From Stentor roeselii (Eukaryota > Ciliophora > Heterotrichea > Heterotrichida > Stentoridae): 64,000 bases of DNA. Under the pieces are notes generated by a model. The model was given only the letters and a program-made list of their open reading frames with translations. It was not told the DNA's origin and did not search any database. Position numbers and translations under genes: made by a program. The stretch is from NCBI GenBank assembly GCA_006503475.1, contig RSEH01000192.1, positions 28,086-92,085 of the forward strand, given 5' to 3'. Shown piece after piece: positions 1 through 64,000 of the stretch (the stretch's first letter is position 1; every line of letters starts with the position of its first letter).

Positions 1-1030
1 ATGTTATTAGTTTTGCATGGAATTCGAATAATTCAGTTTGATACTGATTTTCTTCGTCCCATATCTTTATTTTATGCATGAAGTCTCCAGTTGCTATAAG
101 GTTTCCTTTGTTAGAGAGAGATATTGAGCATATATCCCCAGAGTCGTTTTCGATAAATGAAGTCCTATTTGAGTTGATTAAATCCCAGTACTCAATATTC
201 GATCCTGTTCCTGAGTAAAACCGATTTTTCGAAGTCATGACTCCACAAAGAAGACTACCTCTAGTAGCAATCTTATTCATTAATAGATATGAACTTAAAT
301 CCCAGACACAAATTTCATTCTGAGAACTTCCAGAGACAATAAAAGAGTTATCCCAACTAAACTCAACAATAATAACAGACCCTGCATGTTCCTTAAATTT
401 CTTTACTAAGCACCCTTTATTAAAATCCCATAAAATAACAGTTTTATCATCAGATCCAGAGACTGCAAATGAAGAAGTTTTAGAAATATTGACACAGTTA
501 ACTACTGACATATGCTTTACAAAACAGAAAGTTTGAACTCTTTTATCAACATCCCAAACTCTTACAGTTGAGCCACTAGAACCACTAATCAATGTTTTAC
601 CGTCACTTGATATTGCAAGCGAGGTGAACTCAGCATTGTGATTTTTTAGAAACTTATTTGTTTTTATATATGCTTTCTTTGAACTATTTGTGATGATTTT
701 AAAAGGATTTTTTGAATACATCTTTTCGATCATTTCATAAATATTGCTACTCTTTAGATTTAATGGTTTTATTATTGATGTTGACATTACTGTCAGATTG
801 ATTAACTCTGCTTCACTAAATCTTCCTTTTAATAGAGAACTTAATTGTTTATCTAACTGATTGTGTAACAATTTACTTTTTTGTTCAATGAAATTAATAA
901 GGTCTTTTGATTGAGAAGTAATTGTTTCTTTCAGTTCTAAAAGAATTTTTATTAATTGAAGAGCTAATAGTTTTTCTGAATGGGAAGGTAATTTCAATAA
1001 CTCATTCACATGATTGGCTGATAGCCTCAT
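1..1030 (-). CDS. WD40-repeat protein, cut by the window edge
   Basis: The frame opens with ATG at 1028-1030 and runs without a stop to the left edge, giving about 343 residues of N-terminal sequence. Residues 1-120 are helical and polar without a recognised domain. From about residue 130 a beta-propeller begins, with at least five WD repeats ending in VRVWD, VILWD, ICVWD, IEYWD and IKIWD. WD40 propellers are docking platforms, so the protein is probably a scaffold; no partner can be named. The rest of the propeller lies outside the window. The style (short repeats, helical N-terminus) resembles many ciliate WD40 proteins and the giant one at 45.9-50.0 kb. The call of WD40 is firm; the specific function is unknown. 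Confidence 0.9.
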   Translation of the reverse strand, partial: MRLSANHVNELLKLPSHSEKLLALQLIKILLELKETITSQSKDLINFIEQKSKLLHNQLDKQLSSLLKGRFSEAELINLTVMSTSIIKPLNLKSSNIYEMIEKMYSKNPFKIITNSSKKAYIKTNKFLKNHNAEFTSLAISSDGKTLISGSSGSTVRVWDVDKRVQTFCFVKHMSVVNCVNISKTSSFAVSGSDDKTVILWDFNKGCLVKKFKEHAGSVIIVEFSWDNSFIVSGSSQNEICVWDLSSYLLMNKIATRGSLLCGVMTSKNRFYSGTGSNIEYWDLINSNRTSFIENDSGDICSISLSNKGNLIATGDFMHKIKIWDEENQYQTELFEFHAKLIT

Positions 1031-1530
1031 GTGTTGATATTATAAAAAATTTTGAAAATTTATTTGAATTTTCTAAATAAATAAATCGATTCATTGAAAA
1101 CAATTATTTAGCTGTTAAAGAATTTACAGTTTTATTAAAAATGATTTGAAAAAATTTAGTTGTATCTAAATATTAAATTTAAAATTTTATTGTATTAAGT
1201 ACTATTATTATGTTCTCCCAAATGTAAAGAACATAAGAAAACATTCTTGCAGTGGCATAGAAACTCAGGGTTTCTTAGGCAGTTCAAACAATTCATTATA
1301 AACCATATTAGGTTTTGGATACTAAGTTAAATATAGACATAATAAAGATCCATGATAGATTATTTGGTAATATTTATTCACATTCCCAAAGACATATTTT
1401 ATAAAAGTCTTAAAACCAAGCATTCATCTAAATTTCTCACAAAATAGAAAATACTCAAACAAAACTAAAAAAAATCATTCAAATCCAATCTTTTCATACG
1501 AAATATCCTTCCACTCTAAACCCTCATCAA
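1031..1530. other. Intergenic region
   Basis: Divergent spacer of 500 bp between the WD40 gene and the membrane protein gene. AT-rich, no open frame of note, no RNA gene seen. The right half becomes C/A-rich towards the start at 1531, as in other upstream regions of this window. Confidence 0.6.
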
Positions 1531-2163
1531 ATGCTTACAACAAACAAGATAAACCAAAAAATGACTGAAGAAATCGATAACCTTCTAACAAACGACCAAG
1601 TGACTGAAATTCTCTACAAAAACACTCCATGTAAAGGCTGCATTTACTTTTTTTTCCGTTTATTCGTATACATCTTAGTCCTAGTCGGTCTTGGTGACCT
1701 CCTGGGCAGCATATTAGTCTACACAATAACAAAAACACTAGACTGGTACAACGGTTCCTATTCTCTCTTAGGAGTATTTATCATTTTCCTGGCATCTTTT
1801 TCCTATACAACTCGCGAATCAACAGGCGGGACCTGTTTTTACTTATTTCTTCTCTTCCTATGTTTTTTAGGCCAACTAGGGGTGACCCTTGGGATTCTTT
1901 TCTACTCTAACTACCCTTCTTTAATCGGTTCAATGAACGCGAAGACAGTTCGATACGGAATGCTTTCGACTTCTATAATAATCTTCATATCTCTGATAGT
2001 CGGGTGTCTTTACCTCTGCATGATTTCAAAAGAAAACCAAAAACGAATGATTTATAATCAACTTTACGGAGAACCTGAAGATAACATGCAGCCTATTGTC
2101 GGAGTTGACCTTTGGAGGAAGTATGAAAGAACAATGCTGAGGTGGAATCGGTTGTTTAGATGA
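1531..2163 (+). CDS. Four-helix membrane protein, unknown
   Basis: A 210-residue protein with four hydrophobic stretches, roughly residues 40-66, 78-94, 102-126 and 144-166, and hydrophilic ends. The N-terminal 35 residues and the C-terminal 40 residues are polar and probably cytosolic. The layout is tetraspan-like, but the CCG motif of tetraspanins is absent and no family was recognised. There are two possible starts, ATG at 1531 and ATG at 1561; the first is kept because the frame is open and the region before it is C/A-rich like other upstream flanks. It ends with TGA, one of the genes showing that TGA is a stop here. It converges with the EB1 gene, with 57 bp between them. Confidence 0.7.
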   Translation: MLTTNKINQKMTEEIDNLLTNDQVTEILYKNTPCKGCIYFFFRLFVYILVLVGLGDLLGSILVYTITKTLDWYNGSYSLLGVFIIFLASFSYTTRESTGGTCFYLFLLFLCFLGQLGVTLGILFYSNYPSLIGSMNAKTVRYGMLSTSIIIFISLIVGCLYLCMISKENQKRMIYNQLYGEPEDNMQPIVGVDLWRKYERTMLRWNRLFR

Positions 2164-2220
2164 GGGTTTTAATAATTTGTATAATTGTTAGAATTTTCTC
2201 ATCAAAATCCTTAACTATTA

Positions 2221-3000
2221 TTACTCCTGGTTATTTGGAGCGATCAAGACTGAACCGTCCTCATTCACTGTCACTTGCTCGTCATCTGTCGCGAATAGGA
2301 TCTTTTGGATGTCTGCTACTATTTCGTTTGATTGACCTTCGAAGTGGTCACAAAAGAGCTCTATTGACCTCAGCTTACTGAAGTAAAAATCTCTTTCTTT
2401 TTCTAAGGTGTCACTGTTCATTCTTAATTCGGCTATTAACTTCTCTGAGTTTTCGTCACTTGCTGATACTACTTTCTTTGCTGGAGCTGCTTTTGGAGCT
2501 GCAGACATTTTACTTCCACCTGATGGGCGGTCTGCTGGTCTTGATGGTGCTGGCGCCCTTTCTCCAGCTTTTCCAGGAGCTCCGTCCCAGGGAGTTTTCG
2601 CTCCTTTTCTCCTTTCAAGCGCAGGGTAATCAGCACCTCCTCTGCAATTGAGGTCAAAAAAGCGTTTGAACCATTGGAAAAACTCGAGATTGTCCTGGTA
2701 CTTGGCTTTGATGAGCTTCTCCACTTCGATATGCTTATGAACCTGCTGCTTGTCGAAAGCTTGCTGAAGAAGTTTAAAGTTAGGAACGAACTCATGCTCA
2801 AATTTTGCCATCCAGTTGACCTTAGATAGGTTTATGCACCCAGGATACATCACGTCCATAATTTGGCAGTATGCTGCTCCTGAAGCCATTTGCTCTACTT
2901 TTGCAATATTTATACAAAGCAAGCCATTGACCCATGAAATCAGTTCTGACTTAGGAACAAAAAAAGCCCCGTCCATCATACCAAAGTTCTCGTTTGCCAT
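2221..3000 (-). CDS. EB1: EB1/MAPRE microtubule plus-end binding protein
   Basis: A 259-residue protein with the complete EB1 layout. A calponin-homology domain at about residues 15-118 carries the signature around FVPNFKLLQQAF and YQDNLEFFQWFKRFFD. A basic, Pro/Ala-rich linker follows (about 120-180), then the dimerising EB homology coiled coil with ERDFYFSKLRSIELFCDHF at about 202-220. EB1 proteins track growing microtubule ends and recruit CAP-Gly and SxIP partners; in a ciliate the likely sites are spindle, basal bodies and cortical microtubules. The C-terminus is acidic but ends in APNNQE, not the EEY/F tail that CAP-Gly domains recognise in animals and yeast. Length is normal for the family. 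Confidence 0.97.
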   Translation of the reverse strand: MANENFGMMDGAFFVPKSELISWVNGLLCINIAKVEQMASGAAYCQIMDVMYPGCINLSKVNWMAKFEHEFVPNFKLLQQAFDKQQVHKHIEVEKLIKAKYQDNLEFFQWFKRFFDLNCRGGADYPALERRKGAKTPWDGAPGKAGERAPAPSRPADRPSGGSKMSAAPKAAPAKKVVSASDENSEKLIAELRMNSDTLEKERDFYFSKLRSIELFCDHFEGQSNEIVADIQKILFATDDEQVTVNEDGSVLIAPNNQE

Positions 3001-3050
3001 TTTGGATTATAAGACTACTCAACTCAAATCATCAAGTAAAAATAAAAATC

Positions 3051-3548
3051 TCAATAAATCGCTGACTTTTGATATCCTTTTCCTCTAACATACCTAACAG
3101 GTTTAAAAATTTCTGATTTATCCCAACTTCCCTGATATTCAAAAGGAACAAAGCTTTTTGTAATCTGATGTTTCGAAGTTTCTCCAGTAATCGGGTTTAA
3201 ATTATGATATCGAGGGTTTCTTTTAGTCTGCCGATGAAAATAATACTCATTCGGTTCAGGAGTGCCAGTCGTTATTTTTTCAGTCATCCTTGCATTCTTC
3301 TTCCCAAGAGGACTTATCGACCTGTTCACCTGGTACTTCCTGACCGACCCTGTAATCGGATCATGAATCTCATTTCGACTTGACAACCTAAAAAATCGAG
3401 GACCTCCGTCGTTAGGGTCAGTTGAAAGCCGATCACTCTTCAAGTCTTGATTTTTTTCAGGACTTACAAGTGACCTTCGAGTGAAAAACTTGTCAGAGAA
3501 AGGATTTCGTTGAACTGAAACCAAAGAAAAATCAACACTTTTTCTCAT
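3051..3548 (-). CDS. Probable microtubule-associated protein with DPITG/NPITG repeats
   Basis: A basic, low-complexity 165-residue protein without membrane segments or signal peptide. Two related segments are visible: DPITG at residues 63-67 followed by YQVNRSISP, and NPITG at 118-122 followed by HQITKSFVPFE, a spacing of 55 residues. Short repeated motifs of this kind in small basic proteins are common among axonemal and microtubule-inner proteins of ciliates, so that role is inferred, not shown. The spliced gene at 37569-38318 has the similar motif NPITQ twice. It lies 50 bp upstream of the EB1 gene on the same strand and 46 bp from a divergent gene. No exact family was recognised. Confidence 0.7.
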   Translation of the reverse strand: MRKSVDFSLVSVQRNPFSDKFFTRRSLVSPEKNQDLKSDRLSTDPNDGGPRFFRLSSRNEIHDPITGSVRKYQVNRSISPLGKKNARMTEKITTGTPEPNEYYFHRQTKRNPRYHNLNPITGETSKHQITKSFVPFEYQGSWDKSEIFKPVRYVRGKGYQKSAIY

Positions 3549-3594
3549 TTATCCCAAAAATAATTCTAAAGAGTAGAAAAAATTCTGGTAAAAA

Positions 3595-4020
3595 ATGGTT
3601 ATAATGATTCTTTCAGTGATCCTCGCATTGGCTACAGGGTTTGAATTAAGAGATCAGAATTGTATCTCTGGTGAAGAATTCACTGAGCAGAGCTTTCAGC
3701 TTGCGTTTTACCCTCCTGATGCTTCTGGCTTCTCTCAGCCGGTGCTTTATGGAGTTTTTAACCAGTTGACTTTTGTGGACCATGTTGTGGGCTCGTGGAG
3801 CACGAATAACACTGATTGGAATGATTTTGTTCAGCCGATTGACTTGACTTATCCGAACACGATGCTTGTCATGTTCGCTCCTTGGATTCGCTTCTCGTCT
3901 TTGCCGGACTCGAACACTGGAGCTTATTTCGGAAGACTTCAGATATATGGAAATGTCTCAGGAGGTAATTCTAGTGAACTCATTTGGTGCACTCCTTTCG
4001 AGATTCCAGTAGTTAATTAG
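3595..4020 (+). CDS. Small secreted protein, unknown
   Basis: A 141-residue protein that starts with a clear signal peptide (MVIMILSVILALATG) and has no further hydrophobic helix. The mature part has three cysteines, several potential N-glycosylation sites (NNT, NVS, NSS) and many aromatic residues, consistent with a beta-rich extracellular or vacuolar domain. Family not recognised. ATG at 3595 was chosen; ATG at 3604 would leave a slightly shorter signal peptide. It ends with TAG only 16 bp before the next gene on the same strand, so the 3' flank here is extremely short. Confidence 0.75.
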   Translation: MVIMILSVILALATGFELRDQNCISGEEFTEQSFQLAFYPPDASGFSQPVLYGVFNQLTFVDHVVGSWSTNNTDWNDFVQPIDLTYPNTMLVMFAPWIRFSSLPDSNTGAYFGRLQIYGNVSGGNSSELIWCTPFEIPVVN

Positions 4021-4036
4021 ATTAGGACTTAGATAA

Positions 4037-4969
4037 ATGAACGTATTTGGAAGATCTAAACCTATTAGAGCTATGCCTCTGACTACTACTGCTCCTAAAC
4101 TTCCAACGAACTTTGCTGAAAAACTTTTGGAATTGGAAACTCAGCTGGGTTATAACTTATCGGTTAATTTGGTCTCATCTTTGATGCAACTTTATTCTGT
4201 AAGTGTTATGTAGTCAGCAATTGAGTACTACGAAAGCATCCATGACAAGAAGTACCTTCACTACAAAGACCGTCTTCAAAATCTCTTATCAAAGCAAGAA
4301 GTTCTCGAAATTCTCTCCTCATCAACTCCAACACCTGACAAGAAGTCATTTCAAGAAGTTCCAAAAAGTCCCCAATTAAACTCTCGTCAAACCCTATCAT
4401 CAGCTCCATCATTTAACCCTTTCCAATCAAGTCCAATAGTTCCAATCCGTCCAACAAGCCAAGTTTTTTCAGTCGAGGAAGACAAGCAAAGCCTTCCTCG
4501 TCGTCCTCAATCAGGCCAGTTCAACTCAAAATTGCCGACCCCAAAGAAAGAAGTTGACTTGGCGATAAACTCTCATCTTCACGAGACGAGCAACGCGAGT
4601 AGCATAGTAAAAGCGAGTATCAGAAGTCAAGAAGGCGACAACTTGCAACAAAGGCTTCAGGCACGTAAGAGAGCAAGCAGCTTGAAACCTCAAAAAATCA
4701 TTGAAAAGGAAGAAAAGGATTTAAAAGCTACAAAAGCTAATAAACTTGAAATGTATCAAAAGGAAATTGAAGAAATTATGGAAAAATATGCTGAGGATAA
4801 AATTGTTAGGATTCAGATGATTGAGAAAAAATATAGAAGTGAAAATTGGCAGGGGAATAAAGATGAACGTGAGATTTTAATGAAGAAGGAAATTGAAGAG
4901 GCACAGATGGAGATTGTTAGGCAGAGGAAAGAGAGGATTGCTTTTTTAAGACATAAGTATGAAACATAA
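4037..4969 (+). CDS. Spliced coiled-coil protein, unknown
   Basis: Two exons joined across a 15-nt intron (4199-4213) give a protein of 305 residues. The first exon begins MNVFGRSKPIRAM and ends MQLYS. The second begins SAIEYYESIHDKKY and runs to the TAA at 4967-4969. Without splicing the frame stops at TAG inside the intron. The middle third is Ser/Pro-rich and probably disordered (about residues 85-160). The C-terminal 90 residues are a charged coiled coil rich in Glu, Lys and Arg. No domain was recognised; a cytoskeletal role would be typical but is a guess. The start lies 16 bp after the stop of the upstream secreted-protein gene. Confidence 0.85.
4199..4213 (+). other. 15-nt intron
   Basis: The sequence gtaagtgttatgtag has GT...AG ends. 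It interrupts an otherwise open frame and contains an in-frame TAG. Removing it joins two coding stretches in the same frame. Confidence 0.92.
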
Positions 4970-5078
4970 TTATCAGTTTTATTTGAAAGTATTGAAGGAG
5001 TTAAAGGTTATTTAAGTGGATGAGAAAATTAACAATCTATTCATCATCATTTTTGGGTAATTACCTTTTATTATAATA

Positions 5079-5879
5079 ATGATATCTAAAAACACCAGAG
5101 AAATCCTTCAAAGCTACTACAATCTTAATTCTGCTCCGACGTCATCAAAACACTCAAGAAAATCTCCAATCTATAAACATATCACATTGAAAAAGCACAC
5201 TCGCAGTGAAATCAGAACCAATTCCAAACAATTACCAGACCCATTATTTCAATTATCAGCTAAACCCAAGAAAGTACGTTCTTCCAGTTTTGCATCATGT
5301 AACGTATGCAAAAGTCAATCAATCCGTTTAAACCTTCACTCAAAGCCACAGCCCTTCGAAGTTACTCCAGAGAAAGAAAGTCTAAAATCCTCTGCTGACT
5401 TTCCAAACTTTTTACTAAGTTCAGACATAAAACTAGGCAACAGAATAATCGACTTGGAAAAGATGAAAGTTTTAAAAAAGATTTATAAAGAAGCAATAAA
5501 TTTTGAATCAGAGAAGATATTATTGAAGTTTTATTATAATGAATATGAGAAAACTTTCAATATTTTACCTTTAGGGGACTCGGCTCCTTTAAGTGAATGT
5601 TGTGGGTCTGGACTTGTCGTTCAAGTCTCTTGTGACTATGGAGGAAAAGTGATATGCCCACAAAGAAATTGCTTTATTAGTTGTTTAACGAATTTTTTTA
5701 TTGAAAAACAAGATTTGCAGATACTTTGGTCAACACCTCAAGTCAACTTTTTTCAGAAGAGGAAGAAAATTTCAGGGAACTCTGGGAAAACTCTTGATTT
5801 TTATAGGGAAAGACTGGGGATTTCGAGAAGGAATATTTTTAATACTCCAAAAGGAGTCAATTTCTATTATCAGATTTAG
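5079..5879 (+). CDS. Hypothetical protein
   Basis: A 266-residue protein with no recognised family. The N-terminal 120 residues are basic, Ser-rich and probably disordered. The C-terminal half is more ordered and includes a cysteine-containing segment (CCGSGLVVQVSCDY, then CPQRNCFISC) that could be a small zinc- or disulphide-stabilised fold. There is no signal peptide or membrane helix. The start ATG at 5079 follows TTATAATA, similar to other start contexts in this window. It converges with the ankyrin gene across 94 bp. The codon use and length argue for a real gene; the role is unknown. Confidence 0.7.
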   Translation: MISKNTREILQSYYNLNSAPTSSKHSRKSPIYKHITLKKHTRSEIRTNSKQLPDPLFQLSAKPKKVRSSSFASCNVCKSQSIRLNLHSKPQPFEVTPEKESLKSSADFPNFLLSSDIKLGNRIIDLEKMKVLKKIYKEAINFESEKILLKFYYNEYEKTFNILPLGDSAPLSECCGSGLVVQVSCDYGGKVICPQRNCFISCLTNFFIEKQDLQILWSTPQVNFFQKRKKISGNSGKTLDFYRERLGISRRNIFNTPKGVNFYYQI

Positions 5880-5973
5880 AAATTGGTTGGTGTTGTTGAA
5901 TTGTTTAACGTAGTTGGTGTTTTGAGTTAATTATAATATTGATATTCGAATATGCTTATAAGAAAAATAACTG

Positions 5974-7119
5974 TTAAAGTTTTTCTTCTAAGAAAGTCAT
6001 CTGACTTAGATTAGGAACGCTCTGATCAACTTCAATAGAACTTATGTTTACTTCATTCGACTCTTCGAGTTCCTCTTTGAATATTTCTTGGAAATTGAAC
6101 TTATTTCCTTTTATTTTGCTTAGTTTATTTTCAAGAGCAGGGTCAAGTACCGGTGGGACTCTACCTTTACTCAAAGAGTATTTGTCATCAACTCTTCCTT
6201 TGCTAATCGAAACTCCTTCATTTCTCAGTTTACCTTCTAAATACTCAACAATATCCCGATCTTCCAACACCAGCAAAGTTTCTTCAGCTTCATATTTCAA
6301 GTCAACCCCAACAACTTCTACCAAATACTGAAAGCAAGGTAAAAACCTTTTCTGTTTCCTTTTCTTAGACCAAACAGCCAGTACCTGCAAAGAACTTTCA
6401 TTTCTTTTATTTAAAACATGAAAGTCAGCAGAGCACTTTTCATACAAATACTGAATCATTTCGACCATTCCAGTCCTACAAGCGACAAGAGCACAATTTT
6501 CGCCAGTAGTCTCTTCCTGATAATGCACATCAAATTCAGCTGGCGGGGTCCTTCCAGCGAAATGTTCAAAAACAAACTGAACAATACCAAGTTTTCCTTT
6601 ATCACAAGCATGTTGCAAAGGTGTCAAACTTCCAATACAATAAAAATTTTTACTTCTTTCCAAAGACTTCATATTTTTCGACCTGGTAAAACTAAGAGAA
6701 ATCGATTCTTCTTCTCCATTTTCTATTTCGTCACTTTTATTGAGGTAAAAAGGAAGATAAAACTCCAGCAACTTTCGATGACCCAGTTCACAGATGATGT
6801 CAATTGGCCGTTTGTTGAGTGGCAGGTACAACTTGCTCATTAATGAAAGCTTGGCACGTCCAAGTTCTAAAATAATAGCGAAAGCTTCAGTATGGCCTAA
6901 ATACAAAGAGTACCCCAAAGCGTTCATGTCTTGATTGTAAATCTTACGAATCGGCATGTTTATGTTGAACAATGGATCACGTGAACCTGATGTCATTGTG
7001 TACTTTATAATGATTTCTCGGATACGGTCTAGTGAGTTTGACTCGATTGCTTGGGAAAGTTTATTTGATATAAACTTGGAAAAGGAAGAATTGCTTTTCA
7101 CGGCACAACAATTTCCCAT
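5974..7119 (-). CDS. Ankyrin-repeat protein with N-terminal lipidation signal
   Basis: A 381-residue protein starting MGNCCAVKSNSS. Gly2 followed by two cysteines is a classic N-myristoylation plus palmitoylation signal, so membrane anchoring is likely. Ankyrin-type helix pairs follow at about residues 70-285. Recognisable turns are MNALGYSLYLGHTEAFAIIL, RPIDIICELGHRKLLEFYL, TPLQHACDKGKLGIVQFVF and CALVACRTGMVEMIQYLY. The C-terminal 80 residues are charged and probably flexible. Ankyrin proteins are protein-binding scaffolds; the partner is unknown. Its start codon lies only 13 bp from the start codon of the divergent ubiquitin protease gene, so the two must share regulatory DNA. Confidence 0.9.
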   Translation of the reverse strand: MGNCCAVKSNSSFSKFISNKLSQAIESNSLDRIREIIIKYTMTSGSRDPLFNINMPIRKIYNQDMNALGYSLYLGHTEAFAIILELGRAKLSLMSKLYLPLNKRPIDIICELGHRKLLEFYLPFYLNKSDEIENGEEESISLSFTRSKNMKSLERSKNFYCIGSLTPLQHACDKGKLGIVQFVFEHFAGRTPPAEFDVHYQEETTGENCALVACRTGMVEMIQYLYEKCSADFHVLNKRNESSLQVLAVWSKKRKQKRFLPCFQYLVEVVGVDLKYEAEETLLVLEDRDIVEYLEGKLRNEGVSISKGRVDDKYSLSKGRVPPVLDPALENKLSKIKGNKFNFQEIFKEELEESNEVNISSIEVDQSVPNLSQMTFLEEKL

Positions 7120-7132
7120 TTATTATCTGGTA

Positions 7133-9457
7133 ATGAATAAAAACTCGAATTTAAGAGAACCTGGAAATCCTGTTGGAATTGAAAATTGTGGAAATACTTG
7201 CTTTATGAACTCTCTTCTTCAGTTTTACTTTATGGTACCTCCTCTTGTTCGTATGGTCTTCCAGGCCACGACTGAATCTTCAGACCCTTCTTCTTTGTTT
7301 CTGAAAAATCTACAAATTCTATTTGCTGAACTTTTAGGAAGTGCGAAAAAAGCTATCAACCCTCGACCTCTTTTTGAATCACTTGAAAAAGCAGCTGGAA
7401 CCAGCTTTAAATTTGGAAGTCAAGAAGATATTGGCGAGTTTCATATGATTTTTGTGGAAACTCTTAAGAAAAGCTTGAAAAATTCAGGAAGTATGGGAAA
7501 TGTTGAAATTTCTTTAAGGAAATTGTTTTCTGGGAAAAATAATGAAATTGTTGTGGTTGAGAAAGATGGGAAAAGAAGTGAAATAAGCAATTTAAGTTCG
7601 AAGTTTTTAAGTATTTTGATTGGGAATAAAGAGGAAAATCTTGTAGCTGAATGGCAAAATACTATTTTTTCTGATATCACCGGGCTGCTAAGGGAAAGTC
7701 TTTATCAAGTTGATGCGCAGCAGGAGATTTGGGTGGAAAAACTGCCTGAGGTCCTTTTCTTTCAGATAAAAAGAGTTTATTATATTGAAGGTTTTGATGA
7801 AACTTATAAGGACTGTACAGGAATCAAGGTTCCTAAAGACCTTTATGCTGATCGAATGCTTTTGAAGAATAAGGAAGTCACTTTGAAAATAAGAAATGAA
7901 TGTTTTGAACTTAATCAAAGAAAAAAAGAACTTCTTGAAAGTCTTCATGTTTATAAACCAGACTCGAGGAATGCCTTGATTGAATCGATAAAGACTCTGA
8001 AAACTTTCATGCAGACTCGAGAAGGTATTGAATTCAGTGAAGAGGTCTCAAAGAGTCTTGCATATTTTGAAGCTCTTGAATCTCACATCAACCAGAAAAT
8101 CAATGAAATTCAACAAGAAATAGAAAATATTGACTCTCAAATCATTTCCAAGTACGAGTCAATGCGTGATCATCGGTTTACTTTACATTCTATTCTTATT
8201 CACGACGGGTCTTCAGGCTTCGGGCATTATTTCGCATTGATTAAAGACCTAAGTCAAGATATCTGGAGAATGTACAACGACTCTATCATTAGAACTATTG
8301 AAGAAAGTGAAGTTTTTGACATGGTTCAAGGAAAAAAAGAAGGAAAAACTGCTTATTGTCTAGTTTATGTCAACCCTGATACTATTCTTCAAAGCTCAAC
8401 TGGCTTACCCTTGCTTGTCTTTCAACCTGGCTTATTTGACCAAGGATTTGAATGTGAATATCAATGCTACATCCAAAACGATTCAATTTTAAATGAAATC
8501 AACAGAAAAAACATTCAGATCTTCGAGGAGTCAAAAATTGAAGAAAGCCTTGGAACATTAACCATGTTTCAAAAAACTTACCAAAGAATAAATTCAAGTC
8601 TTTACAATGGAGCTAGTCTATATTTCGAAGAAATCCAAAATTTCCCTCAATTTCTTCGATCGAAAAATAGAAGGCAACTTATGATTTATGCTATTTTTGA
8701 CTTCTCATCAATGACACACTTTGGTTCAAGATATAAAGATTTAGACAATTCCATAAAAAAAGCAATTGTTTCTACCTGCAAACATCCGAGTTTTTATGAG
8801 CTGGTTTCAAGAGAGTATCAAGAATATGAAGAATTTTCAGTTTTTTTCAAAGAAACTCTTAAAAATTACCATATAAGTGCTTTAATCATTGAATTGATTG
8901 TAGAGTCCAAGTATAATCCTGCTACTCGCATTTTTTGCTGTTGCATTCATACAGCTGAGATGAATAATCAATCAGTTTATGACTTATTGAATAATTGCAT
9001 GAAATATGTACTTTTTTCTTTGGTTAAAGACTTGATAACTACAGCGAAAGGGAAGAATTTAACTGGTTTGACTGATATTTGTGATTCGATACACCTCTTG
9101 ATGTATGTTTTCAAAAATAACAGCTTTTCTTCTGGACTTGATATGGTTTTAACTCAAATTGAAAAAAAGTTTTTAAATGGGTTTAATAAGGAAAAAGAAT
9201 CTGCTGCTCAGTGCTTCGCGAAAATTAAAGATAAAAGTTTTAATTTGGATCCTTTTTATGAGAAGGTTATTCAGGATTTGCATACTTTTAATGAAAAATT
9301 CTCGAAGATAAACATAATTACTTATGAAGACTTAGGATCAACTTATAGAAGAATCCATGATCCACATCAGCGGTTAAATAGTAAGTTTTCTAAGTGGAAG
9401 AGCTTTATTGAAAGAGGAATGAATGGAAAAAAACTTGATATCAAAGATTTTGAATAA
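7133..9457 (+). CDS. Ubiquitin-specific protease (USP, peptidase C19)
   Basis: A cysteine protease that removes ubiquitin from proteins. From the start chosen here (MNKNSNLREPGN, ATG at 7133) it has 774 residues. The Cys box NPVGIENCGNTCFMNSLL has the catalytic Cys at residue 23. A QEDIGEF motif follows, then the His box GFGHYFALI with His about residue 365, and MYND about residues 380-383 supplying the Asn/Asp. A coiled-coil insertion lies between the halves of the catalytic domain, and about 380 residues of helical C-terminal extension follow it. The layout recalls USP25/USP28, but this assignment is tentative. The frame is open back to 6956, but that stretch overlaps the ankyrin gene; the conserved domain starts directly after the downstream ATG. 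Confidence 0.93.
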   Translation: MNKNSNLREPGNPVGIENCGNTCFMNSLLQFYFMVPPLVRMVFQATTESSDPSSLFLKNLQILFAELLGSAKKAINPRPLFESLEKAAGTSFKFGSQEDIGEFHMIFVETLKKSLKNSGSMGNVEISLRKLFSGKNNEIVVVEKDGKRSEISNLSSKFLSILIGNKEENLVAEWQNTIFSDITGLLRESLYQVDAQQEIWVEKLPEVLFFQIKRVYYIEGFDETYKDCTGIKVPKDLYADRMLLKNKEVTLKIRNECFELNQRKKELLESLHVYKPDSRNALIESIKTLKTFMQTREGIEFSEEVSKSLAYFEALESHINQKINEIQQEIENIDSQIISKYESMRDHRFTLHSILIHDGSSGFGHYFALIKDLSQDIWRMYNDSIIRTIEESEVFDMVQGKKEGKTAYCLVYVNPDTILQSSTGLPLLVFQPGLFDQGFECEYQCYIQNDSILNEINRKNIQIFEESKIEESLGTLTMFQKTYQRINSSLYNGASLYFEEIQNFPQFLRSKNRRQLMIYAIFDFSSMTHFGSRYKDLDNSIKKAIVSTCKHPSFYELVSREYQEYEEFSVFFKETLKNYHISALIIELIVESKYNPATRIFCCCIHTAEMNNQSVYDLLNNCMKYVLFSLVKDLITTAKGKNLTGLTDICDSIHLLMYVFKNNSFSSGLDMVLTQIEKKFLNGFNKEKESAAQCFAKIKDKSFNLDPFYEKVIQDLHTFNEKFSKINIITYEDLGSTYRRIHDPHQRLNSKFSKWKSFIERGMNGKKLDIKDFE

Positions 9458-9708
9458 TTAAGTAGTAATTAGGGTACTCTTGTAAGGAAGATTTATGATA
9501 ACCGACATTGAAGTAAACTCAAGTTAATAAATGATCCTAAGAAAAAACAAATATATTAAAAAAATAATCTCAAAATAGAGACCCATTTCCAAATAAATAA
9601 CCCAACATTAATCTCCTCACAAATCTTCCTAAAATCATTAAATCCCTAAAAACACCTCTAAAAAATTCTAAAATAATTCCAACTCTTCACCAATAAATAT
9701 CAATCAAT

Positions 9709-11412
9709 TCATCCATTTAAAGAAGAAGTTATCGAGTACTTCTGTTCATACTCCAACATCAAACTTTCACTTTTCCCTTGACTAAGCCTGCTATGTCTAA
9801 TAAGTCTTTCACGTTCGGCCCGATCCCTAACAACAAGCATTTTTCCATCCACCCTTTTTTCATCCCTAATCTCTTCAGCGAAAGCATACCTTTGAAGTCC
9901 AACAGCCCTTACAAATTTATTATAAAGGTTGAAAAAGTTCAAAATACACAAAAATCCCAAGACAATCGGAAAATAAGTGAAATACTGTTCACAGACCTTT
10001 GGCATGAAGTTCATCAAGTCCATAATTTTCATGAATTCCGTGTCTTTCACCTGGATTATCATTAAAAAGTTGTAAACGAGGATGGGCATGAGTCGAGCCA
10101 AGAAGCAGGCGCTGTAAATCAAGCTACTTGGTTGCGTTGACTTGTTCGGGTACAGTCCGTAGATACCTTCTAGCCGAATCTCAAATAAGGGGATGTGAGT
10201 CGCTAGAACTATGTAGGTCAAAGGGATAAGACAGAGAAGTTCATTTAAAAATACACCTGTGTTCATTTTGAATGCTAGTGAAAAAGGTGTTATTTTCGCT
10301 TTTATGAATAATGTTGACTCACTAAAAATCACTGCTAGGCTTAAAATTCCAGAAAAAATACTTAATACACGGAAAAGTAAAGAACGGAAAATACAGTAGT
10401 AGAGGTATTCTATTTTTTCTTTTAGTTTTTTGTGTTTTCCTGTGTGGGTTGGCCAGAGTTCTGATTTGATCACCCATTTTCCACGTCTTTTCGCGACGAG
10501 TACATCTTCTAACATATGAGCTTCAGTCATCATGAGGTTCCAGAGGCTAATTACCTTTTACCATTCATTCCTTTTCTTTTCAAAGACGAGGTTTTTTACC
10601 TTTTTATGCACCCTGACCAATTCCTTATAATCAGTCTTGAAACCTTCCTCATCTCTTTCACTTCCCTTCGACTCCCTCGACTCCCCTTCAACACCCTGGA
10701 GCTCATCCTTCAACTCTTCCCAAACACAAAAAGCCGACTTCCTTAAAACCTCATCAAATTCACAACAATCTTTAATCCTTTCAACCTGTCTTCTAATCCT
10801 TTCAATCCCTTCCAAAATCTCTTTTCTTTTCCCTTCCAAATTCACAACTTTAACCTGAACAATTTCCAAACTTCTCTTCAAATCTCCTTTCTTCCACAAA
10901 TTAACAGGAATAATGACAAGTCCAAAGCCAAGTAAGACCATAACCAATAAAAGTCCCCAAAGGTTACTAAGCAAGACGAAAATTTCAGGAATGTTGATAA
11001 GAGTCATCTGGCCAATGATCATCAAGTACACGACAAAGCCTGCGAAAGCAGTTCCGACAATTAAAATGAATTTTGCCTCGGTTTTTAAAGCGTCTTTCAA
11101 GCGGAGGGCAAGTGTGAATTCGCCGGACCTGTAGTAAGAGTTCATTACTGGAAGGACAAGCCAACAGACGACGAAAATCGTCCAATAAAGAAGGAACCAA
11201 ATTGGCTTTAAAGAGATTGGAGGGGATTGTGACTGGGAGAGGTAGATATCGTATGGAATCAGAGTGATTATGATGAATGAACTGAACCACCCTAGGAATA
11301 CGAACAGGTAGACTGAACAGTGGGTTTTAAGGCTGGAGTAACAGTGCAGGAGAAGCACTGTGAAGATAAATACGCATAGGAAGGATACTAGCGTTAATAA
11401 CTCTCCTAACAT
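9709..11412 (-). CDS. LMBR1-family membrane protein, LMBRD2-like (spliced)
   Basis: Two exons (11412-10562 and 10546-9709) join across a 15-nt intron into a 562-residue multipass protein. Exon 1 carries about five N-terminal helices with the family-like segment WFLLYWTIFVVCWLVLPVMN and SYYRSGEFTLALRLKDALK, then a charged cytosolic coiled coil. Exon 2 carries the C-terminal helices and a basic tail. Across the junction the protein reads NECLWNLMMTEAHMLED. LMBRD2-type proteins are plasma-membrane proteins linked to GPCR and beta-arrestin signalling in animals; the ciliate role is unknown. Read without splicing it looks like two separate genes. Length fits the family (500-700 residues). The family call is fairly firm. 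Confidence 0.88.
10547..10561 (-). other. 15-nt intron in the LMBR1-like gene
   Basis: On the coding strand gtaaaaggtaattag. If retained, the frame ends at once with TAA after GAATGG. If removed, TG joins C to form a Cys codon and the LMBR1 frame continues into the second exon. Confidence 0.93.
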
Positions 11413-11765
11413 TCAATTATTTTAGAGAATTGGTGGAATTTGGGATTGGATTTTGAGTTGGATACTTGGAAATCTGATCAATTCTAAATAAGATTTTTAT
11501 GATTTTAAATGTTTTAGAGTTTCAAAGGTTTTTTCTTTACAATTTCGAGGTATTTCTATTAAAAAAAACAAAAAAACCCTCAAAAAACCAGAAATTTTTA
11601 AAAAATTGTTTAAAAAATCATCAAAAAATGTTTTTTTCTATAAGGTCCAGAGGTACTTCCCATAAAAACCAATCCAATTCAACCTTTCTCAGTTAATTCT
11701 TTAAAACCCGTAATATTAATCCAGCATCTTCATACTTTAACCTTATAATTGTCTATTCACCACAA
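11413..11765. other. Intergenic region
   Basis: Divergent spacer of about 350 bp, with A/T runs and no supported gene. A short Lys/Phe-rich open frame inside it (11499-11696) has low-complexity composition and is judged accidental. Confidence 0.6.
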
Positions 11766-12194
11766 ATGGCCAGCATTCAATTTAATCTTACTGAGTTCAA
11801 AAACGAAAAACCAAAAGAAAGACTCGTGATTCCATCTTCTGTGGCTTCAAGAATCGGTTCCCCACTGGAGAACTTCGTCGAGATGCCGAATTCAAAAGAT
11901 CTTGGCTTGAGCTTTATCGAGACTCGCTCAGAACTGATAACACCCAACAACCTTTTTTCGCCTTCTTACAGTCAAAATTCGGTGAAACCTCAAAATGAGC
12001 TGCTATTTGAACTTGATATCATCAAAGAAAGGATCAGAGCAATAAACCAGAAACTTGAGCAGAATTTGGGTGTACTGAAAAAAACTGAAGATAGTCCTTT
12101 TTCCGCTTCTGAGATTGTAAAAAGTAGGATTTTCGAAATGAAAGGGAAAAAAAAGATTCGATGTACTTGTACGAAAGATTGTGAAATATTTTAA
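11766..12194 (+). CDS. Small coiled-coil protein with CaaX-like tail CEIF (paralogue 1)
   Basis: A 142-residue protein. The N-terminal two thirds are Ser/Pro/Glu-rich and probably disordered. A short coiled coil at about residues 80-105 (LFELDIIKERIRAINQKLEQ) is followed by a basic stretch and the end RCTCTKDCEIF. The last four residues, C-E-I-F, fit a CaaX prenylation box, and two cysteines just upstream could be palmitoylated. The protein is therefore probably a membrane-anchored adaptor; this is inference. The neighbour at 12507-12965 has the same architecture and ends LCSCSNGCEIF, so the two are a tandem duplication. Family not recognised. Confidence 0.78.
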   Translation: MASIQFNLTEFKNEKPKERLVIPSSVASRIGSPLENFVEMPNSKDLGLSFIETRSELITPNNLFSPSYSQNSVKPQNELLFELDIIKERIRAINQKLEQNLGVLKKTEDSPFSASEIVKSRIFEMKGKKKIRCTCTKDCEIF

Positions 12195-12506
12195 TTTGAG
12201 TAAATTACTGAATTTTTCACATAGGTGTTAAAATTTTAGAAATATGAAGGGGTTTATGTTAAATGTTTCTAGGGATTAAACTTTGTTGTTAATATTTGGA
12301 ACTTTTAGGTTTCAACCTTTGACTTTAAGATAATCACTTTAAATGCAAGATAATATGAAAATTTTTCTATCAACAAGAAATTCAACTTAAAACATTTAAA
12401 CCCACTTTCCACAACACCCAACTCAATTCCTTTCCACATTTCCAAACCACTTCAAATCTTTCAAAATCGTCAAAAATACGCTTTAATTAAATAAATCAGA
12501 ATAACA
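12195..12506. other. Intergenic region
   Basis: About 310 bp between the two CEIF paralogues. G/T-rich after the first gene and C/A-rich before the second, the usual skew switch of this window. No gene or RNA seen. Confidence 0.6.
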
Positions 12507-12965
12507 ATGGCTGAAAACCTTTCAAGTCCTTTAACTCCTTCAAGTCCTTCAGGTCCTTCCAGATTTAAATTTTCGTCAACTTCCATATCGACGCAAAATT
12601 CTCCTTCAAACTTGTTTTTCGAACTATCAGAAAAGTCGATTTTTGACTTCAGTTTTTTTGAATCAAAAGCAGACTGCAAAGGAGAAGACTTGGACTGTAA
12701 AGCTGAACTTACCAAGGCAAACTCTTCAGAAAGTCTCAACATTTCCAAGACAAGTTGCGTAGCCGAGCTCGAAATAATGTTAAATCAAACAAAAGCTCTC
12801 AACAAGAAACTTAAAACTAACCTGGTCAAGTTGAAGGAAAGAGAAAAAAAACAAGTTTTTTTAGCTGAAAGTCTTGCAAGGCAAACGAGAAAAAGAAGAA
12901 GTTTTGACAGTTGTTTGAGAGAAGAAGTTTTATGTTCATGTTCAAATGGATGCGAGATTTTTTAG
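12507..12965 (+). CDS. Small coiled-coil protein with CaaX-like tail CEIF (paralogue 2)
   Basis: A 152-residue paralogue of the preceding gene. It has a Ser/Pro-rich N-terminus (MAENLSSPLTPSSPSGPSRF), a helical segment at about residues 90-118 (ELEIMLNQTKALNKKLKTNL), a basic cluster (RQTRKRRS) and the end LCSCSNGCEIF. The pattern C-x-C-x3-C-E-I-F is shared exactly in spacing with the first copy, while the N-terminal halves have diverged strongly. This suggests selection on the tail, consistent with prenylation of the last Cys plus acylation of the others. It ends with TAG, and the next gene starts only 17 bp later on the same strand. Confidence 0.78.
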   Translation: MAENLSSPLTPSSPSGPSRFKFSSTSISTQNSPSNLFFELSEKSIFDFSFFESKADCKGEDLDCKAELTKANSSESLNISKTSCVAELEIMLNQTKALNKKLKTNLVKLKEREKKQVFLAESLARQTRKRRSFDSCLREEVLCSCSNGCEIF

Positions 12966-12982
12966 ATGAGGGTAGATTATAA

Positions 12983-13666
12983 ATGAATTTAAAAATTGAG
13001 ATATCGCTTTTGGTCTTAGGAGGAATTCTTAGAATCTTGTGTGTTGGGTGGAACTTTTACTACTGCTTCAAATCCGAATTCTACTTTGATGACTTTCGAG
13101 CGATTTGCTTTACTTTTATCGCTGCTCCTTCTGCTCTCTTCATCATTATCACGATCATTTTGATTTCAATTGATATTTTTAAGTGCAGGTTCAATAAAGT
13201 ACTGTTTAAAATTGGACTTGGACTGTTGATTGCTGTTGGAGGACCTTTGGGAGCGCCTTTATTTGTTTATGCTGTACTTCTCGCTATCAATGACTCACGG
13301 ACTGGAGACTTTCATATTATTGACTCGATTGCAAGAGTTACTAGCCTTATTGAGTCTCTTTTTGAGTCTTTGCCTCAGATTGCTTTGCAGATTTATAATA
13401 ACAACAAGATGCAGCTTTGGAATGATAATTTGAAAATGATTTCAATCATTTTATCGGTATTTGGCATATTTTACACTATTTATAAGCTTTGCTCGTCTGT
13501 GGATAAGGTCCAGATGTACGAGTCGGCAGTATCACTGAAAATCAGGCCAAGTGTAACTAATGAAAAAGTATCAACATCCAGAAAAAGCAACATTAACTCA
13601 GATTTACATAATGACAATCACGTCAGCGACTTGGAAGTTTATGAAATGGGAGAAGAAGTCGATTAG
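12983..13666 (+). CDS. XK-related-like multipass membrane protein
   Basis: A 227-residue protein with about five hydrophobic helices (roughly residues 7-29, 38-62, 72-98, 118-135 and 148-166). The segment LIESLFESLPQIALQIYNN resembles the conserved ESLPQ...LQ.Y stretch of XK-related proteins, which in animals include phospholipid scramblases. The protein is shorter than animal XKRs (350-450 residues), so it may be a reduced version. The C-terminal 50 residues are Ser/Asp-rich and cytosolic. The start is 17 bp after the stop of the CEIF paralogue. The family is suggested by one motif and topology only. Confidence 0.65.
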   Translation: MNLKIEISLLVLGGILRILCVGWNFYYCFKSEFYFDDFRAICFTFIAAPSALFIIITIILISIDIFKCRFNKVLFKIGLGLLIAVGGPLGAPLFVYAVLLAINDSRTGDFHIIDSIARVTSLIESLFESLPQIALQIYNNNKMQLWNDNLKMISIILSVFGIFYTIYKLCSSVDKVQMYESAVSLKIRPSVTNEKVSTSRKSNINSDLHNDNHVSDLEVYEMGEEVD

Positions 13667-13773
13667 AATAAATTGATAAACTTTGATGATAGAATTAAAC
13701 CAAAATCAGCATTAGTAATTTTTAATGAATTTGAATGATGCAATCATCTCATCACTTTTTGATAATTTAAACG

Positions 13774-15057
13774 ATGGCGACTAACTTTTACTTCGGAGGC
13801 AGCATCGACGCTGACTTCAAACAATTCAAAGAATGGGAAAAACAAGAAAAAATCAAAGAAAACCTGAAAAAGGCTTCAACAAAAAGTCAGTATCGAGCAG
13901 GACTTAATGAGCAACTCATTGAATTAAATCTGGGAAAGATAAACATGAAGAAAGGGAAAAAAGTCGACTTGATCGAAGTCAACAAAAGAATAAAACAAGA
14001 AGAAATCCAAATTTTAAACCAAAAAAAGGCCGAAGCCCAGAAAAAAATGCAGCTAAAGGAAGTACTTCAAAATGACCTTCAAGATCTTAAACAAAGACGC
14101 CTCTGGGAAAAGCAAAAAGATTTAAATGATCCTAGAAACGCTGGAGAATTAATTGAAAAAATGATACAAGCACAGAATCAACATAGAAAATTCGATAATT
14201 TCAGGAGAAATAGTGAAGAAAGTGCCTTTTCTGGAAAAAATCACTTGGGAAACATGGAAATTTCCAAGAGAAATGAAATGTTTTCGCAAAATACCCCGAA
14301 AAAGTACTTTGATATGGGGAATGATAATGAAAAAAAAGAGTTTTTTAAAGCTATTAGTGAAAAACAGCTGAAAATGGAAAAAAACTACTCGAAAATAGTA
14401 AAAAAAGATGAAAAAGAAAAAAGTAAAGTTTTGGAAAATTGGATTGAAAGAGGAAAGTTCGAAGAAATTAAAAAGTTCGATGAAAGGATTCAACAGGAAA
14501 AGAATTATAAAGAAAGTCTAAGAAAAGAAGTGAAAAGTGGGCTTGAAAGTCAGCTTAAAATGAGAAACGAGTTAAAAGAACAAGAAAAAAGAGAAGATAA
14601 AGCTTATGCACATAAAAGAGATACTTTAATTCAGCAAGATTTAGAGAAAGAAATGAAAATGGCTCAAATTCAAAGGAAAGAAAGAGAAAAGTACAAAGAA
14701 GACTTAAAAAAGCAAATGAAAAACTCGAATATTCTTGAAGCTTATCATCAGAGAGTAACTGAAGACAGTTCTCTTACTTCAAGAACTCCAAAAAGTCTTC
14801 AGAGTTTACATCGGATCGAATCTAGAGGAGTTACTTCTGGAAATGATATGAAACTTGCTGTTTCACCTTATAAACCTAATGCTGAATCTCAAATTCATAA
14901 AAGTCCTGTTGAAAGGTTTACAGGATCACTCATTATGCAATCTCCTAAGGAAAACCAGCCGAGGTTTTCCATGGCTTCAATTGAGCAATCACCAACTATC
15001 AGCCGAGCCTTATACTCCCAAAAATTCATCAATTTAAGACCAAAAGAGAATCAATAA
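13774..15057 (+). CDS. Long coiled-coil protein, probably cytoskeletal
   Basis: A 427-residue, highly charged protein (Lys, Glu and Gln dominate). Near-continuous coiled coil is predicted by eye from residues 15 to 125 and 190 to 325. Between them lies an Asn/Ser-rich linker, and the C-terminal 100 residues are Ser/Pro-rich with several SP and TP sites (RTPKSLQ, VSPYKP, QSPKEN). The composition resembles ciliate basal-body and cortical filament proteins and the trichohyalin-like proteins of cilia, but no specific family is recognised. There is no membrane segment. The phosphorylation-site-like tail suggests cell-cycle control, as inference. The ATG at 13774 begins MATNFYFGG. Confidence 0.75.
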   Translation: MATNFYFGGSIDADFKQFKEWEKQEKIKENLKKASTKSQYRAGLNEQLIELNLGKINMKKGKKVDLIEVNKRIKQEEIQILNQKKAEAQKKMQLKEVLQNDLQDLKQRRLWEKQKDLNDPRNAGELIEKMIQAQNQHRKFDNFRRNSEESAFSGKNHLGNMEISKRNEMFSQNTPKKYFDMGNDNEKKEFFKAISEKQLKMEKNYSKIVKKDEKEKSKVLENWIERGKFEEIKKFDERIQQEKNYKESLRKEVKSGLESQLKMRNELKEQEKREDKAYAHKRDTLIQQDLEKEMKMAQIQRKEREKYKEDLKKQMKNSNILEAYHQRVTEDSSLTSRTPKSLQSLHRIESRGVTSGNDMKLAVSPYKPNAESQIHKSPVERFTGSLIMQSPKENQPRFSMASIEQSPTISRALYSQKFINLRPKENQ

Positions 15058-15180
15058 ACTTCAAGTCATCAATAAATAATCCACCCTTATCTCCAGCATC
15101 TTCTCCAAGACTTTCTAATCAATTAAATAAACATCTAAAGCGTTTCTTCTAAAATGAAGTTATAAACGAATAAATATAAC

Positions 15181-15531
15181 ATGGCTGAGTTCAAAAGAGC
15201 AGAATACCCTCCAGCTTATGACCCTGAAGTGCAAGACACTCGCGAAGTCCAGGTGAGTGTCAATACAAACGATGATCAACCGTTTTATGGATACCAAGAA
15301 GACAGCGTTGGATTCACCCCTCGGCAATTTTACTGCCCTAATTGCAACAGATTCAATTGGAGCAAAGTATCAAATAAAATTGGAGTCTTCTCTTGGCTTA
15401 TTTGCTCTTATTTGTGCTTAATAGGCTGCTGGGTTTGTTGTTTTATCCCTTTCTTGGTTTCTAGTTGTCAGGATACTATCCACTCGTGTGCTGTTTGTGG
15501 TAAGAGCTTTGCAGTTGTGCCTCCGTTATAA
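15181..15531 (+). CDS. LITAF-domain (SIMPLE-like) membrane protein
   Basis: A 116-residue protein matching the LITAF family. The N-terminus has the PPAY motif (residues 10-13) that in animal LITAF recruits WW-domain ubiquitin ligases of the NEDD4 type. A zinc knuckle follows, FYCPNCNRF, then a hydrophobic membrane-embedded segment (about residues 66-92, with LICSYLCLIGCWVCCF). The closing half-site is HSCAVCGKSF. The two CxxC halves bind one zinc and place the hydrophobic stretch in the cytosolic leaflet of late endosomes and lysosomes. In animals the family acts in endosomal sorting; the same is likely here. Length is typical. Confidence 0.93.
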   Translation: MAEFKRAEYPPAYDPEVQDTREVQVSVNTNDDQPFYGYQEDSVGFTPRQFYCPNCNRFNWSKVSNKIGVFSWLICSYLCLIGCWVCCFIPFLVSSCQDTIHSCAVCGKSFAVVPPL

Positions 15532-15662
15532 TAATTTTGAATAAGTTTCAATATTAAGAAATTTAAGTTTAAAATTCTTCAAATAATAAACACTATATAA
15601 TTAGTGGAATCACAAATTACTATTTATTCAAGATATCTTAAGAACATAATCATCTCATAAAT

Positions 15663-16547
15663 ATGCAGTCTTCAAAATCGACAAGAAACTCAATGAAGCC
15701 AAGAAAAAACATGACCAATTCAATAGACACCTTTTTAAAGCAATCAGACGAAATCCAAAATGAAATCCACCGACTTTCCGATATCTGTGAAGTCGAATCA
15801 TCGAAAAGGCCGCGAAAGCATCAATCTTTCTCAAACCCCGAAGAAGATTACATAAAATCCATAAACACCTCTCTAGAAAAGCACGGTTTTAAAACAATTC
15901 CATTAAAAAGCCCTTCAATTTCCTCCTTTTCCGACATCCTAATCGATGTACTTACAGAATTTTCCAGTCTAAAAGAATCTTTACAAGAAAACCAAGAAAA
16001 GCCCATCGAAAATCCATCATCTTTAAACAAACAAGCGAAAAGCAGATTTCGCAAAAGCCAGGAAAATTTTCCAGTTTTCACCGACTCTTACAAAATCTCC
16101 GTGTTAGACGAGGTGATGTCAATAATTGAAAGTAAAAACTACGACTGCATCATTCCTGACATCTTGAAAATAAAAAAAGCCATTAACAGTCTTCCAGCAA
16201 TAGAAAATTTCCTAAACCAAATTTGTGTCGAGTTATTTCCAGACCCTTCTTCCAAGTACAACCTGGACCTTGCAATATCAAAAATTCGAGGAATTGGAAA
16301 AATTCAATCAGAATTCGATGAAATGATAGAAGAAAACTTATCACTTCGAAAAATCGTTGACTATTTTTCTAGATTATTTCAAGTTAAAGGTCAAGAAAAC
16401 ATCTTAGAAACAATTGAATGTGTTTTTTACTTTGTCCATGAAATGAAAGACTTTCTTGAAAAAACCAGAAAAATCTTGAATCTCGGTCAGAAGACTCCAG
16501 CTGACCAAGTCATTCGAGAGATTTTTAATAAGTTAAATAATTTTTAA
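15663..16547 (+). CDS. Cep70-like centrosomal or basal-body protein (tentative)
   Basis: A 294-residue protein with an N-terminal Ser/Arg-rich segment, a helical middle, and a C-terminal helical domain. The C-terminal stretch, with RKIVDYFSRLFQV at about 225-237 and an acidic-hydrophobic pattern ending in VIREIFNKLNNF, resembles the C-terminal region of Cep70 proteins, which bind gamma-tubulin and act in centrosome and cilium assembly. This match is from pattern memory and should be treated as tentative. The TAA stop (16545-16547) overlaps the ATG of the next gene by one base (TAATG), which is rare for separate nuclear genes. Confidence 0.6.
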   Translation: MQSSKSTRNSMKPRKNMTNSIDTFLKQSDEIQNEIHRLSDICEVESSKRPRKHQSFSNPEEDYIKSINTSLEKHGFKTIPLKSPSISSFSDILIDVLTEFSSLKESLQENQEKPIENPSSLNKQAKSRFRKSQENFPVFTDSYKISVLDEVMSIIESKNYDCIIPDILKIKKAINSLPAIENFLNQICVELFPDPSSKYNLDLAISKIRGIGKIQSEFDEMIEENLSLRKIVDYFSRLFQVKGQENILETIECVFYFVHEMKDFLEKTRKILNLGQKTPADQVIREIFNKLNNF

Positions 16548-17002
16548 TGGAACTTGGTGATTTGTATGAAAAGTTCTCTAGTAATCAACCTAGTTTGATC
16601 TTAAGGCTAAAGGCGCGATTTTTAAGAGGATGTTTCGCTTATTATTCAGTGATGCGAGGTCATAATGCAGTGATTTCATCTTCAACGCACGAGTACAAAA
16701 AGTTCAAAAGTTTTTTGATTTATCTTGGCTTCTTTCTACCAGTGACACTTAATAAGTATTATTTGAGGAAAATTGTGGAAATTACTGGAAGTACGAGAAA
16801 GTTTATCGTTGTTCCTTTAGTTGGAGCTACTCATGTTGTGACCTCGCTTGGGGGGGGACTCGCTGCTTATTCTGGGTTACAGGTCTGGAGTGTTTTAAGG
16901 TCTATGTACTTTGCGAGCTACTTGGCCACATTAGCCTTTTGTGTTGATGACCCTCATGATAAGATCTACAAGCAGTCTAAAATAATGAGAAACGCTCTTT
17001 AG
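16547..17002 (+). CDS. Small membrane-associated protein, unknown
   Basis: A 151-residue protein of unknown family. Hydrophobic stretches lie at about residues 54-70 (FLIYLGFFLPVTLNKYYL) and 84-125 (a Gly/Val/Ala-rich region and SMYFASYLATLAFCV), so it may be membrane-inserted; charged ends are present. The first ATG overlaps the stop of the Cep70-like gene in TAATG. A later in-frame ATG (MRGHNAVISS, about 16650) is possible, but the intervening residues look coding, so the first is kept. No 15-16-nt intron that would fuse the two genes is visible around the junction. Confidence 0.65.
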   Translation: MELGDLYEKFSSNQPSLILRLKARFLRGCFAYYSVMRGHNAVISSSTHEYKKFKSFLIYLGFFLPVTLNKYYLRKIVEITGSTRKFIVVPLVGATHVVTSLGGGLAAYSGLQVWSVLRSMYFASYLATLAFCVDDPHDKIYKQSKIMRNAL

Positions 17003-17048
17003 GTATATCTCTAGTCATCCACTTATCCCATTTTCAAATAAACCTATA

Positions 17049-18704
17049 ATGTCATTATCAAAAAAGCCATCTCAAGAATCTCTGCCAAATGAAAACCTGA
17101 TTGAAGAACACATCACATTAAATGACGGAACCACTCAAATCAGAAAATACTCAAAACGAAAATTCCTAGGCAAAGGAGGATTCGCCCGAGTTTACGAGTT
17201 CATGGTTCTCGACAGCAGACGTCTGATAGCATCTAAAATAATAAGCAAAGACCAGCTAACAAAAGTTCGCCGTCGTCAAAAGCTAATGTCAGAGATAAAG
17301 ATCCACAAGTCCTTATCCCACCCAAACATCGTGAAATTCGAGCACTACTTCGAAGACGACGAAAACGTATACATCTTACTAGAACTATGCACAAACCAGT
17401 CAATGAGCGAGTTACTCCGAAGAAGAAAGCGTTTAACAGAACTAGAAGTTCAATGTTACATGGTTCAAATAATATCCGCCCTGACTTACATCCACAGTAA
17501 AAACGTAATTCATCGAGACTTAAAAATCGGCAACTTATTCATCAGTGAAAAAATGGAAGTCAAACTTGGTGACTTCGGCCTTGCCTCAAAGTTAGACTTC
17601 GAAGGACAAAAGCGAAAGACAATCTGCGGTACTCCGAACTACATCGCTCCAGAAGTCCTTGACAGTAAACTCGGACATAGCTTCGAAGTGGACATCTGGG
17701 CGTTAGGGGTCATTATGTTCACACTTCTTGTAGGAAGGCCTCCTTTTGAGACGAATGATGTGAAAAAGACTTATAATTTGATTAAAATGAATGCTTATTC
17801 ATTTCCTGATGCGGTTTCTGTATCGCCTGAAGCGAAAAGCTTGATCACTCAGATACTGAAAAGTGACCCAAGTCGACGTCCGACTTTGACGGAGATCTTG
17901 AGACATGAGTTTTTTACTACAAGCTGCTCGATTCCGAAATTGTTGCCTGTTAGCACACTTGCTGTACCACCCAGTGAAGCTTATGTTAAGAAGTTCAACC
18001 CTTTGCCTTGCTATAATCCGGCAGAGTCTGCTTCTGATACTGTACCAGTTAAGTCAATTTTGGCGTCGTCTAAAAAACTCGCCTCGAATAATACGGAAAG
18101 ACCCACTAAGTCGACTTTGTCGACTTCTTCTGTTTTGAATATCTGGGTGAAGAAGTGGATTGATTATAGCAGTAAGTATGGACTTGGGTATCTGCTGTCT
18201 AATGGATCGGCTGGAGTTTATTTCAACGACTCAACCAAGATTCTCATGCATCCCGACCAGAGTGTTTTTTACTACATAGAAAGATCCAACTCTAAGAAAG
18301 ACCTGATTTTCACCTACAACGTAAACCAGGTCCCTGAAAAATTATACAAGAAATTCGCGCTAATGCAACATTTCAAAAGTTACCTGGAAACCGATGAGCA
18401 GGTCGAAAAAAACCCCGTCAAAGATGACGAGGTTAATTATGTCAAGAAGTGGATTCGCACTAAAAGAGCGATTTTATTTCGATTTGCCAATAAAAATGTT
18501 CAGGTCAGCTTTCAAGATAAAACTGAAGTCATCGTCGCAAATGAAGCCAGAATGATGACTTATGTCAATAAAAAGTTCGAAAGAATCACCCTGCCGATGA
18601 ACCAGGCGCTTGAAAGTTTTGACCCCGAAATGGCCAAAAGGGTAAAGTATACCCGTGATATTCTCAATTACATGATGAATGGCAAAAAAGGACAGATTAG
18701 CTAG
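17049..18704 (+). CDS. PLK: Polo-like kinase
   Basis: A 551-residue Ser/Thr kinase that drives mitosis and centriole or basal-body duplication in eukaryotes. The kinase domain spans about residues 36-292: glycine loop GKGGFARVYE, Lys63, HRDLKIGNLF with catalytic Asp157, DFG at 175-177, activation loop KRKTICGTPNYIAPE. Thr191 is the equivalent of the activating T210 of human PLK1. Two polo boxes follow at about 365-440 (WIDYSSKYGLGYLLSNGSAG) and 465-540 (WIRTKRAILFRFANKN). They bind phosphorylated partners and target the kinase. Length and order match PLK1-type kinases. All catalytic residues are present. Confidence 0.97.
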   Translation: MSLSKKPSQESLPNENLIEEHITLNDGTTQIRKYSKRKFLGKGGFARVYEFMVLDSRRLIASKIISKDQLTKVRRRQKLMSEIKIHKSLSHPNIVKFEHYFEDDENVYILLELCTNQSMSELLRRRKRLTELEVQCYMVQIISALTYIHSKNVIHRDLKIGNLFISEKMEVKLGDFGLASKLDFEGQKRKTICGTPNYIAPEVLDSKLGHSFEVDIWALGVIMFTLLVGRPPFETNDVKKTYNLIKMNAYSFPDAVSVSPEAKSLITQILKSDPSRRPTLTEILRHEFFTTSCSIPKLLPVSTLAVPPSEAYVKKFNPLPCYNPAESASDTVPVKSILASSKKLASNNTERPTKSTLSTSSVLNIWVKKWIDYSSKYGLGYLLSNGSAGVYFNDSTKILMHPDQSVFYYIERSNSKKDLIFTYNVNQVPEKLYKKFALMQHFKSYLETDEQVEKNPVKDDEVNYVKKWIRTKRAILFRFANKNVQVSFQDKTEVIVANEARMMTYVNKKFERITLPMNQALESFDPEMAKRVKYTRDILNYMMNGKKGQIS

Positions 18705-18828
18705 AGGTGGTCTGTGAATAGTAATATAATACTTTAAAGAAGTCAGAGTTGATAAGGGTTAAAACTGAGAAGAATGGGTAATTATAATATTATTTATTAT
18801 TTGATGAAATATTTTCGGTCATCAAATC

Positions 18829-19409
18829 TCAATAATTAAGTAATAAAAGACCCTCAACACGATCTTTATAAGTGACATACAAATGAGGGGTACTTTCATC
18901 AGTTCCTAAAAGTTTAGCCACGTCACTTTTCACAGGACCTGCCTATCATTTACGTAAGTCGTTTTCCACCTCATCCATTTTTAAGTATTCTCTACTCTCA
19001 AGTTTTTTTCTGAGTCTCACCTTTTCAGCAGTATTTATTTGAAAAAAGTCGTTTTTCATACTTTTTGATAAATTAAACTGGAAGATCTTGTTGTTTTTTA
19101 AATCTTTTTCATATCCTTTGTTTTGCTTTTCCAATTTAAGCATTTTTAAATTATCTCTGTGAGAAAACCTGCAAGAAATTTTAATTGAAAGTGAACGAGG
19201 GCCTTTATTTGAAGTTTTAAAAGAAAGATTCTTTGAGTCATTACCCTTTTTCACCTCGACTTTAGTTGGAGTTTCAATTGGAAGGTCTTTAATAGGGTAA
19301 GTCACATGCCTGTTTTTCTATTTAGATTTACATTCCTCACAAATTTTTTGCGAATGGTTTGAATTCCGCTTACAATTTGGTCTGACATGATAGATTTATA
19401 GGAAGACAT
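18829..19409 (-). CDS. Spliced small basic protein, unknown
   Basis: A gene whose central exon (about 19317-18954) encodes a basic, Lys-rich stretch including HVTYPIKDLPIETPTKVEVK. At its 3' end a clear 15-nt intron (18939-18953) removes a TGA and extends the protein by 36 residues from PVKSDVAKLLGTDESTPHLY to a TGA at 18831-18829. At the 5' end the frame has no ATG unless a 14-nt GT...AG segment (19318-19331) is also removed. This adds an exon starting MSDQIVSGIQ (ATG at 19388) or MSSYKSI (ATG at 19409). The 3' intron is well supported; the 5' exon is less so. Total about 190 residues. Family not recognised. Confidence 0.65.
18939..18953 (-). other. 15-nt intron
   Basis: On the coding strand gtaaatgataggcag. 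Retained, it ends the frame at TGA. Removed, C joins GT to form an Arg codon and the frame stays open for 36 more codons. Confidence 0.85.
19318..19331 (-). other. Candidate 14-nt intron
   Basis: On the coding strand gtaaatctaaatag. It is one base shorter than the other introns but has the same GTAA...TAG shape. Its removal links an ATG-initiated exon to the frame of the main exon. A one-base assembly error in a 15-nt intron would explain it equally well. Confidence 0.45.
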
Positions 19410-19689
19410 TTATGAAGAACACGACTTTTTATAATAATTTTCTAAAGAACTGAGAATCTCATTTAATGCAAATATTTGTAAAACGTTGAGTCTTTTAAAT
19501 TTCATAGATATCTTTTCTAATTAATTACAATTGGAGAAAGAAGATAAATTTGTGACTATTGTAATCAAATCTATTAATTTTTATTAAATTGAATGATTTT
19601 CATACTTAGGACACTGGATTTAATTAAAACTTTAGAAATTTATGATCAGAGATATCATAAAATTTTGAACTTTCTTTATATTTTTGCAT

Positions 19690-20070
19690 TTAGATTATAT
19701 TGGCCATTTTATATTCTTCGTCTCTTGAACAGGCAGGCCTTTGGCTTTTTCTTCTGATTTTTTCTTTGTTTTTCCTGTTTTCAGACAAGTTTTCTTCGAA
19801 GGTTTTGTGGCTTAGGCTTTTTTTTATTAGTTTCCTGTCGTCGAGATTGGGGGTTTCGGGTCTTGGGTCATGAGTTGAATGAGAAGGAATTACTTTACTT
19901 TCGAAAGGCTTTAGGTCATGAGCAATTTCTTCATAATTGTTTAAACTTCCTAGGACTTGGGCGAAACCCTGTAAAACACTTTCAGGAAGATTTTGACTCT
20001 TAAGATTGAAAACAATTGAAATGCAGTTTTTTTCTTTGTTAGAACTACAGCATGAAGGTTTGCATCCCAT
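19690..20070 (-). CDS. Small protein with N-terminal acylation signal
   Basis: A 126-residue protein starting MGCKPSCCSSNKEKNC. Gly2 and the cysteines at 3, 7 and 8 form a typical myristoylation/palmitoylation signal, so the protein is probably bound to the cytosolic face of a membrane. The rest is polar and charged, with a helical segment around residues 33-52 (ESVLQGFAQVLGSLNNYEE) and a very basic stretch near the end. No domain recognised. It may be an adaptor or a small regulatory protein; this is inference. It lies between the spliced small gene and the ML-domain gene cluster, all on the minus strand. Confidence 0.72.
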   Translation of the reverse strand: MGCKPSCCSSNKEKNCISIVFNLKSQNLPESVLQGFAQVLGSLNNYEEIAHDLKPFESKVIPSHSTHDPRPETPNLDDRKLIKKSLSHKTFEENLSENRKNKEKIRRKSQRPACSRDEEYKMANII

Positions 20071-20650
20071 TGTTTAATTATTGATTTAGATATAAGATAA
20101 ATTTAATCAAAAGTTAAAGTATAAAATAAGTGAATTCATAATTAATCAATTAAGAGATGTTAGGAACTTTAATGAATGATGATTAAGGTTTAGTGTTTAA
20201 GGTTTCTCTAGCTTTGAAGAAATTAATAGTGATTAATTTTGATAGAGTTAAGGGTGTTTATGTTTTAGAGTTTTTTTTAACAAAGATCACAGAAATATTT
20301 TTTCAAATTTTCTATTGTGAATAGAGTTTGCACTTTAATATTTTGCTTATTTTAGGCAAAGCTTGTATTTATACAGCAAGCAAACCTTACCCAACAAAAA
20401 AAAAATCATAAAAAACTCCAACATATCCGAAACTTTCTAATCCAATAACGATTAACGAAATAACCTAAAATAAATCCCAGTCTCAAAAGCAGTCCTCTTC
20501 CAACCCCAAACTAAAAATCCCTTATCTCCAACTCACACACATCACTAAATCCAAAAAACCCCATCTTAAAAATCCAACTTCATTAAAACCTCTCCATCTT
20601 TTGTCTTCATTTCCTCCGCCTTGCAAATAAAAACTCATATTTACCTAAAC
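20071..20650. other. Intergenic region
   Basis: About 580 bp. The right two thirds (20360-20640) are strongly C/A-rich on the plus strand, which is the G/T-rich 3' flank of the minus-strand ML gene. No gene or RNA seen. Confidence 0.6.
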
Positions 20651-21067
20651 TTAAAGCTTAAAGTCGATTTCCCAGCAGTTCAATTCTTGATTCTGATTAT
20701 TAACGAGTCCAACCTTGACAACATAAGACCCTGAAGGAGCGATTGACGGAACATGAGCCTTTTGGATGAAAGATCCAGTTTGACCTGCACTGAAAGTTCC
20801 TGAAGCAGGGACCACGTCGTTGAAAGGAAGAACTCCGTTCACAACAGCATGAAGATAAAGGCCTGTGATGGTCTGAGCGCTTGAAAAGGTTCCAGTCATG
20901 TTGGCAACGACTCCCACGTTCTTGGTCAATGGCCAGGGGTTCACGTCCATGCTGGTCACGGTGAAGGCACCTGAGCCTCCTGTGCAGAGCTTTCCGGCTT
21001 GGGTTTGAAGGGAAGGGGAAGCTATGGTCAGGGCTATGATACATGCGACAATAATTAAACTTTTCAT
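20651..21067 (-). CDS. Secreted ML-domain (MD-2-related lipid-recognition) protein, copy 1
   Basis: The protein has 138 residues from the start MKSLIIVACIIALTIAS, chosen because the other three paralogues start at the equivalent Met; the frame is open a further 14 codons upstream. A signal peptide (about 1-16) is followed by one ML-like beta-sandwich. Its marks are a Cys in GKLCTGG, NPWPLTKN, the potential glycan site NMT, the VPSIAPSGSYVVKVGLVN stretch and the closing LNCWEIDFKL. The two cysteines probably form the conserved disulphide linking the ends of the domain. ML proteins (NPC2, MD-2, PG/PI-transfer protein) bind single lipids or sterols in the lumen or outside the cell. First of four tandem copies. 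Confidence 0.88.
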   Translation of the reverse strand: MKSLIIVACIIALTIASPSLQTQAGKLCTGGSGAFTVTSMDVNPWPLTKNVGVVANMTGTFSSAQTITGLYLHAVVNGVLPFNDVVPASGTFSAGQTGSFIQKAHVPSIAPSGSYVVKVGLVNNQNQELNCWEIDFKL

Positions 21068-21535
21068 TATTATTAAAGATTTTATCATGGGAATCGATAA
21101 TAATATCAAATAAAGTATTTACTTGGACTTTTAATCGGTCTAGGATAAGGATTAGATTGAAGGTTTTGATTGTATTTAAATGTTAGGGTTATTTTTTGTT
21201 GATGTTTTGGAGTTGTTTTAGTTTAAAGATATTTTTAGAGGAATTATAGAGGTCTGGAATTATCAATCAGTTAAAAATCGTGGAGGGATTCAAATCAAGA
21301 ATTTAATTAGTAAGAGACACAAGCAATTTGAATATCTTTAATAATTCTTATAATTCTTGTTTAATAATTCTAAACTCTCATAGCTTAAAGTCTAATATTA
21401 GCTAAGTAATCAAAAAGAATATTCTAAACTCCTTAGAAGCTAAACCTAAGTCTCAAGCTTTTTCTGAATATACCATATTCAATCTAAAATAATTCCCCAG
21501 CTGTAGAGAAAATTAATTGAATTTCTTATCTAATC
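21068..21535. other. Spacer between ML genes 1 and 2
   Basis: About 470 bp, AT-rich. This start region lacks the gctcatgt box found upstream of copies 2-4. No gene seen. Confidence 0.55.
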
Positions 21536-21949
21536 TTAAAGTTTGAAGTCGATTTCCCAGCAGTTCAAATGTGCGTTCTGACTATTAACAAGTCCAACCT
21601 TGACAACATAAGACCCTGAAGGAGCGATCGATGGGACATGAGCCTTCTGGATGAAAGAAGCAGTCTGACCAGCAGCATAAGTTCCTGAAGCAGGGACCAC
21701 ATCGTTGAAAGGAAGAACTCCGTTTACAAGAGCATTGAGGTAAAGACCAGTGACAGTCTGAGCACTTGAAAAGGTTCCAGTCATGTTGGCCACGACTCCC
21801 ACATTCTTGGTCAATGGCCAGGGGTTCACGTCAAAGCTGGTCACTGTGAAGCCGCTGCCTCCAGAGCAAAGTTTTCCGGCTTGGGTTTGGAGTGAAGGGG
21901 AAGCCATGGTAAGGGCCACGAGACATGCAACTACGATCATTCCTTTCAT
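21536..21949 (-). CDS. Secreted ML-domain protein, copy 2
   Basis: A 137-residue protein starting MKGMIVVACLVALTMAS, with signal peptide and the same single lipid-recognition domain as its neighbours: GKLCSGG, NPWPLTKN, NMTG, FNDVVPASGTY, VPSIAPSGSYVVKVGLVN and the end LNCWEIDFKL. Compared with copy 1 it has one residue fewer near GSGFTVTS. Predicted role is binding and presenting or transferring a lipid in a vacuole, food vacuole or outside the cell, by family analogy. The start is preceded by the box acatgagctaataaat on the coding strand, shared with copies 3 and 4. Confidence 0.9.
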   Translation of the reverse strand: MKGMIVVACLVALTMASPSLQTQAGKLCSGGSGFTVTSFDVNPWPLTKNVGVVANMTGTFSSAQTVTGLYLNALVNGVLPFNDVVPASGTYAAGQTASFIQKAHVPSIAPSGSYVVKVGLVNSQNAHLNCWEIDFKL

Positions 21950-22403
21950 ATTTATTAGCTCATGTCTGGAGAAATATTAACTTAGTTAGGAAAAGATCAA
22001 AAAAAGATAAGAATCAAATCGTTTTTATTATTGGATCGAGTGGGTTGGATGTAGGAATCTTTGAATGGGCTTAGAAAAATACTTGAATTCAAGGTGTTAT
22101 TTTGGAAGTGAAATAAGGTGATTGGATTAATTTGGTTTGTCTTAAATATTACTTTAAAAGTATCTAAGAATTTTTATATCAACTTCGCTTTCAAATATTC
22201 TTTATACAAGCAGAACCTAAAAAAAATTTACTATTATCAGCCTGTTTATCTCTTAATCAGACAGTTACCCTTATAGCCCACAAAATCTTTAACTCCATTT
22301 AAACAACCCAAGAAATCTCCTGAACTTTCCCCTAACAATCCCTAAATAATTTTTTCCACACCTCCCTATTAAATTCACCAGAATTCAAACCAATTATCTA
22401 AAT
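21950..22403. other. Spacer between ML genes 2 and 3
   Basis: About 450 bp. G/T-rich on the plus strand just upstream of copy 2 and C/A-rich towards copy 3, the skew expected for minus-strand genes. No gene seen. Confidence 0.55.
21958..21965 (-). promoter_or_regulatory. Shared ACATGAGC box upstream of ML copy 2
   Basis: On the coding strand acatgagc, 8 nt before the start codon. The same eight bases occur 8 nt before copy 4 (23741-23748) and 6 nt before the conserved Met of copy 3 (22827-22834). It is part of a longer conserved leader (gagcyaataaatATG). Confidence 0.5.
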
Positions 22404-22832
22404 CTAAAACTTAAAGTCGAGTTCCCAGCAGTTCAGGTGTTGGTTCTGACTATTGACAAGTCCAACCTTGACAACATAAGACCCTGAAGGAGAGATCGAA
22501 GGAACGAATGACTTCTGTATAAATGACGCATGCTGACCAGCAGCATAAGTTCCTGAAGCAGGGACCACATCATTGAAAGGAAGGACTCCATTCACAAGTG
22601 CATTCAGATAGAAGCCGGTGATTGTCTGGGCACTTGAGAAGGTTCCAGTCATGTTCCCTACAGCAGCTGAATTCTTCACCAATGGCCAGGGATTCACGTC
22701 AAAGCTTGTCACTGTGAAAGCGCCTGTGCCTCCACTGCACAGTTTTCCGGCTTGGGTTTGAAGGGAAGGAGAAGCCATGGAGAGAGCTACTAAGCATGTG
22801 ATGATTATCAGCCTTTTCATTTTATAGCTCAT
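22404..22832 (-). CDS. Secreted ML-domain protein, copy 3
   Basis: The frame begins at 22832 (MSYKMKRLIIITCLVALSMAS); the Met equivalent to its paralogues is at 22820, and the first ATG lies inside the shared ACATGAGC box. The mature protein has the family marks GKLCSGG, NPWPLVKN, NMTG, FNDVVPASGTY, VPSISPSGSYVVKVGLVN and LNCWELDFKF. It is the most divergent of the four (VKNSAAVGN in place of TKNVGVVAN, GFYLNALVN in the middle, Phe at the end), suggesting an older duplication or altered ligand preference. The role is inferred from the ML family: lipid binding in the lumen or outside the cell. Confidence 0.9.
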   Translation of the reverse strand: MSYKMKRLIIITCLVALSMASPSLQTQAGKLCSGGTGAFTVTSFDVNPWPLVKNSAAVGNMTGTFSSAQTITGFYLNALVNGVLPFNDVVPASGTYAAGQHASFIQKSFVPSISPSGSYVVKVGLVNSQNQHLNCWELDFKF

Positions 22833-22834
22833 GT
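22827..22834 (-). promoter_or_regulatory. Shared ACATGAGC box at ML copy 3
   Basis: The same eight bases as upstream of copies 2 and 4, 6 nt before the paralogue-equivalent start. Here the ATG in the box is in frame and would add four residues. Confidence 0.5.
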
Positions 22835-23315
22835 CTAAAGGAATTTTTAATGGTGAAAAATTCAGAGATTAAAGGATTTGGAATTTCGGATTTTTGAGAT
22901 ATGTGGGTTTATGAGGATTTTTTTTGAAGGGTTTTTATTGATTAGGATAGAAATTGTGATGGATCCGAGATTTAATATATGATCGGAATCAAAAACTGAT
23001 AATTTTTAGGAGAACTTTAGTTTATTTTTAGCCTTTCTTGAAAGAATAATTAGAAAATTTCTTATTCATTTGTAAAGTTTTAATATCTCCTCTTGAATCA
23101 CTGGAAAATTCGCTTTTCCTATTTACTTTCAAAGATCAGATAAAAATCTTGCGATGAAAAACTCTTCTTCCTACTAAATTAAATCATCCTGAAAGATATT
23201 CCTTCCCAAATATTCCAAAAACCAAACTCATCTTCAAAAACCCAAAAACTCTCCACTTCATTAAAAATTTCCATATCCAAAAATCCTCCTACTTACTAAA
23301 CTCAATAACTTAAAC
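22833..23315. other. Spacer between ML genes 3 and 4
   Basis: About 480 bp. The left part is G/T-rich (5' flank of copy 3 on the minus strand) and the right part C/A-rich (3' flank of copy 4). No gene seen. Confidence 0.55.
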
Positions 23316-23732
23316 CTATAGCTTAAAGTCGATTTCCCAGCAGTTCAAATGTTCATTATTGCTATTGACGAGTCCGATTTTCACGACATAAGACCCCGAA
23401 GGAGCGATTGACGGAACATGAGCCTTTTGGATGAAAGATCCAGTTTGACCTGGAGTGAAAGTGCCTGAAGCAGCGACCACATCATTGAAAGGAAGGATTC
23501 CGTTGACGACAGCATGAAGATAAAGGCCTGTGATGGTCTGAGCGCTTGAAAAGGTTCCAGTCATGTTGGCCACGACTCCCACGTTCTTGGTCAATGGCCA
23601 GGGGTTCACGTCCATGCTGGTCACGGTGAAGGCGCCTGTCCCTCCTGTGCAGAGCTTTCCGGCTTGGGTTTGAAGGGAAGGAGAAGCCAGGGTCAGGGCC
23701 ATGAGGCATGCCACTATGATTGCACCTTTCAT
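23316..23732 (-). CDS. Secreted ML-domain protein, copy 4
   Basis: A 138-residue protein starting MKGAIIVACLMALTLAS. Very close to copy 1 at both protein and DNA level: GKLCTGG, SMDVNPWPLTKN, VVANMTG, GLYLHAVVNG, VPSIAPSGSYVVKIGLVN and LNCWEIDFKL. Copies 1 and 4, at the two ends of the array, share SMDVNPW and HAVVNG, while copies 2 and 3 share SFDVNPW and NALVNG, so the array has two subtypes. The close DNA identity points to recent duplication or gene conversion. Function by family: single-lipid binding in the lumen or outside the cell. Confidence 0.9.
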   Translation of the reverse strand: MKGAIIVACLMALTLASPSLQTQAGKLCTGGTGAFTVTSMDVNPWPLTKNVGVVANMTGTFSSAQTITGLYLHAVVNGILPFNDVVAASGTFTPGQTGSFIQKAHVPSIAPSGSYVVKIGLVNSNNEHLNCWEIDFKL

Positions 23733-24915
23733 ATTTATTGGCTCATGTAGAATGGAATTTGTATGGTTTTAATCAAAAGTTAAGAGTTCAGGGAAGGATT
23801 TGTCTTGGTGAACATCTGAAAAAATTTTGAAATTATTTGGAGAAGGAGGATGATTGAGTTGTTTATTGAGGGATTTTAGACGGTGGGTTAAGTTTTTGAG
23901 ATTTTGGATATGGAAGATTGGAAATTGATTGGATGAACTTAGTGGAGGATGTTTCTGGAATAAGTATGATTTTGAGTATCTAGTTGTGTTTTATAGTAGA
24001 TTGATAGTACTTTTAGATATTTTATTCAAGTTAGAATTATATGGTAGTTTATTATGTATAAGAATCTGTTTTGGATTAACATAAACATATACAGCAAATA
24101 TTGTAATAATAAATAATCCGGAGCTTTTGTAGTCTTCAAGAGGTGAATTGAGCAATACTGAAACAGAGTCAGGATTCAAGTTCGAATAAGTATAATCTTA
24201 AAAGAACCTAGCACGCAAGGTTAAGTAGGATCCTTCTAATTAGTCTCTACATCTCTATATCACAATGTAAATATTGTATAATTTGATAAAAGTTAGCTCT
24301 TCTTTTAAAAGAAGTATAAACTATAAAATAAATTATGAAGTATATAACTTTAGTTACTTTTGAATGATTAAACTCAAGGATCTTGTTGCGAAAAATTAAT
24401 AGTTGTTGTTGATCTTATAATGCATTAAAGTTAAAAATACATCAGTAACGATAATATATTAGAAAATCATAGAAACGTGTGTGTTAATTTAGTTGGTAGA
24501 GTAAAAAAAATTCTAAGTGTATAAGTATGCAATATGTAGTTAAATCAATAATATTCATGATATTCTTTTACTTTTTAATAATCTTCTTAGCGAGAATATA
24601 TAAGTCATCAATCATGTATATCATAATGAAACTTCATTTGGCAAAGTTGGATTACTGTTAGTACAAGAATCGCTTTAATCTGGTCAAATCCAATAAAATT
24701 ATTAAGGCAAATAAATGTATTTATTAAAAGACGTGAAAATAATTCAATCAAACTCGAAGCAAGTTAAATTTTAAAGACAAATAACCTAAATAGCTTATAA
24801 AAACTCACTCTTTTCAAACTCATGTCCTATAAGGCCCTTATAAAATCTTAATAAAAAGAATACTAGTCCCAACATTCAAATCACCCAAAAAATTTAAATA
24901 TAAACCCGAAAATAA
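23733..24915. other. Long intergenic region
   Basis: About 1.2 kb. The first 230 bp are G/T-rich on the plus strand (5' flank of ML copy 4). On the minus strand 23991-24179 has 61 open codons with a hydrophobic segment (SGLFIITIFAVYVYV) but no ATG, possibly a gene relic. A tRNA-like D-arm sequence near 24495 has no matching acceptor stem. Nothing else seen. Confidence 0.5.
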
Positions 24916-26781
24916 ATGGCCGTGCCTTCATCATTAGAACGATCAGCAAGACTAAGATTCGCATTTCAAAACCCAAGCAACTTCACAGAAGCTACACGTC
25001 CAGGAGCAAACCTCGGGACAGTGAACCGTTTAAGCAGTCCGATCCTGCGAAGCGTGGCGTCTCCCGTGAATCGAATCGCGAATGTTCAAAGTCCAGAGCC
25101 TAGCATGTTAGAAGAAATTGTATCTCAATGTCGGCGAATCAATCCAGACTTTTCAGCATCTTCTGGCAGTTTAAATCTAAGCGTGAGCCAAGCACTGAAA
25201 AAAGCAGTCGATTCAATCATCGACAATCAAGGCAAGTCCCGTCCAGGAGATGTGGAAAAAATGAGAGAAACTATCTCAGACCTTACTTTTAAACTTGAAG
25301 AAATGAGTAAAAAACTTCAGATTAGTGTCGAAAATGAAAGAAAAGCTTCATTGAAAGAAGAAAAGTTCGCCATTGACGAAATCAAACTTTTGACTGAAAA
25401 AAAACATCTGGAAAAGGAAAAAAGTCAGATAAGTGCTTTGAAGAAAAATTACCTTCAACTTGAATCAGAACTAAAGAAAGTTGAAGAAATTCTTGAAAAT
25501 AGTCGCGCTGAGAACCAGGAAAAAGAAATAAGGATTCAAGAACTTCTCAATGAAAACCTTCAGAAAGACTCAGAAATCGAGGAATTGAGGAAGAAGGAAA
25601 TGCCTGAATTAATCAAAATTCAGGAACTTCAAGAAGAACTTGCTCTTCAAACTGAAAACATCTTGCAAAGAAGTCAAGAAATTGAAGAACGTGAAAATCG
25701 AGCAGCTGATGTTGAATCTCGCTTGAAAAAAGAAGTTTATGACCTGGAAGCTCAGAAAAAAGAAGTCTTGAGTCAATTAAAGGACTTGAGTGACTTAAAA
25801 CTGAAACTGAATCAAGAAAGTGAATTCTTCGAACAGAGTAACAAAGAACTCGCATCTTTTAAACTTACTTTTGAAATCGAACAAAACAAGCTAAGAGAAC
25901 AGCGACAAGCTTTAGAACTAGAAAAAGCAGAAATCGCAGCGACTCATCGTGCGCTGACTTCTCAAAAGTCAGAACTTTTAGAAGCTGTTGAAGACTTAGA
26001 ACAACAAAAACTTGAGTTCATCCGGACTTTGAATAATGCTGAAGAAAATCCTGGGTCTTTCCCGAACTTGCCTGAAAGTCACCCTCCGGTGAGTAGAGAG
26101 ACTTTAGAGTTCTTTCCACATCTGAGGTCTTTGATCTCGGACACTGTTAATGAACTTGCGAGAAGAACGGTCTTTATTGAGAAGTGGACGAATAACCTTA
26201 AAGATAGAGAAGTCACTTTTGAGTCGAGACTTGATGATGTCAAACTTGTTCTTGCATTGCTTAATGAAAAAGTTCATACTTTGGAAAAAGGTTTTCATGA
26301 ATTTGAACCTTTGATCTCTGTTGTTCAGGATATGCTTGAGGAAATTGATACAAAAAAACTTATACTTGAGGAGGATGCTAAGAGTTTAAATCAGGAGATT
26401 ATGGAAAGTTGTGGAAATGATTATTTGGGAAGTAATGCTAATATTTTCACTGAATTGTTAAATGATTTTGAAATCAAAGCTAATGAGTTACTCGCTGTTG
26501 ATGAACATTTGCAGGATCTGCAGGAAAAACTTTTAGCACAAATTGAAGAAAACTCGAGAGTTGCTAGGTTTCTGATGGAAGATCGACTCGAATTCGAAAA
26601 AGAAAAGCTTGAAAACAAAAGAGATATCGAAGAAGCCACTTCAAAACTTCTACAGATCCAAGCTAAAGCTGACATGACATTAGACCAAATGAGTAAGAAA
26701 GAAAAGGAAGTTCTTGCGCTACAACAGACGATTGACTGTAGAAGTCCTTTTTCTGATGATTTTTCAGCTAGTTTAAATTAA
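24916..26781 (+). CDS. Long coiled-coil protein, probably cytoskeletal
   Basis: A 621-residue protein. The N-terminal 95 residues are Ser/Arg/Pro-rich (MAVPSSLERSARLRFAFQNP) and probably disordered. Residues about 100-370 form a long, Glu/Lys/Leu-rich coiled coil with clear heptads. After a Pro-rich break (NPGSFPNLPESHPPV) a helical region continues from 400 to 610. No membrane segment. Proteins of this shape build filaments, basal-body parts or striated rootlets, but no family was recognised. The start ATG at 24916 is preceded by AAAATAA and by a C/A-rich flank, typical of this window. Confidence 0.78.
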   Translation: MAVPSSLERSARLRFAFQNPSNFTEATRPGANLGTVNRLSSPILRSVASPVNRIANVQSPEPSMLEEIVSQCRRINPDFSASSGSLNLSVSQALKKAVDSIIDNQGKSRPGDVEKMRETISDLTFKLEEMSKKLQISVENERKASLKEEKFAIDEIKLLTEKKHLEKEKSQISALKKNYLQLESELKKVEEILENSRAENQEKEIRIQELLNENLQKDSEIEELRKKEMPELIKIQELQEELALQTENILQRSQEIEERENRAADVESRLKKEVYDLEAQKKEVLSQLKDLSDLKLKLNQESEFFEQSNKELASFKLTFEIEQNKLREQRQALELEKAEIAATHRALTSQKSELLEAVEDLEQQKLEFIRTLNNAEENPGSFPNLPESHPPVSRETLEFFPHLRSLISDTVNELARRTVFIEKWTNNLKDREVTFESRLDDVKLVLALLNEKVHTLEKGFHEFEPLISVVQDMLEEIDTKKLILEEDAKSLNQEIMESCGNDYLGSNANIFTELLNDFEIKANELLAVDEHLQDLQEKLLAQIEENSRVARFLMEDRLEFEKEKLENKRDIEEATSKLLQIQAKADMTLDQMSKKEKEVLALQQTIDCRSPFSDDFSASLN

Positions 26782-26993
26782 TGGAGAAATATAGATGAAC
26801 TGTTTTAGCATTGAAGTACTTTCTCAAGATTCTTTATATAAGAAATTAATTCTTGATATAAAATTTCCATTAAATTAGCACCTTAACCATTAATTAAATT
26901 CAAAGAAATAATGATATTTGACATCATTGATATTTTTCTTTTTAAGCTTGGATTTCCTCACCATTTTCAATAAATCGATAATAATTTCAAATA

Positions 26994-27236
26994 ATGGCTC
27001 TATTTCAAACGACCCCAGATAATCAAATTCTTGATTTCTGGCTTTCAACAGTAAGAAGCGAACTGCATTCTGCAGCAATTCAAAAAGCTTCAGATTACAA
27101 CTTTGACTTTTTCAAGTCAGTTCCAAGTGAAGTTAAAGGTCGATTCGACTGGTCAAGCCACGAAGAAGTACTTGAAAAGAGCCAAAAAAATCAACTCTTA
27201 AATTTTTCCGAAAATTTTAACCCGCATTCGCGGTAA
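26994..27236 (+). CDS. Small hypothetical protein
   Basis: An 80-residue open frame with an ATG following CAAATA. The composition looks coding: mixed, aromatic-containing (FDFFKSVPSEVKGRFDWSSH), with no low-complexity runs. There is no signal peptide or membrane helix. It lies between the plus-strand coiled-coil gene and the minus-strand CaaX gene. No 15-16-nt intron that would extend it was found at the 3' end. Family not recognised; it could be a true small protein or a chance frame. Confidence 0.5.
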   Translation: MALFQTTPDNQILDFWLSTVRSELHSAAIQKASDYNFDFFKSVPSEVKGRFDWSSHEEVLEKSQKNQLLNFSENFNPHSR

Positions 27237-27422
27237 CTAACCCAATTTTCTCTAAATCCTTTCCAACTCCAAAATTCTATCCAAATTCCAAAAATTATTG
27301 AAAAATTGATAATTTTCATAATCCTTAAAAAATCTTAAAATCTTCTCTTCACCCTGAACGCCCATCTCTCCAAACCTAAACCTAAGAAAAACCCGGTTTG
27401 ATCCATATTTACATATAAACAA

Positions 27423-28097
27423 CTAAGATACAATACACAAGCAATTTTCAGTCCTACTCTTCTCAGGACCTTCAGTGATATCGAGGCCATTAAGCGACCT
27501 TTCCAATTCTTTGATTCTATTTTCAAGTGCAATATTTTTCTCTTCAGTATTGACAATCATCCTTTCACTCTCCAGTAGTCTCTGGGCAGCCTCATTGATT
27601 TCCTTCTGAATATCTTGAATCTTCTGATAAACAAGTCCAAGTCCATCATCCGATTCGACGCTGTTCATATTCAAAGACTTGTTCTGGTCGATCTGGCTTC
27701 GAGCGTCGACATAAACGCCTTCTAAGTTTTTTTTGAAGTTTTCAAGTTCATGTAAAATCAAAGAACTTTTTCCTGACTGGAGCTGAGACCTCGACAACAG
27801 GTGCCTTGAAGTGTTTTTGAAATCTTGAATAGTCAAAGTCGCTGTTCTTCTTAATTCTTGATTTTTCGTCTTTATTAGGCTTAGTTGCTCTTGAGCGTTC
27901 ATCTCAGGAACACTTATGGAAGAGTTTAGACTTGCAAAACTCGCTTCTTCGTCGTCTGGAGGAGGGACTCCAAGTGGTGACTCGGTTTGACTATTTACAA
28001 TTGATGGGGATTTTTGGGGAGAAGGGTCGAGCTTTGATAACTTTTTCATGGACTTTGGAGAAGGACTTATGTGCAAGTCTGAAATTGTTCCGTTCAT
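27423..28097 (-). CDS. Coiled-coil protein with CaaX box CIVS
   Basis: A 224-residue protein. The N-terminal 70 residues are Ser/Pro-rich with several SP sites (HISPSPKS, DPSPQKSPS), followed by helical coiled-coil segments at about 72-90, 118-140 and 160-205. It ends ENCLCIVS. The last four residues form a canonical CaaX box with Ser at the end, typical of farnesylation, and the second Cys two positions upstream could be acylated. The protein is therefore likely a membrane-anchored coiled-coil scaffold. Architecture is similar to the CEIF paralogues at 11.8-13.0 kb, but the sequence is not obviously related. The start ATG follows CAATAAAT. Confidence 0.8.
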   Translation of the reverse strand: MNGTISDLHISPSPKSMKKLSKLDPSPQKSPSIVNSQTESPLGVPPPDDEEASFASLNSSISVPEMNAQEQLSLIKTKNQELRRTATLTIQDFKNTSRHLLSRSQLQSGKSSLILHELENFKKNLEGVYVDARSQIDQNKSLNMNSVESDDGLGLVYQKIQDIQKEINEAAQRLLESERMIVNTEEKNIALENRIKELERSLNGLDITEGPEKSRTENCLCIVS

Positions 28098-28620
28098 ATT
28101 TATTGAGTTTTTAGATATGTTGGATTCGCAGAAGATGGAGGTTTAGAGAGTTTTGATTTAGGTTTAGAGGATTAGATGGTTTGGGATTTAGGGTCTAGGA
28201 TGGGTTTGAATTAAGATTTATTTCAATGAAGGAGTGGAAATTGGATGTTTTAAAGTGTTTGGGGATGAAATGTGTATATATTAATTTTGGAAGAATAATT
28301 TTAGGATTTTTAGAATTTTTGATCATATGTTTTTAGATTAGACTTCATGAGACGTTATACACATTAGAAGTAATTATTTATCAATTTTAAAAACTTTGAT
28401 GTAACTTACTTTTGGATAGTAATTAGTTCTTATTATAAAGAGAATTTATATGAGATTAGAGAGGTGTTTTGGTAGTCTTTGTAAAATAACTTAATAATCA
28501 ATTAAATCCTTTGATCATCTTTGATTTAAAACTTAAATTTACCTATAAATGAAATAAGAGTAAATTTATATAAATTCTCAAATGATTGTGAAATTCATGT
28601 CTTTATAAACAAATCTATAA
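28098..28620. other. Intergenic region upstream of the CIVS gene
   Basis: About 520 bp. The first 170 bp are strikingly G/T-rich on the plus strand (C/A-rich on the sense strand of the minus gene). The rest is AT-rich. No gene seen. Confidence 0.55.
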
Positions 28621-28812
28621 ATAAACCTTTTATTCTCATTAAAGATCCTTCACTCTTCCATGGCTATAACTTGAATTATCACTATAAATAGACCTTTATT
28701 CCTTATTAAAGATCCTTCACTCTTCCATGGCTATAACTTGAATTATCACTATAAAAAAACCTTTTATTTTATTGAAGATCCTTACTCTTGCAAGGCTATA
28801 ACCTATATTATC
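28621..28812. repeat. 67-bp tandem repeat, about three copies
   Basis: The unit contains aaagatccttcactcttcc and ggctataacttgaattatca. The phrase aaagatcc recurs at 28641, 28708 and (as gaagatcc) 28774, so the period is 66-67 bp. Copies 1 and 2 are nearly identical and copy 3 has diverged. No open frame crosses it. Confidence 0.88.
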
Positions 28813-28938
28813 AAAATAAAGCATTTCTTATATTTATACATTTTTCAGCAATATCAACTAAACTAAATTATCTATATATCCTATATTTTATTATAATCTG
28901 AAAGAATAGATTCTTTTTCCACACATTAAATCAATCAA

Positions 28939-29292
28939 TTATTTATCAATATTATACAGAAAAACATCACTATCAGAATTCGAATCATCACTTGTACTTA
29001 AGCACTCTTCCAGAGCTTTGAACCCTGCATCGAAAATAATAGGATTAATTTCAGGCCTTCTCGAAAAATAGTAGCATGAACTAAACACTGAAAGGTTTTT
29101 TTTTGAATATTCTGGAAATACATTCGAAGATGTAAGAATATCGTTTAATTCAGAAATTAGATCTTTTTCAGATTTACTTGAATCTTGTGCATCCAGGTCT
29201 TTAGAAGTTCGTTTAGAAGTCAGATCCTTTGAGCAGTTCTCTATTTTAGAGCTCTCTTGATTGATATTGAATAGTTTAGGATAGACTTCCAT
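28939..29292 (-). CDS. Hypothetical Ser/Asp-rich protein
   Basis: A 117-residue protein rich in Ser, Asp, Lys and Glu, with no signal peptide or membrane helix. The N-terminal half (to about residue 45) is low-complexity (SKRTSKDLDAQDSSKSEKDL). The middle has an ordered-looking aromatic patch (SSCYYFSRRPEINPIIFDAG). The acidic end (STSDDSNSDSDVF) has casein-kinase-2-like sites. Family not recognised. The start ATG at 29292 follows AAATATAA. It is probably a real small gene, since composition and start context match its neighbours. Confidence 0.6.
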   Translation of the reverse strand: MEVYPKLFNINQESSKIENCSKDLTSKRTSKDLDAQDSSKSEKDLISELNDILTSSNVFPEYSKKNLSVFSSCYYFSRRPEINPIIFDAGFKALEECLSTSDDSNSDSDVFLYNIDK

Positions 29293-29859
29293 TTATATTT
29301 AAAAACTTTTAGGTGCTAACAGTAGTAAATGATTTGGAAATTGAAAAAGCTTAAACAGATTTTTATGTTGAAATATGTTAGTCTCTCAAATAATTGAAAT
29401 ATTTTGCATATTCTAATGACTAAAAAACTTTAAAAAGACAACATCCAGAAAACTTCACAAGTAAAATATCGAGAATTTATAAAATACTTTAGGACAATCA
29501 GGAATCTCCTAAAATTTAATGATACCATCCAATCAATCATCAACTAAAAAAAATCCAAAAAGATCTTCCTTTATCTATATCCAAAACTCAGAATTTTCAT
29601 ATTTCTCAGCCTGATCTAAACAATTCTCAATACAATCAATGATAATCTTCAATCCCACCAAATCCCAAATCAAACCCCAGACGACCTAACCAAAGGCTAA
29701 ACCCAAAATCTAAACCCAAATCCTCTATCCAAAAACCTCAAAAACCAGTAAAAAACCCTCTAAAAACCCCCTAAACCTCAATCCAACCCCTAATCCCATT
29801 CCCCAAAAAACCCACAGCAACCCTCTCCAAATCTTCCATTTTATTCCACTTATAATAAT
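29293..29859. other. Divergent intergenic region
   Basis: About 570 bp. The right part (29600-29850) is extremely C/A-rich and G-poor on the plus strand, the clearest example of the upstream skew in this window. Short minus-strand open frames here are a by-product of that composition. No gene seen. Confidence 0.65.
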
Positions 29860-30930
29860 ATGGAATTTACCCCAACACAACTCTCCATAATAAACCTGAT
29901 TCTTCCCTTCAAATATCGAATAGAACCTAGTTCTAAAACAGAATCCAAAAGCAATAAACCAATCCAACGCAAGTCCGAAGCTGAAAACCTTCGAATTGAC
30001 TCAAGATTTCCTCCGAAAGTTCCTGAAAAAAGACCAGCAGAGAATCCGTTAAAGCAAGAGCCTTCAGTAAATCCCAAGTCCAGGTCATCAGAAGGTTACA
30101 AAAAGTTATTAAACATCATCAATGAGTTGAAAAAACATGAAAAAATGAGATTTTTTCAATCAAGTGTTGATAAAAAACATTATCCTGACTTCTTTGATAG
30201 TATTAAAGATTCAATTGACTTGGCCTTGGTTGAGTCGCGGTTGAATTCAGGGTATTATAAAGATTCGTATCAGTTCGCTTTGGACGTGAGAAAGATCTGG
30301 AAAAACTCGTTTTCTTACTTTTTGAAAGAAAATATTGAAATTTATCAAGCTGCTGTTGATTTGAGCATCGAATTTGAAAGGCTTATGGAAGGAAATGAAA
30401 ACTTGCAGATCACTGAAAAGAAAACTCAACCTGATGTCGGAGGAACGAATGATAAACCGGTCAAGATTGTCAAGGAGGAGAAAAGTGTATTGAATAATAA
30501 ACCACTTGGATATATGGAGAAAAAAGAACTTTGTGAAAAAATTCAGAAACTGGATCCGAAACATTTGAAGGGAGTTTTGGAAATTGTTAAGGAATGCACT
30601 GATATGAATGGAGAAGAACTTGAATTCGATCTTGATAACCTCCCACCAAGGACCTGCCGACGTCTTGACGAGTACGTAAAAAGCTGTTTTTCAAATACTA
30701 AAGTACCCAAAAGAGAAGAAGAAAAAAAAGTGAAAGAAAAAATCCCTGAGCCGCCAGTTCAAAAGGTCGAAGAAAAGAAGTCAGAAGTTTACCTTCCAGA
30801 AGATTCTGAAAGCGAGAGTTCAAGCACAAGTGAAAGTAAAGAAGATGAAATCCCGAACAGTAGCTACCCTTCAGGGTTTCACGGCCTAGAAGACGAGTTT
30901 ACATTCGGGTCTGACGTTGCCAGGTGGTAG
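29860..30930 (+). CDS. Bromodomain-NET (BET-like) chromatin protein
   Basis: A 356-residue protein with one bromodomain (about residues 78-178) and one NET/ET domain (about 217-280: GYMEKKELCEKIQKLDPKHL, LPPRTCRRLDEYVKSC). A basic linker lies between them, and an acidic Ser/Glu-rich tail follows (DSESESSSTSESKEDE). BET-family proteins read acetylated histones and recruit factors through the ET domain. Animal BETs have two bromodomains; plant GTE and many protist proteins have one. In place of the YN pair that ends helix B and binds acetyl-lysine, this protein has Tyr153-Phe154, so acetyl-lysine reading may be lost or changed. The domain order makes the BET assignment solid. Confidence 0.9.
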   Translation: MEFTPTQLSIINLILPFKYRIEPSSKTESKSNKPIQRKSEAENLRIDSRFPPKVPEKRPAENPLKQEPSVNPKSRSSEGYKKLLNIINELKKHEKMRFFQSSVDKKHYPDFFDSIKDSIDLALVESRLNSGYYKDSYQFALDVRKIWKNSFSYFLKENIEIYQAAVDLSIEFERLMEGNENLQITEKKTQPDVGGTNDKPVKIVKEEKSVLNNKPLGYMEKKELCEKIQKLDPKHLKGVLEIVKECTDMNGEELEFDLDNLPPRTCRRLDEYVKSCFSNTKVPKREEEKKVKEKIPEPPVQKVEEKKSEVYLPEDSESESSSTSESKEDEIPNSSYPSGFHGLEDEFTFGSDVARW

Positions 30931-32512
30931 GATAAATTAACTAGCTAACAGAAGATTTCAATAAGAAAAGATATGAAAAGTATGTTTAAGATACTGATTA
31001 TAATGAAGTTTATTTGATAAGTCGAAATTTTTAATGTGAAAAAGTAGAGTTTAATGGTTTAAGGAATTCTTATTGTTTTATTTGTGATTTTTTTGGATTA
31101 GAGATGAAGATTCTATTTGTCGAGAATTTATTAATGGACTTTATCAACTTGAATAGTATTAATTACATCGATTATTGGGCTGAAAGACTATCAATTTTAA
31201 TATTTTTGGAAGAATTCGTTTCTCGCTTTAAGTTTGCTAACTACTACTAGAGAATTTACCAATAACTTGCTAAGCATGTACCCGAAGCACTTCTTAATTC
31301 AGGGTTTTAGTCTGCTTACCTGCAGAAAAATTTACGCCAATAGCATTTGGATCAAATCAAGTGATACTTCAGAATTATGATCTAAAGAATTCTATTTTAA
31401 AAGCATATTTTAAGAGGATCTATAGTATCAAATACTATAAATTGCTTTTTTTATATTTTTAAGTTTTACCAATTAAATATAATCTCTTTGTATTAATGAA
31501 TAAAACTAATGCCTATCAAAAACCTTAACTAAGATAATATTATTGCAGCTATAAAGAATTTACGATTTTAAATATTTTAATTTCTAGTATTTAGATATTT
31601 GTTATTGTTGTGTGGTTAGATAAAAGCTGAGATATGAAAAAAAATTTCTAAATTTGGGTTATCAATAAAGTTTCCAGCATTTGATTACAAACATTTATTA
31701 TTTAAAAATGAAACTGATATAAATTTGTTGACTAACAAAGAAGATTTTTCCAGGTTTTAATAAGAAATAGAATATTATAGATACTGCTGCAAATCAGTTA
31801 TTATTAGATCAAATCAAAAGAAAATCAATTTCACAAAGACTCGGCATCTCACTCAAGTTAGATACTAATTTGGTCTATTAGAACTGTTAAATCGTTATGC
31901 AATTATCAGAGCTTGAAAAATAACCTGATGTACAGATTTTCGAATATCGAAGAAGTTTCAAGATAGTCACTTATCTGATTAGAGATTTGTTTTAAAGAGT
32001 AGTCATTCAAACGGTTTGCTATTATGTGTATTATGAGTTTATCATAAGTTTTCTGTATTTTTTATTCTAGTAATCAACTTTTTACATATAAGATTAACTA
32101 AGGCTTCTATTAGTGGCTAATATAACACTCGTTAAAACTACAGGACCCTTCAACGTTACTTGTAATGCAATAATCATTTAAACTATTCGAGATTTTCAAT
32201 ATTATGACTGATAATTTTTAATTAAAAGGACTTACCTCTTTCATTAAATCATCTGGTAAATTATTTAAGGTTATTCTAGGGATACTTGATGATCATCAGC
32301 AGATATTAGTTAGATGGACCTTTGTGGTATTAATGTTGAGGTTAATATCTTAGGATCAGTAATTTAAAATTTTAAGTTTCGTAATTTTCGGGATACTCAG
32401 TTGATTAGTTCAGAGTTTTCTGATTTTTGCGGAACAGTAAAAATATTAATTCATAACCATTTATCTAAAAAATTGATAACAAGATTAATCTTAACTCCAA
32501 ATCAAATACTCC
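30931..32512. other. Long intergenic region
   Basis: About 1.6 kb between the 3' end of the bromodomain gene and the 3' end of the CNNM gene. The first 200 bp are G/T-rich. Around 31253-31378 there is a plus-strand stretch of about 40 open codons with coding-like composition (SMYPKHFLIQGFSLL) and no ATG at its start, possibly a gene relic. No recognised family, RNA gene or repeat. Confidence 0.45.
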
Positions 32513-33688
32513 CTATAACAAACCTTCCCTATAAAACGATGCTGGGCGACTTCTTCCTTTCGTCCCGGCAAGTTTCTCAATCAAAGCATTAGAAATTTTC
32601 CTTACCTGCTCATCAATTAAAACACCATCCGTCCTAAACAAGCCCTCAAAAACAGCCTCCAAAGAAAAAACCCCTTTAACACAATTCCCTGAATGCCTTT
32701 CAGAAACCACAATAGCAACCATGGCCTTCCCTAAAGCCCTAATCGCCTTACTAACCGTCAACTTTTCCGATATAAAAACAGGCTTCAAAAACTTAACATT
32801 TGACCCTCGAATGCAATCCCCAAGCCACAATTTAAACAATTCTTGAACATTCATAACCCCCACAATATCTTCCTTCTTATCCTCATAAAGAAAAGCGAAA
32901 TTTTTCTTTTTTTTCACAATTTTTTCCAAAACTTTACGATCAACAGGTTTATTTACTGAAATTTTCAGAAATTCTTTAAAAGGTTTAAGAATTTTCTTAA
33001 GTTTTTTCTTTTTCAAGTCAATAATTGAATGTAAGACTTCGATTTGGAGTTTTTCAAGTTGTTGTCTTCCTTTTTCTTCATCTTCATCGAGGGTTAAAAA
33101 GCTTTTCAGTTGTTGATTTTGAAGAAAGCCTGAAGGACGACTTCCAAGAACTTTATCTAAAAGTTTTGAAATTGGGAAGGAAAGAGGTAAAAAAAGAACA
33201 ATTAAAACTTTTATTGTTGGAATCAGCTTCGCTGCTAGTTCAAGTCGATTCTTGCCGATGAAAATCACGTGAGGTAAAATTTCTCCAAAGAGCAGGACAA
33301 GAGTGATGCTTATGAAAATGTCGACTTCTTTGCTGAATATTTCAGATAAGAATAGAGGAAAAGCTTGTATTGAAATTGTGTAGGATAGAAGAAGGGTTAC
33401 CAGGACTAGGTGGTGATGAGATATTATGACTAAGACTTGCTTTGCCCATGTTTTTTCTGTTGTTGAACCGTTTTTGGCTTTTAGCTCTAGTTCTAACCTG
33501 TCAACACCTAAAAGTCCTAAAGTTAAACTTGACATCACACCACTAAAGACTATGCATGCCATAGCTAGGAAACTGTAGAGAATATATTCAGAAGTTGATT
33601 TATTCTTTATTGGCTCGCTTTCATCATCAGATTCTGAAGACGACAGGCATATGCCTATCTGAAGGTAAATCAAAATGACAGATATCAT
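32513..33688 (-). CDS. CNNM/CorB-type DUF21 membrane protein
   Basis: A 391-residue protein of the family linked to magnesium transport. A signal peptide (about 1-17) and a short acidic luminal segment lead into the DUF21 membrane domain. It has helices at about 36-60, 93-110, 124-145 and 157-174 and the motif GEILPH at 135-140, where most members have GEI.PQ. A cytosolic CBS-pair region follows at about 230-375 (KISVNKPVDRK, VGVMNVQELFKLWL, LTVSKAIRALGKAM). The CBS region is shorter than in animal CNNMs, and no C-terminal cyclic-nucleotide-like domain is present. The predicted role is Mg2+ efflux or its regulation, by family. The call is firm, the substrate is inferred. Confidence 0.88.
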   Translation of the reverse strand: MISVILIYLQIGICLSSSESDDESEPIKNKSTSEYILYSFLAMACIVFSGVMSSLTLGLLGVDRLELELKAKNGSTTEKTWAKQVLVIISHHHLVLVTLLLSYTISIQAFPLFLSEIFSKEVDIFISITLVLLFGEILPHVIFIGKNRLELAAKLIPTIKVLIVLFLPLSFPISKLLDKVLGSRPSGFLQNQQLKSFLTLDEDEEKGRQQLEKLQIEVLHSIIDLKKKKLKKILKPFKEFLKISVNKPVDRKVLEKIVKKKKNFAFLYEDKKEDIVGVMNVQELFKLWLGDCIRGSNVKFLKPVFISEKLTVSKAIRALGKAMVAIVVSERHSGNCVKGVFSLEAVFEGLFRTDGVLIDEQVRKISNALIEKLAGTKGRSRPASFYREGLL

Positions 33689-33884
33689 TTTTACTTGAAT
33701 CTTTGAATACTAAACTTAATTTGAAGATTTATTACAATCATCCAATGAAATCAAATTATCAGAAATCTTTAATAAACCTAAAAATAATTAATAAGAATCC
33801 TTAAAAACACCAAAAAATCCTTTAATTCAAACTTATCAATCCAGTATAAACCCTTCCTACTTTTATGACCTTAATCAGTTAAAA

Positions 33885-34643
33885 ATGCGTGCAACATGTC
33901 TTGGAAACGATCAAAAAAACTACCCTTGGCACTTAACGACTTTATTCTCTCAAACAGCTCCTCTTCGAAAGCGTTCAGATGCAGAGTCCAAATACGAGTC
34001 TCAATGGCACGGGATGGTCCTTCTCTCAAACAAAGAAGAGCGCTTCAGGTCTCCAAAGGACAAAGAAAGACATGGTTCAACATCTCGAACAATAGAACCT
34101 TCCCTACAGGACCCTTTGCCAGCAGGTCCTAGAAAAAAACTGATAAATCCAGAAATTTCCCCATTTTCCAGCAAAAAACCTACAGGAAGGTCTGGATCTC
34201 GAAAAAAACATGAAGAAAATGGAAAAATTTTAATGAAAAACTCGATTTCTCCAGGTAATACTTTAATCACTCATGGAATTTATGAGAAATATAGAGAAAG
34301 AAGTCTTACACCTCAGCCGAAAATTGAGAAAAATATGAAAAAAAGCTGTGAAAAAGCGAAAAATGATAGATTTGGGAATAGTTTAAAGGAAAAATTACCA
34401 CCTAAACCTAGGAAAAGTGTTAGAAGGGATCTTTTGTCTCAAATTTGTGGATTGCCTGCTAGTGGAAAGGTTGAGGATGAGGGGGTTAGGGGAAGTTGTG
34501 AAAGGATGAGGAGTCGTCAACTGGTTATGACTCAGCAGCAGGAAATTAGACCTGGAAGGAGGATGTCTTCGAATGAGAATCAACAGTGGAAAAGTTCACT
34601 TGATATAATCAAACATTATTTTAACAGCAAAACTTTTTATTAG
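33885..34643 (+). CDS. Basic, disordered hypothetical protein
   Basis: A 252-residue protein rich in Lys, Arg, Ser and Pro with no hydrophobic helix or recognised domain. Several short basic-Ser stretches (KKPTGRSGSRKK, PKPRKSVRRD) suggest phosphoregulated or filament-bound protein. A short ordered patch at about 183-192 (DLLSQICGLP) and a helical end (NENQQWKSSLDIIKHY) are visible. The nearest neighbour is the divergent CNNM gene, 196 bp away. The start ATG at 33885 is the first in the frame. Function unknown. Confidence 0.65.
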   Translation: MRATCLGNDQKNYPWHLTTLFSQTAPLRKRSDAESKYESQWHGMVLLSNKEERFRSPKDKERHGSTSRTIEPSLQDPLPAGPRKKLINPEISPFSSKKPTGRSGSRKKHEENGKILMKNSISPGNTLITHGIYEKYRERSLTPQPKIEKNMKKSCEKAKNDRFGNSLKEKLPPKPRKSVRRDLLSQICGLPASGKVEDEGVRGSCERMRSRQLVMTQQQEIRPGRRMSSNENQQWKSSLDIIKHYFNSKTFY

Positions 34644-35363
34644 GAATTGAGTCATCATGGGAAATAATCTTTCAATAATTCTGAATTGCATAGCTTTATT
34701 ACCTTTAACAAAACTCAGGAAAGTCTTAATCAGAGACACATAGAAGCCCATCATAATCTTCTGACCAGTATCTTGAATATATTTGTTAATAAACAATCGA
34801 TTTACCTGATGATACTTTTAGAATTTATAAGCCTTAAGATTAAATAAATCTTTGATAATGGATTAGGATCATTAATTACTACAATCTTGAGATAATTAAT
34901 TGAAATGATTGATTAAATTCAATAAGTAAAATAAAAAAGATTACGAAACTTGTACTTCCTTCATATCAGAAGAAAAATCCAATTCTAGGGACAAATCTTC
35001 TAAATTATTGCAGATCATATTGAATTATAAGAATAGCCTTTCATTTAACAATTAGTTTGATTTTCAAGTATAACTTTCAGAATAACTTTTTAAACGATAA
35101 TCAGTTAATTCTCCAAGTAAAACTTTAAAAAAGATTGAATAATAAAAAATAATCTGACATTATTTAGATTATCCTTATTCAAACCCAATAACAATTCATC
35201 CTTAATCCAATTATTATACAAGCAAGAAACGAACTATCCATATCCAAGTCCTCCTAATAAACCCAAAAATAACTTTAAGCAATTATGCAAAACCCACAAA
35301 AACCGATAAAAAACTCTAAAATAATCCTAAAATCTCATTTTTTCCACCCTGACCAAAATAATA
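34644..35363. other. Intergenic region
   Basis: About 720 bp, AT-rich. C/A-rich in the last 200 bp before the LRR gene. No gene, RNA or repeat seen. Confidence 0.55.
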
Positions 35364-37547
35364 ATGCAAAGATCAGAAGGTAGATACGAAAAATACGACA
35401 AAGGGGAAGTATCCAGCATCTACGCAACCCGTTCTCTAAGTCCAGAAGACCGTTTAAACCTTCGTAACAAAGACCTTCTCGAAATTCCATTGAATCAAAT
35501 CGACGAGTCGTGCAGTTCAATAATCGCATTAGGTTTCAACCGCATCACAAAAATTTCAAGTCTTCCAATCCGAATAATAAAGCTCGAGTTAAAAAACAAC
35601 CACATCAGCAAGATTCAAAACCTTGAAAAATTAATAAACCTTCAAGTCCTTGACCTATCAAACAACCGTATCACTTCAATCGAGAACCTTTCAAACAACC
35701 ACTGCTTACAAGAGCTTCATCTCGGCGACAACCACTTAAAAAAAGTAGAAAATCTTGAAATGTTAAAAGATCTTCGACGACTAAATCTAGAAAACAACTT
35801 TTTACCATCAACAAGTTCTTTTCGTCCACTTTCTCTAAACACAAAGTTGATGTTTTTAGTACTTAAAGGAAATCCTTTACAATTAAAATACAAGGCAGCG
35901 GTTTTAGCACTTCTTCCAAAACTGGTCTTTTTAGACTATTCACGTGTTCAGACTTCTGGGTTTAACAAGGCAGAGTCCTGCCCTGAGTTCTTTTCAAGTC
36001 GATTTTTCGAGCACGATGTTCCAGTCCACATAAATTTAGACGTCACTCCCAAGTCTTTTGCACAAGGACGTAAAGTGAAACCAAAAAGTGAATCGATTTC
36101 AATTGGAAAGAACTTTACACAGAAAACTGAAAACAAAGTGAATGAAAATAGTAAAGCTTTAAGAGCCACTGTCAGCAGCAAGGAAATTAAAAGAATGAAC
36201 AGCTTGCATCGTGTTGGAAGTTTAAGTGAAGTTGGAAGGATTCGGAGAATGTTTAAAAATGTCCCGATTTTTAAAGATGCTCCGAATAGTTTGGTTGATA
36301 ATCTGGTGAAAATAAGTGAATGTCAAAATGCTCAAGAAGGAGAAGTCATAGTTCAATCTGACAGCATCGTGGAAAAGATGATCATGATCAACAAAGGCAG
36401 TCTTGAGTACCAAAACAAGACCTACCCTTCAGGAACCTCTTTATTCTCAGAGTCACTTATAATCCCTGAAGACGTTAAAAGTGAAGTCATCTGTAAAGAC
36501 CAGTGCGAGTTTTACTCTCTATCAAAGCCAGAAGTTGATAAAATCTTCAAACTTTTTCCTACTTTCAAAGAATTCATCATGAAAAACTACCTCGATCGCA
36601 AAGTCTCTTCTAAAGATTTTCACTCAACACTGACGACGAAGTCGTCAGCAAACTTAAAAACTCGCGTTTTTTCTGAAAAAACTTTAGGAAAGTTAAACCT
36701 CAAATCACTGATCTCCTCAAGAACCTCTAAAGAAATAGGTCTTCCAGTGAAAGAACAAGTTCAAAAGGCCCGTGAGTCAGTTTCAACAAAAGTCCGTTCA
36801 GAAATCGAGAGTCTCTTCAAATCAGCAGATCCTTTCGACTTCACCCTCGACAATCACGAGTCAAGCGAGTCAGACCCTTCACTTTCTTCCCTTTCTCAAA
36901 AAGTAGACCAGTTATTTTCGATTTACTTGAAAGAGGTGGATTTGGCGAGATCTCATAAAGAAATTGAAGAAGAAGCAAAAGAGTTTTTAAAGAATGGCCC
37001 TAGAAAGGAAACTGAACTTCTGGCAATGGGAAGAGAAAGTATTAGAAAAATTGTGAATTCTTGTTCTTTTGGTGATGATAACCTTTGGATGTACTCTTAT
37101 GTTAAACAGATGGACCGGGCTTGTGAAGATATTAAAAATCTTCTGGCTGGTCGATCAGCTGAAGTGAGAGACGAGATCTTTTCTTGTCAAAGCGCTTTAA
37201 AGACTTTGATTAACCAGTCTTCTCAGTCTTTATCTGAAGTGACGATAAAGAACTACAAAGTTATATTAAATGACTGTGAAATGTTGAAGGTTTATGAAAA
37301 TCCAAAAGAAATTATATTGGAAATCTGTGGAAGTTACTTCTCTGATCCTTCTGTTAAGAACCTCGCTGAAGAAGTCATCGGGCTTATGCAACTTGCGAAT
37401 AAACTTAAAGACGCTCTTGCGAGCGTCATGAAAGCTCAAGAAGAAGAAAATGATCAAAAAGTCTTAAATGTAAGACAACAGCTACAAGATGAAGGACTTC
37501 TTTTATCTGATCTTCAAATTTCTTATCATTTATTCGAGTCACTTTAA
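35364..37547 (+). CDS. Leucine-rich-repeat protein with cyclic-nucleotide-binding-like domain
   Basis: A 727-residue protein of unusual domain order. Residues about 35-190 form SDS22-like leucine-rich repeats (KLELKNNHISKIQNLEKLIN, VLDLSNNRITSIENLS, LHLGDNHLKKVENLEM), closed by an LRR cap (LALLPKLVFLDYSRVQ). Residues about 290-405 resemble a cyclic-nucleotide-binding domain (IFKDAPNSLVDNLVKISECQ, GEVIVQSDSIVEKMIMINKG). Its phosphate-binding cassette is degenerate: LFSESLI in place of FGE.AL and no clear Arg, so it may not bind cAMP or cGMP. The last 230 residues are helical. LRRs of this type occur in dynein-related and phosphatase-regulatory proteins; a ciliary or signalling scaffold is plausible. 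The fusion itself is clear from the sequence. Confidence 0.85.
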   Translation: MQRSEGRYEKYDKGEVSSIYATRSLSPEDRLNLRNKDLLEIPLNQIDESCSSIIALGFNRITKISSLPIRIIKLELKNNHISKIQNLEKLINLQVLDLSNNRITSIENLSNNHCLQELHLGDNHLKKVENLEMLKDLRRLNLENNFLPSTSSFRPLSLNTKLMFLVLKGNPLQLKYKAAVLALLPKLVFLDYSRVQTSGFNKAESCPEFFSSRFFEHDVPVHINLDVTPKSFAQGRKVKPKSESISIGKNFTQKTENKVNENSKALRATVSSKEIKRMNSLHRVGSLSEVGRIRRMFKNVPIFKDAPNSLVDNLVKISECQNAQEGEVIVQSDSIVEKMIMINKGSLEYQNKTYPSGTSLFSESLIIPEDVKSEVICKDQCEFYSLSKPEVDKIFKLFPTFKEFIMKNYLDRKVSSKDFHSTLTTKSSANLKTRVFSEKTLGKLNLKSLISSRTSKEIGLPVKEQVQKARESVSTKVRSEIESLFKSADPFDFTLDNHESSESDPSLSSLSQKVDQLFSIYLKEVDLARSHKEIEEEAKEFLKNGPRKETELLAMGRESIRKIVNSCSFGDDNLWMYSYVKQMDRACEDIKNLLAGRSAEVRDEIFSCQSALKTLINQSSQSLSEVTIKNYKVILNDCEMLKVYENPKEIILEICGSYFSDPSVKNLAEEVIGLMQLANKLKDALASVMKAQEEENDQKVLNVRQQLQDEGLLLSDLQISYHLFESL

Positions 37548-37568
37548 AGAATTTTTATCTTAACTAAA

Positions 37569-38318
37569 CTAAAAAGTCACGTTGGACTCATTTCTTCTTG
37601 CACTGTAAATTTTCGCATTTGCTTCTAAAACACGCTTTTGGCTCAGGTCTTGATGACTGATGCTGTTTTTCGTTGGGTCACTTATCACGGCTGGGGAATA
37701 CGCAGAGTGACAGAGAACGTTGCCTACCTCTGGAGCGTAAGTATTTGCTTCTTTTGCTAAACGTCTGGAATTGCTCTCGCTTTGGTCGAAGATACTTCGC
37801 TTCATGTGCTCGTAACTAAGTAGGTAGTACTAAATGTTGTCTCGGGTCTTGTAGTCTATTGTCTGCCCATCAGTCAGATGAGCAAAGGCAGAGGATTCAC
37901 TGATTTTTGGACGGACTCGCACCGAGTTGTCGCTTAGGGAGTCTTGGGTTATTGGGTTTCGTTCGGGTGGTTGGTACTCAGATCTCTTTAAACTAACTGT
38001 AGGAATATAAGTCTCACTATTCGAATGAGCGATGTACTTTCGTGAAGCCTTGGAATCGTTTATCGGCTGTCCAAACAAGTCAGATCTTTTGGACTTGGCT
38101 GCGAATTCACCCATAGCGATTCCTTGAGGCTTGGCTTGAGTTCCGATTGTTGGACGTAAGGTATGTTCTTTTCTTACTTCTGTCTCAACATCTACCTGCG
38201 TGATTGGATTGCGCGTCGGCGGCTTGATTGAGGTCTTTGGAGGCTGGTTGTAGAGCTTGTCAGTCATCTGCCCTTGCATGTAATGCAAGTAAGCTGGAGT
38301 TGTTGATTTTGCAGCCAT
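37569..38318 (-). CDS. Probable axonemal/microtubule protein with NPITQ motifs (spliced)
   Basis: Two exons separated by a 15-nt intron (37816-37830) give a 244-residue protein. Without splicing it looks like two small genes. Across the junction it reads TRDNIYYEHMKRSIFDQ. The protein is basic and mostly disordered. It has PPTRNPITQ and PPERNPITQ about 80 residues apart and further short repeated motifs. Proteins of this style in ciliates are often microtubule inner or surface proteins of the axoneme; that is inference. The gene at 3051-3548 has the related NPITG motif. It converges with the LRR gene, with only 21 bp between the stops. Confidence 0.82.
37816..37830 (-). other. 15-nt intron
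   Basis: On the coding strand gtactacctacttag. The exon ends in TA, and the intron's first G would complete a TAG stop. Splicing instead gives TAT (Tyr) and the frame continues into the second exon. Confidence 0.9.
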
Positions 38319-38622
38319 TTATTTATAGGTCTTTAATCAACAGATTGGCAGTTCGAAGGATTTTTTTATTTGGGATTTTGATAGGATTGGCATGTGAGGT
38401 TTGACTTGAGAACTCTGAAAGTAGAAGTTGAAGAGACGTGATTCAATGTACTTATCAACATTAGTGCCTATGTTCATTCCAATTATTCTCAGATAAAATA
38501 ACTTGACCCAAGCAGACTAAACTTACTCAAATTAATCAAAATTTTTCTTATTAAAATCTCACCTCCAATATCATAAATCTCTATTCAAACCTCATATACA
38601 CTGCCCTAATTAAAAACATTAC
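38319..38622. other. Intergenic region
   Basis: About 300 bp between two minus-strand genes. G/T-rich just upstream of the NPITQ gene, C/A-rich towards the next. No gene seen. Confidence 0.55.
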
Positions 38623-38889
38623 TTAAACCTCAACATTCAGAGTCCTCGGATAAACATAATCAGCTAAAGGGTGAAAGACTTTTGACTTACCCGGATTCGC
38701 TGTTTTGTATCTTTTTCCACTTCTTTCGAAATTTTTGGTAGTTTGTGACCTGATAATGATGGAATTCGCTTTTTGATTGAGAGTCTTTGAATAATCAATG
38801 AGCAATTTTTTATTAGTTGTGATTTCATTATCTCTCTCGACCGGTTTAAGTTTTTTACTTTTTGAACCACAGCAGAAGAATCTGAACAT
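38623..38889 (-). CDS. Small basic protein with N-terminal cysteine cluster
   Basis: An 88-residue protein starting MFRFFCCGSKSKKLKP. The cysteine pair next to aromatic and basic residues is a likely palmitoylation site (no Gly2, so no myristoylation), giving a membrane-bound small protein. The remainder is basic and polar, without a recognised domain, and contains several Ser/Thr and Lys/Arg runs. It shares the 'N-terminal Cys cluster plus charged body' design with the proteins at 5974-7119 and 19690-20070. The start ATG is the first in the frame. Function unknown. Confidence 0.62.
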   Translation of the reverse strand: MFRFFCCGSKSKKLKPVERDNEITTNKKLLIDYSKTLNQKANSIIIRSQTTKNFERSGKRYKTANPGKSKVFHPLADYVYPRTLNVEV

Positions 38890-39362
38890 TTTTCTTATAA
38901 GTGAATTTCAGTTGATGGATTAACTGGAAAGATGAATAAAATAAGATATTAAAAATTGTTAGTTGTTTAATTACTTTAAGTTTATTTTGAAAGGTTTTTT
39001 TTTGACTGATTTTGGAGTTTGGGGGATTGAAAAGGCTTCAGTGTAAGGTTGAGTAGTAGTAATGAAGAATTTATTATTTTAGGATTATGAAAAGATAGAG
39101 ATTTCCTTGGATATTAACTCAGAGAATTAAATAGAAGATTAGTAGTAAAGATTTAGAGTACTTTAGTTTTTTTAAAATAAGATTATTGATATTAAGAAGA
39201 TTCAAGAAAATCTTATTTCGAATGTTGAATCAATATCTTTATATTTTATTTAAAGTGTTCTTCAGTAATTTCAACTATCTTTAAAATCAACTAAATAAAC
39301 CCTTCTACTTCATTCTATTCACCCATTAAAATCAACCCATCCATTCTAACCTTTAAAATTAT
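38890..39362. other. Intergenic region
   Basis: About 470 bp, AT-rich. C/A-rich in the part next to the zinc-protein 3' end. No gene, RNA or repeat seen. Confidence 0.55.
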
Positions 39363-40451
39363 CTAACACCCCAAGCTACATTGATGCGTATTAAAAATCC
39401 CAAAAAATCCTATTTTCTTGCCACACCCAGTACAAATTTTACTTCCACAATTATCACATTTTAAAATTTGATACTTTCCCTCAATATTCCAATACTGAGT
39501 ATGACATTCCTCACACTGATAAGAGTTTCTTTGTTTAGGACAGATAGTGCAAAGATCCTTGCTATTTTTCTCTAAACAAGGTGAACAAATATCATGTCCA
39601 CAGTGATACTGATTAGTTTCTATAATCGGTATTTTTGTTCCACAAGCGCAACAATGATAATCACACAACCTACAAAATTTCCTTCCTTGATGTTCAACTA
39701 CGCAATTCACACATAAACTATGAGTCGTTTTATCACAGTCAAAAGTTCCTGTTTTTTTATAACAATTCGAGCACTTCTGATTCGGGTAACATTTAAAGCA
39801 CTTTATCTTCATCCGAGTGCATTTCATGCAAATATTATGATATTTTTTATTGCAAATCGATGAAGAACAAGCCGAGCAAGCATGTTGAGAGCAATTAAAA
39901 CATTTATTTTCAAGACTTGAGCAATTTCTGCAAATGAGATTTTTGCATAATGATGAGATTTTTATCTTTTTCACTGATTTGCAGATAAAGCAAGGACTTT
40001 CACATTTGAGGCAGAAGTCTTTGCCAAGAAGAGACTTTTCGTCACATATTAAACATTTGATTGGGTTGCAGTACTCGCAAGGGTTTCGCATTGTTGCAAT
40101 GCAGGGTTGACATAATTTATGATGACATATGAGAGTTGACACAAAACATTCTTGACCGCAGTTCATGCATGATGTGAGGCACAGTCCGCAGTCATCGTTG
40201 AATAAACAGTCAGGACACAGGCTGTGCCCGCAGGTTAGAAGGCTTATCGAGGAACTTGACTTGCAGATGTCGCAGATTATTTCTTTTGGGTCTTGAATTT
40301 TCACTGAGGATGAACAGATTGAGCAGATTGATTGAGAACTTGGAATAGGATTAAAGTGCTTTTCGCATAGTTTGTGGTATTTCAAGGCATTTGCGTATGC
40401 TATTGGAGGATTTTTACATATGAAGCAATGAAGAAAGCAATGCTCTTCCAT
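39363..40451 (-). CDS. Cysteine-rich RING/IBR-like zinc protein
   Basis: A 362-residue protein with about 60 cysteines, one in six residues, arranged as many CxxC pairs with intervening His. Sections resemble RING-type folds (CDICKSSSSISLLTCGHSLC, CPDCL...CGLC). The C-terminal end resembles the IBR/RING2 region of RBR ubiquitin ligases (CDNCGSKICTGCGKKIGFFG, then HQCSLGC). No Walker, kinase or membrane motif is present. The most likely role is E3 ubiquitin ligase or a multi-zinc scaffold; family members of this sort are numerous in ciliates. The start ATG follows CAATAA. Call of multi-zinc protein firm; E3 activity inferred. Confidence 0.82.
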   Translation of the reverse strand: MEEHCFLHCFICKNPPIAYANALKYHKLCEKHFNPIPSSQSICSICSSSVKIQDPKEIICDICKSSSSISLLTCGHSLCPDCLFNDDCGLCLTSCMNCGQECFVSTLICHHKLCQPCIATMRNPCEYCNPIKCLICDEKSLLGKDFCLKCESPCFICKSVKKIKISSLCKNLICRNCSSLENKCFNCSQHACSACSSSICNKKYHNICMKCTRMKIKCFKCYPNQKCSNCYKKTGTFDCDKTTHSLCVNCVVEHQGRKFCRLCDYHCCACGTKIPIIETNQYHCGHDICSPCLEKNSKDLCTICPKQRNSYQCEECHTQYWNIEGKYQILKCDNCGSKICTGCGKKIGFFGIFNTHQCSLGC

Positions 40452-41438
40452 TTATTGAAGGATTTTAGAGAGAGGGTTGAAATAGAGGAGGAAGAGTTTA
40501 GATGATTTTGAAAGTGGATTGATTTTTTTAGGATTTTAGGATTATTTATATTCTTTTTTGAAAAATATCATGAATTGGGTCTATTGGTGAAGGTTTAGGA
40601 TGAATATAGAATAAAGTGGATCTTAGATTAGAGGATTTCTAAGATGTTTTTATGATCAAATAAATTATTGATGAAAATACTTATGTGAGTTAGTTGTTTT
40701 AAATGAATTGATTATGCAATCTTTAGAGGATATTTCTTGATAGAGATATTTTAATGAATGCAGAGTATCGAGCAAAATTTTGAGCTAATAAGAAATTTAC
40801 AGTTTAGGTTGAATTTTAAGTATACATAATTAGTGCTTTTGCAAATTTTGAGATTTGCATTTATTTGACCTATTAGTGAGGTCTGTAAAAATCTTCACTC
40901 CTATTTCGATATAAGATCAAGGAAAGGTACAATTTGTTTCAATAAAGACTTAAAAATTAGGAAATGAGTATATTTTAGAATCCTCATAAAAATATGATGA
41001 AGCTTTCTGTGGAAACATTAAGTGGTAAATCATTAAATTAGATTCTTTATTTTGTAGTTTTGTTTTCATGGATATGAAAAAAAGATAATATCTTTATTAA
41101 TCATGTTGCAGTATTCTTGAAAGTTATTAAAACCTTAGACTAAACTTTACAGGCTATAATAATAATAAAATTTAAACCCATTCCAAAAAAATCTTCAAAC
41201 CTCCACTGCTACCCTATTCTAACCCAACTTCTCCCAACAAAAAATTTCCAGAAACTCAAAATTTTCATCCAACCCCAAAATCCCCAAAAACTTAACCCCT
41301 AGAAAACCATTCTATAAATAATCCCATCTCCCAAATAACTCAAAAATCTCAAAAAATCAAAAAAATTACCTCTTCAATCCTCAACATTCAAAGCTAATCC
41401 CACAACCCCCTTAAAAAAAAATCAACAAATATAATCCA
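40452..41438. other. Divergent intergenic region
   Basis: About 990 bp. The left 200 bp are G/T-rich (5' flank of the minus-strand zinc gene) and the right 280 bp very C/A-rich (5' flank of the plus-strand WD40 gene). The skew flips sign in the middle. No gene seen. Confidence 0.6.
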
Positions 41439-42758
41439 ATGTCTGAATTTATCGAGCCACGCGATCCTTTCTGTCGCGATTGTTTATGCCCAGCAGAGTT
41501 TCTCTGCAAATGCAACAACGTCGACACTTACATCTGCGGAGAGCACCTTGAGAGTCACTTAGACCGTGACTGTGAGCATCCAATAAGAGCGATAAACCGA
41601 AACGATACACCAGAATTCGAAATATCGAGCGACATTCAAGACTTAGAGCAAATTAACATCCAAGTCAGAGGCCACTGCAGACCCATCACGAGTCTGGCCG
41701 TTCACCAGGACGACTTGTTCAGTGGCGAGCGTGACGGGGTCTACAGATGGGACTCTCGCAATAAGAGACTCATTCAAAGGTACGAGATGAAGTCGCAGGT
41801 CTGGAATATTGCGATATTGTCCTCGAAGAACTTGTTAGCAGCGGCACTTGAGAATAAATCAGTCGAAGTTCTGGACTTTAACACTGGGGAAATAAAGCAT
41901 TCTCATGAATTTCACTCGAATCCAGTCACCCAAGTTAAATTTACCACAGATGGAAAGTTATTGATTTCTGCATGTGCTGGGGGAAATTTAGTTGTTTATT
42001 CACTGGATTCATCGGACTGTATGTATGATGAAAAAATTCATGAAGCACCTATTGTTGCAATGAGTATCTCTTTTGATAATAAGTACACAGTCACTTCTTC
42101 TGCTATAGCTAGTGATGGAGTCATCATTTGGGACATTGAGAGATGCTGCAAAAAGTTTATTTATACTAACAAAGAACACTTTAAAGAACCGATAGTTTCA
42201 ATATTCTGCACTTCTACTAATACTGTTGTCTTTGGAGGATATGAAGGAAATGTTTTCATTCTTGACTACCTGACAAATAAATTACTTAAGAATGAACCTA
42301 AAAAGATAGAAAAACGTAAGATTTACTCGATTATTGTAAAAAATGACTTGAGTGAAATCATTCTTGCTGATCATCATGACTGGATCAATCGTTATAGTTA
42401 TCCTGATGTTGAAGATATTTCTGGAAATTTCGAGGATAGGAATTATTTGACTGGACTTGTTTATGATAAGAATGAAGAAAGAATTTTTGGAATTTCTGGA
42501 GGAAAGAGCATCAGAGAGTTCATTAATGATGAGGAACTCACTCGTCTTGGGACTATTGGCCATGATACTCTTGTTTGTGTAAAAATCACCAGGGATAGAA
42601 AATACTTGGCTGGGTTTTATTTGGATGGAGGAGTCGTCTTTTATGACCCTGGATCTGGAAAAGTTGAGCATTATTTTGAAAGTATTGGAGAAGCTTATCA
42701 AATGATTGAAGAGTATCCTGAGTTTGGAATTCATTTGGATGATGAGGATATAGGATAG
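41439..42758 (+). CDS. WD40 protein with N-terminal B-box-like zinc finger
   Basis: A 439-residue protein. Residues about 12-47 carry C12, C15, C17, C23, C25, C33, H36, H40, C45 and H47, a B-box-like double zinc site (CRDCLCPAEFLCKC, CGEHLESH, CEHP). A seven-bladed propeller follows (about 65-425) with WD-like blades around GHCRPITSLAV, KSVEVLDFNTG, GNLVVYSLD and GVIIWDIE. The WD signatures are degenerate in several blades. B-box plus WD40 suggests a scaffold or substrate adaptor of ubiquitin ligases. The gene's last codons and stop are the start of a 148-bp tandem duplication. Confidence 0.85.
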   Translation: MSEFIEPRDPFCRDCLCPAEFLCKCNNVDTYICGEHLESHLDRDCEHPIRAINRNDTPEFEISSDIQDLEQINIQVRGHCRPITSLAVHQDDLFSGERDGVYRWDSRNKRLIQRYEMKSQVWNIAILSSKNLLAAALENKSVEVLDFNTGEIKHSHEFHSNPVTQVKFTTDGKLLISACAGGNLVVYSLDSSDCMYDEKIHEAPIVAMSISFDNKYTVTSSAIASDGVIIWDIERCCKKFIYTNKEHFKEPIVSIFCTSTNTVVFGGYEGNVFILDYLTNKLLKNEPKKIEKRKIYSIIVKNDLSEIILADHHDWINRYSYPDVEDISGNFEDRNYLTGLVYDKNEERIFGISGGKSIREFINDEELTRLGTIGHDTLVCVKITRDRKYLAGFYLDGGVVFYDPGSGKVEHYFESIGEAYQMIEEYPEFGIHLDDEDIG

Positions 42759-43082
42759 ATATTTTAATTTGGATAGGGATAAAGAGGTTTAAATTTAGAA
42801 GAAATAGTATTCGAGATGATTGATTTTTTTAAAGGATTAAAGAGGTTTATTAAATGATTAAATAGTGTCTGATTAAATTGAATGGGATGATGAGGATATT
42901 GAATAGATATTTTAATTTTGATAGGGATAAAGAGGTTTAAATTTAGAAGAAATAGTATTCGAGATGATTGATTTTTTTAAAGGATTAAAGAGGTTTATTA
43001 AATGATTAAATAGTGTCTGATTAAATTGAATGGGATGATGAGGATATTGATAGATATTTTAATTTTGATAGGGATAAAGAGC
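42741..43082. repeat. 148-bp tandem repeat overlapping the WD40 gene's 3' end
   Basis: The phrase gatgaggata recurs at 42741, 42889 and 43037, a period of exactly 148 bp. Copies 1 and 2 are nearly identical; copy 3 stops after about 45 bp. Copy 1 contains the last codons and TAG stop of the WD40 gene. The later copies carry the same codons and their own stops, so the gene's terminus was duplicated downstream of itself. Confidence 0.92.
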
Positions 43083-43316
43083 TTTGAATTCATAATCAAT
43101 ATAAGGGAAGGATGATTGATTGGATTTAGGAGAATTTTTTTAGTAATGTATTAAATAAGCATAATAATACAAAACACAAGATATTGTCTTGAACTTCAAG
43201 CTTGAAAAACCTAGAGTTCTAAAAAATCTCAGAAGAATAATCCTAATCATTACCCAAACTAAATATTCGAAAATTGATAAATTAGTATCAGGCCAAAAAA
43301 TGCTCTTCTATAATAA
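43083..43316. other. Spacer before the VIT-vWA gene
   Basis: About 230 bp, AT-rich. Nothing recognised apart from the TATAATAA sequence directly before the next start. Confidence 0.5.
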
Positions 43317-45506
43317 ATGTTCTTTATGAAGCTCTTCCGAAAGAAAACTCAAATAAATGAGAACTGCAATCTCTCTCTCAAGACCTCAAGAGTATTTTTA
43401 ACAGTTGATGCTTCAATTGTATTATTAACAGCGACTCAGACCTACAAGAACATTGACTCATCTCCAATTGAAGTAACTTATAAATTTCCTCGTCTAAATA
43501 ATTCAGTCCTGATCTCGCTGATCATTAAACTTAATGACGGATCAATAATAAAAGCCTCGATACACGAGCTTGATGAATCTCTCCAAATGTATCAGGATGC
43601 AATTTCTTCTGGAAATTCTGCTGTTTTGGCCCAAGAATTGAAAGATAATCGATTAAAATTTACTATCGGAAATATCTTACCTGGTGAAAGTTTTATTGTT
43701 GAACTTCAGTTGAGTTATCCGGTTTCTTGCCGTGATTCTTTTTGGGAAATCTTCATTCCGTTTGATTTTCTCACTGACTCAAAAATCTTAAAAACTTTTG
43801 AAATATTCTTGGAACTTAAAAGCCCCAGAAAAATATTAAACTTTTCCTGCAATTCTCAATCTTCTTTAAATTTAACACAAGGTAGTCTCAACCTTTCAGG
43901 TACAATTAAAACTTTAAAACAAGAAGACATAATCATAAGATACAAAACTGAAAACTTTCAAGTACCTTTAAGTTTCTTCCAAAAGGTGAATAACTCTTTT
44001 TACACCCTTACTTCTTTTATACCTCAAGCAGAAAACAACATCCAAGATGCGGAAGGAATGGGCGAGTTTATTTTTTTTCTTGACAGAAGTGGGTCTATGA
44101 AGGGCAACAAAGTTGATATGGCTAAAAAAGCAGCTTTACTATTTATCAAGAGTCTTCCTGAAGGATCTTTATTTAATATAGTGAGTTTTGGAACTTACTT
44201 TAATCTTATGTTTTCAGTTTCAGTTGAAAATTCAACAGAAAATGTGAACTTTGCGTTGGATCAAATCAAAAGATTCGATGCTGATTTAGGAGACACTGAC
44301 ATTTTTAATCCCTTAAGAAAAATATTTTCGATTGAGTCTCAAACAGGGTACTCAAAAATAATCTTTTTACTCACTGATGGCCAAGTAGACGATCCAGAAT
44401 TAGTAATAAAACTAATAAAAAAAAACTCCTCGAAATTCAAAGTAAACACTTTTGGAATCGGCAGCGACTTCGATCAAAATCTGATCAAAAAAGCAGCAGA
44501 AGCTGGTAAAGGTTCCTCGAATTATGTGAAAAATGTGTCTGAAATTGGTAAAAAAGTAATCATCACACTAAGTAAATGTTTATCTCCAACATTATCAAAC
44601 TGGGAAATTTTATGGGATGGCGAAAACTACCCGAAAATATTTGGAACTTTAAATTATGGTGAAAGATTTGTGATGTTTTCAAAAATTGATGAAATACCGA
44701 AGAACCCTGTGACAATAAAAGCATTTGATAATGCAAGCCGATCTTTTAAAACTATGGAAATTAGAGAGTTTCAAGAAACTCGCACGAATGTTTTTCAGCT
44801 CTGGGCGAATAGTAAAATTAAAGACCTGGAGGAGAACAAAGAAGTTAATTTTGAAGAAATTGTTAAAGTTTCTTTGGAATCTGGAGTTTTGTCGAAGAAT
44901 ACTGCTTTTTTTGCTCAGAAAATCAATAATGAAGCTATTGTTTCTGAGATGAAAATAATGAAAGCAAATAAAACGATTAAGATTGAAGATAATTGCAAAG
45001 ATGATTGTGAAGATGATAGTGAACTAGGATGTGAAAATGATGATCTTTCTGGAGGGATTATCGGGGATAGCGAGGAAGAAAGTAAAAGGAGTAAGTCTTT
45101 AGAAAATAATATGAAAGATAGAGAAAAAATAGATTTACAGGAGTTTATGTTTGAGGATAACAGAATGAATATTAAAGAAAAAAAAATTTACAAAACAGAT
45201 TCAAAGAAATCGTTTGATAAACTTGAATTTTTTAACTTGATTTCACTTCAAAATTCTTCAGGTTTCTGGAATTATTCAGATTTTACTGAAGAAAGTCTCT
45301 TGAAGAAAGTACCAAAAGACTTTGTTAAATGTGAAGATCAGGAAAATGCAATCTGCACTCTCATGGTTCTTGCTTACTTGCATAAAAACTTGAGCAAAAA
45401 ACATGAAGAATGGTTTTTAATAGAAAAAAAAGCCTTGAAATGGTTAAATTCAAGAAGTGTGAGTTACAAGAGCATTGAAAAAGAATTAATTTTCTTATTG
45501 AATTAG
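43317..45506 (+). CDS. VIT and vWA domain protein
   Basis: A 729-residue protein. An N-terminal VIT domain (about 15-150: VFLTVDASIVLLTATQTYKN, VTYKFPRLNNSVLI, FTIGNILPGESFIVELQLSY) is followed by a von Willebrand A domain (about 245-425). The latter has an intact metal-ion site, DRSGSMKG at about 256-263, and a downstream DGQVDDP. The rest is a helical, acidic region. This is the layout of inter-alpha-trypsin-inhibitor heavy chains and VWA5-type proteins. No signal peptide is present (MFFMKLFRKKTQINEN), so an intracellular role is likely. vWA with a complete MIDAS suggests metal-dependent ligand binding. The ATG at 43317 follows TATAATAA. Confidence 0.9.
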   Translation: MFFMKLFRKKTQINENCNLSLKTSRVFLTVDASIVLLTATQTYKNIDSSPIEVTYKFPRLNNSVLISLIIKLNDGSIIKASIHELDESLQMYQDAISSGNSAVLAQELKDNRLKFTIGNILPGESFIVELQLSYPVSCRDSFWEIFIPFDFLTDSKILKTFEIFLELKSPRKILNFSCNSQSSLNLTQGSLNLSGTIKTLKQEDIIIRYKTENFQVPLSFFQKVNNSFYTLTSFIPQAENNIQDAEGMGEFIFFLDRSGSMKGNKVDMAKKAALLFIKSLPEGSLFNIVSFGTYFNLMFSVSVENSTENVNFALDQIKRFDADLGDTDIFNPLRKIFSIESQTGYSKIIFLLTDGQVDDPELVIKLIKKNSSKFKVNTFGIGSDFDQNLIKKAAEAGKGSSNYVKNVSEIGKKVIITLSKCLSPTLSNWEILWDGENYPKIFGTLNYGERFVMFSKIDEIPKNPVTIKAFDNASRSFKTMEIREFQETRTNVFQLWANSKIKDLEENKEVNFEEIVKVSLESGVLSKNTAFFAQKINNEAIVSEMKIMKANKTIKIEDNCKDDCEDDSELGCENDDLSGGIIGDSEEESKRSKSLENNMKDREKIDLQEFMFEDNRMNIKEKKIYKTDSKKSFDKLEFFNLISLQNSSGFWNYSDFTEESLLKKVPKDFVKCEDQENAICTLMVLAYLHKNLSKKHEEWFLIEKKALKWLNSRSVSYKSIEKELIFLLN

Positions 45507-45901
45507 TTAAATTAGTAATGAATCACTATAGATAATATTGGCTTAGCATCAATAAAAGAGTTATTTATATTGAGTAGATATTTAAAGATTTTAATGAAAT
45601 AACAATTAAGTTGTTTCAATAAATATAAAATAGTCTATGCTATATTATTTATGAACAAAACTACATAAACTCTTGAAATCATTCCAAGAGATATTTAAAC
45701 AAAATCAGTTCTCCTAAATAAGGAAGTATTTTAGATTGAATATTTTTCTATCAAATCCAAGTCAATTTAAAAACTATCTAAATACCCAAAATTTTAATTA
45801 TCAAATGAGTAACAAAAAATATATTTGCTTCATAATTTAATAACAAAATGCTTATGGAGAACTTCTATTAGCCTAAATGTTTATGATTAAGAAAGATTCA
45901 A
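45507..45901. other. Convergent intergenic region
   Basis: About 400 bp between two converging genes. AT-rich, no gene, RNA or repeat seen. Confidence 0.55.
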
Positions 45902-48900
45902 TCAAATACTTTTAACTAAATTAATAAGATCTTTAAATTTCATCCGTTCTTCGATGTTTGTCTTGAGCATGTTTCTTATTAATTTTCCTACCCAAATACT
46001 CTTATTTTTTTCTGTTTTATTAATGTAGTATTCAAGATTTCCAATAAGATGTTGTATATCTTGAAAAGTAGCAAGTTGGAGTATTATTAATCCCAGAGAA
46101 TAAACACTACACTTTTCTCGATCAAGTAAAATATCTTTAGAATTTTCCTCTGGAGAAAAATAAAATTGAGATAATTTAGGTTTAAACCTAAAACCGAAGT
46201 ATTCCTTATTATTCATGAACTCACAATAAAGCAAGTCAAATAAAACTATTTTCAAATCATTATCAATACAAAAATGCCAGGGTAATACTTTTCTATATGC
46301 TATTTTCTTTTCAGTCATTAGGGCAAAAGACCTGATAAGAGTTTTAACATTACTTTGAATTAAACAATCACTCAAATAATGATTCTTTTTTTTATTTTTT
46401 GTTGCATTTGCAAGAAAATCCATCAAATTCTGTTGATAATATTTTGAGACGAAATAAAAACTGTCTGTTTTCTTGATACATCCAAAGTATTCACTGAAAG
46501 ATTTATATTTATTTCTTTGATTATTCAAAAATTCATAATTTTTTGCTAACTTATTCAACTCAAATTTTATATTTTGCTTCGTTTTTCCGTCAATTTTTTC
46601 ATTGAATTTATACTGTTGAATTAATACAGATTCAAAAAAATATCTTCCCTTCATGTAAAGTATAGTAAAGTCTTCTTCTTCAGTGCTAAAGAATGCTGAA
46701 GTTTTCGAGAGCTCTTTTTTAAGTATTTTCATTTGAGATGAATCATCAGCTTTTTTTTTCTCTTTAGGATGTTTGATATGTTGAATATGCTTTTGATAAA
46801 TTTTTATGATTGTTTTAAGATTGTTTTCCGAAACAGATTGAATAAAAAACTCTAAAATAAAGATCTCATAAAGACGCAAATTCTTTTTCTTTATTAGTTT
46901 AGATTCATTTAAGTTTAAACATAAAATTTCTTGAGTGCGTTCATCTAAATATTTAACTTTAAAGCCAAGAATATTAAATTTCAATAAGTATTTTGATAAT
47001 ATCAGTGCATGAGAACTGTTTCTTTGAGTGTAGTAAGTTAAAAAGTACTCAGAGACAATACCCTGCAGTTTTTTTTCGATGACATGAAAATACTTTAACT
47101 CTCCATCATGTGCATCATTTAATTTTACAGCAATTTTAATGTTTTTATAAAGTTCCTTAACATCAGATATTTGTTTTATGCAACTTTTAATATTTTTCGT
47201 AATTTTCGAGGATAATTCATTGTGAAACAATAGCACAGTAAGAAGGAAAATATAAGAGTTATTTTTTGACTTCTTCGCTGAATAATCATCATTTTTTCTA
47301 TAAGAAGAGACCCATAATAGCCTTCCACCATCACTAAACGATAAATTAAAGATAGGTCCCAACAAGTGAGTCCAAACATGTTCAATTTTTTTCTCCTCTA
47401 AATCAAAAAGCGAAATATTTCCATTCGACTGTCCAACAACTAAAAGTTTGCAATCAAAGTAAAAAGCCAAACATTCAGGTAAAAAATCAACTTCATTAAT
47501 AAACATATGAATTAACCCTTGCTCCAAATTCCATATCACAATATTTTTACTTTTACAAACTGCTGCTAAATACTCTTCATTTGGTGAGAACTGTAAAAAG
47601 TCAACTGAATTTAAACTATTTTGAAAGCTGATTTTTTCCTTTTTTTGTTTATTGTTAAAAACCTTGATTTCCTTGCTTTCAGTCGCGTATGCTAAAAATG
47701 TTCCAGTTTCTGAAAGTGAAAAACATTTCACCAAATTTGCATCAAATCTAAATTCTTCTGTTTTTTTCATCAGTTCCCAAACTATCACCCTTTTACCATC
47801 AGCGGAAGCAAGAATTCTTGAATCTCCTGAAAAAGAAAGAAGATGAACAGATGTCAAATGACCTTTAAGGTAAAATTCTTTTCTTTTATCCGTATTCCAA
47901 ACAGTTACCGTTCCATCTTTACCCCCTACAGCTAATAGGATCCCATTGGAGTTAAAAGACAAACAAGTCGATTTCTTGATTTTTACTCTTGAATCTTTTT
48001 GGCTTGCCTCGAGATTCCAAATGCAAATAAATTTTTCATCGAAAGTTGTAGCTACCAGTTTTCGGGTGGGACAAACAGAAAAACAATTAGGATTCAATTG
48101 CAAGTTCATTGAAATCTGTTCTAAGATCTCTTTCATTGACCAGATTTTTATCTGACCGTCGCCGTGGCCTGTCAAGAAAAGCTTGCCATTAGGATGACAG
48201 ACAATACTTTTCAGTTGAGCTTGACTATGAGCGAAAGTAAATTCCAAACTTTGCTTCTTCAAATTCCAAACACGAAGGAAATTTCCTAAACATCCTGAAA
48301 TTAAAAAATTTCCATCAGGAGTGAATTCAAGACACTTAATCAAATCAAAGTCTTCATTCAATGTAAAGTCTTCTTTTCTTGAATTTAAATTCCAAATAGT
48401 GATTAAGTTATTGTTGGCAGATGCTATTGAATTTCCATCAGGGTGGAATAAGAAAAACTCAACATCGAATGGATTACTTAAAATGGTGAAAAGTTTTCCA
48501 TGGGTTAACGTGAAGATTATCAAGTCTTTTCCAGTATTCTTTGCGAAATATTTTCCATTTGAAGAGATGGTAAATCTTTCACTGATTCTTTGATAGTTTT
48601 GTTTAATGCTTAATTCTTGTTGGTTTTGTTTCAAGTTCCAGAAAATCATGCCTGATGAATTTGTTCCTAAGAGTAAGTAAATGCCATCTGGGGTAAAAGA
48701 AAACCATGATGTCACACAAGTCATTGATTTTATTGAATAAAACTCTAGTCTTGTTTTCAAGTCCCAGATTGTAACAGTGAAGTTCTTACAAGATGAAGCT
48801 AACAATTCTTCATCTAAAGAAAATGAAAGACATTCAATTAATTCTGATTCGCTTTTCAGTAAAAACTCTTTTTTTCTGCTGTTTCTAGCCTTTTTTACCA

Positions 48901-50020
48901 TTATTGAAGAAAAATTATAAATTGAGGCAAAGTATCGGCCTTTTGATGAAAAACAGATGAAATTTGGATGATCTTTCTTTTCGTCGATGTAGAGCAGTTG
49001 ACTGTGGTCTTTTAAATCCCGAACTTCAACAGTTTCATTATTTAATGCTGCAATTAATAATAGCTCTTGAGCTAAAACATAAAAATTCGCTTTGTATTTC
49101 TTGGTTTTCACTAAAACTTCTTCATTTGTACTCGGGTTCCACAAAAATGTTTCGGAATAATCTGAACAAACTGCAATGCACTCTCCATTCAAAGCGGAAG
49201 ACAATAAACTTATCGTGCCTGATGATCTTTGAAAAGTTTTTTCTATTGATTGCTTTCGTAAATCCCAAACAATAACAGAATTAAATGATGCTGTGAAAAG
49301 AAAGGCACTATCTGAAGAGATAATGAAAGAGTCAATAAGACTTTTTTCAGATTTTAGGCAAAATTCAACTTTTCTCATATTAAAATTGACAAAATTGATG
49401 TTTTTATTGCTTGTTTTTGCTACAATAAAGGTACCGCTGGGGGTAAACATCAAACATTTCCCAGGACTAAAAAATTTGATTTTAAGAGAAAATTCACTAG
49501 TTTTTTTTTGCATATTCCACACTTTTATTGACTTTTTTCTACATCCTACTGCTAAGAACTTGGAGCAAGGCGAAAAATTCAAGCAAGCTATATCCTCATC
49601 ATTTTTCACTGTAAATTCCTCTCGGTTTTCCTGATATTCCCAAACTTTGAGGGTGTCTTTAGATCCTGCCGCTAGATATTTATTGTTTGAAGACACTACA
49701 ATTGAATTGACTGTAGATAGATGATGAAGCAGTTCTAATTGTTTTTTCCTTGATGATAGGTTCCAAAGAATCAAGTATAAATTTCCAATAGTGACAAGAA
49801 AAGTTCCGCAAGGCAAGAAGGATGCGCAGATTATTTTATCGTTGTTTTGATTTTTTGCATTTCGCGATGTTGTACATATGCTTTTTGTGTTTTTACTCTT
49901 TATTTTTGAATATAGGCAAAAATTCTCATAAATCAATGTTTTTCTTTGATCTTCTAAGAATTTTACTGGATCATTTAGATCTTTTGCTTTTATTCTTTGT
50001 TTCGGATGAGAATGGGTCAT
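45902..50020 (-). CDS. Giant WD40 protein with C-terminal pseudokinase-like domain
   Basis: A 1372-residue protein. Roughly residues 60-930 are a long run of WD40 blades (about 18-20, each ending near LKVWE, IKVWN, IVWDL, VTIWDL or similar), enough for two or three propellers. A helical region follows (about 930-1160). The last 200 residues resemble a protein-kinase C-lobe: FYFVSKYYQQNLMDFL, then AYRKVLPWHFCID where HRDLKPEN should be, KIVLFDLLY in place of DFG, YFSPEE like APE, and CSVYSLGLIILQLAT. The catalytic Asp, Asn and DFG motif are missing, so it is probably a pseudokinase. WD40-kinase-like fusions act as scaffolds; a signalling or degradation role is open. The kinase-like call is moderately confident. 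Confidence 0.85.
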   Translation of the reverse strand: MTHSHPKQRIKAKDLNDPVKFLEDQRKTLIYENFCLYSKIKSKNTKSICTTSRNAKNQNNDKIICASFLPCGTFLVTIGNLYLILWNLSSRKKQLELLHHLSTVNSIVVSSNNKYLAAGSKDTLKVWEYQENREEFTVKNDEDIACLNFSPCSKFLAVGCRKKSIKVWNMQKKTSEFSLKIKFFSPGKCLMFTPSGTFIVAKTSNKNINFVNFNMRKVEFCLKSEKSLIDSFIISSDSAFLFTASFNSVIVWDLRKQSIEKTFQRSSGTISLLSSALNGECIAVCSDYSETFLWNPSTNEEVLVKTKKYKANFYVLAQELLLIAALNNETVEVRDLKDHSQLLYIDEKKDHPNFICFSSKGRYFASIYNFSSIMVKKARNSRKKEFLLKSESELIECLSFSLDEELLASSCKNFTVTIWDLKTRLEFYSIKSMTCVTSWFSFTPDGIYLLLGTNSSGMIFWNLKQNQQELSIKQNYQRISERFTISSNGKYFAKNTGKDLIIFTLTHGKLFTILSNPFDVEFFLFHPDGNSIASANNNLITIWNLNSRKEDFTLNEDFDLIKCLEFTPDGNFLISGCLGNFLRVWNLKKQSLEFTFAHSQAQLKSIVCHPNGKLFLTGHGDGQIKIWSMKEILEQISMNLQLNPNCFSVCPTRKLVATTFDEKFICIWNLEASQKDSRVKIKKSTCLSFNSNGILLAVGGKDGTVTVWNTDKRKEFYLKGHLTSVHLLSFSGDSRILASADGKRVIVWELMKKTEEFRFDANLVKCFSLSETGTFLAYATESKEIKVFNNKQKKEKISFQNSLNSVDFLQFSPNEEYLAAVCKSKNIVIWNLEQGLIHMFINEVDFLPECLAFYFDCKLLVVGQSNGNISLFDLEEKKIEHVWTHLLGPIFNLSFSDGGRLLWVSSYRKNDDYSAKKSKNNSYIFLLTVLLFHNELSSKITKNIKSCIKQISDVKELYKNIKIAVKLNDAHDGELKYFHVIEKKLQGIVSEYFLTYYTQRNSSHALILSKYLLKFNILGFKVKYLDERTQEILCLNLNESKLIKKKNLRLYEIFILEFFIQSVSENNLKTIIKIYQKHIQHIKHPKEKKKADDSSQMKILKKELSKTSAFFSTEEEDFTILYMKGRYFFESVLIQQYKFNEKIDGKTKQNIKFELNKLAKNYEFLNNQRNKYKSFSEYFGCIKKTDSFYFVSKYYQQNLMDFLANATKNKKKNHYLSDCLIQSNVKTLIRSFALMTEKKIAYRKVLPWHFCIDNDLKIVLFDLLYCEFMNNKEYFGFRFKPKLSQFYFSPEENSKDILLDREKCSVYSLGLIILQLATFQDIQHLIGNLEYYINKTEKNKSIWVGKLIRNMLKTNIEERMKFKDLINLVKSI

Positions 50021-51123
50021 TTTTATGATGATTAAATTTTACTTATCAGAACATTAGAATGTGAATATAAAGAAAGCAAGGATTAATAAAAAGTCTTGAT
50101 GGAATCAGATGAATCTCTGAAATTTGATAGATTTTTGTTGTTATGATTCACAATATATTGTTAGGTTCTCAACAATTATTAGCCTACTAGAATATTAAAA
50201 CTTTCCAAATTAAGTCTTCAAGGACTTAAATGCAATAGAGAATATTCCAGGTCAGATTGATAAAATTTTATATAATAAATAGATGAAAGTATTTCAATCT
50301 CATCAAAGAGTATTAAAATCAGCAGTTCCTATAGAAAATTGATAAGATTTGCTAGGCTGACTGTAAGAGTTTATGAAGTTACCATTCAATTTACTTCATT
50401 TGATACAAAATTGATGTTAGTTGAAAATCTGAAATAGGAACTAAAATGATGGAATGCTAATACAAGAATATGTCATGATAAAAAAAGAACCATTTCAAGA
50501 TTTTGACAATAAAAATTATTTTCGATAACTTCAAATCATATAAAACTCTGCAGAGAAAAATTAATGGTATTAGTTAACTGCGATGATGATAGAAAAATCA
50601 ACCTTGAGCACTCTTAAGTTAAATCTTGAGATAATCAGAAAGTAATCACACCTAATTATCACTCATTAGAATATTCATACAAAGATAATTTCTGACAATA
50701 AACAAAATTATTATATGAAGAATTTATGAATACTCTTATACAAATGGATTCAAACCAGAAGATTAATAGTTGAAAATTATATAATGATAATCATCAAATC
50801 AAATGACCAGCCAGATGATCACACAATACGAATATTAATGTCAACAATTAAAAGAAAACACATTTAATAATATATTGAACAAGAAGTTGAGGTAAGATTG
50901 AAGTGTGGATCGACTTAAACAAAATAATAAAGGAATTTTCATTTTACAATCATCAGATCTTTAAATAAATTTACTGAAATAGTAAATAAATTGCAAAGAT
51001 GGAAAAAAACTAACTGAAAAATCTTGATTGAAGATAACTGAAGATAAAATGAAACAGAAAAAATTAATCTGCTAAACCTCACCAAATTATTATAAATTAA
51101 TGTCTTTACCTTCCTGCTAAAAA
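50021..51123. other. Long intergenic region
   Basis: About 1.1 kb between the 5' end of the giant WD40 gene and the 3' end of the ABCA gene. It holds many short coding-like phrases broken by stops in every frame, which could be decayed coding DNA. No recognised family, RNA gene or repeat. Confidence 0.45.
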
Positions 51124-54100
51124 TTAATGATTTAACCTATCTATTTCTTCCTTTTCTGCCTTTTTCGCAAACCTATTGAAAATCTGCTCAAGTGAAGTCA
51201 TAGAAATAGCATAATCAGAAACTTGAAGTTCATTTCTATTCTCCTCAATAACCGAGAACAAATATCCAATACTTTTAACACTGTCTCTTTTAATCTTAAA
51301 CTTGAACATCAAATGAAAATGTTCAATAACCTCAACATTATTAAACTCATTCAAAAGCCATTTTTCAATTCTTTGTCCATAGCTTTCAATCAAGCACCAA
51401 GAAGCCAAAGCCTCAGCCGAAACAGCGCCTTCAGACTGAATGACATTGAAAATTCCTGCCCCAGATCCAAAATTTCTAACAAGTGGAAGCAAATAAGAGA
51501 AGTTTCCAGCCTTTAAAGCCAAAGGAAGAGTCTCAAAGTTGATTCCATTCTGAGAATCTGAAACATGATGAAACTTTTTAATGATATTCTCAACTTCCAG
51601 CTGATTGGGAGACTGGACCTTGACTTCAAGTTCATAACCATCGCCGAATTTATTTTTAATCCAAACAGTTGTCCCGATGCACTTTAGCCTGCCTCTGACC
51701 ATGATGGTCATCCTGTCACAAAGCGCTTCGGCTTCTTCCATTGAGTGAGTCGTTAAAATGACTGCGGATTTTTGTTTTTTTATCCACCCTAAAATTTTCC
51801 ACATCTTTTTACGAGCTTCTGGGTCCATACCTGCTGAAGGCTCGTCTAAAAAGACGACTGAAGGGTTTCCGATTAGAGCCATTGCTACAGAAAGTTTTCT
51901 TTTGTTTCCTCCGCTGAAGGTGCCGGCTAGGATGTCTCGGTATTGCAAGAGGTCCATGTTTTTTAGCATGTATTCGACTTGCTCTTGAACTTTGTCTTTG
52001 GGAATTCCTTTGATGTGAGCGTAAAGCTCCAGATGCTCTTTGGCAGTTAAGAGGTCACTGATTGCATCGAATTGAGGGCAGTACCCGATCAAAGTTCTGG
52101 CCCTAGCCAGTTCTTTAGCAACATTGAACCCTCCAATCGAGGCGGTTCCATCATCAGAGAAAACTTCGCCAGTAAGCATTTTGAAAGTAGTAGTCTTACC
52201 AGCTCCATTAACCCCAAGCAATGCAAAGCATTCTTCAGGATAAACATTAAAGCTAACACGGTTAACAGCAGTGAAAAGTTTTCTCTGCACTTTAAAGCTT
52301 TTGCAGAGGTTTTTCACATTCACCTGGACCTTCGAAGGATCAGTTTTCATTGCAACTTCAGCCTCTCTATCAACATCCTCATCATGTTCATAAGCTTCCT
52401 CGACAGGTTTCTGCTTTCCAAGCAAGCACTGCGAAAAGGCAGGGTTAGTTTCAAACAACTCAAGCAAAACCACGACAAAAAAGTAAAAAACCGTCATAAT
52501 TCCCATAAACATCATACATCCTCCAGCACTATTCAAATGAAAAGAGTTATAAGGGTCAGTCTTTTCAAAGAAAGCAGCAAAGTTCTCCTTAGACCCAACA
52601 TTGATGACTCCCCATCCAAAGCAAAAGTTAGGAAAGACTTTAAAGACCCAGGCAAGAGCTTTTCCCGCATCACGACTGGACTCAAAGATGTGCATCACGT
52701 AAAGAGCAGTGGGGAGGAGACTTCCTGTGATAAAGCTGAAGATAAGTACGAAGATCTGAGCATTCGAGTGACTTTTGAATAGAAAGCTGAGCATGTAACT
52801 GAAAGGCGCCTGCGAAATGCCTCCCAACAAGATAAGCACCCACATTGCTCCGTAGTCACTCGAGTCATTTGTGTAGATATCGACTTGAAAAGCCAAGATG
52901 ATGAGACTTGACACGACTGCAGGAAGAAGATGTTTTATTGCATCCCAGAAGAAGTTACTTGCCCAATAAGCGAAAAGAGACACTCCACTTATCATGTGCT
53001 GATGTTTCACACTTGTTTCGCGCTCTTTTGTGATGAACAACACGATGCCTGTCGGGATAAAGCTGAAACCAAGGGAAAATATCAGACACCCAACGAAGCC
53101 GTCGCCTGAACCTGCGAATTTTTCCATGGACTTCGTGATTGGAAGGGGGTGGTTGTAGTATTTTATGTTGAAATCCTCGCCATAAGCCTTTTTCAGGATT
53201 TCTCTTGAAACTGCGCCGTAGGACGTGGGGTAAGAGTGAATCGCTTTCTGGTCATTGAAAACAGTGAAGTCGTACTCGTAATTCTCAGTCTTGTTGAAGT
53301 AAAAGGAAGCAACCATCTTTGGGAACAAGTCTCGCTCATCGAAGATTAAATCGCTAAAGGCTTTTAAACTTGTTTCTTTTGAATCCAAGGCTTTGATCCC
53401 ATCAATCGCTTTCACCAAGTCAAGCCCGGCGGTTCTTTGACTGTCTTTCCCGCCCACGTAAAACTTCTGAGTTTCAGAGTACCTTGAAAGTTTCAGTTCA
53501 TAGGCGTCATAAGTAGTGAAAAAAGAAGGAATCATCATCAAGGCCAGGCCTAAGGTGATTAAAAGAATGGGAATCATGACTTCGAACATCAAAGTTTTCT
53601 TGTCTCGGAGAGTCGACTTTGCTCGTTTTTTCAACAGAGCTGAAAAATGCTTCCAAAAAAGAGAACCTTGTTGTTTGTCTCTCGCCAAGACAAAAGAATT
53701 ATTCGAGGTTTCATTGTTGTCTTGAGAAGTCTTCGCTTCTTTCAGGTGCTCTTCGCCTTGTGCTACTTTAAGAAAGACTTCCTCAAGAGTTGTGGCTGAC
53801 ATGGAGTAAGAAAGGATTCCAAAAGTGCTGAAATTCTCATCAAGTGTTTCGAAGAACTTGTTAAATTGAGGTGTACTTGAAGTAGGAAGCTGAAAAGTGA
53901 CTTCTCCATGATAGTCACTTACAAGTTTCGCATCATTCACATGATTTTTCACGAATTTCTCGATTTTTGCAGTGTTTTTCACACTTTCCTGGTCGCGGAC
54001 AAGTGTCAAGTAGTACCCGACGCCATATCGGGACTTCAAAAAAAGCGAACTTCCACAAGTTTTAAGTCTTCCTTGCGACATGATAGCGATTCGATCAGCT

Positions 54101-56241
54101 AAAACATCAGCTTCTTCCATATAATGAGTGGTCAAAATAATGATTCTTCCATTTTTGTTGTTTTTCAGCATGTCCCACATATGGCGCCTCGCAGTCAGGT
54201 CCATGCCAGACGTGGGTTCATCAAGTAAAACAACAGGCGAATCGCCAATTAAAGCCAAGGCCAGCTGGAGTTTGCGTTTTTGCCCTCCTGACAAGTTCTT
54301 GGCCTGGAAGTCTTTTTTATGCATCAGTTCAAGTTCAGTGAGTTTTTGAATGCTGAGCTCTTCGATCTTCTTCGGATCACTGATTCCTTTGAACATGCAA
54401 AAAAGACTCATGTGTTCCAAAGGAGTCAAATCAGGAAAAAGGATGTTTTGCTGAGGACAGACTCCTAAGATTTCTCTGATTTTTGATAAGTCTTTTGATA
54501 ACGACTTGCCAGAAACATTCATTTCTCCATTAGAAGGAGGTAAAAGTCCTGTGAGCATTGAAATCGTCGTCGTTTTTCCTGCACCGTTGTGACCTAGCAA
54601 GGCGAAGATCTGTCCTTCGAAGATATCTAAGTTAAGCTCTTCAACTGCCACTTTAGATCCGAATTTCTTGCTTAGTCCTCTCACGATCATCGCCTTTCCT
54701 GCTGTTTTCTGAGCTTCTAGACTTGGGTCGACGTTTTCAACTGCTTCGTCCCAGATCACGTCGATTTTGGTTTCGTTGACTTCAGATAAAACTTTCTTTT
54801 TCTTGCACCAGAAGTCTTTTTGGCATAAAAAGTACCAGGGTCGCTTCACTCCCCACTCTGTAGGCCAAACTGTTTCCAGGTAGGCTGCGAATACTGAGAG
54901 GTAAATGATGTCGATTATTATCATTGTGAAGTAGAGGCCGTGGCTGAAGTTGTTGATGAAGGTGTTTGAGTTGTCTACTTGCATACCTTTTTGACCTAGT
55001 TCTAGGTTTACTAGGATGTCTGTTCCTAGACCGAAGGAAACGCAAGGTAATAAAGATGCACCTGCTTTTTTGTTTATTGATATTGCTGGGTCTCCCACTG
55101 CGAAGCCTACGAAGTAACTACCCAGGAAGATAGGGATTCCCACTAGAACCGCATTTCTTGACTTCGAGAAAAACACACTGAGGAAAATGCTGAAAGCGAT
55201 ACAGGACAACCCAAAGAGCCAAAAGTACACAAAAACAAGGCCTCCATTAGAATACGAATAAATCCCCATAACAACTGAAAGTATGGTGATAAAAACACAA
55301 ACAGTTGTATATATAATCAAATAATAACTAATCCATGAAAGCCAATACGCGGATTCTTTCAATCCCATCATCATCATGATCTCCTTAGTCCTTGTTTCCT
55401 TGTCCTGAACGATTCCAGACAACATCCTAGTGACAGGAATAAGAAATGAAAAGATAAGGAAAAATACCAAAGCCGCTCCTAACCCCTGCAAAAAAGTGTC
55501 TTCAATATAATCATCAAATCGCATCGGGTAAAAACTTACTTTAATAGACCCTTCAGTTTTTTTTTGCGTGAGCAAATAGTTATCTGCTAAGTTCATCAAC
55601 GAAAGAAACCCGAAGTCATAATAATTCTCCAGATAAGGTCGAGGCGAGACAATCATATCATAGTAAGCTGGAATGAAGTTCAAGTCAAAAATATCCATAA
55701 AGCTGCCAATTCTTCCTGATCCACTTCTAATGATAGTTTCAGTGATATTATACCTGATTTCCAGCTTATAATCATCCTGTTCTCGCTTCAAAACAACCCC
55801 GAAGCACATTTTCAGGTTGTCTTCATAGTCACTGCTTGTGATGTAATCCTCAAATTCACTGACACTTTCGAATTCTTTATATTTTGACTCGGAAATAATC
55901 CCTCTGGTTAAAGTGCTGATGCCTTGTTTCAGGTACTCGATGAAGTTTTTGTCTGAAGATATTATCGAGTACCCAAGGGATTCTTTACCGTTGTTGTAAA
56001 TGCACTTTGAGAAGGGAAGACTGCCTTCTATGCCGTCTGGCTTCACACGATATGAATCTTTTATCTGGTCGGCGTAGTCTTGCGCGTCGTGGTTTTCTGG
56101 AGGAATCGCCAAACGGAGAAAACCGAGGATTAGGATCACGAATATTGGAAGAAACAACTCGCAGAGCGAACCCAGCAGCTTTCGCTTCCAAAGAACCCAA
56201 TTTTTGTACATCAGGGCCTTGTATTGGATCCAGAATGACAT
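51124..56241 (-). CDS. ABCA-type full ABC transporter
   Basis: A 1705-residue full transporter, two halves each with membrane domain then nucleotide-binding domain. Half 1: helix at about 25-45 (LLGSLCELFLPIFVILILGF), large luminal loop (about 48-250), five further helices, then NBD1 with GHNGAGKTTT (about 550), LSGGQ (about 649) and LLDEPTSGMD. Half 2: first helix near 895, second luminal loop, helices to about 1270, NBD2 with GVNGAGKTTT (about 1350), FSGGN (about 1442) and FLDEPSAGMD. This order and the large first luminal loops are diagnostic of the A subfamily (lipid movers). All ATP-site motifs are intact. A decayed copy of the C-terminal region lies just upstream. Confidence 0.97.
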   Translation of the reverse strand: MSFWIQYKALMYKNWVLWKRKLLGSLCELFLPIFVILILGFLRLAIPPENHDAQDYADQIKDSYRVKPDGIEGSLPFSKCIYNNGKESLGYSIISSDKNFIEYLKQGISTLTRGIISESKYKEFESVSEFEDYITSSDYEDNLKMCFGVVLKREQDDYKLEIRYNITETIIRSGSGRIGSFMDIFDLNFIPAYYDMIVSPRPYLENYYDFGFLSLMNLADNYLLTQKKTEGSIKVSFYPMRFDDYIEDTFLQGLGAALVFFLIFSFLIPVTRMLSGIVQDKETRTKEIMMMMGLKESAYWLSWISYYLIIYTTVCVFITILSVVMGIYSYSNGGLVFVYFWLFGLSCIAFSIFLSVFFSKSRNAVLVGIPIFLGSYFVGFAVGDPAISINKKAGASLLPCVSFGLGTDILVNLELGQKGMQVDNSNTFINNFSHGLYFTMIIIDIIYLSVFAAYLETVWPTEWGVKRPWYFLCQKDFWCKKKKVLSEVNETKIDVIWDEAVENVDPSLEAQKTAGKAMIVRGLSKKFGSKVAVEELNLDIFEGQIFALLGHNGAGKTTTISMLTGLLPPSNGEMNVSGKSLSKDLSKIREILGVCPQQNILFPDLTPLEHMSLFCMFKGISDPKKIEELSIQKLTELELMHKKDFQAKNLSGGQKRKLQLALALIGDSPVVLLDEPTSGMDLTARRHMWDMLKNNKNGRIIILTTHYMEEADVLADRIAIMSQGRLKTCGSSLFLKSRYGVGYYLTLVRDQESVKNTAKIEKFVKNHVNDAKLVSDYHGEVTFQLPTSSTPQFNKFFETLDENFSTFGILSYSMSATTLEEVFLKVAQGEEHLKEAKTSQDNNETSNNSFVLARDKQQGSLFWKHFSALLKKRAKSTLRDKKTLMFEVMIPILLITLGLALMMIPSFFTTYDAYELKLSRYSETQKFYVGGKDSQRTAGLDLVKAIDGIKALDSKETSLKAFSDLIFDERDLFPKMVASFYFNKTENYEYDFTVFNDQKAIHSYPTSYGAVSREILKKAYGEDFNIKYYNHPLPITKSMEKFAGSGDGFVGCLIFSLGFSFIPTGIVLFITKERETSVKHQHMISGVSLFAYWASNFFWDAIKHLLPAVVSSLIILAFQVDIYTNDSSDYGAMWVLILLGGISQAPFSYMLSFLFKSHSNAQIFVLIFSFITGSLLPTALYVMHIFESSRDAGKALAWVFKVFPNFCFGWGVINVGSKENFAAFFEKTDPYNSFHLNSAGGCMMFMGIMTVFYFFVVVLLELFETNPAFSQCLLGKQKPVEEAYEHDEDVDREAEVAMKTDPSKVQVNVKNLCKSFKVQRKLFTAVNRVSFNVYPEECFALLGVNGAGKTTTFKMLTGEVFSDDGTASIGGFNVAKELARARTLIGYCPQFDAISDLLTAKEHLELYAHIKGIPKDKVQEQVEYMLKNMDLLQYRDILAGTFSGGNKRKLSVAMALIGNPSVVFLDEPSAGMDPEARKKMWKILGWIKKQKSAVILTTHSMEEAEALCDRMTIMVRGRLKCIGTTVWIKNKFGDGYELEVKVQSPNQLEVENIIKKFHHVSDSQNGINFETLPLALKAGNFSYLLPLVRNFGSGAGIFNVIQSEGAVSAEALASWCLIESYGQRIEKWLLNEFNNVEVIEHFHLMFKFKIKRDSVKSIGYLFSVIEENRNELQVSDYAISMTSLEQIFNRFAKKAEKEEIDRLNH

Positions 56242-56489
56242 TTATTTCAAACCATTGAATGTTTGATTGGAGAGAATGTGCAACGATTCAGAAATTTGAA
56301 AATTTTGAAAAATTTGAAATGATGAAAAGACAGATGAAGGTTGTAGAGAAATATTTTTAAAAAGGGTAAAGAAATATTTCAGTTTATTTATAGAAAACGA
56401 AGGTAAAAAGTTATTTTTATCAGTTAAGACCGAAGCAGTTAGCTTCAAGTATTTAAATTATTCAATCTATTCGATTATTAGTAATTAGT
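56242..56489. other. 5' flank of the ABCA gene
   Basis: About 250 bp, AT-rich, with a TTTGAAATAA sequence directly before the ATG. No gene seen. Confidence 0.5.
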
Positions 56490-57260
56490 ATCATCGGCTA
56501 CTGTCCTTTGCAAACCCATTGAAGATGCATCCTTAAGATGCCATACTAACAACATAGTCCGAGATATTGAGTTCCTTTTTGCTTTTCTCCACTATAGAAA
56601 ACAATTACCGATGCTTCTAGATTGATGTCTCTTATCCTTAAACTTAAAATTAGATTATAATGTTCAATCACCTCACCAAGAACTCAGAAGCAAGTCAATT
56701 AAAATCTGAACACTATTCATCTTGACGAGATACCAGATATCGAGGTTTTCAAGCGAAATGGCTACTTTAATATGAAATTATTAATGAATGCACCAGAAGC
56801 CTAATGCCGAATAGATTTCATTAAAAACCCGATGTTTAACATCTAAAATAAGGCTGAGCGGCTCGAATTTTACTCCAAGATGAAACTTAGGAACATTTGA
56901 ACTTTTGAATCAATTCAAACTTGATCATAGCTCAGAGATAAAATATTGGTAGCTACCAAGTGCTGGAAAAGCAATATTCTGCTCTATCACTCACTATGTA
57001 AAAATTACTAAGTTATGATTATTTTATTTTTTTTCGTCTATAACAACGATCTGTGAATTAGCTCTAATAATATGAGTTATCTTGAGAAATACTTGTAATG
57101 GTGACTAGATTTGTGTTTCCAATTTTTCGAATGAAGATATATAATCTATGAAATCGACTAATATCCCAAAGACACAATTTACCAGCAGTGCTCAAATAAT
57201 TATGTAAATGCAATCATTTCAATTCTTTTTTCATGAACTTCTGGTTTGAAATTAATGGAG
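56490..57260 (-). pseudogene. Relic of an ABCA-type gene, C-terminal region
   Basis: This stretch aligns by eye with the 3' end of the live ABCA gene. The clearest match pairs ttgcaaacccattgaagatgc (56507) with ttcgcaaacctattgaaaatctgc (51164). It continues through the segments around cgagatattgagttcc, aaaattagattataatgttc and tcgtctataacaac, the last pairing with the Walker B region of NBD2, and perhaps the Walker A region near 57185. Many frameshifts, stops and deletions are present, so it is dead. It lies directly upstream of the live gene on the same strand, which suggests an old tandem ABCA duplication. Confidence 0.72.
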
Positions 57261-57499
57261 CAGCCAAGAGAACATAAAAGGCAAGTAAAAGAAGGTCACT
57301 GAATTATCCTGACTAATAGTATCTTTATAAAGTAAGGTTTGTTATTATCTATTCTCAGTGATTTAGGAGAACTGAAGCAAACGAAAATAGCTTCTAAAGT
57401 AAAATAGGAAGCATAAAGATTAAGGATTTTGTATGATGAATATTTTGGCTTAATTAAATGACATGAAATATCTCAAAACCATTAATATCCCTTTACGAA

Positions 57500-57860
57500 T
57501 TAATATAATTTACAGCCATTGAATAGGTAGTGCAATTGCCAATTGAAGTGTAGAATATCATAAGAATAATGTGAATTATTACATTCTTCATCACACTCAG
57601 AATTTCCTAGTTTATTTCGATCACAGCCCGTCAGCATATAATTATCATAGCAGTTAGATTTACTGAAAAATTCTGCCTGAGACATTTAAGATTCTAAGAA
57701 AGGAGAAATATCAAAATTACACATTTTATAGTTGCAACTTTTGTCCCAGTTACCATTTCCTTGATTTTCTGGATCGCATCTATAACATTCACATGAGATC
57801 AACGCATTAACGTGAAAACCGATAATAATGTCCTGATTATAGCCATTTTTAAAGAAACAT
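57500..57860 (-). pseudogene. Relic with cysteine-rich, LNR-like repeats
   Basis: On the minus strand, two cysteine-rich segments in one frame are separated by a TAA (near 57687). One contains SCECYRCDPENQGNGNWDKS and CNYKMCNFD. The other is a 61-residue open frame with TGCDRNKLGNSECDEECNNS followed by HYSYD. The C-x-C spacing and the (W/G)NxxCDxxCN pattern resemble Lin-12/Notch repeats. Upstream, the frame shifts and further stops break it. It is probably a decayed extracellular or surface protein gene. If the TAA were spliced out or read through, it could still be expressed; no suitable 15-16-nt intron is visible. Confidence 0.55.
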
Positions 57861-58794
57861 CAAACCCTCAAAGAAATTTATTCAACTAGATATGCCTCGA
57901 TACTGCAACTAAACAATTCCCGAAATAAAATATATTATCGACTTACAATTATTGCCTTCGAATTTACCGATTAAAAATTTAACTCTTCATGAATTTTTCA
58001 AGTATTGCATCCCTAATCAACAAGCATTCCCTCTCTCTGAATAATATCAATTATTAACATCTATTCCAAGTCAAATTAAACTAAATTCTGAGGTACTTAG
58101 AATCATTATCACAAGTAATATACAGAGACAGAATCCTCAAAATGTGAACGGAAGATAAGTTCATCTCAAATAATTAGCTTAAACCACTTCAGGCAACTCT
58201 CCGGTCCACAGAAAAGTTCCAAGTTTAATGCAGCAAGACTGGTGAGATCAATAAACTTTATAGGATATTGAACTGTTTTCAATAAAATTTCCAAGATCTA
58301 GAAAGAAAGGAATTCAAAAAATTTTAGACTTTGGGTGAATCAAATATTTCAAAATCAAAACATAAAAAGTAATTAATTAATCTAGATGTTCTATCAATAC
58401 GAACTTAGTTAAAACTGAGAATCAGATAGTCAAAGAAAGCCTCATTTTTCATCGAGAAAGAATAAATTTGATAAGTTGCTGGAGAGAGTAAAAAATATCA
58501 AATATTCATCGAAAAGTGAATATTAAAAGAGAAACCTTTCATACTAATAACTGAAAATTTCGATGCAGAAGTAATGATGAGAAAACAGACCCAAAGATTA
58601 ATAAGATTAAATTTCAATCAAGAATAAAAAAGGATTATTTCAATATTTTTCAAATTATTCACCCATAGTAACATTCCTAAAATACATTAAAATCATTGAT
58701 TAAAAGTATAAAAAAGAAGTCATTTCTTCATCAAAAACTATCAATTCTTAATACTAATATTTCTTAAAACAGAGTTAATATAACTAATGATTTG
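57861..58794. other. Intergenic region, possible relics
   Basis: About 930 bp without intact frames. Near the left side a broken continuation of the LNR-like relic is visible (GNNCKS with stops after it). The rest is AT-rich and unrecognised. Confidence 0.4.
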
Positions 58795-59690
58795 TATTTT
58801 CCAATTTTTTATATGCTAAGGCAGTTCCACAATTTCCTAACCAAACTGGATAATAAGAGGCACTTAACTTACAGCGGACTGGATACTTTGACAATAAACT
58901 TATAGGACCCTGTCTCAGAACTTCTTTTTCATACCTTTTTCGGAATTTTCTTTCATCAAGTTCCCAATTTTCTGGGTTTGAAATGAATAAGAAACTGTAG
59001 TGGTTTAATGCTGAAATCTCATAACCAAATATTCTTGTTATGAGCAGTTATCCTGCTTCAGTTTTTAAGATGATTTCCTTAGTAGTCTGTTCTTTTATTA
59101 CTTTGTTTTCTTGTTTTGGTGATTTTTTTTCGTCTTCTAATAATTTTTTCTCTTCTTCATCTTGCATTTTTTTGACTTCTCTCCTGGTGCTTTTTTATTT
59201 TCTTCTTTTACTGTTTTTTTATTAGGTTCTTTAACTAGTTTATTTATTTTTGCTTTTGGTACTTTTTTTATCTTTTTTTTTGGCATTTCTTCTGGTACTG
59301 CTTTTCTTTTTTGAAAAAAATTGACTGGAGTATTGTAAATGAACCATTCAAACATTTTTTTGTATTTCGATTTAAGAAAAAAATGAGCGAACTGATTAAT
59401 ACATGTCAGAAAAATAAAACCATCAGTCCCAGCGAAATACTCGCTTGAGTCTCCTGGAGATACGAATTCATTCTTCTCAAAGGCTTTAACTGAGATGTAA
59501 CTTCTAGTATGTTTTCTTGCTCAATTTCATCACTCTGGTTTTCACTCTCGCTTTGAAATTGATCAATTTCAGATAATCCTTCACTATTTACTTCTTTCTC
59601 AATAATCTTAGGCAAAGGATTTATATATATATACCTGCTATTCGGTAATTTTTTAAGTAAGAGTTCATTATTAATCAAAACACATTAGGA
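58795..59690 (-). pseudogene. Relic of a lysine-rich membrane protein
   Basis: Four coding pieces on the minus strand form one broken gene. The first (59675-59409, MINNELLLKKLPNSRYI-like but opened by TTG, no ATG) runs into an in-frame TGA at 59406-59408. It continues in the same frame as a hydrophobic stretch (HVLISSLIFFLNRNTKK) and a Lys-rich region. A frameshift near 59180 and a TAA at 59048-59050 follow. After it the frame continues for about 84 codons (ISALNHYSFLFISNPENW, PISLLSKYPVRCKLSASYY) to TAG at 58797-58795. The lesions and lack of ATG argue for a pseudogene. The family is not recognised. Confidence 0.65.
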
Positions 59691-61183
59691 TTTTTAATCC
59701 AATATTATAGTCCCAATGGTAATATTGTATTCAAACAAGAAGATGTTGATTTTATGAGAAAGGTTAACATAAACTAATAAGTTCGTCAGACTTCAATGAA
59801 ATCAGGAAAAAAGTAAACTCAAAAATCAAAATAGACAGAAAATAAATAAGTTCTTAGTCTACTTATGCAAATCTATGAGTTCACATCATAACCATAAGGC
59901 AATAAACTCAAATTTTTCATCAACACCACAAAAATCTCTTCAATCCCTAAATTTTTTTGAACTCATTCAAATTTCTTAAATCCATCCCAAATTTTCCTTT
60001 TAGTAAATTACCTAAAATTATAATTTCTAATTTCACTCAATAAGTTAACGCAACTAAATATATTTGTTGTGGAGTATTCAAGCAAGAAAATCGATTCTAC
60101 CGCTGATAGAAATCACCTGTTTAGCAATCTGCTTGATACTTTCGATATTGATTACGAAAATCATGCAAATATTAGAAATTCCGAGATCAAAAGAACCTAA
60201 TTTTTATCTCAATGAAAAAATACTTAAGTGAAATCCAGGTAAGTAGAAGATGTTAATGATCAAAATTAACAAGTTTTCGGCTGACCAAAACAATAGAATT
60301 CGTTTAAGTCACTTTTCTGTTAATGATCGAGATAAACGAATATAAATAATACGATTGTTTTCTCAACATTTTTTATGGAAAAAGACTGAAGTAAAAACCT
60401 TGTCTATGTGAGGTCTTCATAAGTAAGTTGAGAAATGCAACTTTATAATCCTCAGCATCGGCGCTTTTAGAACTTGGGACATTATCAAGCACTTCACCAG
60501 TCAACAGCTAATTTGTCAATCCTGGCCTGCAGTTTAAAACTTTCTCCTAGTCTCAGCTACGGCATCGCGATTAAGTCTTGCTTGTGAATAAAAATCGCAA
60601 TTAAACTGATTTTAGCAATGCTGAAATACTGCTCAGTAGTTCTCTAATGATCTGGTTTACGGAATTGAAAAACTCTTGAACCTAAAAACAGAACTCATGA
60701 GAAATATTACTGAAAACTTGAATCGGTCTTATTAAAGCACTTTTTTACCTCAAAGAAAATAATAAACGATTTTAACTACTTATCAGATTGACTTGATTTT
60801 GTGTTGCAATCATTTGAATGTGAACATCAAGAACCAAGGAAGATAAACTAATTCTTTCATTGTATAAACAAGAGAATTTATTTAGTTTGATTAAGATAAA
60901 TTCACTGATTCATCTTTGAATGTTTTCAGCTGATACAGCAAGGGGAAAATGTTTATCTCACCTCTTGGATTTTAATTATTGCTCTTGCTATCATATTTCA
61001 GAATAAGAAAGAAAATATCTTATTTTTAGTGAGTTACAAGGCTTAAAATATATATAGTACTAAAAAAAACATTATATTTAGAAATTATTTAACATTATTC
61101 TACAAAATTTAATCCAAACTTCATGCGGCTGTATTAATTCTTTTTCTCTTTTTCTATTCATTTTTACTAATCAATTTAATTAA
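59691..61183. other. Relic-rich intergenic region
   Basis: About 1.5 kb with no intact gene. Two coding-like pieces are visible. On the plus strand at about 60065-60200, 45 open codons without ATG (SSKKIDSTADRNHLFSNLLD). On the minus strand at about 60545-60370, with GEVLDNVPSSKSADAEDYKV then AFLNLLMKTSHRQGFYF, broken upstream by stops and a frame change (ARLNRDAVAETRRKF). These look like decayed exons of unknown genes. Confidence 0.45.
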
Positions 61184-63283
61184 TTATCTAGGAAAGTAAC
61201 TCAATGCAAACTTCTTCAATTCTTCGAATAGATTATCATTATTCAGTACTTCTTTTCTTTCAACTTCTATTCTCTCATTTTCCTGACTTTTTTGAACTGA
61301 ATCTGCATCAGAAACAAAACACTCGATAGCTCTTTTCAAATTATCTCTCTCAAACTTCAGCTCAACCATAGAAATATCCCAATCTGAAAATCGGTTTATT
61401 TCAAAATAAACTACCCTTATAACAAATGTTGTAAATTCTTTATTTTCATTCATAATCGATTCTGCATATTTTTTTTCTAATATTTGATACAAGGCTTTAT
61501 TAATAGAATAATCCTTGCTGTTGCTATCTTGTTTTTTTATTTCAATAATATAAGCTGTTGTTTTATCCTTAGGATGCCTAAGTACAATGTCGATTTTTTT
61601 ACTGTCCTTGGTCTTATATTCTAAAGCCCCGAATTTCGCATTTACACATCCATAAAGTATGGTCTGAAAAAAGAACTCAGGGTACTTCTCTCTTTTAAAA
61701 TATCTTAAAACCTTTTGTTGAAATGTTTTTATAAAGATTTCGGGATCTTCGAATTCATTTTGTTCGATAGTTACTCTGAATAGACTTTGTTCTTTTTCGC
61801 TGAACCAGGCTTTATTTAAGGTATCGAAGAATTGATGCCTCACTTCAGTGTTTGGGATTCTGTATACCCCTTCTTCATCTGCTTGAGTGATATATCCTGC
61901 ATCGAGCATTAGAGTCAACAATGACACTTGGTTAGTACGAATATTACCAAGATCTGTTCCATCAGCAGGTGTAAATTCAACATATCCTGTTTTGATTAAC
62001 TTTTCAATTAAGTTTTCTTCTTTTTCTATTTTTGTTTCTTTGTTTGCTTCATCTTCTTTGTTTTCTTCAATTTTTTTACTTTCTATATTTTCTATTAGTT
62101 TCCTATGTTCTTGAAGTGCCTCAATAATCAGAGCGGGATTTCCTTTCTTTACCCAATAATTTTGATAAGCAGGTTTTTTATTGTAAGTTAAATTATGCAG
62201 ACAATTCATAACTGAGTAAGGATTGTAAATCAAAGTGTCGTCTATCCTATACCCATTATAAAATTGAGATAATTCTTCTTTAATTTTATCTTCATCTAGC
62301 TCAAGTTTTGAGTATTGCTTCGCTTGTTTGATCAACTGATAAACATCTGTTTGAGTGAAGCCAAAATGTTCAACGCACTTAGAGATTCTTGAGGTAACAA
62401 CTGAATCGCGGTAGAAATTATTGATCCCAGAGAAGATCTCTTCATTCACAATTCGAGTCACCCCAGTAAACACCGACAACTGTATTAGATCAGTATCGTT
62501 TTTTATTAGAGAAAAAACATTTTTGTATTGAGTGCAAGCAAATTTATACAATTCAGGCGAATCCAACTTGACACTGACCAATGGCTTGTCGTATTCATCC
62601 ACAAGGATAATGACTTTTCTATGATGGTGCGTGTATAGGGATTCTACAAGGAGCAAAAGATGATCATCGATTTCTTTTGTAGCAAGATTATAACCTCCAT
62701 TATCAACATATTCTCTCAGAATACTTTTAAATAGTTTACTCTTAACTTTTTTAGAGGTATATAAGTATTCATGATTGATCATTGCTTTTCTAATTGCTTT
62801 TATAAAAGAAACTTTTATTCCATATTCAGACATGTTAGTAACATCATTCAAAGTGAGAGTTATCACTGGCAATGATCCTTGCAAATCAATGATTTTGGTT
62901 TCTTCATTTTTACCTGTAAATGGATGCTCACTTAATATTTTAGAGCCAATCAGCATTCTGGAAAACTTTTCTTTTTTGCCATCATCATTTATAATATTTC
63001 CTTTTGATGAGAATTTCGGTTGGAAAAAACTCTCAAGCATCTTTAAGTTCAGTGATTTTCCCCACCTCCTTGGCCTTGTTATGAGCACAGTTTTTCTATC
63101 GATCAAATCGCTTATTAGAAGAGATTTATCTATATGAAGGATGCGATCATCTAGAATATATTGAAAGTCTTCGATTTCGGGTAATATTTTTGTAGGTACC
63201 TTGGATTTATCAATATTTGTCGAAAACCTCGTTCTGATGGCTTTGACAGAGGAGATCGTATTCTTAGTTAGCCAATTAAACAT
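61184..63283 (-). CDS. AAA-ATPase-like / PD-(D/E)XK nuclease-domain protein (bacterial type)
   Basis: A 699-residue protein. The N-terminal 22 residues are basic and hydroxylated without acidic residues (MFNWLTKNTISSVKAIRTRF), like a mitochondrial presequence. An AAA-ATPase-like domain follows (about 33-380) with the family Walker A RPRRWGKS (residues 70-77), Walker B VIILVDEYDKP (about 227-237) and the sensor-like VFTGVTRI. After an acidic insertion (about 405-430) the C-terminal part holds a PD-(D/E)XK-type nuclease core, KIDIVLRHP (about 560) and YIIEIKK (about 575). This is the AAA-ATPase-like plus PDDEXK_9 pairing common in Bacteroidetes, Clostridia and endosymbionts and scattered in eukaryotes. 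The gene stands alone among relics, suggesting transfer. Function unknown. Confidence 0.88.
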   Translation of the reverse strand: MFNWLTKNTISSVKAIRTRFSTNIDKSKVPTKILPEIEDFQYILDDRILHIDKSLLISDLIDRKTVLITRPRRWGKSLNLKMLESFFQPKFSSKGNIINDDGKKEKFSRMLIGSKILSEHPFTGKNEETKIIDLQGSLPVITLTLNDVTNMSEYGIKVSFIKAIRKAMINHEYLYTSKKVKSKLFKSILREYVDNGGYNLATKEIDDHLLLLVESLYTHHHRKVIILVDEYDKPLVSVKLDSPELYKFACTQYKNVFSLIKNDTDLIQLSVFTGVTRIVNEEIFSGINNFYRDSVVTSRISKCVEHFGFTQTDVYQLIKQAKQYSKLELDEDKIKEELSQFYNGYRIDDTLIYNPYSVMNCLHNLTYNKKPAYQNYWVKKGNPALIIEALQEHRKLIENIESKKIEENKEDEANKETKIEKEENLIEKLIKTGYVEFTPADGTDLGNIRTNQVSLLTLMLDAGYITQADEEGVYRIPNTEVRHQFFDTLNKAWFSEKEQSLFRVTIEQNEFEDPEIFIKTFQQKVLRYFKREKYPEFFFQTILYGCVNAKFGALEYKTKDSKKIDIVLRHPKDKTTAYIIEIKKQDSNSKDYSINKALYQILEKKYAESIMNENKEFTTFVIRVVYFEINRFSDWDISMVELKFERDNLKRAIECFVSDADSVQKSQENERIEVERKEVLNNDNLFEELKKFALSYFPR

Positions 63284-63722
63284 TATAAAGATATCTGATT
63301 AGCAAAATTATATTTTTCTACCGTATTAGAATTAAGATAAGTATAGCTAGTTGTTGATATATCAAGAACTAGTCAAAATTTTGATTGAGTTTTGATTCTT
63401 GATTAAATATTTTAAGTGCCTTGCATTTTATAGACACAAAGATAATTTTGAATAAATTTGGTAATTAGCTTAGTAATTAGAAGTCTTATTGATTACAGAT
63501 GCATTTTAAGTGAATAAATAACTTATCGTGCTAATTTTTAACTAACAGGATTAAATTTTTCAAATATAACAAAATCATGATAAAATTTTAACAAATAATA
63601 AAAGACTAACTCAGAAAGTTAGAGAGTTATTATAGATCGTTTAATATTCCTTTTTTTGTTTTTTAGTCTTTAGTTAGAGTTTTTAGAATATACTTTAGAG
63701 AATTAGTGAGAGTCTTGAGGAT
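63284..63722. other. Intergenic region
   Basis: About 440 bp, AT-rich. No gene, RNA or repeat seen. Confidence 0.5.
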
Positions 63723-64000
63723 TTATTTTAGTGATAAAAGGAATATAAAATTGCCTCTTCTAAATTTTGCGTAATTTATCAAGCCTTGATTTAAATCATT
63801 AAACGCTCCATGATTGATCAACTGATTATCTTTTATTTCATAAAATGATCTCTCATAGAAATAAGCCAATTATCCAATAAATATCTAAATGTTCCGTTGT
63901 TAAATGGCAAAGTGTTACTATACTGATTATTAGTTTGATCAAATTTATAAATATAAGGCAAACTGTACCCAGTTACGTAAATCGCACCATTAATAACAGA
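63723..64000 (-). pseudogene. Kelch-like repeat relic, cut by the window edge
   Basis: On the minus strand the right edge opens with a kelch-like blade (GAIYVTGYSLPYIYKFDQTN, then NNGTFRYLLDN) in one frame. The next blade-like stretch (YERSFYEIKDNQLINHGAF) is in another frame, and a TAA at 63723-63725 ends it. The frame change lies around 63870, with no GT...AG intron near it, so a frameshift is likely. The 5' part is outside the window. The kelch call rests on the G-x-IYV-G and sFYEi patterns; whether the gene is dead or only mis-sequenced cannot be told here. Confidence 0.5.

Follow-up and report, generated by a model that had tools for sequence, protein, structure and literature searches.

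Proteins of the DUF1703 family pair an ATPase with a nuclease, and the available passages of PMC1913061 describe their architecture as including an RPRRFGKS Walker A and a DEYD Walker B. According to excerpts of PMC6387759, they are widespread in bacteria and symbionts, with a role that source calls unclear, and the Cardinium strain cCpun alone has 25 paralogues. The same excerpts mention a DUF1703 gene of bacterial origin that resides in the nuclear genome of a eukaryote, Tribolium. Among defence proteins, RADAR RdrA is tabulated under the same ATPase profile, PF09820, in the parts consulted of the review PMC10952713.

The locus described here lies in a 64,000-nt stretch of Stentor roeselii DNA (contig RSEH01000192.1, positions 28,086 to 92,085; hereafter the window), whose right edge is the contig end. 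A single-exon coding sequence of 699 aa runs from ATG to TAA on the minus strand (61184..63283, defined by its open reading frame and Pfam), as do all features of the gene given below. Residues 37-284 (62432..63175) form an AAA-ATPase_like domain (PF09820, E = 2.9e-31, 109.3 bits against a cut-off of 26.1) also supported by fold matches, and residues 536-624 (61412..61678) a PDDEXK_9 nuclease domain (PF08011, E = 5.3e-7, 30.0 bits against 25.5) consistent with the predicted fold of residues 496-662; both scores exceed the curated cut-offs and are far beyond chance. A sequence-only reading of this DNA had described an intronless gene of a bacterial-type family with an RPRRWGKS Walker A and a KIDIVL...EIKK nuclease core, and these points stand. 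The Walker A occupies residues 70-77 (63053..63076; alignment and paralogues), the Walker B DEYD residues 229-232 (62588..62599), and the nuclease core contributes the putative catalytic D565 (61589..61591) and the E581 and K583 of an EIK motif (61535..61543). The reading frame is uninterrupted, and 28 of the 46 matches to the family in the genome likewise sit in stop-free open frames of at least 600 aa.

The window protein was aligned with homologues from bacteria or archaeal contigs, to which it is 24-30% identical; 67 of the 78 long ORFs entered this alignment of 68 rows, which shows R70, P71, R72, R73, G75, K76, D229, E230, D565, E581 and K583 to be invariant; K76 and D229 are also kept in 28/28 paralogues. 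With PF09820 at the N-terminal side, PF08011 at the C-terminal side, a variant Walker A, DEYD and a D/E/K triad, the window protein is, by its sequence, a DUF1703 protein with intact Walker A and B motifs and nuclease residues D565, E581 and K583. Two stretches set it apart in the alignment: residues 90-129, for which roughly half of the bacterial rows have gaps, and a C-terminal tail (residues 646-699, 61187..61348) mostly absent from bacterial homologues, with 95-99% gaps at residues 650-689 in the 67 rows.

The predicted architecture is that of a STAND/NLR-like ATPase joined to a restriction-type nuclease. In the model, residues 30-487 resemble archaeal ATPases in fold, VIA-align ranges reach residues ~487-547 on PABY2304, SSO1545, RPP1 and CED-4, and a nucleotide-binding domain, a helical lid and a winged helix, the combination that marks STAND/NLR proteins, can be recognized; from these ranges, residues 285-490 (61814..62431) would form the lid and winged-helix-like region. 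Residues 496-662, folded separately, match PD-(D/E)XK nucleases. STAND sensors are commonly C-terminal repeats; the Pfam matches of the window protein include no repeat family and its C-terminal part is the nuclease. Searching solved structures by sequence returned nothing of use (best E 0.17), and BFVD gave weak Foldseek rows for the predicted fold. The defence link proposed from the sequence found no backing: no family of the PADLOC 2023 library matched the window protein up to an E of 1, and none of 44 candidate stretches of viral contigs was confirmed as a relative.

A profile search of the genome assembly (44.4 Mb, 522 contigs) returned 46 PF09820 matches on 26 contigs, 45 of them above the cut-off, so the gene does not stand alone as had been supposed, though it is the sole copy in the window. 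Nor did the idea of a relic-rich zone find support as far as this family is concerned: tblastn found no family relics in window positions 1-61180, and the one shared piece nearby is a segment of ~110 nt described below. Clusters of 9, 4, 4 and 3 matches occur on contigs C144, C476, C158 and C379, some of them degenerate. For comparison we used 28 copies, namely 27 of the 28 whose frames reach 600 aa plus a shorter one with 551 aa. Homologues were collected by scanning prokaryote and viral collections, which yielded at least 575 confirmed stretches; 80 loci were kept, with 82 ORFs in them, 78 of at least 500 aa. Against these 78, the 28 copies form one clade (SH-aLRT 100), itself divided into clades of 22 (SH-aLRT 97) and 6 (SH-aLRT 99) copies. 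In this first tree a long Sulfurovum branch joined the family stem. A second tree, built under a mixture model from 47 rows, 13 of them family copies, and without the Sulfurovum row and one archaeal row, again gave the family clade at 100/100 and in 100% of 200 bootstrap trees, with only 88/78 for the larger subclade.

The branch between the family and the sampled bacteria measures 1.11 + 0.68 changes per site on either side of the midpoint, too long for a donor to be named. These comparisons with sampled prokaryotes are fitted best by a single, old acquisition of a DUF1703 gene from bacteria and its later expansion. The earlier proposal of a transferred gene thus survives in part: the phylogeny with bacterial homologues that it called for places the copies in one clade apart from sampled bacteria, consistent with an old acquisition, while a recent single transfer does not fit a large and diverged paralogous family.

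Directly 5′ of the ATG, the 28 aligned starts have TCAGACATNTTTATA-like DNA in common, and in most copies of the larger clade the conserved stretch continues to about 60 nt upstream. The window copy of this start element (63284..63298) reads TCAGATATCTTTATA, one base off the strict form CAGACATNTTTATAATG. The strict form occurs at 24 places in the 44.4 Mb, against none for the reversed control pattern; 23 of them precede a same-strand family match by 100-204 nt, and the remaining one is at a contig end. The element is thus nearly confined to the family. Of 26 window ORFs, 8 have a TATA in the 10 bases that precede the ATG, the window gene included, so this is not a general feature.

Considering the fold, the family and the N-terminus discussed below, we propose that an anciently acquired bacterial DUF1703 gene became a nuclear multigene family whose products would be imported into mitochondria as ATP-gated nucleases for surveillance or turnover of nucleic acid, a statement to which, taken whole, we assign a probability of roughly 0.43. 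After its synthesis in the cytosol, the protein would enter the mitochondrial matrix by import and be cut after F20. ATP binding and hydrolysis would then switch it, probably as an oligomer, and its nuclease would cut DNA (or RNA) in the matrix. The use might be surveillance or turnover of unwanted nucleic acid, be it foreign, selfish or damaged, in the organelle, and copies with altered nuclease residues may be partners, regulators or decaying copies. The surveillance or turnover role, taken separately, is a tentative suggestion. What the computation returned is a STAND/NLR-like predicted fold with a nuclease, a presequence-type N-terminus, a whole-gene omega below 1 in the tested pairs and a start element; to go on from there to a mitochondrial NLR-type immunity, in which dozens of captured, ATP-gated ATPase-nucleases sense and cut nucleic acid that is selfish or intrudes into the organelle and some triad-altered copies act as sensors or regulators in mixed complexes, is a speculation we consider doubtful.

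Mitochondrial targeting of the protein is likely, judging from its N-terminus. Residues 1-20 (63224..63283), a predicted presequence on composition, motif and conservation, contain no D or E and end in ...RTRF, followed by STN. This N-terminus is basic and amphipathic (moment 0.39) and carries an MPP-like R-2/R-3 site, the kind of site cut by the processing peptidase; the AF2 model places a low-confidence helix at residues 2-21. The basic N-terminus of mitochondrial type noted from the sequence recurs in all 28 copies examined: the ATG is aligned throughout, followed by F, I, Y or L and then by a basic stretch, and R-(x)-F-[S/T] or a close variant appears near residue 20, at the same place in both clades. 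No D or E occurs in the first 22 residues of 23/28 copies and a single one in the other five, whereas these residues are acid-free in only 1 of the 67 bacterial homologues. Absence of D/E together with at least four K/R characterizes 22/28 copies against 284 of 17,151 internal 22-mers, and 1 of 26 other window ORFs, namely an ABC transporter. The median number of residues ahead of the DKT motif is 30 in homologues against 51 here, with at least 45 in 8/67 homologues. What presequences look like in this genome is shown by its own Hsp60, which starts alike (MLSRISSTFSRSLIRSF-GAKDIK), and IscU (MFSRFIIPLRR), both genes being named by the present analysis.

It is unlikely, though part of the evidence points that way, that this N-terminus is no mitochondrial signal and that the proteins work in the cytosol or nucleus, where they might, for instance, attack foreign DNA. 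The case for targeting is built from composition, motif and conservation, some copies have a modest amphipathic moment (0.24-0.59), and codon counts show no selection on the presequence, since pN (0.121) is about equal to pS (0.129) over residues 1-24 and, among the 8 pairs in which omega could be computed for the 22 presequence codons, 3 have a value above 1. Against a cytosolic or nuclear role speak the occurrence of the feature at one place in 28/28 copies, its near absence from bacterial homologues and the same type of N-terminus in Hsp60 of this genome. As for the organelle itself, a phage-type RNA polymerase gene is present in the genome, COX1 has no match in the 44.4-Mb assembly, so mtDNA is probably outside it, and the universal small-subunit rRNA primer site has no exact match there; both mtDNA and rDNA may be absent from the assembly.

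Over the gene as a whole, omega runs from 0.27 to 0.62 in 11 chosen pairs (counts without a significance test, two sequences entering two pairs each), and pN/pS is 0.52 over 11 independent pairs, values that indicate constraint on the whole gene; omega above 1 also appears in the middle part of one pair and in the nuclease of one pair. The nuclease triad is exact in 12/28 copies, one of which ends just after it, E replaces D565 in 3/28, and it is altered or missing in 13/28, so nuclease activity would not be common to all copies. Of these 13, six keep the other listed Walker residues and seven change R72, R73, E230 or D232. Across copies the ATPase core thus outlasts the nuclease, although some of them may be decaying in both parts. 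For L042/L043, a pair with two altered triads, omega is 0.54 in the ATPase and 0.77 in the nuclease. The most variable stretch, residues 145-215, concentrates change to a degree reached by none of 2000 column shuffles. Neither positive selection nor an arms race on this stretch finds support: pN comes close to pS without exceeding it, and the bacterial homologues are at their most variable there as well.

These counts also bear on the idea of a stored mitochondrial DNase of ciliates, whose release after conjugation would break down the old macronucleus (programmed nuclear death) or which would recycle mtDNA. According to the accessible parts of PMC2829475, the mitochondria of Tetrahymena contain a strong DNase that awaits identification, and no homologue of EndoG turned up there; the window protein combines an intact triad with a presequence-like N-terminus, and its predicted ATPase fold is like Apaf-1/CED-4-type switches. 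A housekeeping DNase, however, has no obvious need of 46 divergent matches, and it would be at odds with a triad altered or missing in nearly half of the copies compared, which makes this role improbable.

The placement of the copies in the genome was also inspected. Flank similarity between copies (35 loci) is local only, and a mobile element is therefore disfavoured as far as this flank comparison goes. A segment of ~110 nt (59779-59886) recurs at 75-78% identity beside copies in L013 (two places) and L017. For the 41 copies with known contig size (5 of the 46 places were left out), 14 are found no more than 5 kb from a contig end, where 6.8 would be expected for these contigs (19 of 5000 draws reached 14), and 32 no more than 25 kb from one, where the expectation is 25.5 (55 of 5000 draws reached 32), an excess that is only suggestive of a subtelomeric location because assemblies break at repeats. 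The pair L034/L028 is 86% identical in the ATPase and 99% in the middle, a patchwork that suggests gene conversion.

Copies of such a family could also be selfish toxin-antidote or drive genes, spreading by harming cells without a matching partner. The available text of PMC6387759 cites a bacterial-origin DUF1703 gene within the Medea element of Tribolium, the family here is multicopy, diverged and clustered, and triad-altered copies could act as antidotes. No common partner gene is evident from the comparison of flanks, however, in which similarity is local only, and the whole-gene omega stays below 1 in the 11 pairs; we regard this explanation as quite improbable. The data do not decide among the stored-DNase, selfish and non-mitochondrial alternatives.

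Bacterial or endosymbiont contamination of the assembly can practically be dismissed: the homologues found are prokaryotic, Rickettsia endosymbionts included (only prokaryote and viral collections were scanned), but the contig carries eukaryotic genes and 15-nt introns, the copies spread over 26 contigs and form one clade apart from sampled bacteria, their acid-free N-terminus is nearly absent from bacteria, and the G+C and GC3 of the gene are within the local range, which bears out that this is a nuclear gene. Pfam searches with ten window proteins gave matches for nine and none for one; the plainly eukaryotic neighbours identified in this way include EB1, a Polo-type kinase, a bromodomain-BET protein, a ubiquitin hydrolase, CNNM and an ABCA-type transporter. 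The segment 45902-50020 (minus strand) encodes a protein of 1372 aa in which many WD40 repeats are combined with a long C-terminal part outside the repeats.

On the same contig, outside the window at 8900-10900, a diverged Cpn60-like paralogue (L131) holds two 15-nt introns, whose removal restores GPKGRNVAL, presumably a conserved chaperonin stretch. Similarly, at 9709-11412 of the window (minus strand) two adjacent frames, of 284 and 274 aa, appear to be halves of a single gene with a 15-nt GT..AG intron, GTAAAAGGTAATTAG, between them. A window-wide GT..AG scan gave no overall excess over the reversed control (all lengths together being fewer than in the control), with 15-nt candidates at 8 against 3 for a 40-codon threshold and 2 against 0 for 60, and 11-nt candidates at 12 against 7; the evidence for 15-nt introns therefore consists of three individual cases. 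The 27 window ORFs stop at TAG (12), TAA (11) and TGA (4). In Blepharisma, according to a passage of PMC9942806, introns are mostly 15 and 16 bp and UGA encodes tryptophan. Here UGA is a stop, and its combination with tiny introns points to a heterotrich-like ciliate, as Stentor is.

Some other eukaryotes may carry PF09820 proteins. Among the matches listed, the mention of Medea was the only published eukaryotic DUF1703/PF09820 protein that we found, and others may be in print. As far as the searched literature reaches, a presequence-bearing family of 46 matches in a ciliate-like nucleus is new, the kind of protein being already known. The function of DUF1703 proteins should be accessible to study in a eukaryote that has kept and multiplied such a gene, its copies sharing a start element and carrying a mitochondrial-type address. 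The case would also bear on whether mitochondria possess an NLR-like defence or quality control of their own against foreign nucleic acid, and on the identity of the mitochondrial DNase reported in Tetrahymena.

Of the closest known systems, STAND NTPases with NLR and apoptosome proteins (PABY2304, SSO1545, RPP1, CED-4, Apaf-1) are like the predicted fold of residues ~30-490, and MGME1 is a mitochondrial PD-(D/E)XK exonuclease. RADAR RdrA gave weak Foldseek rows (E 0.013-0.035); its partner domain differs from that of the window protein, which itself has no PADLOC match. Medea shares with this locus a bacterial DUF1703 gene in a eukaryotic nucleus and, by its description in the excerpts of PMC6387759 rather than by sequence, is set apart as a component of one element, where we find a diverged family with a presequence-like N-terminus. 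These systems also include the bacterial DUF1703 proteins, for example those of Cardinium cCpun and the Rickettsia expansions, with the same domain order, RPRR(F/W)GK, DEYD and D-E-K triad, and in which large divergent paralogous families also occur. Unlike them, the Stentor gene is nuclear and has a presequence-like N-terminus, a stretch at residues 90-129 that about half of them lack, a C-terminal tail nearly absent from them and a start element, in a family with 13 of 28 triads altered or missing.
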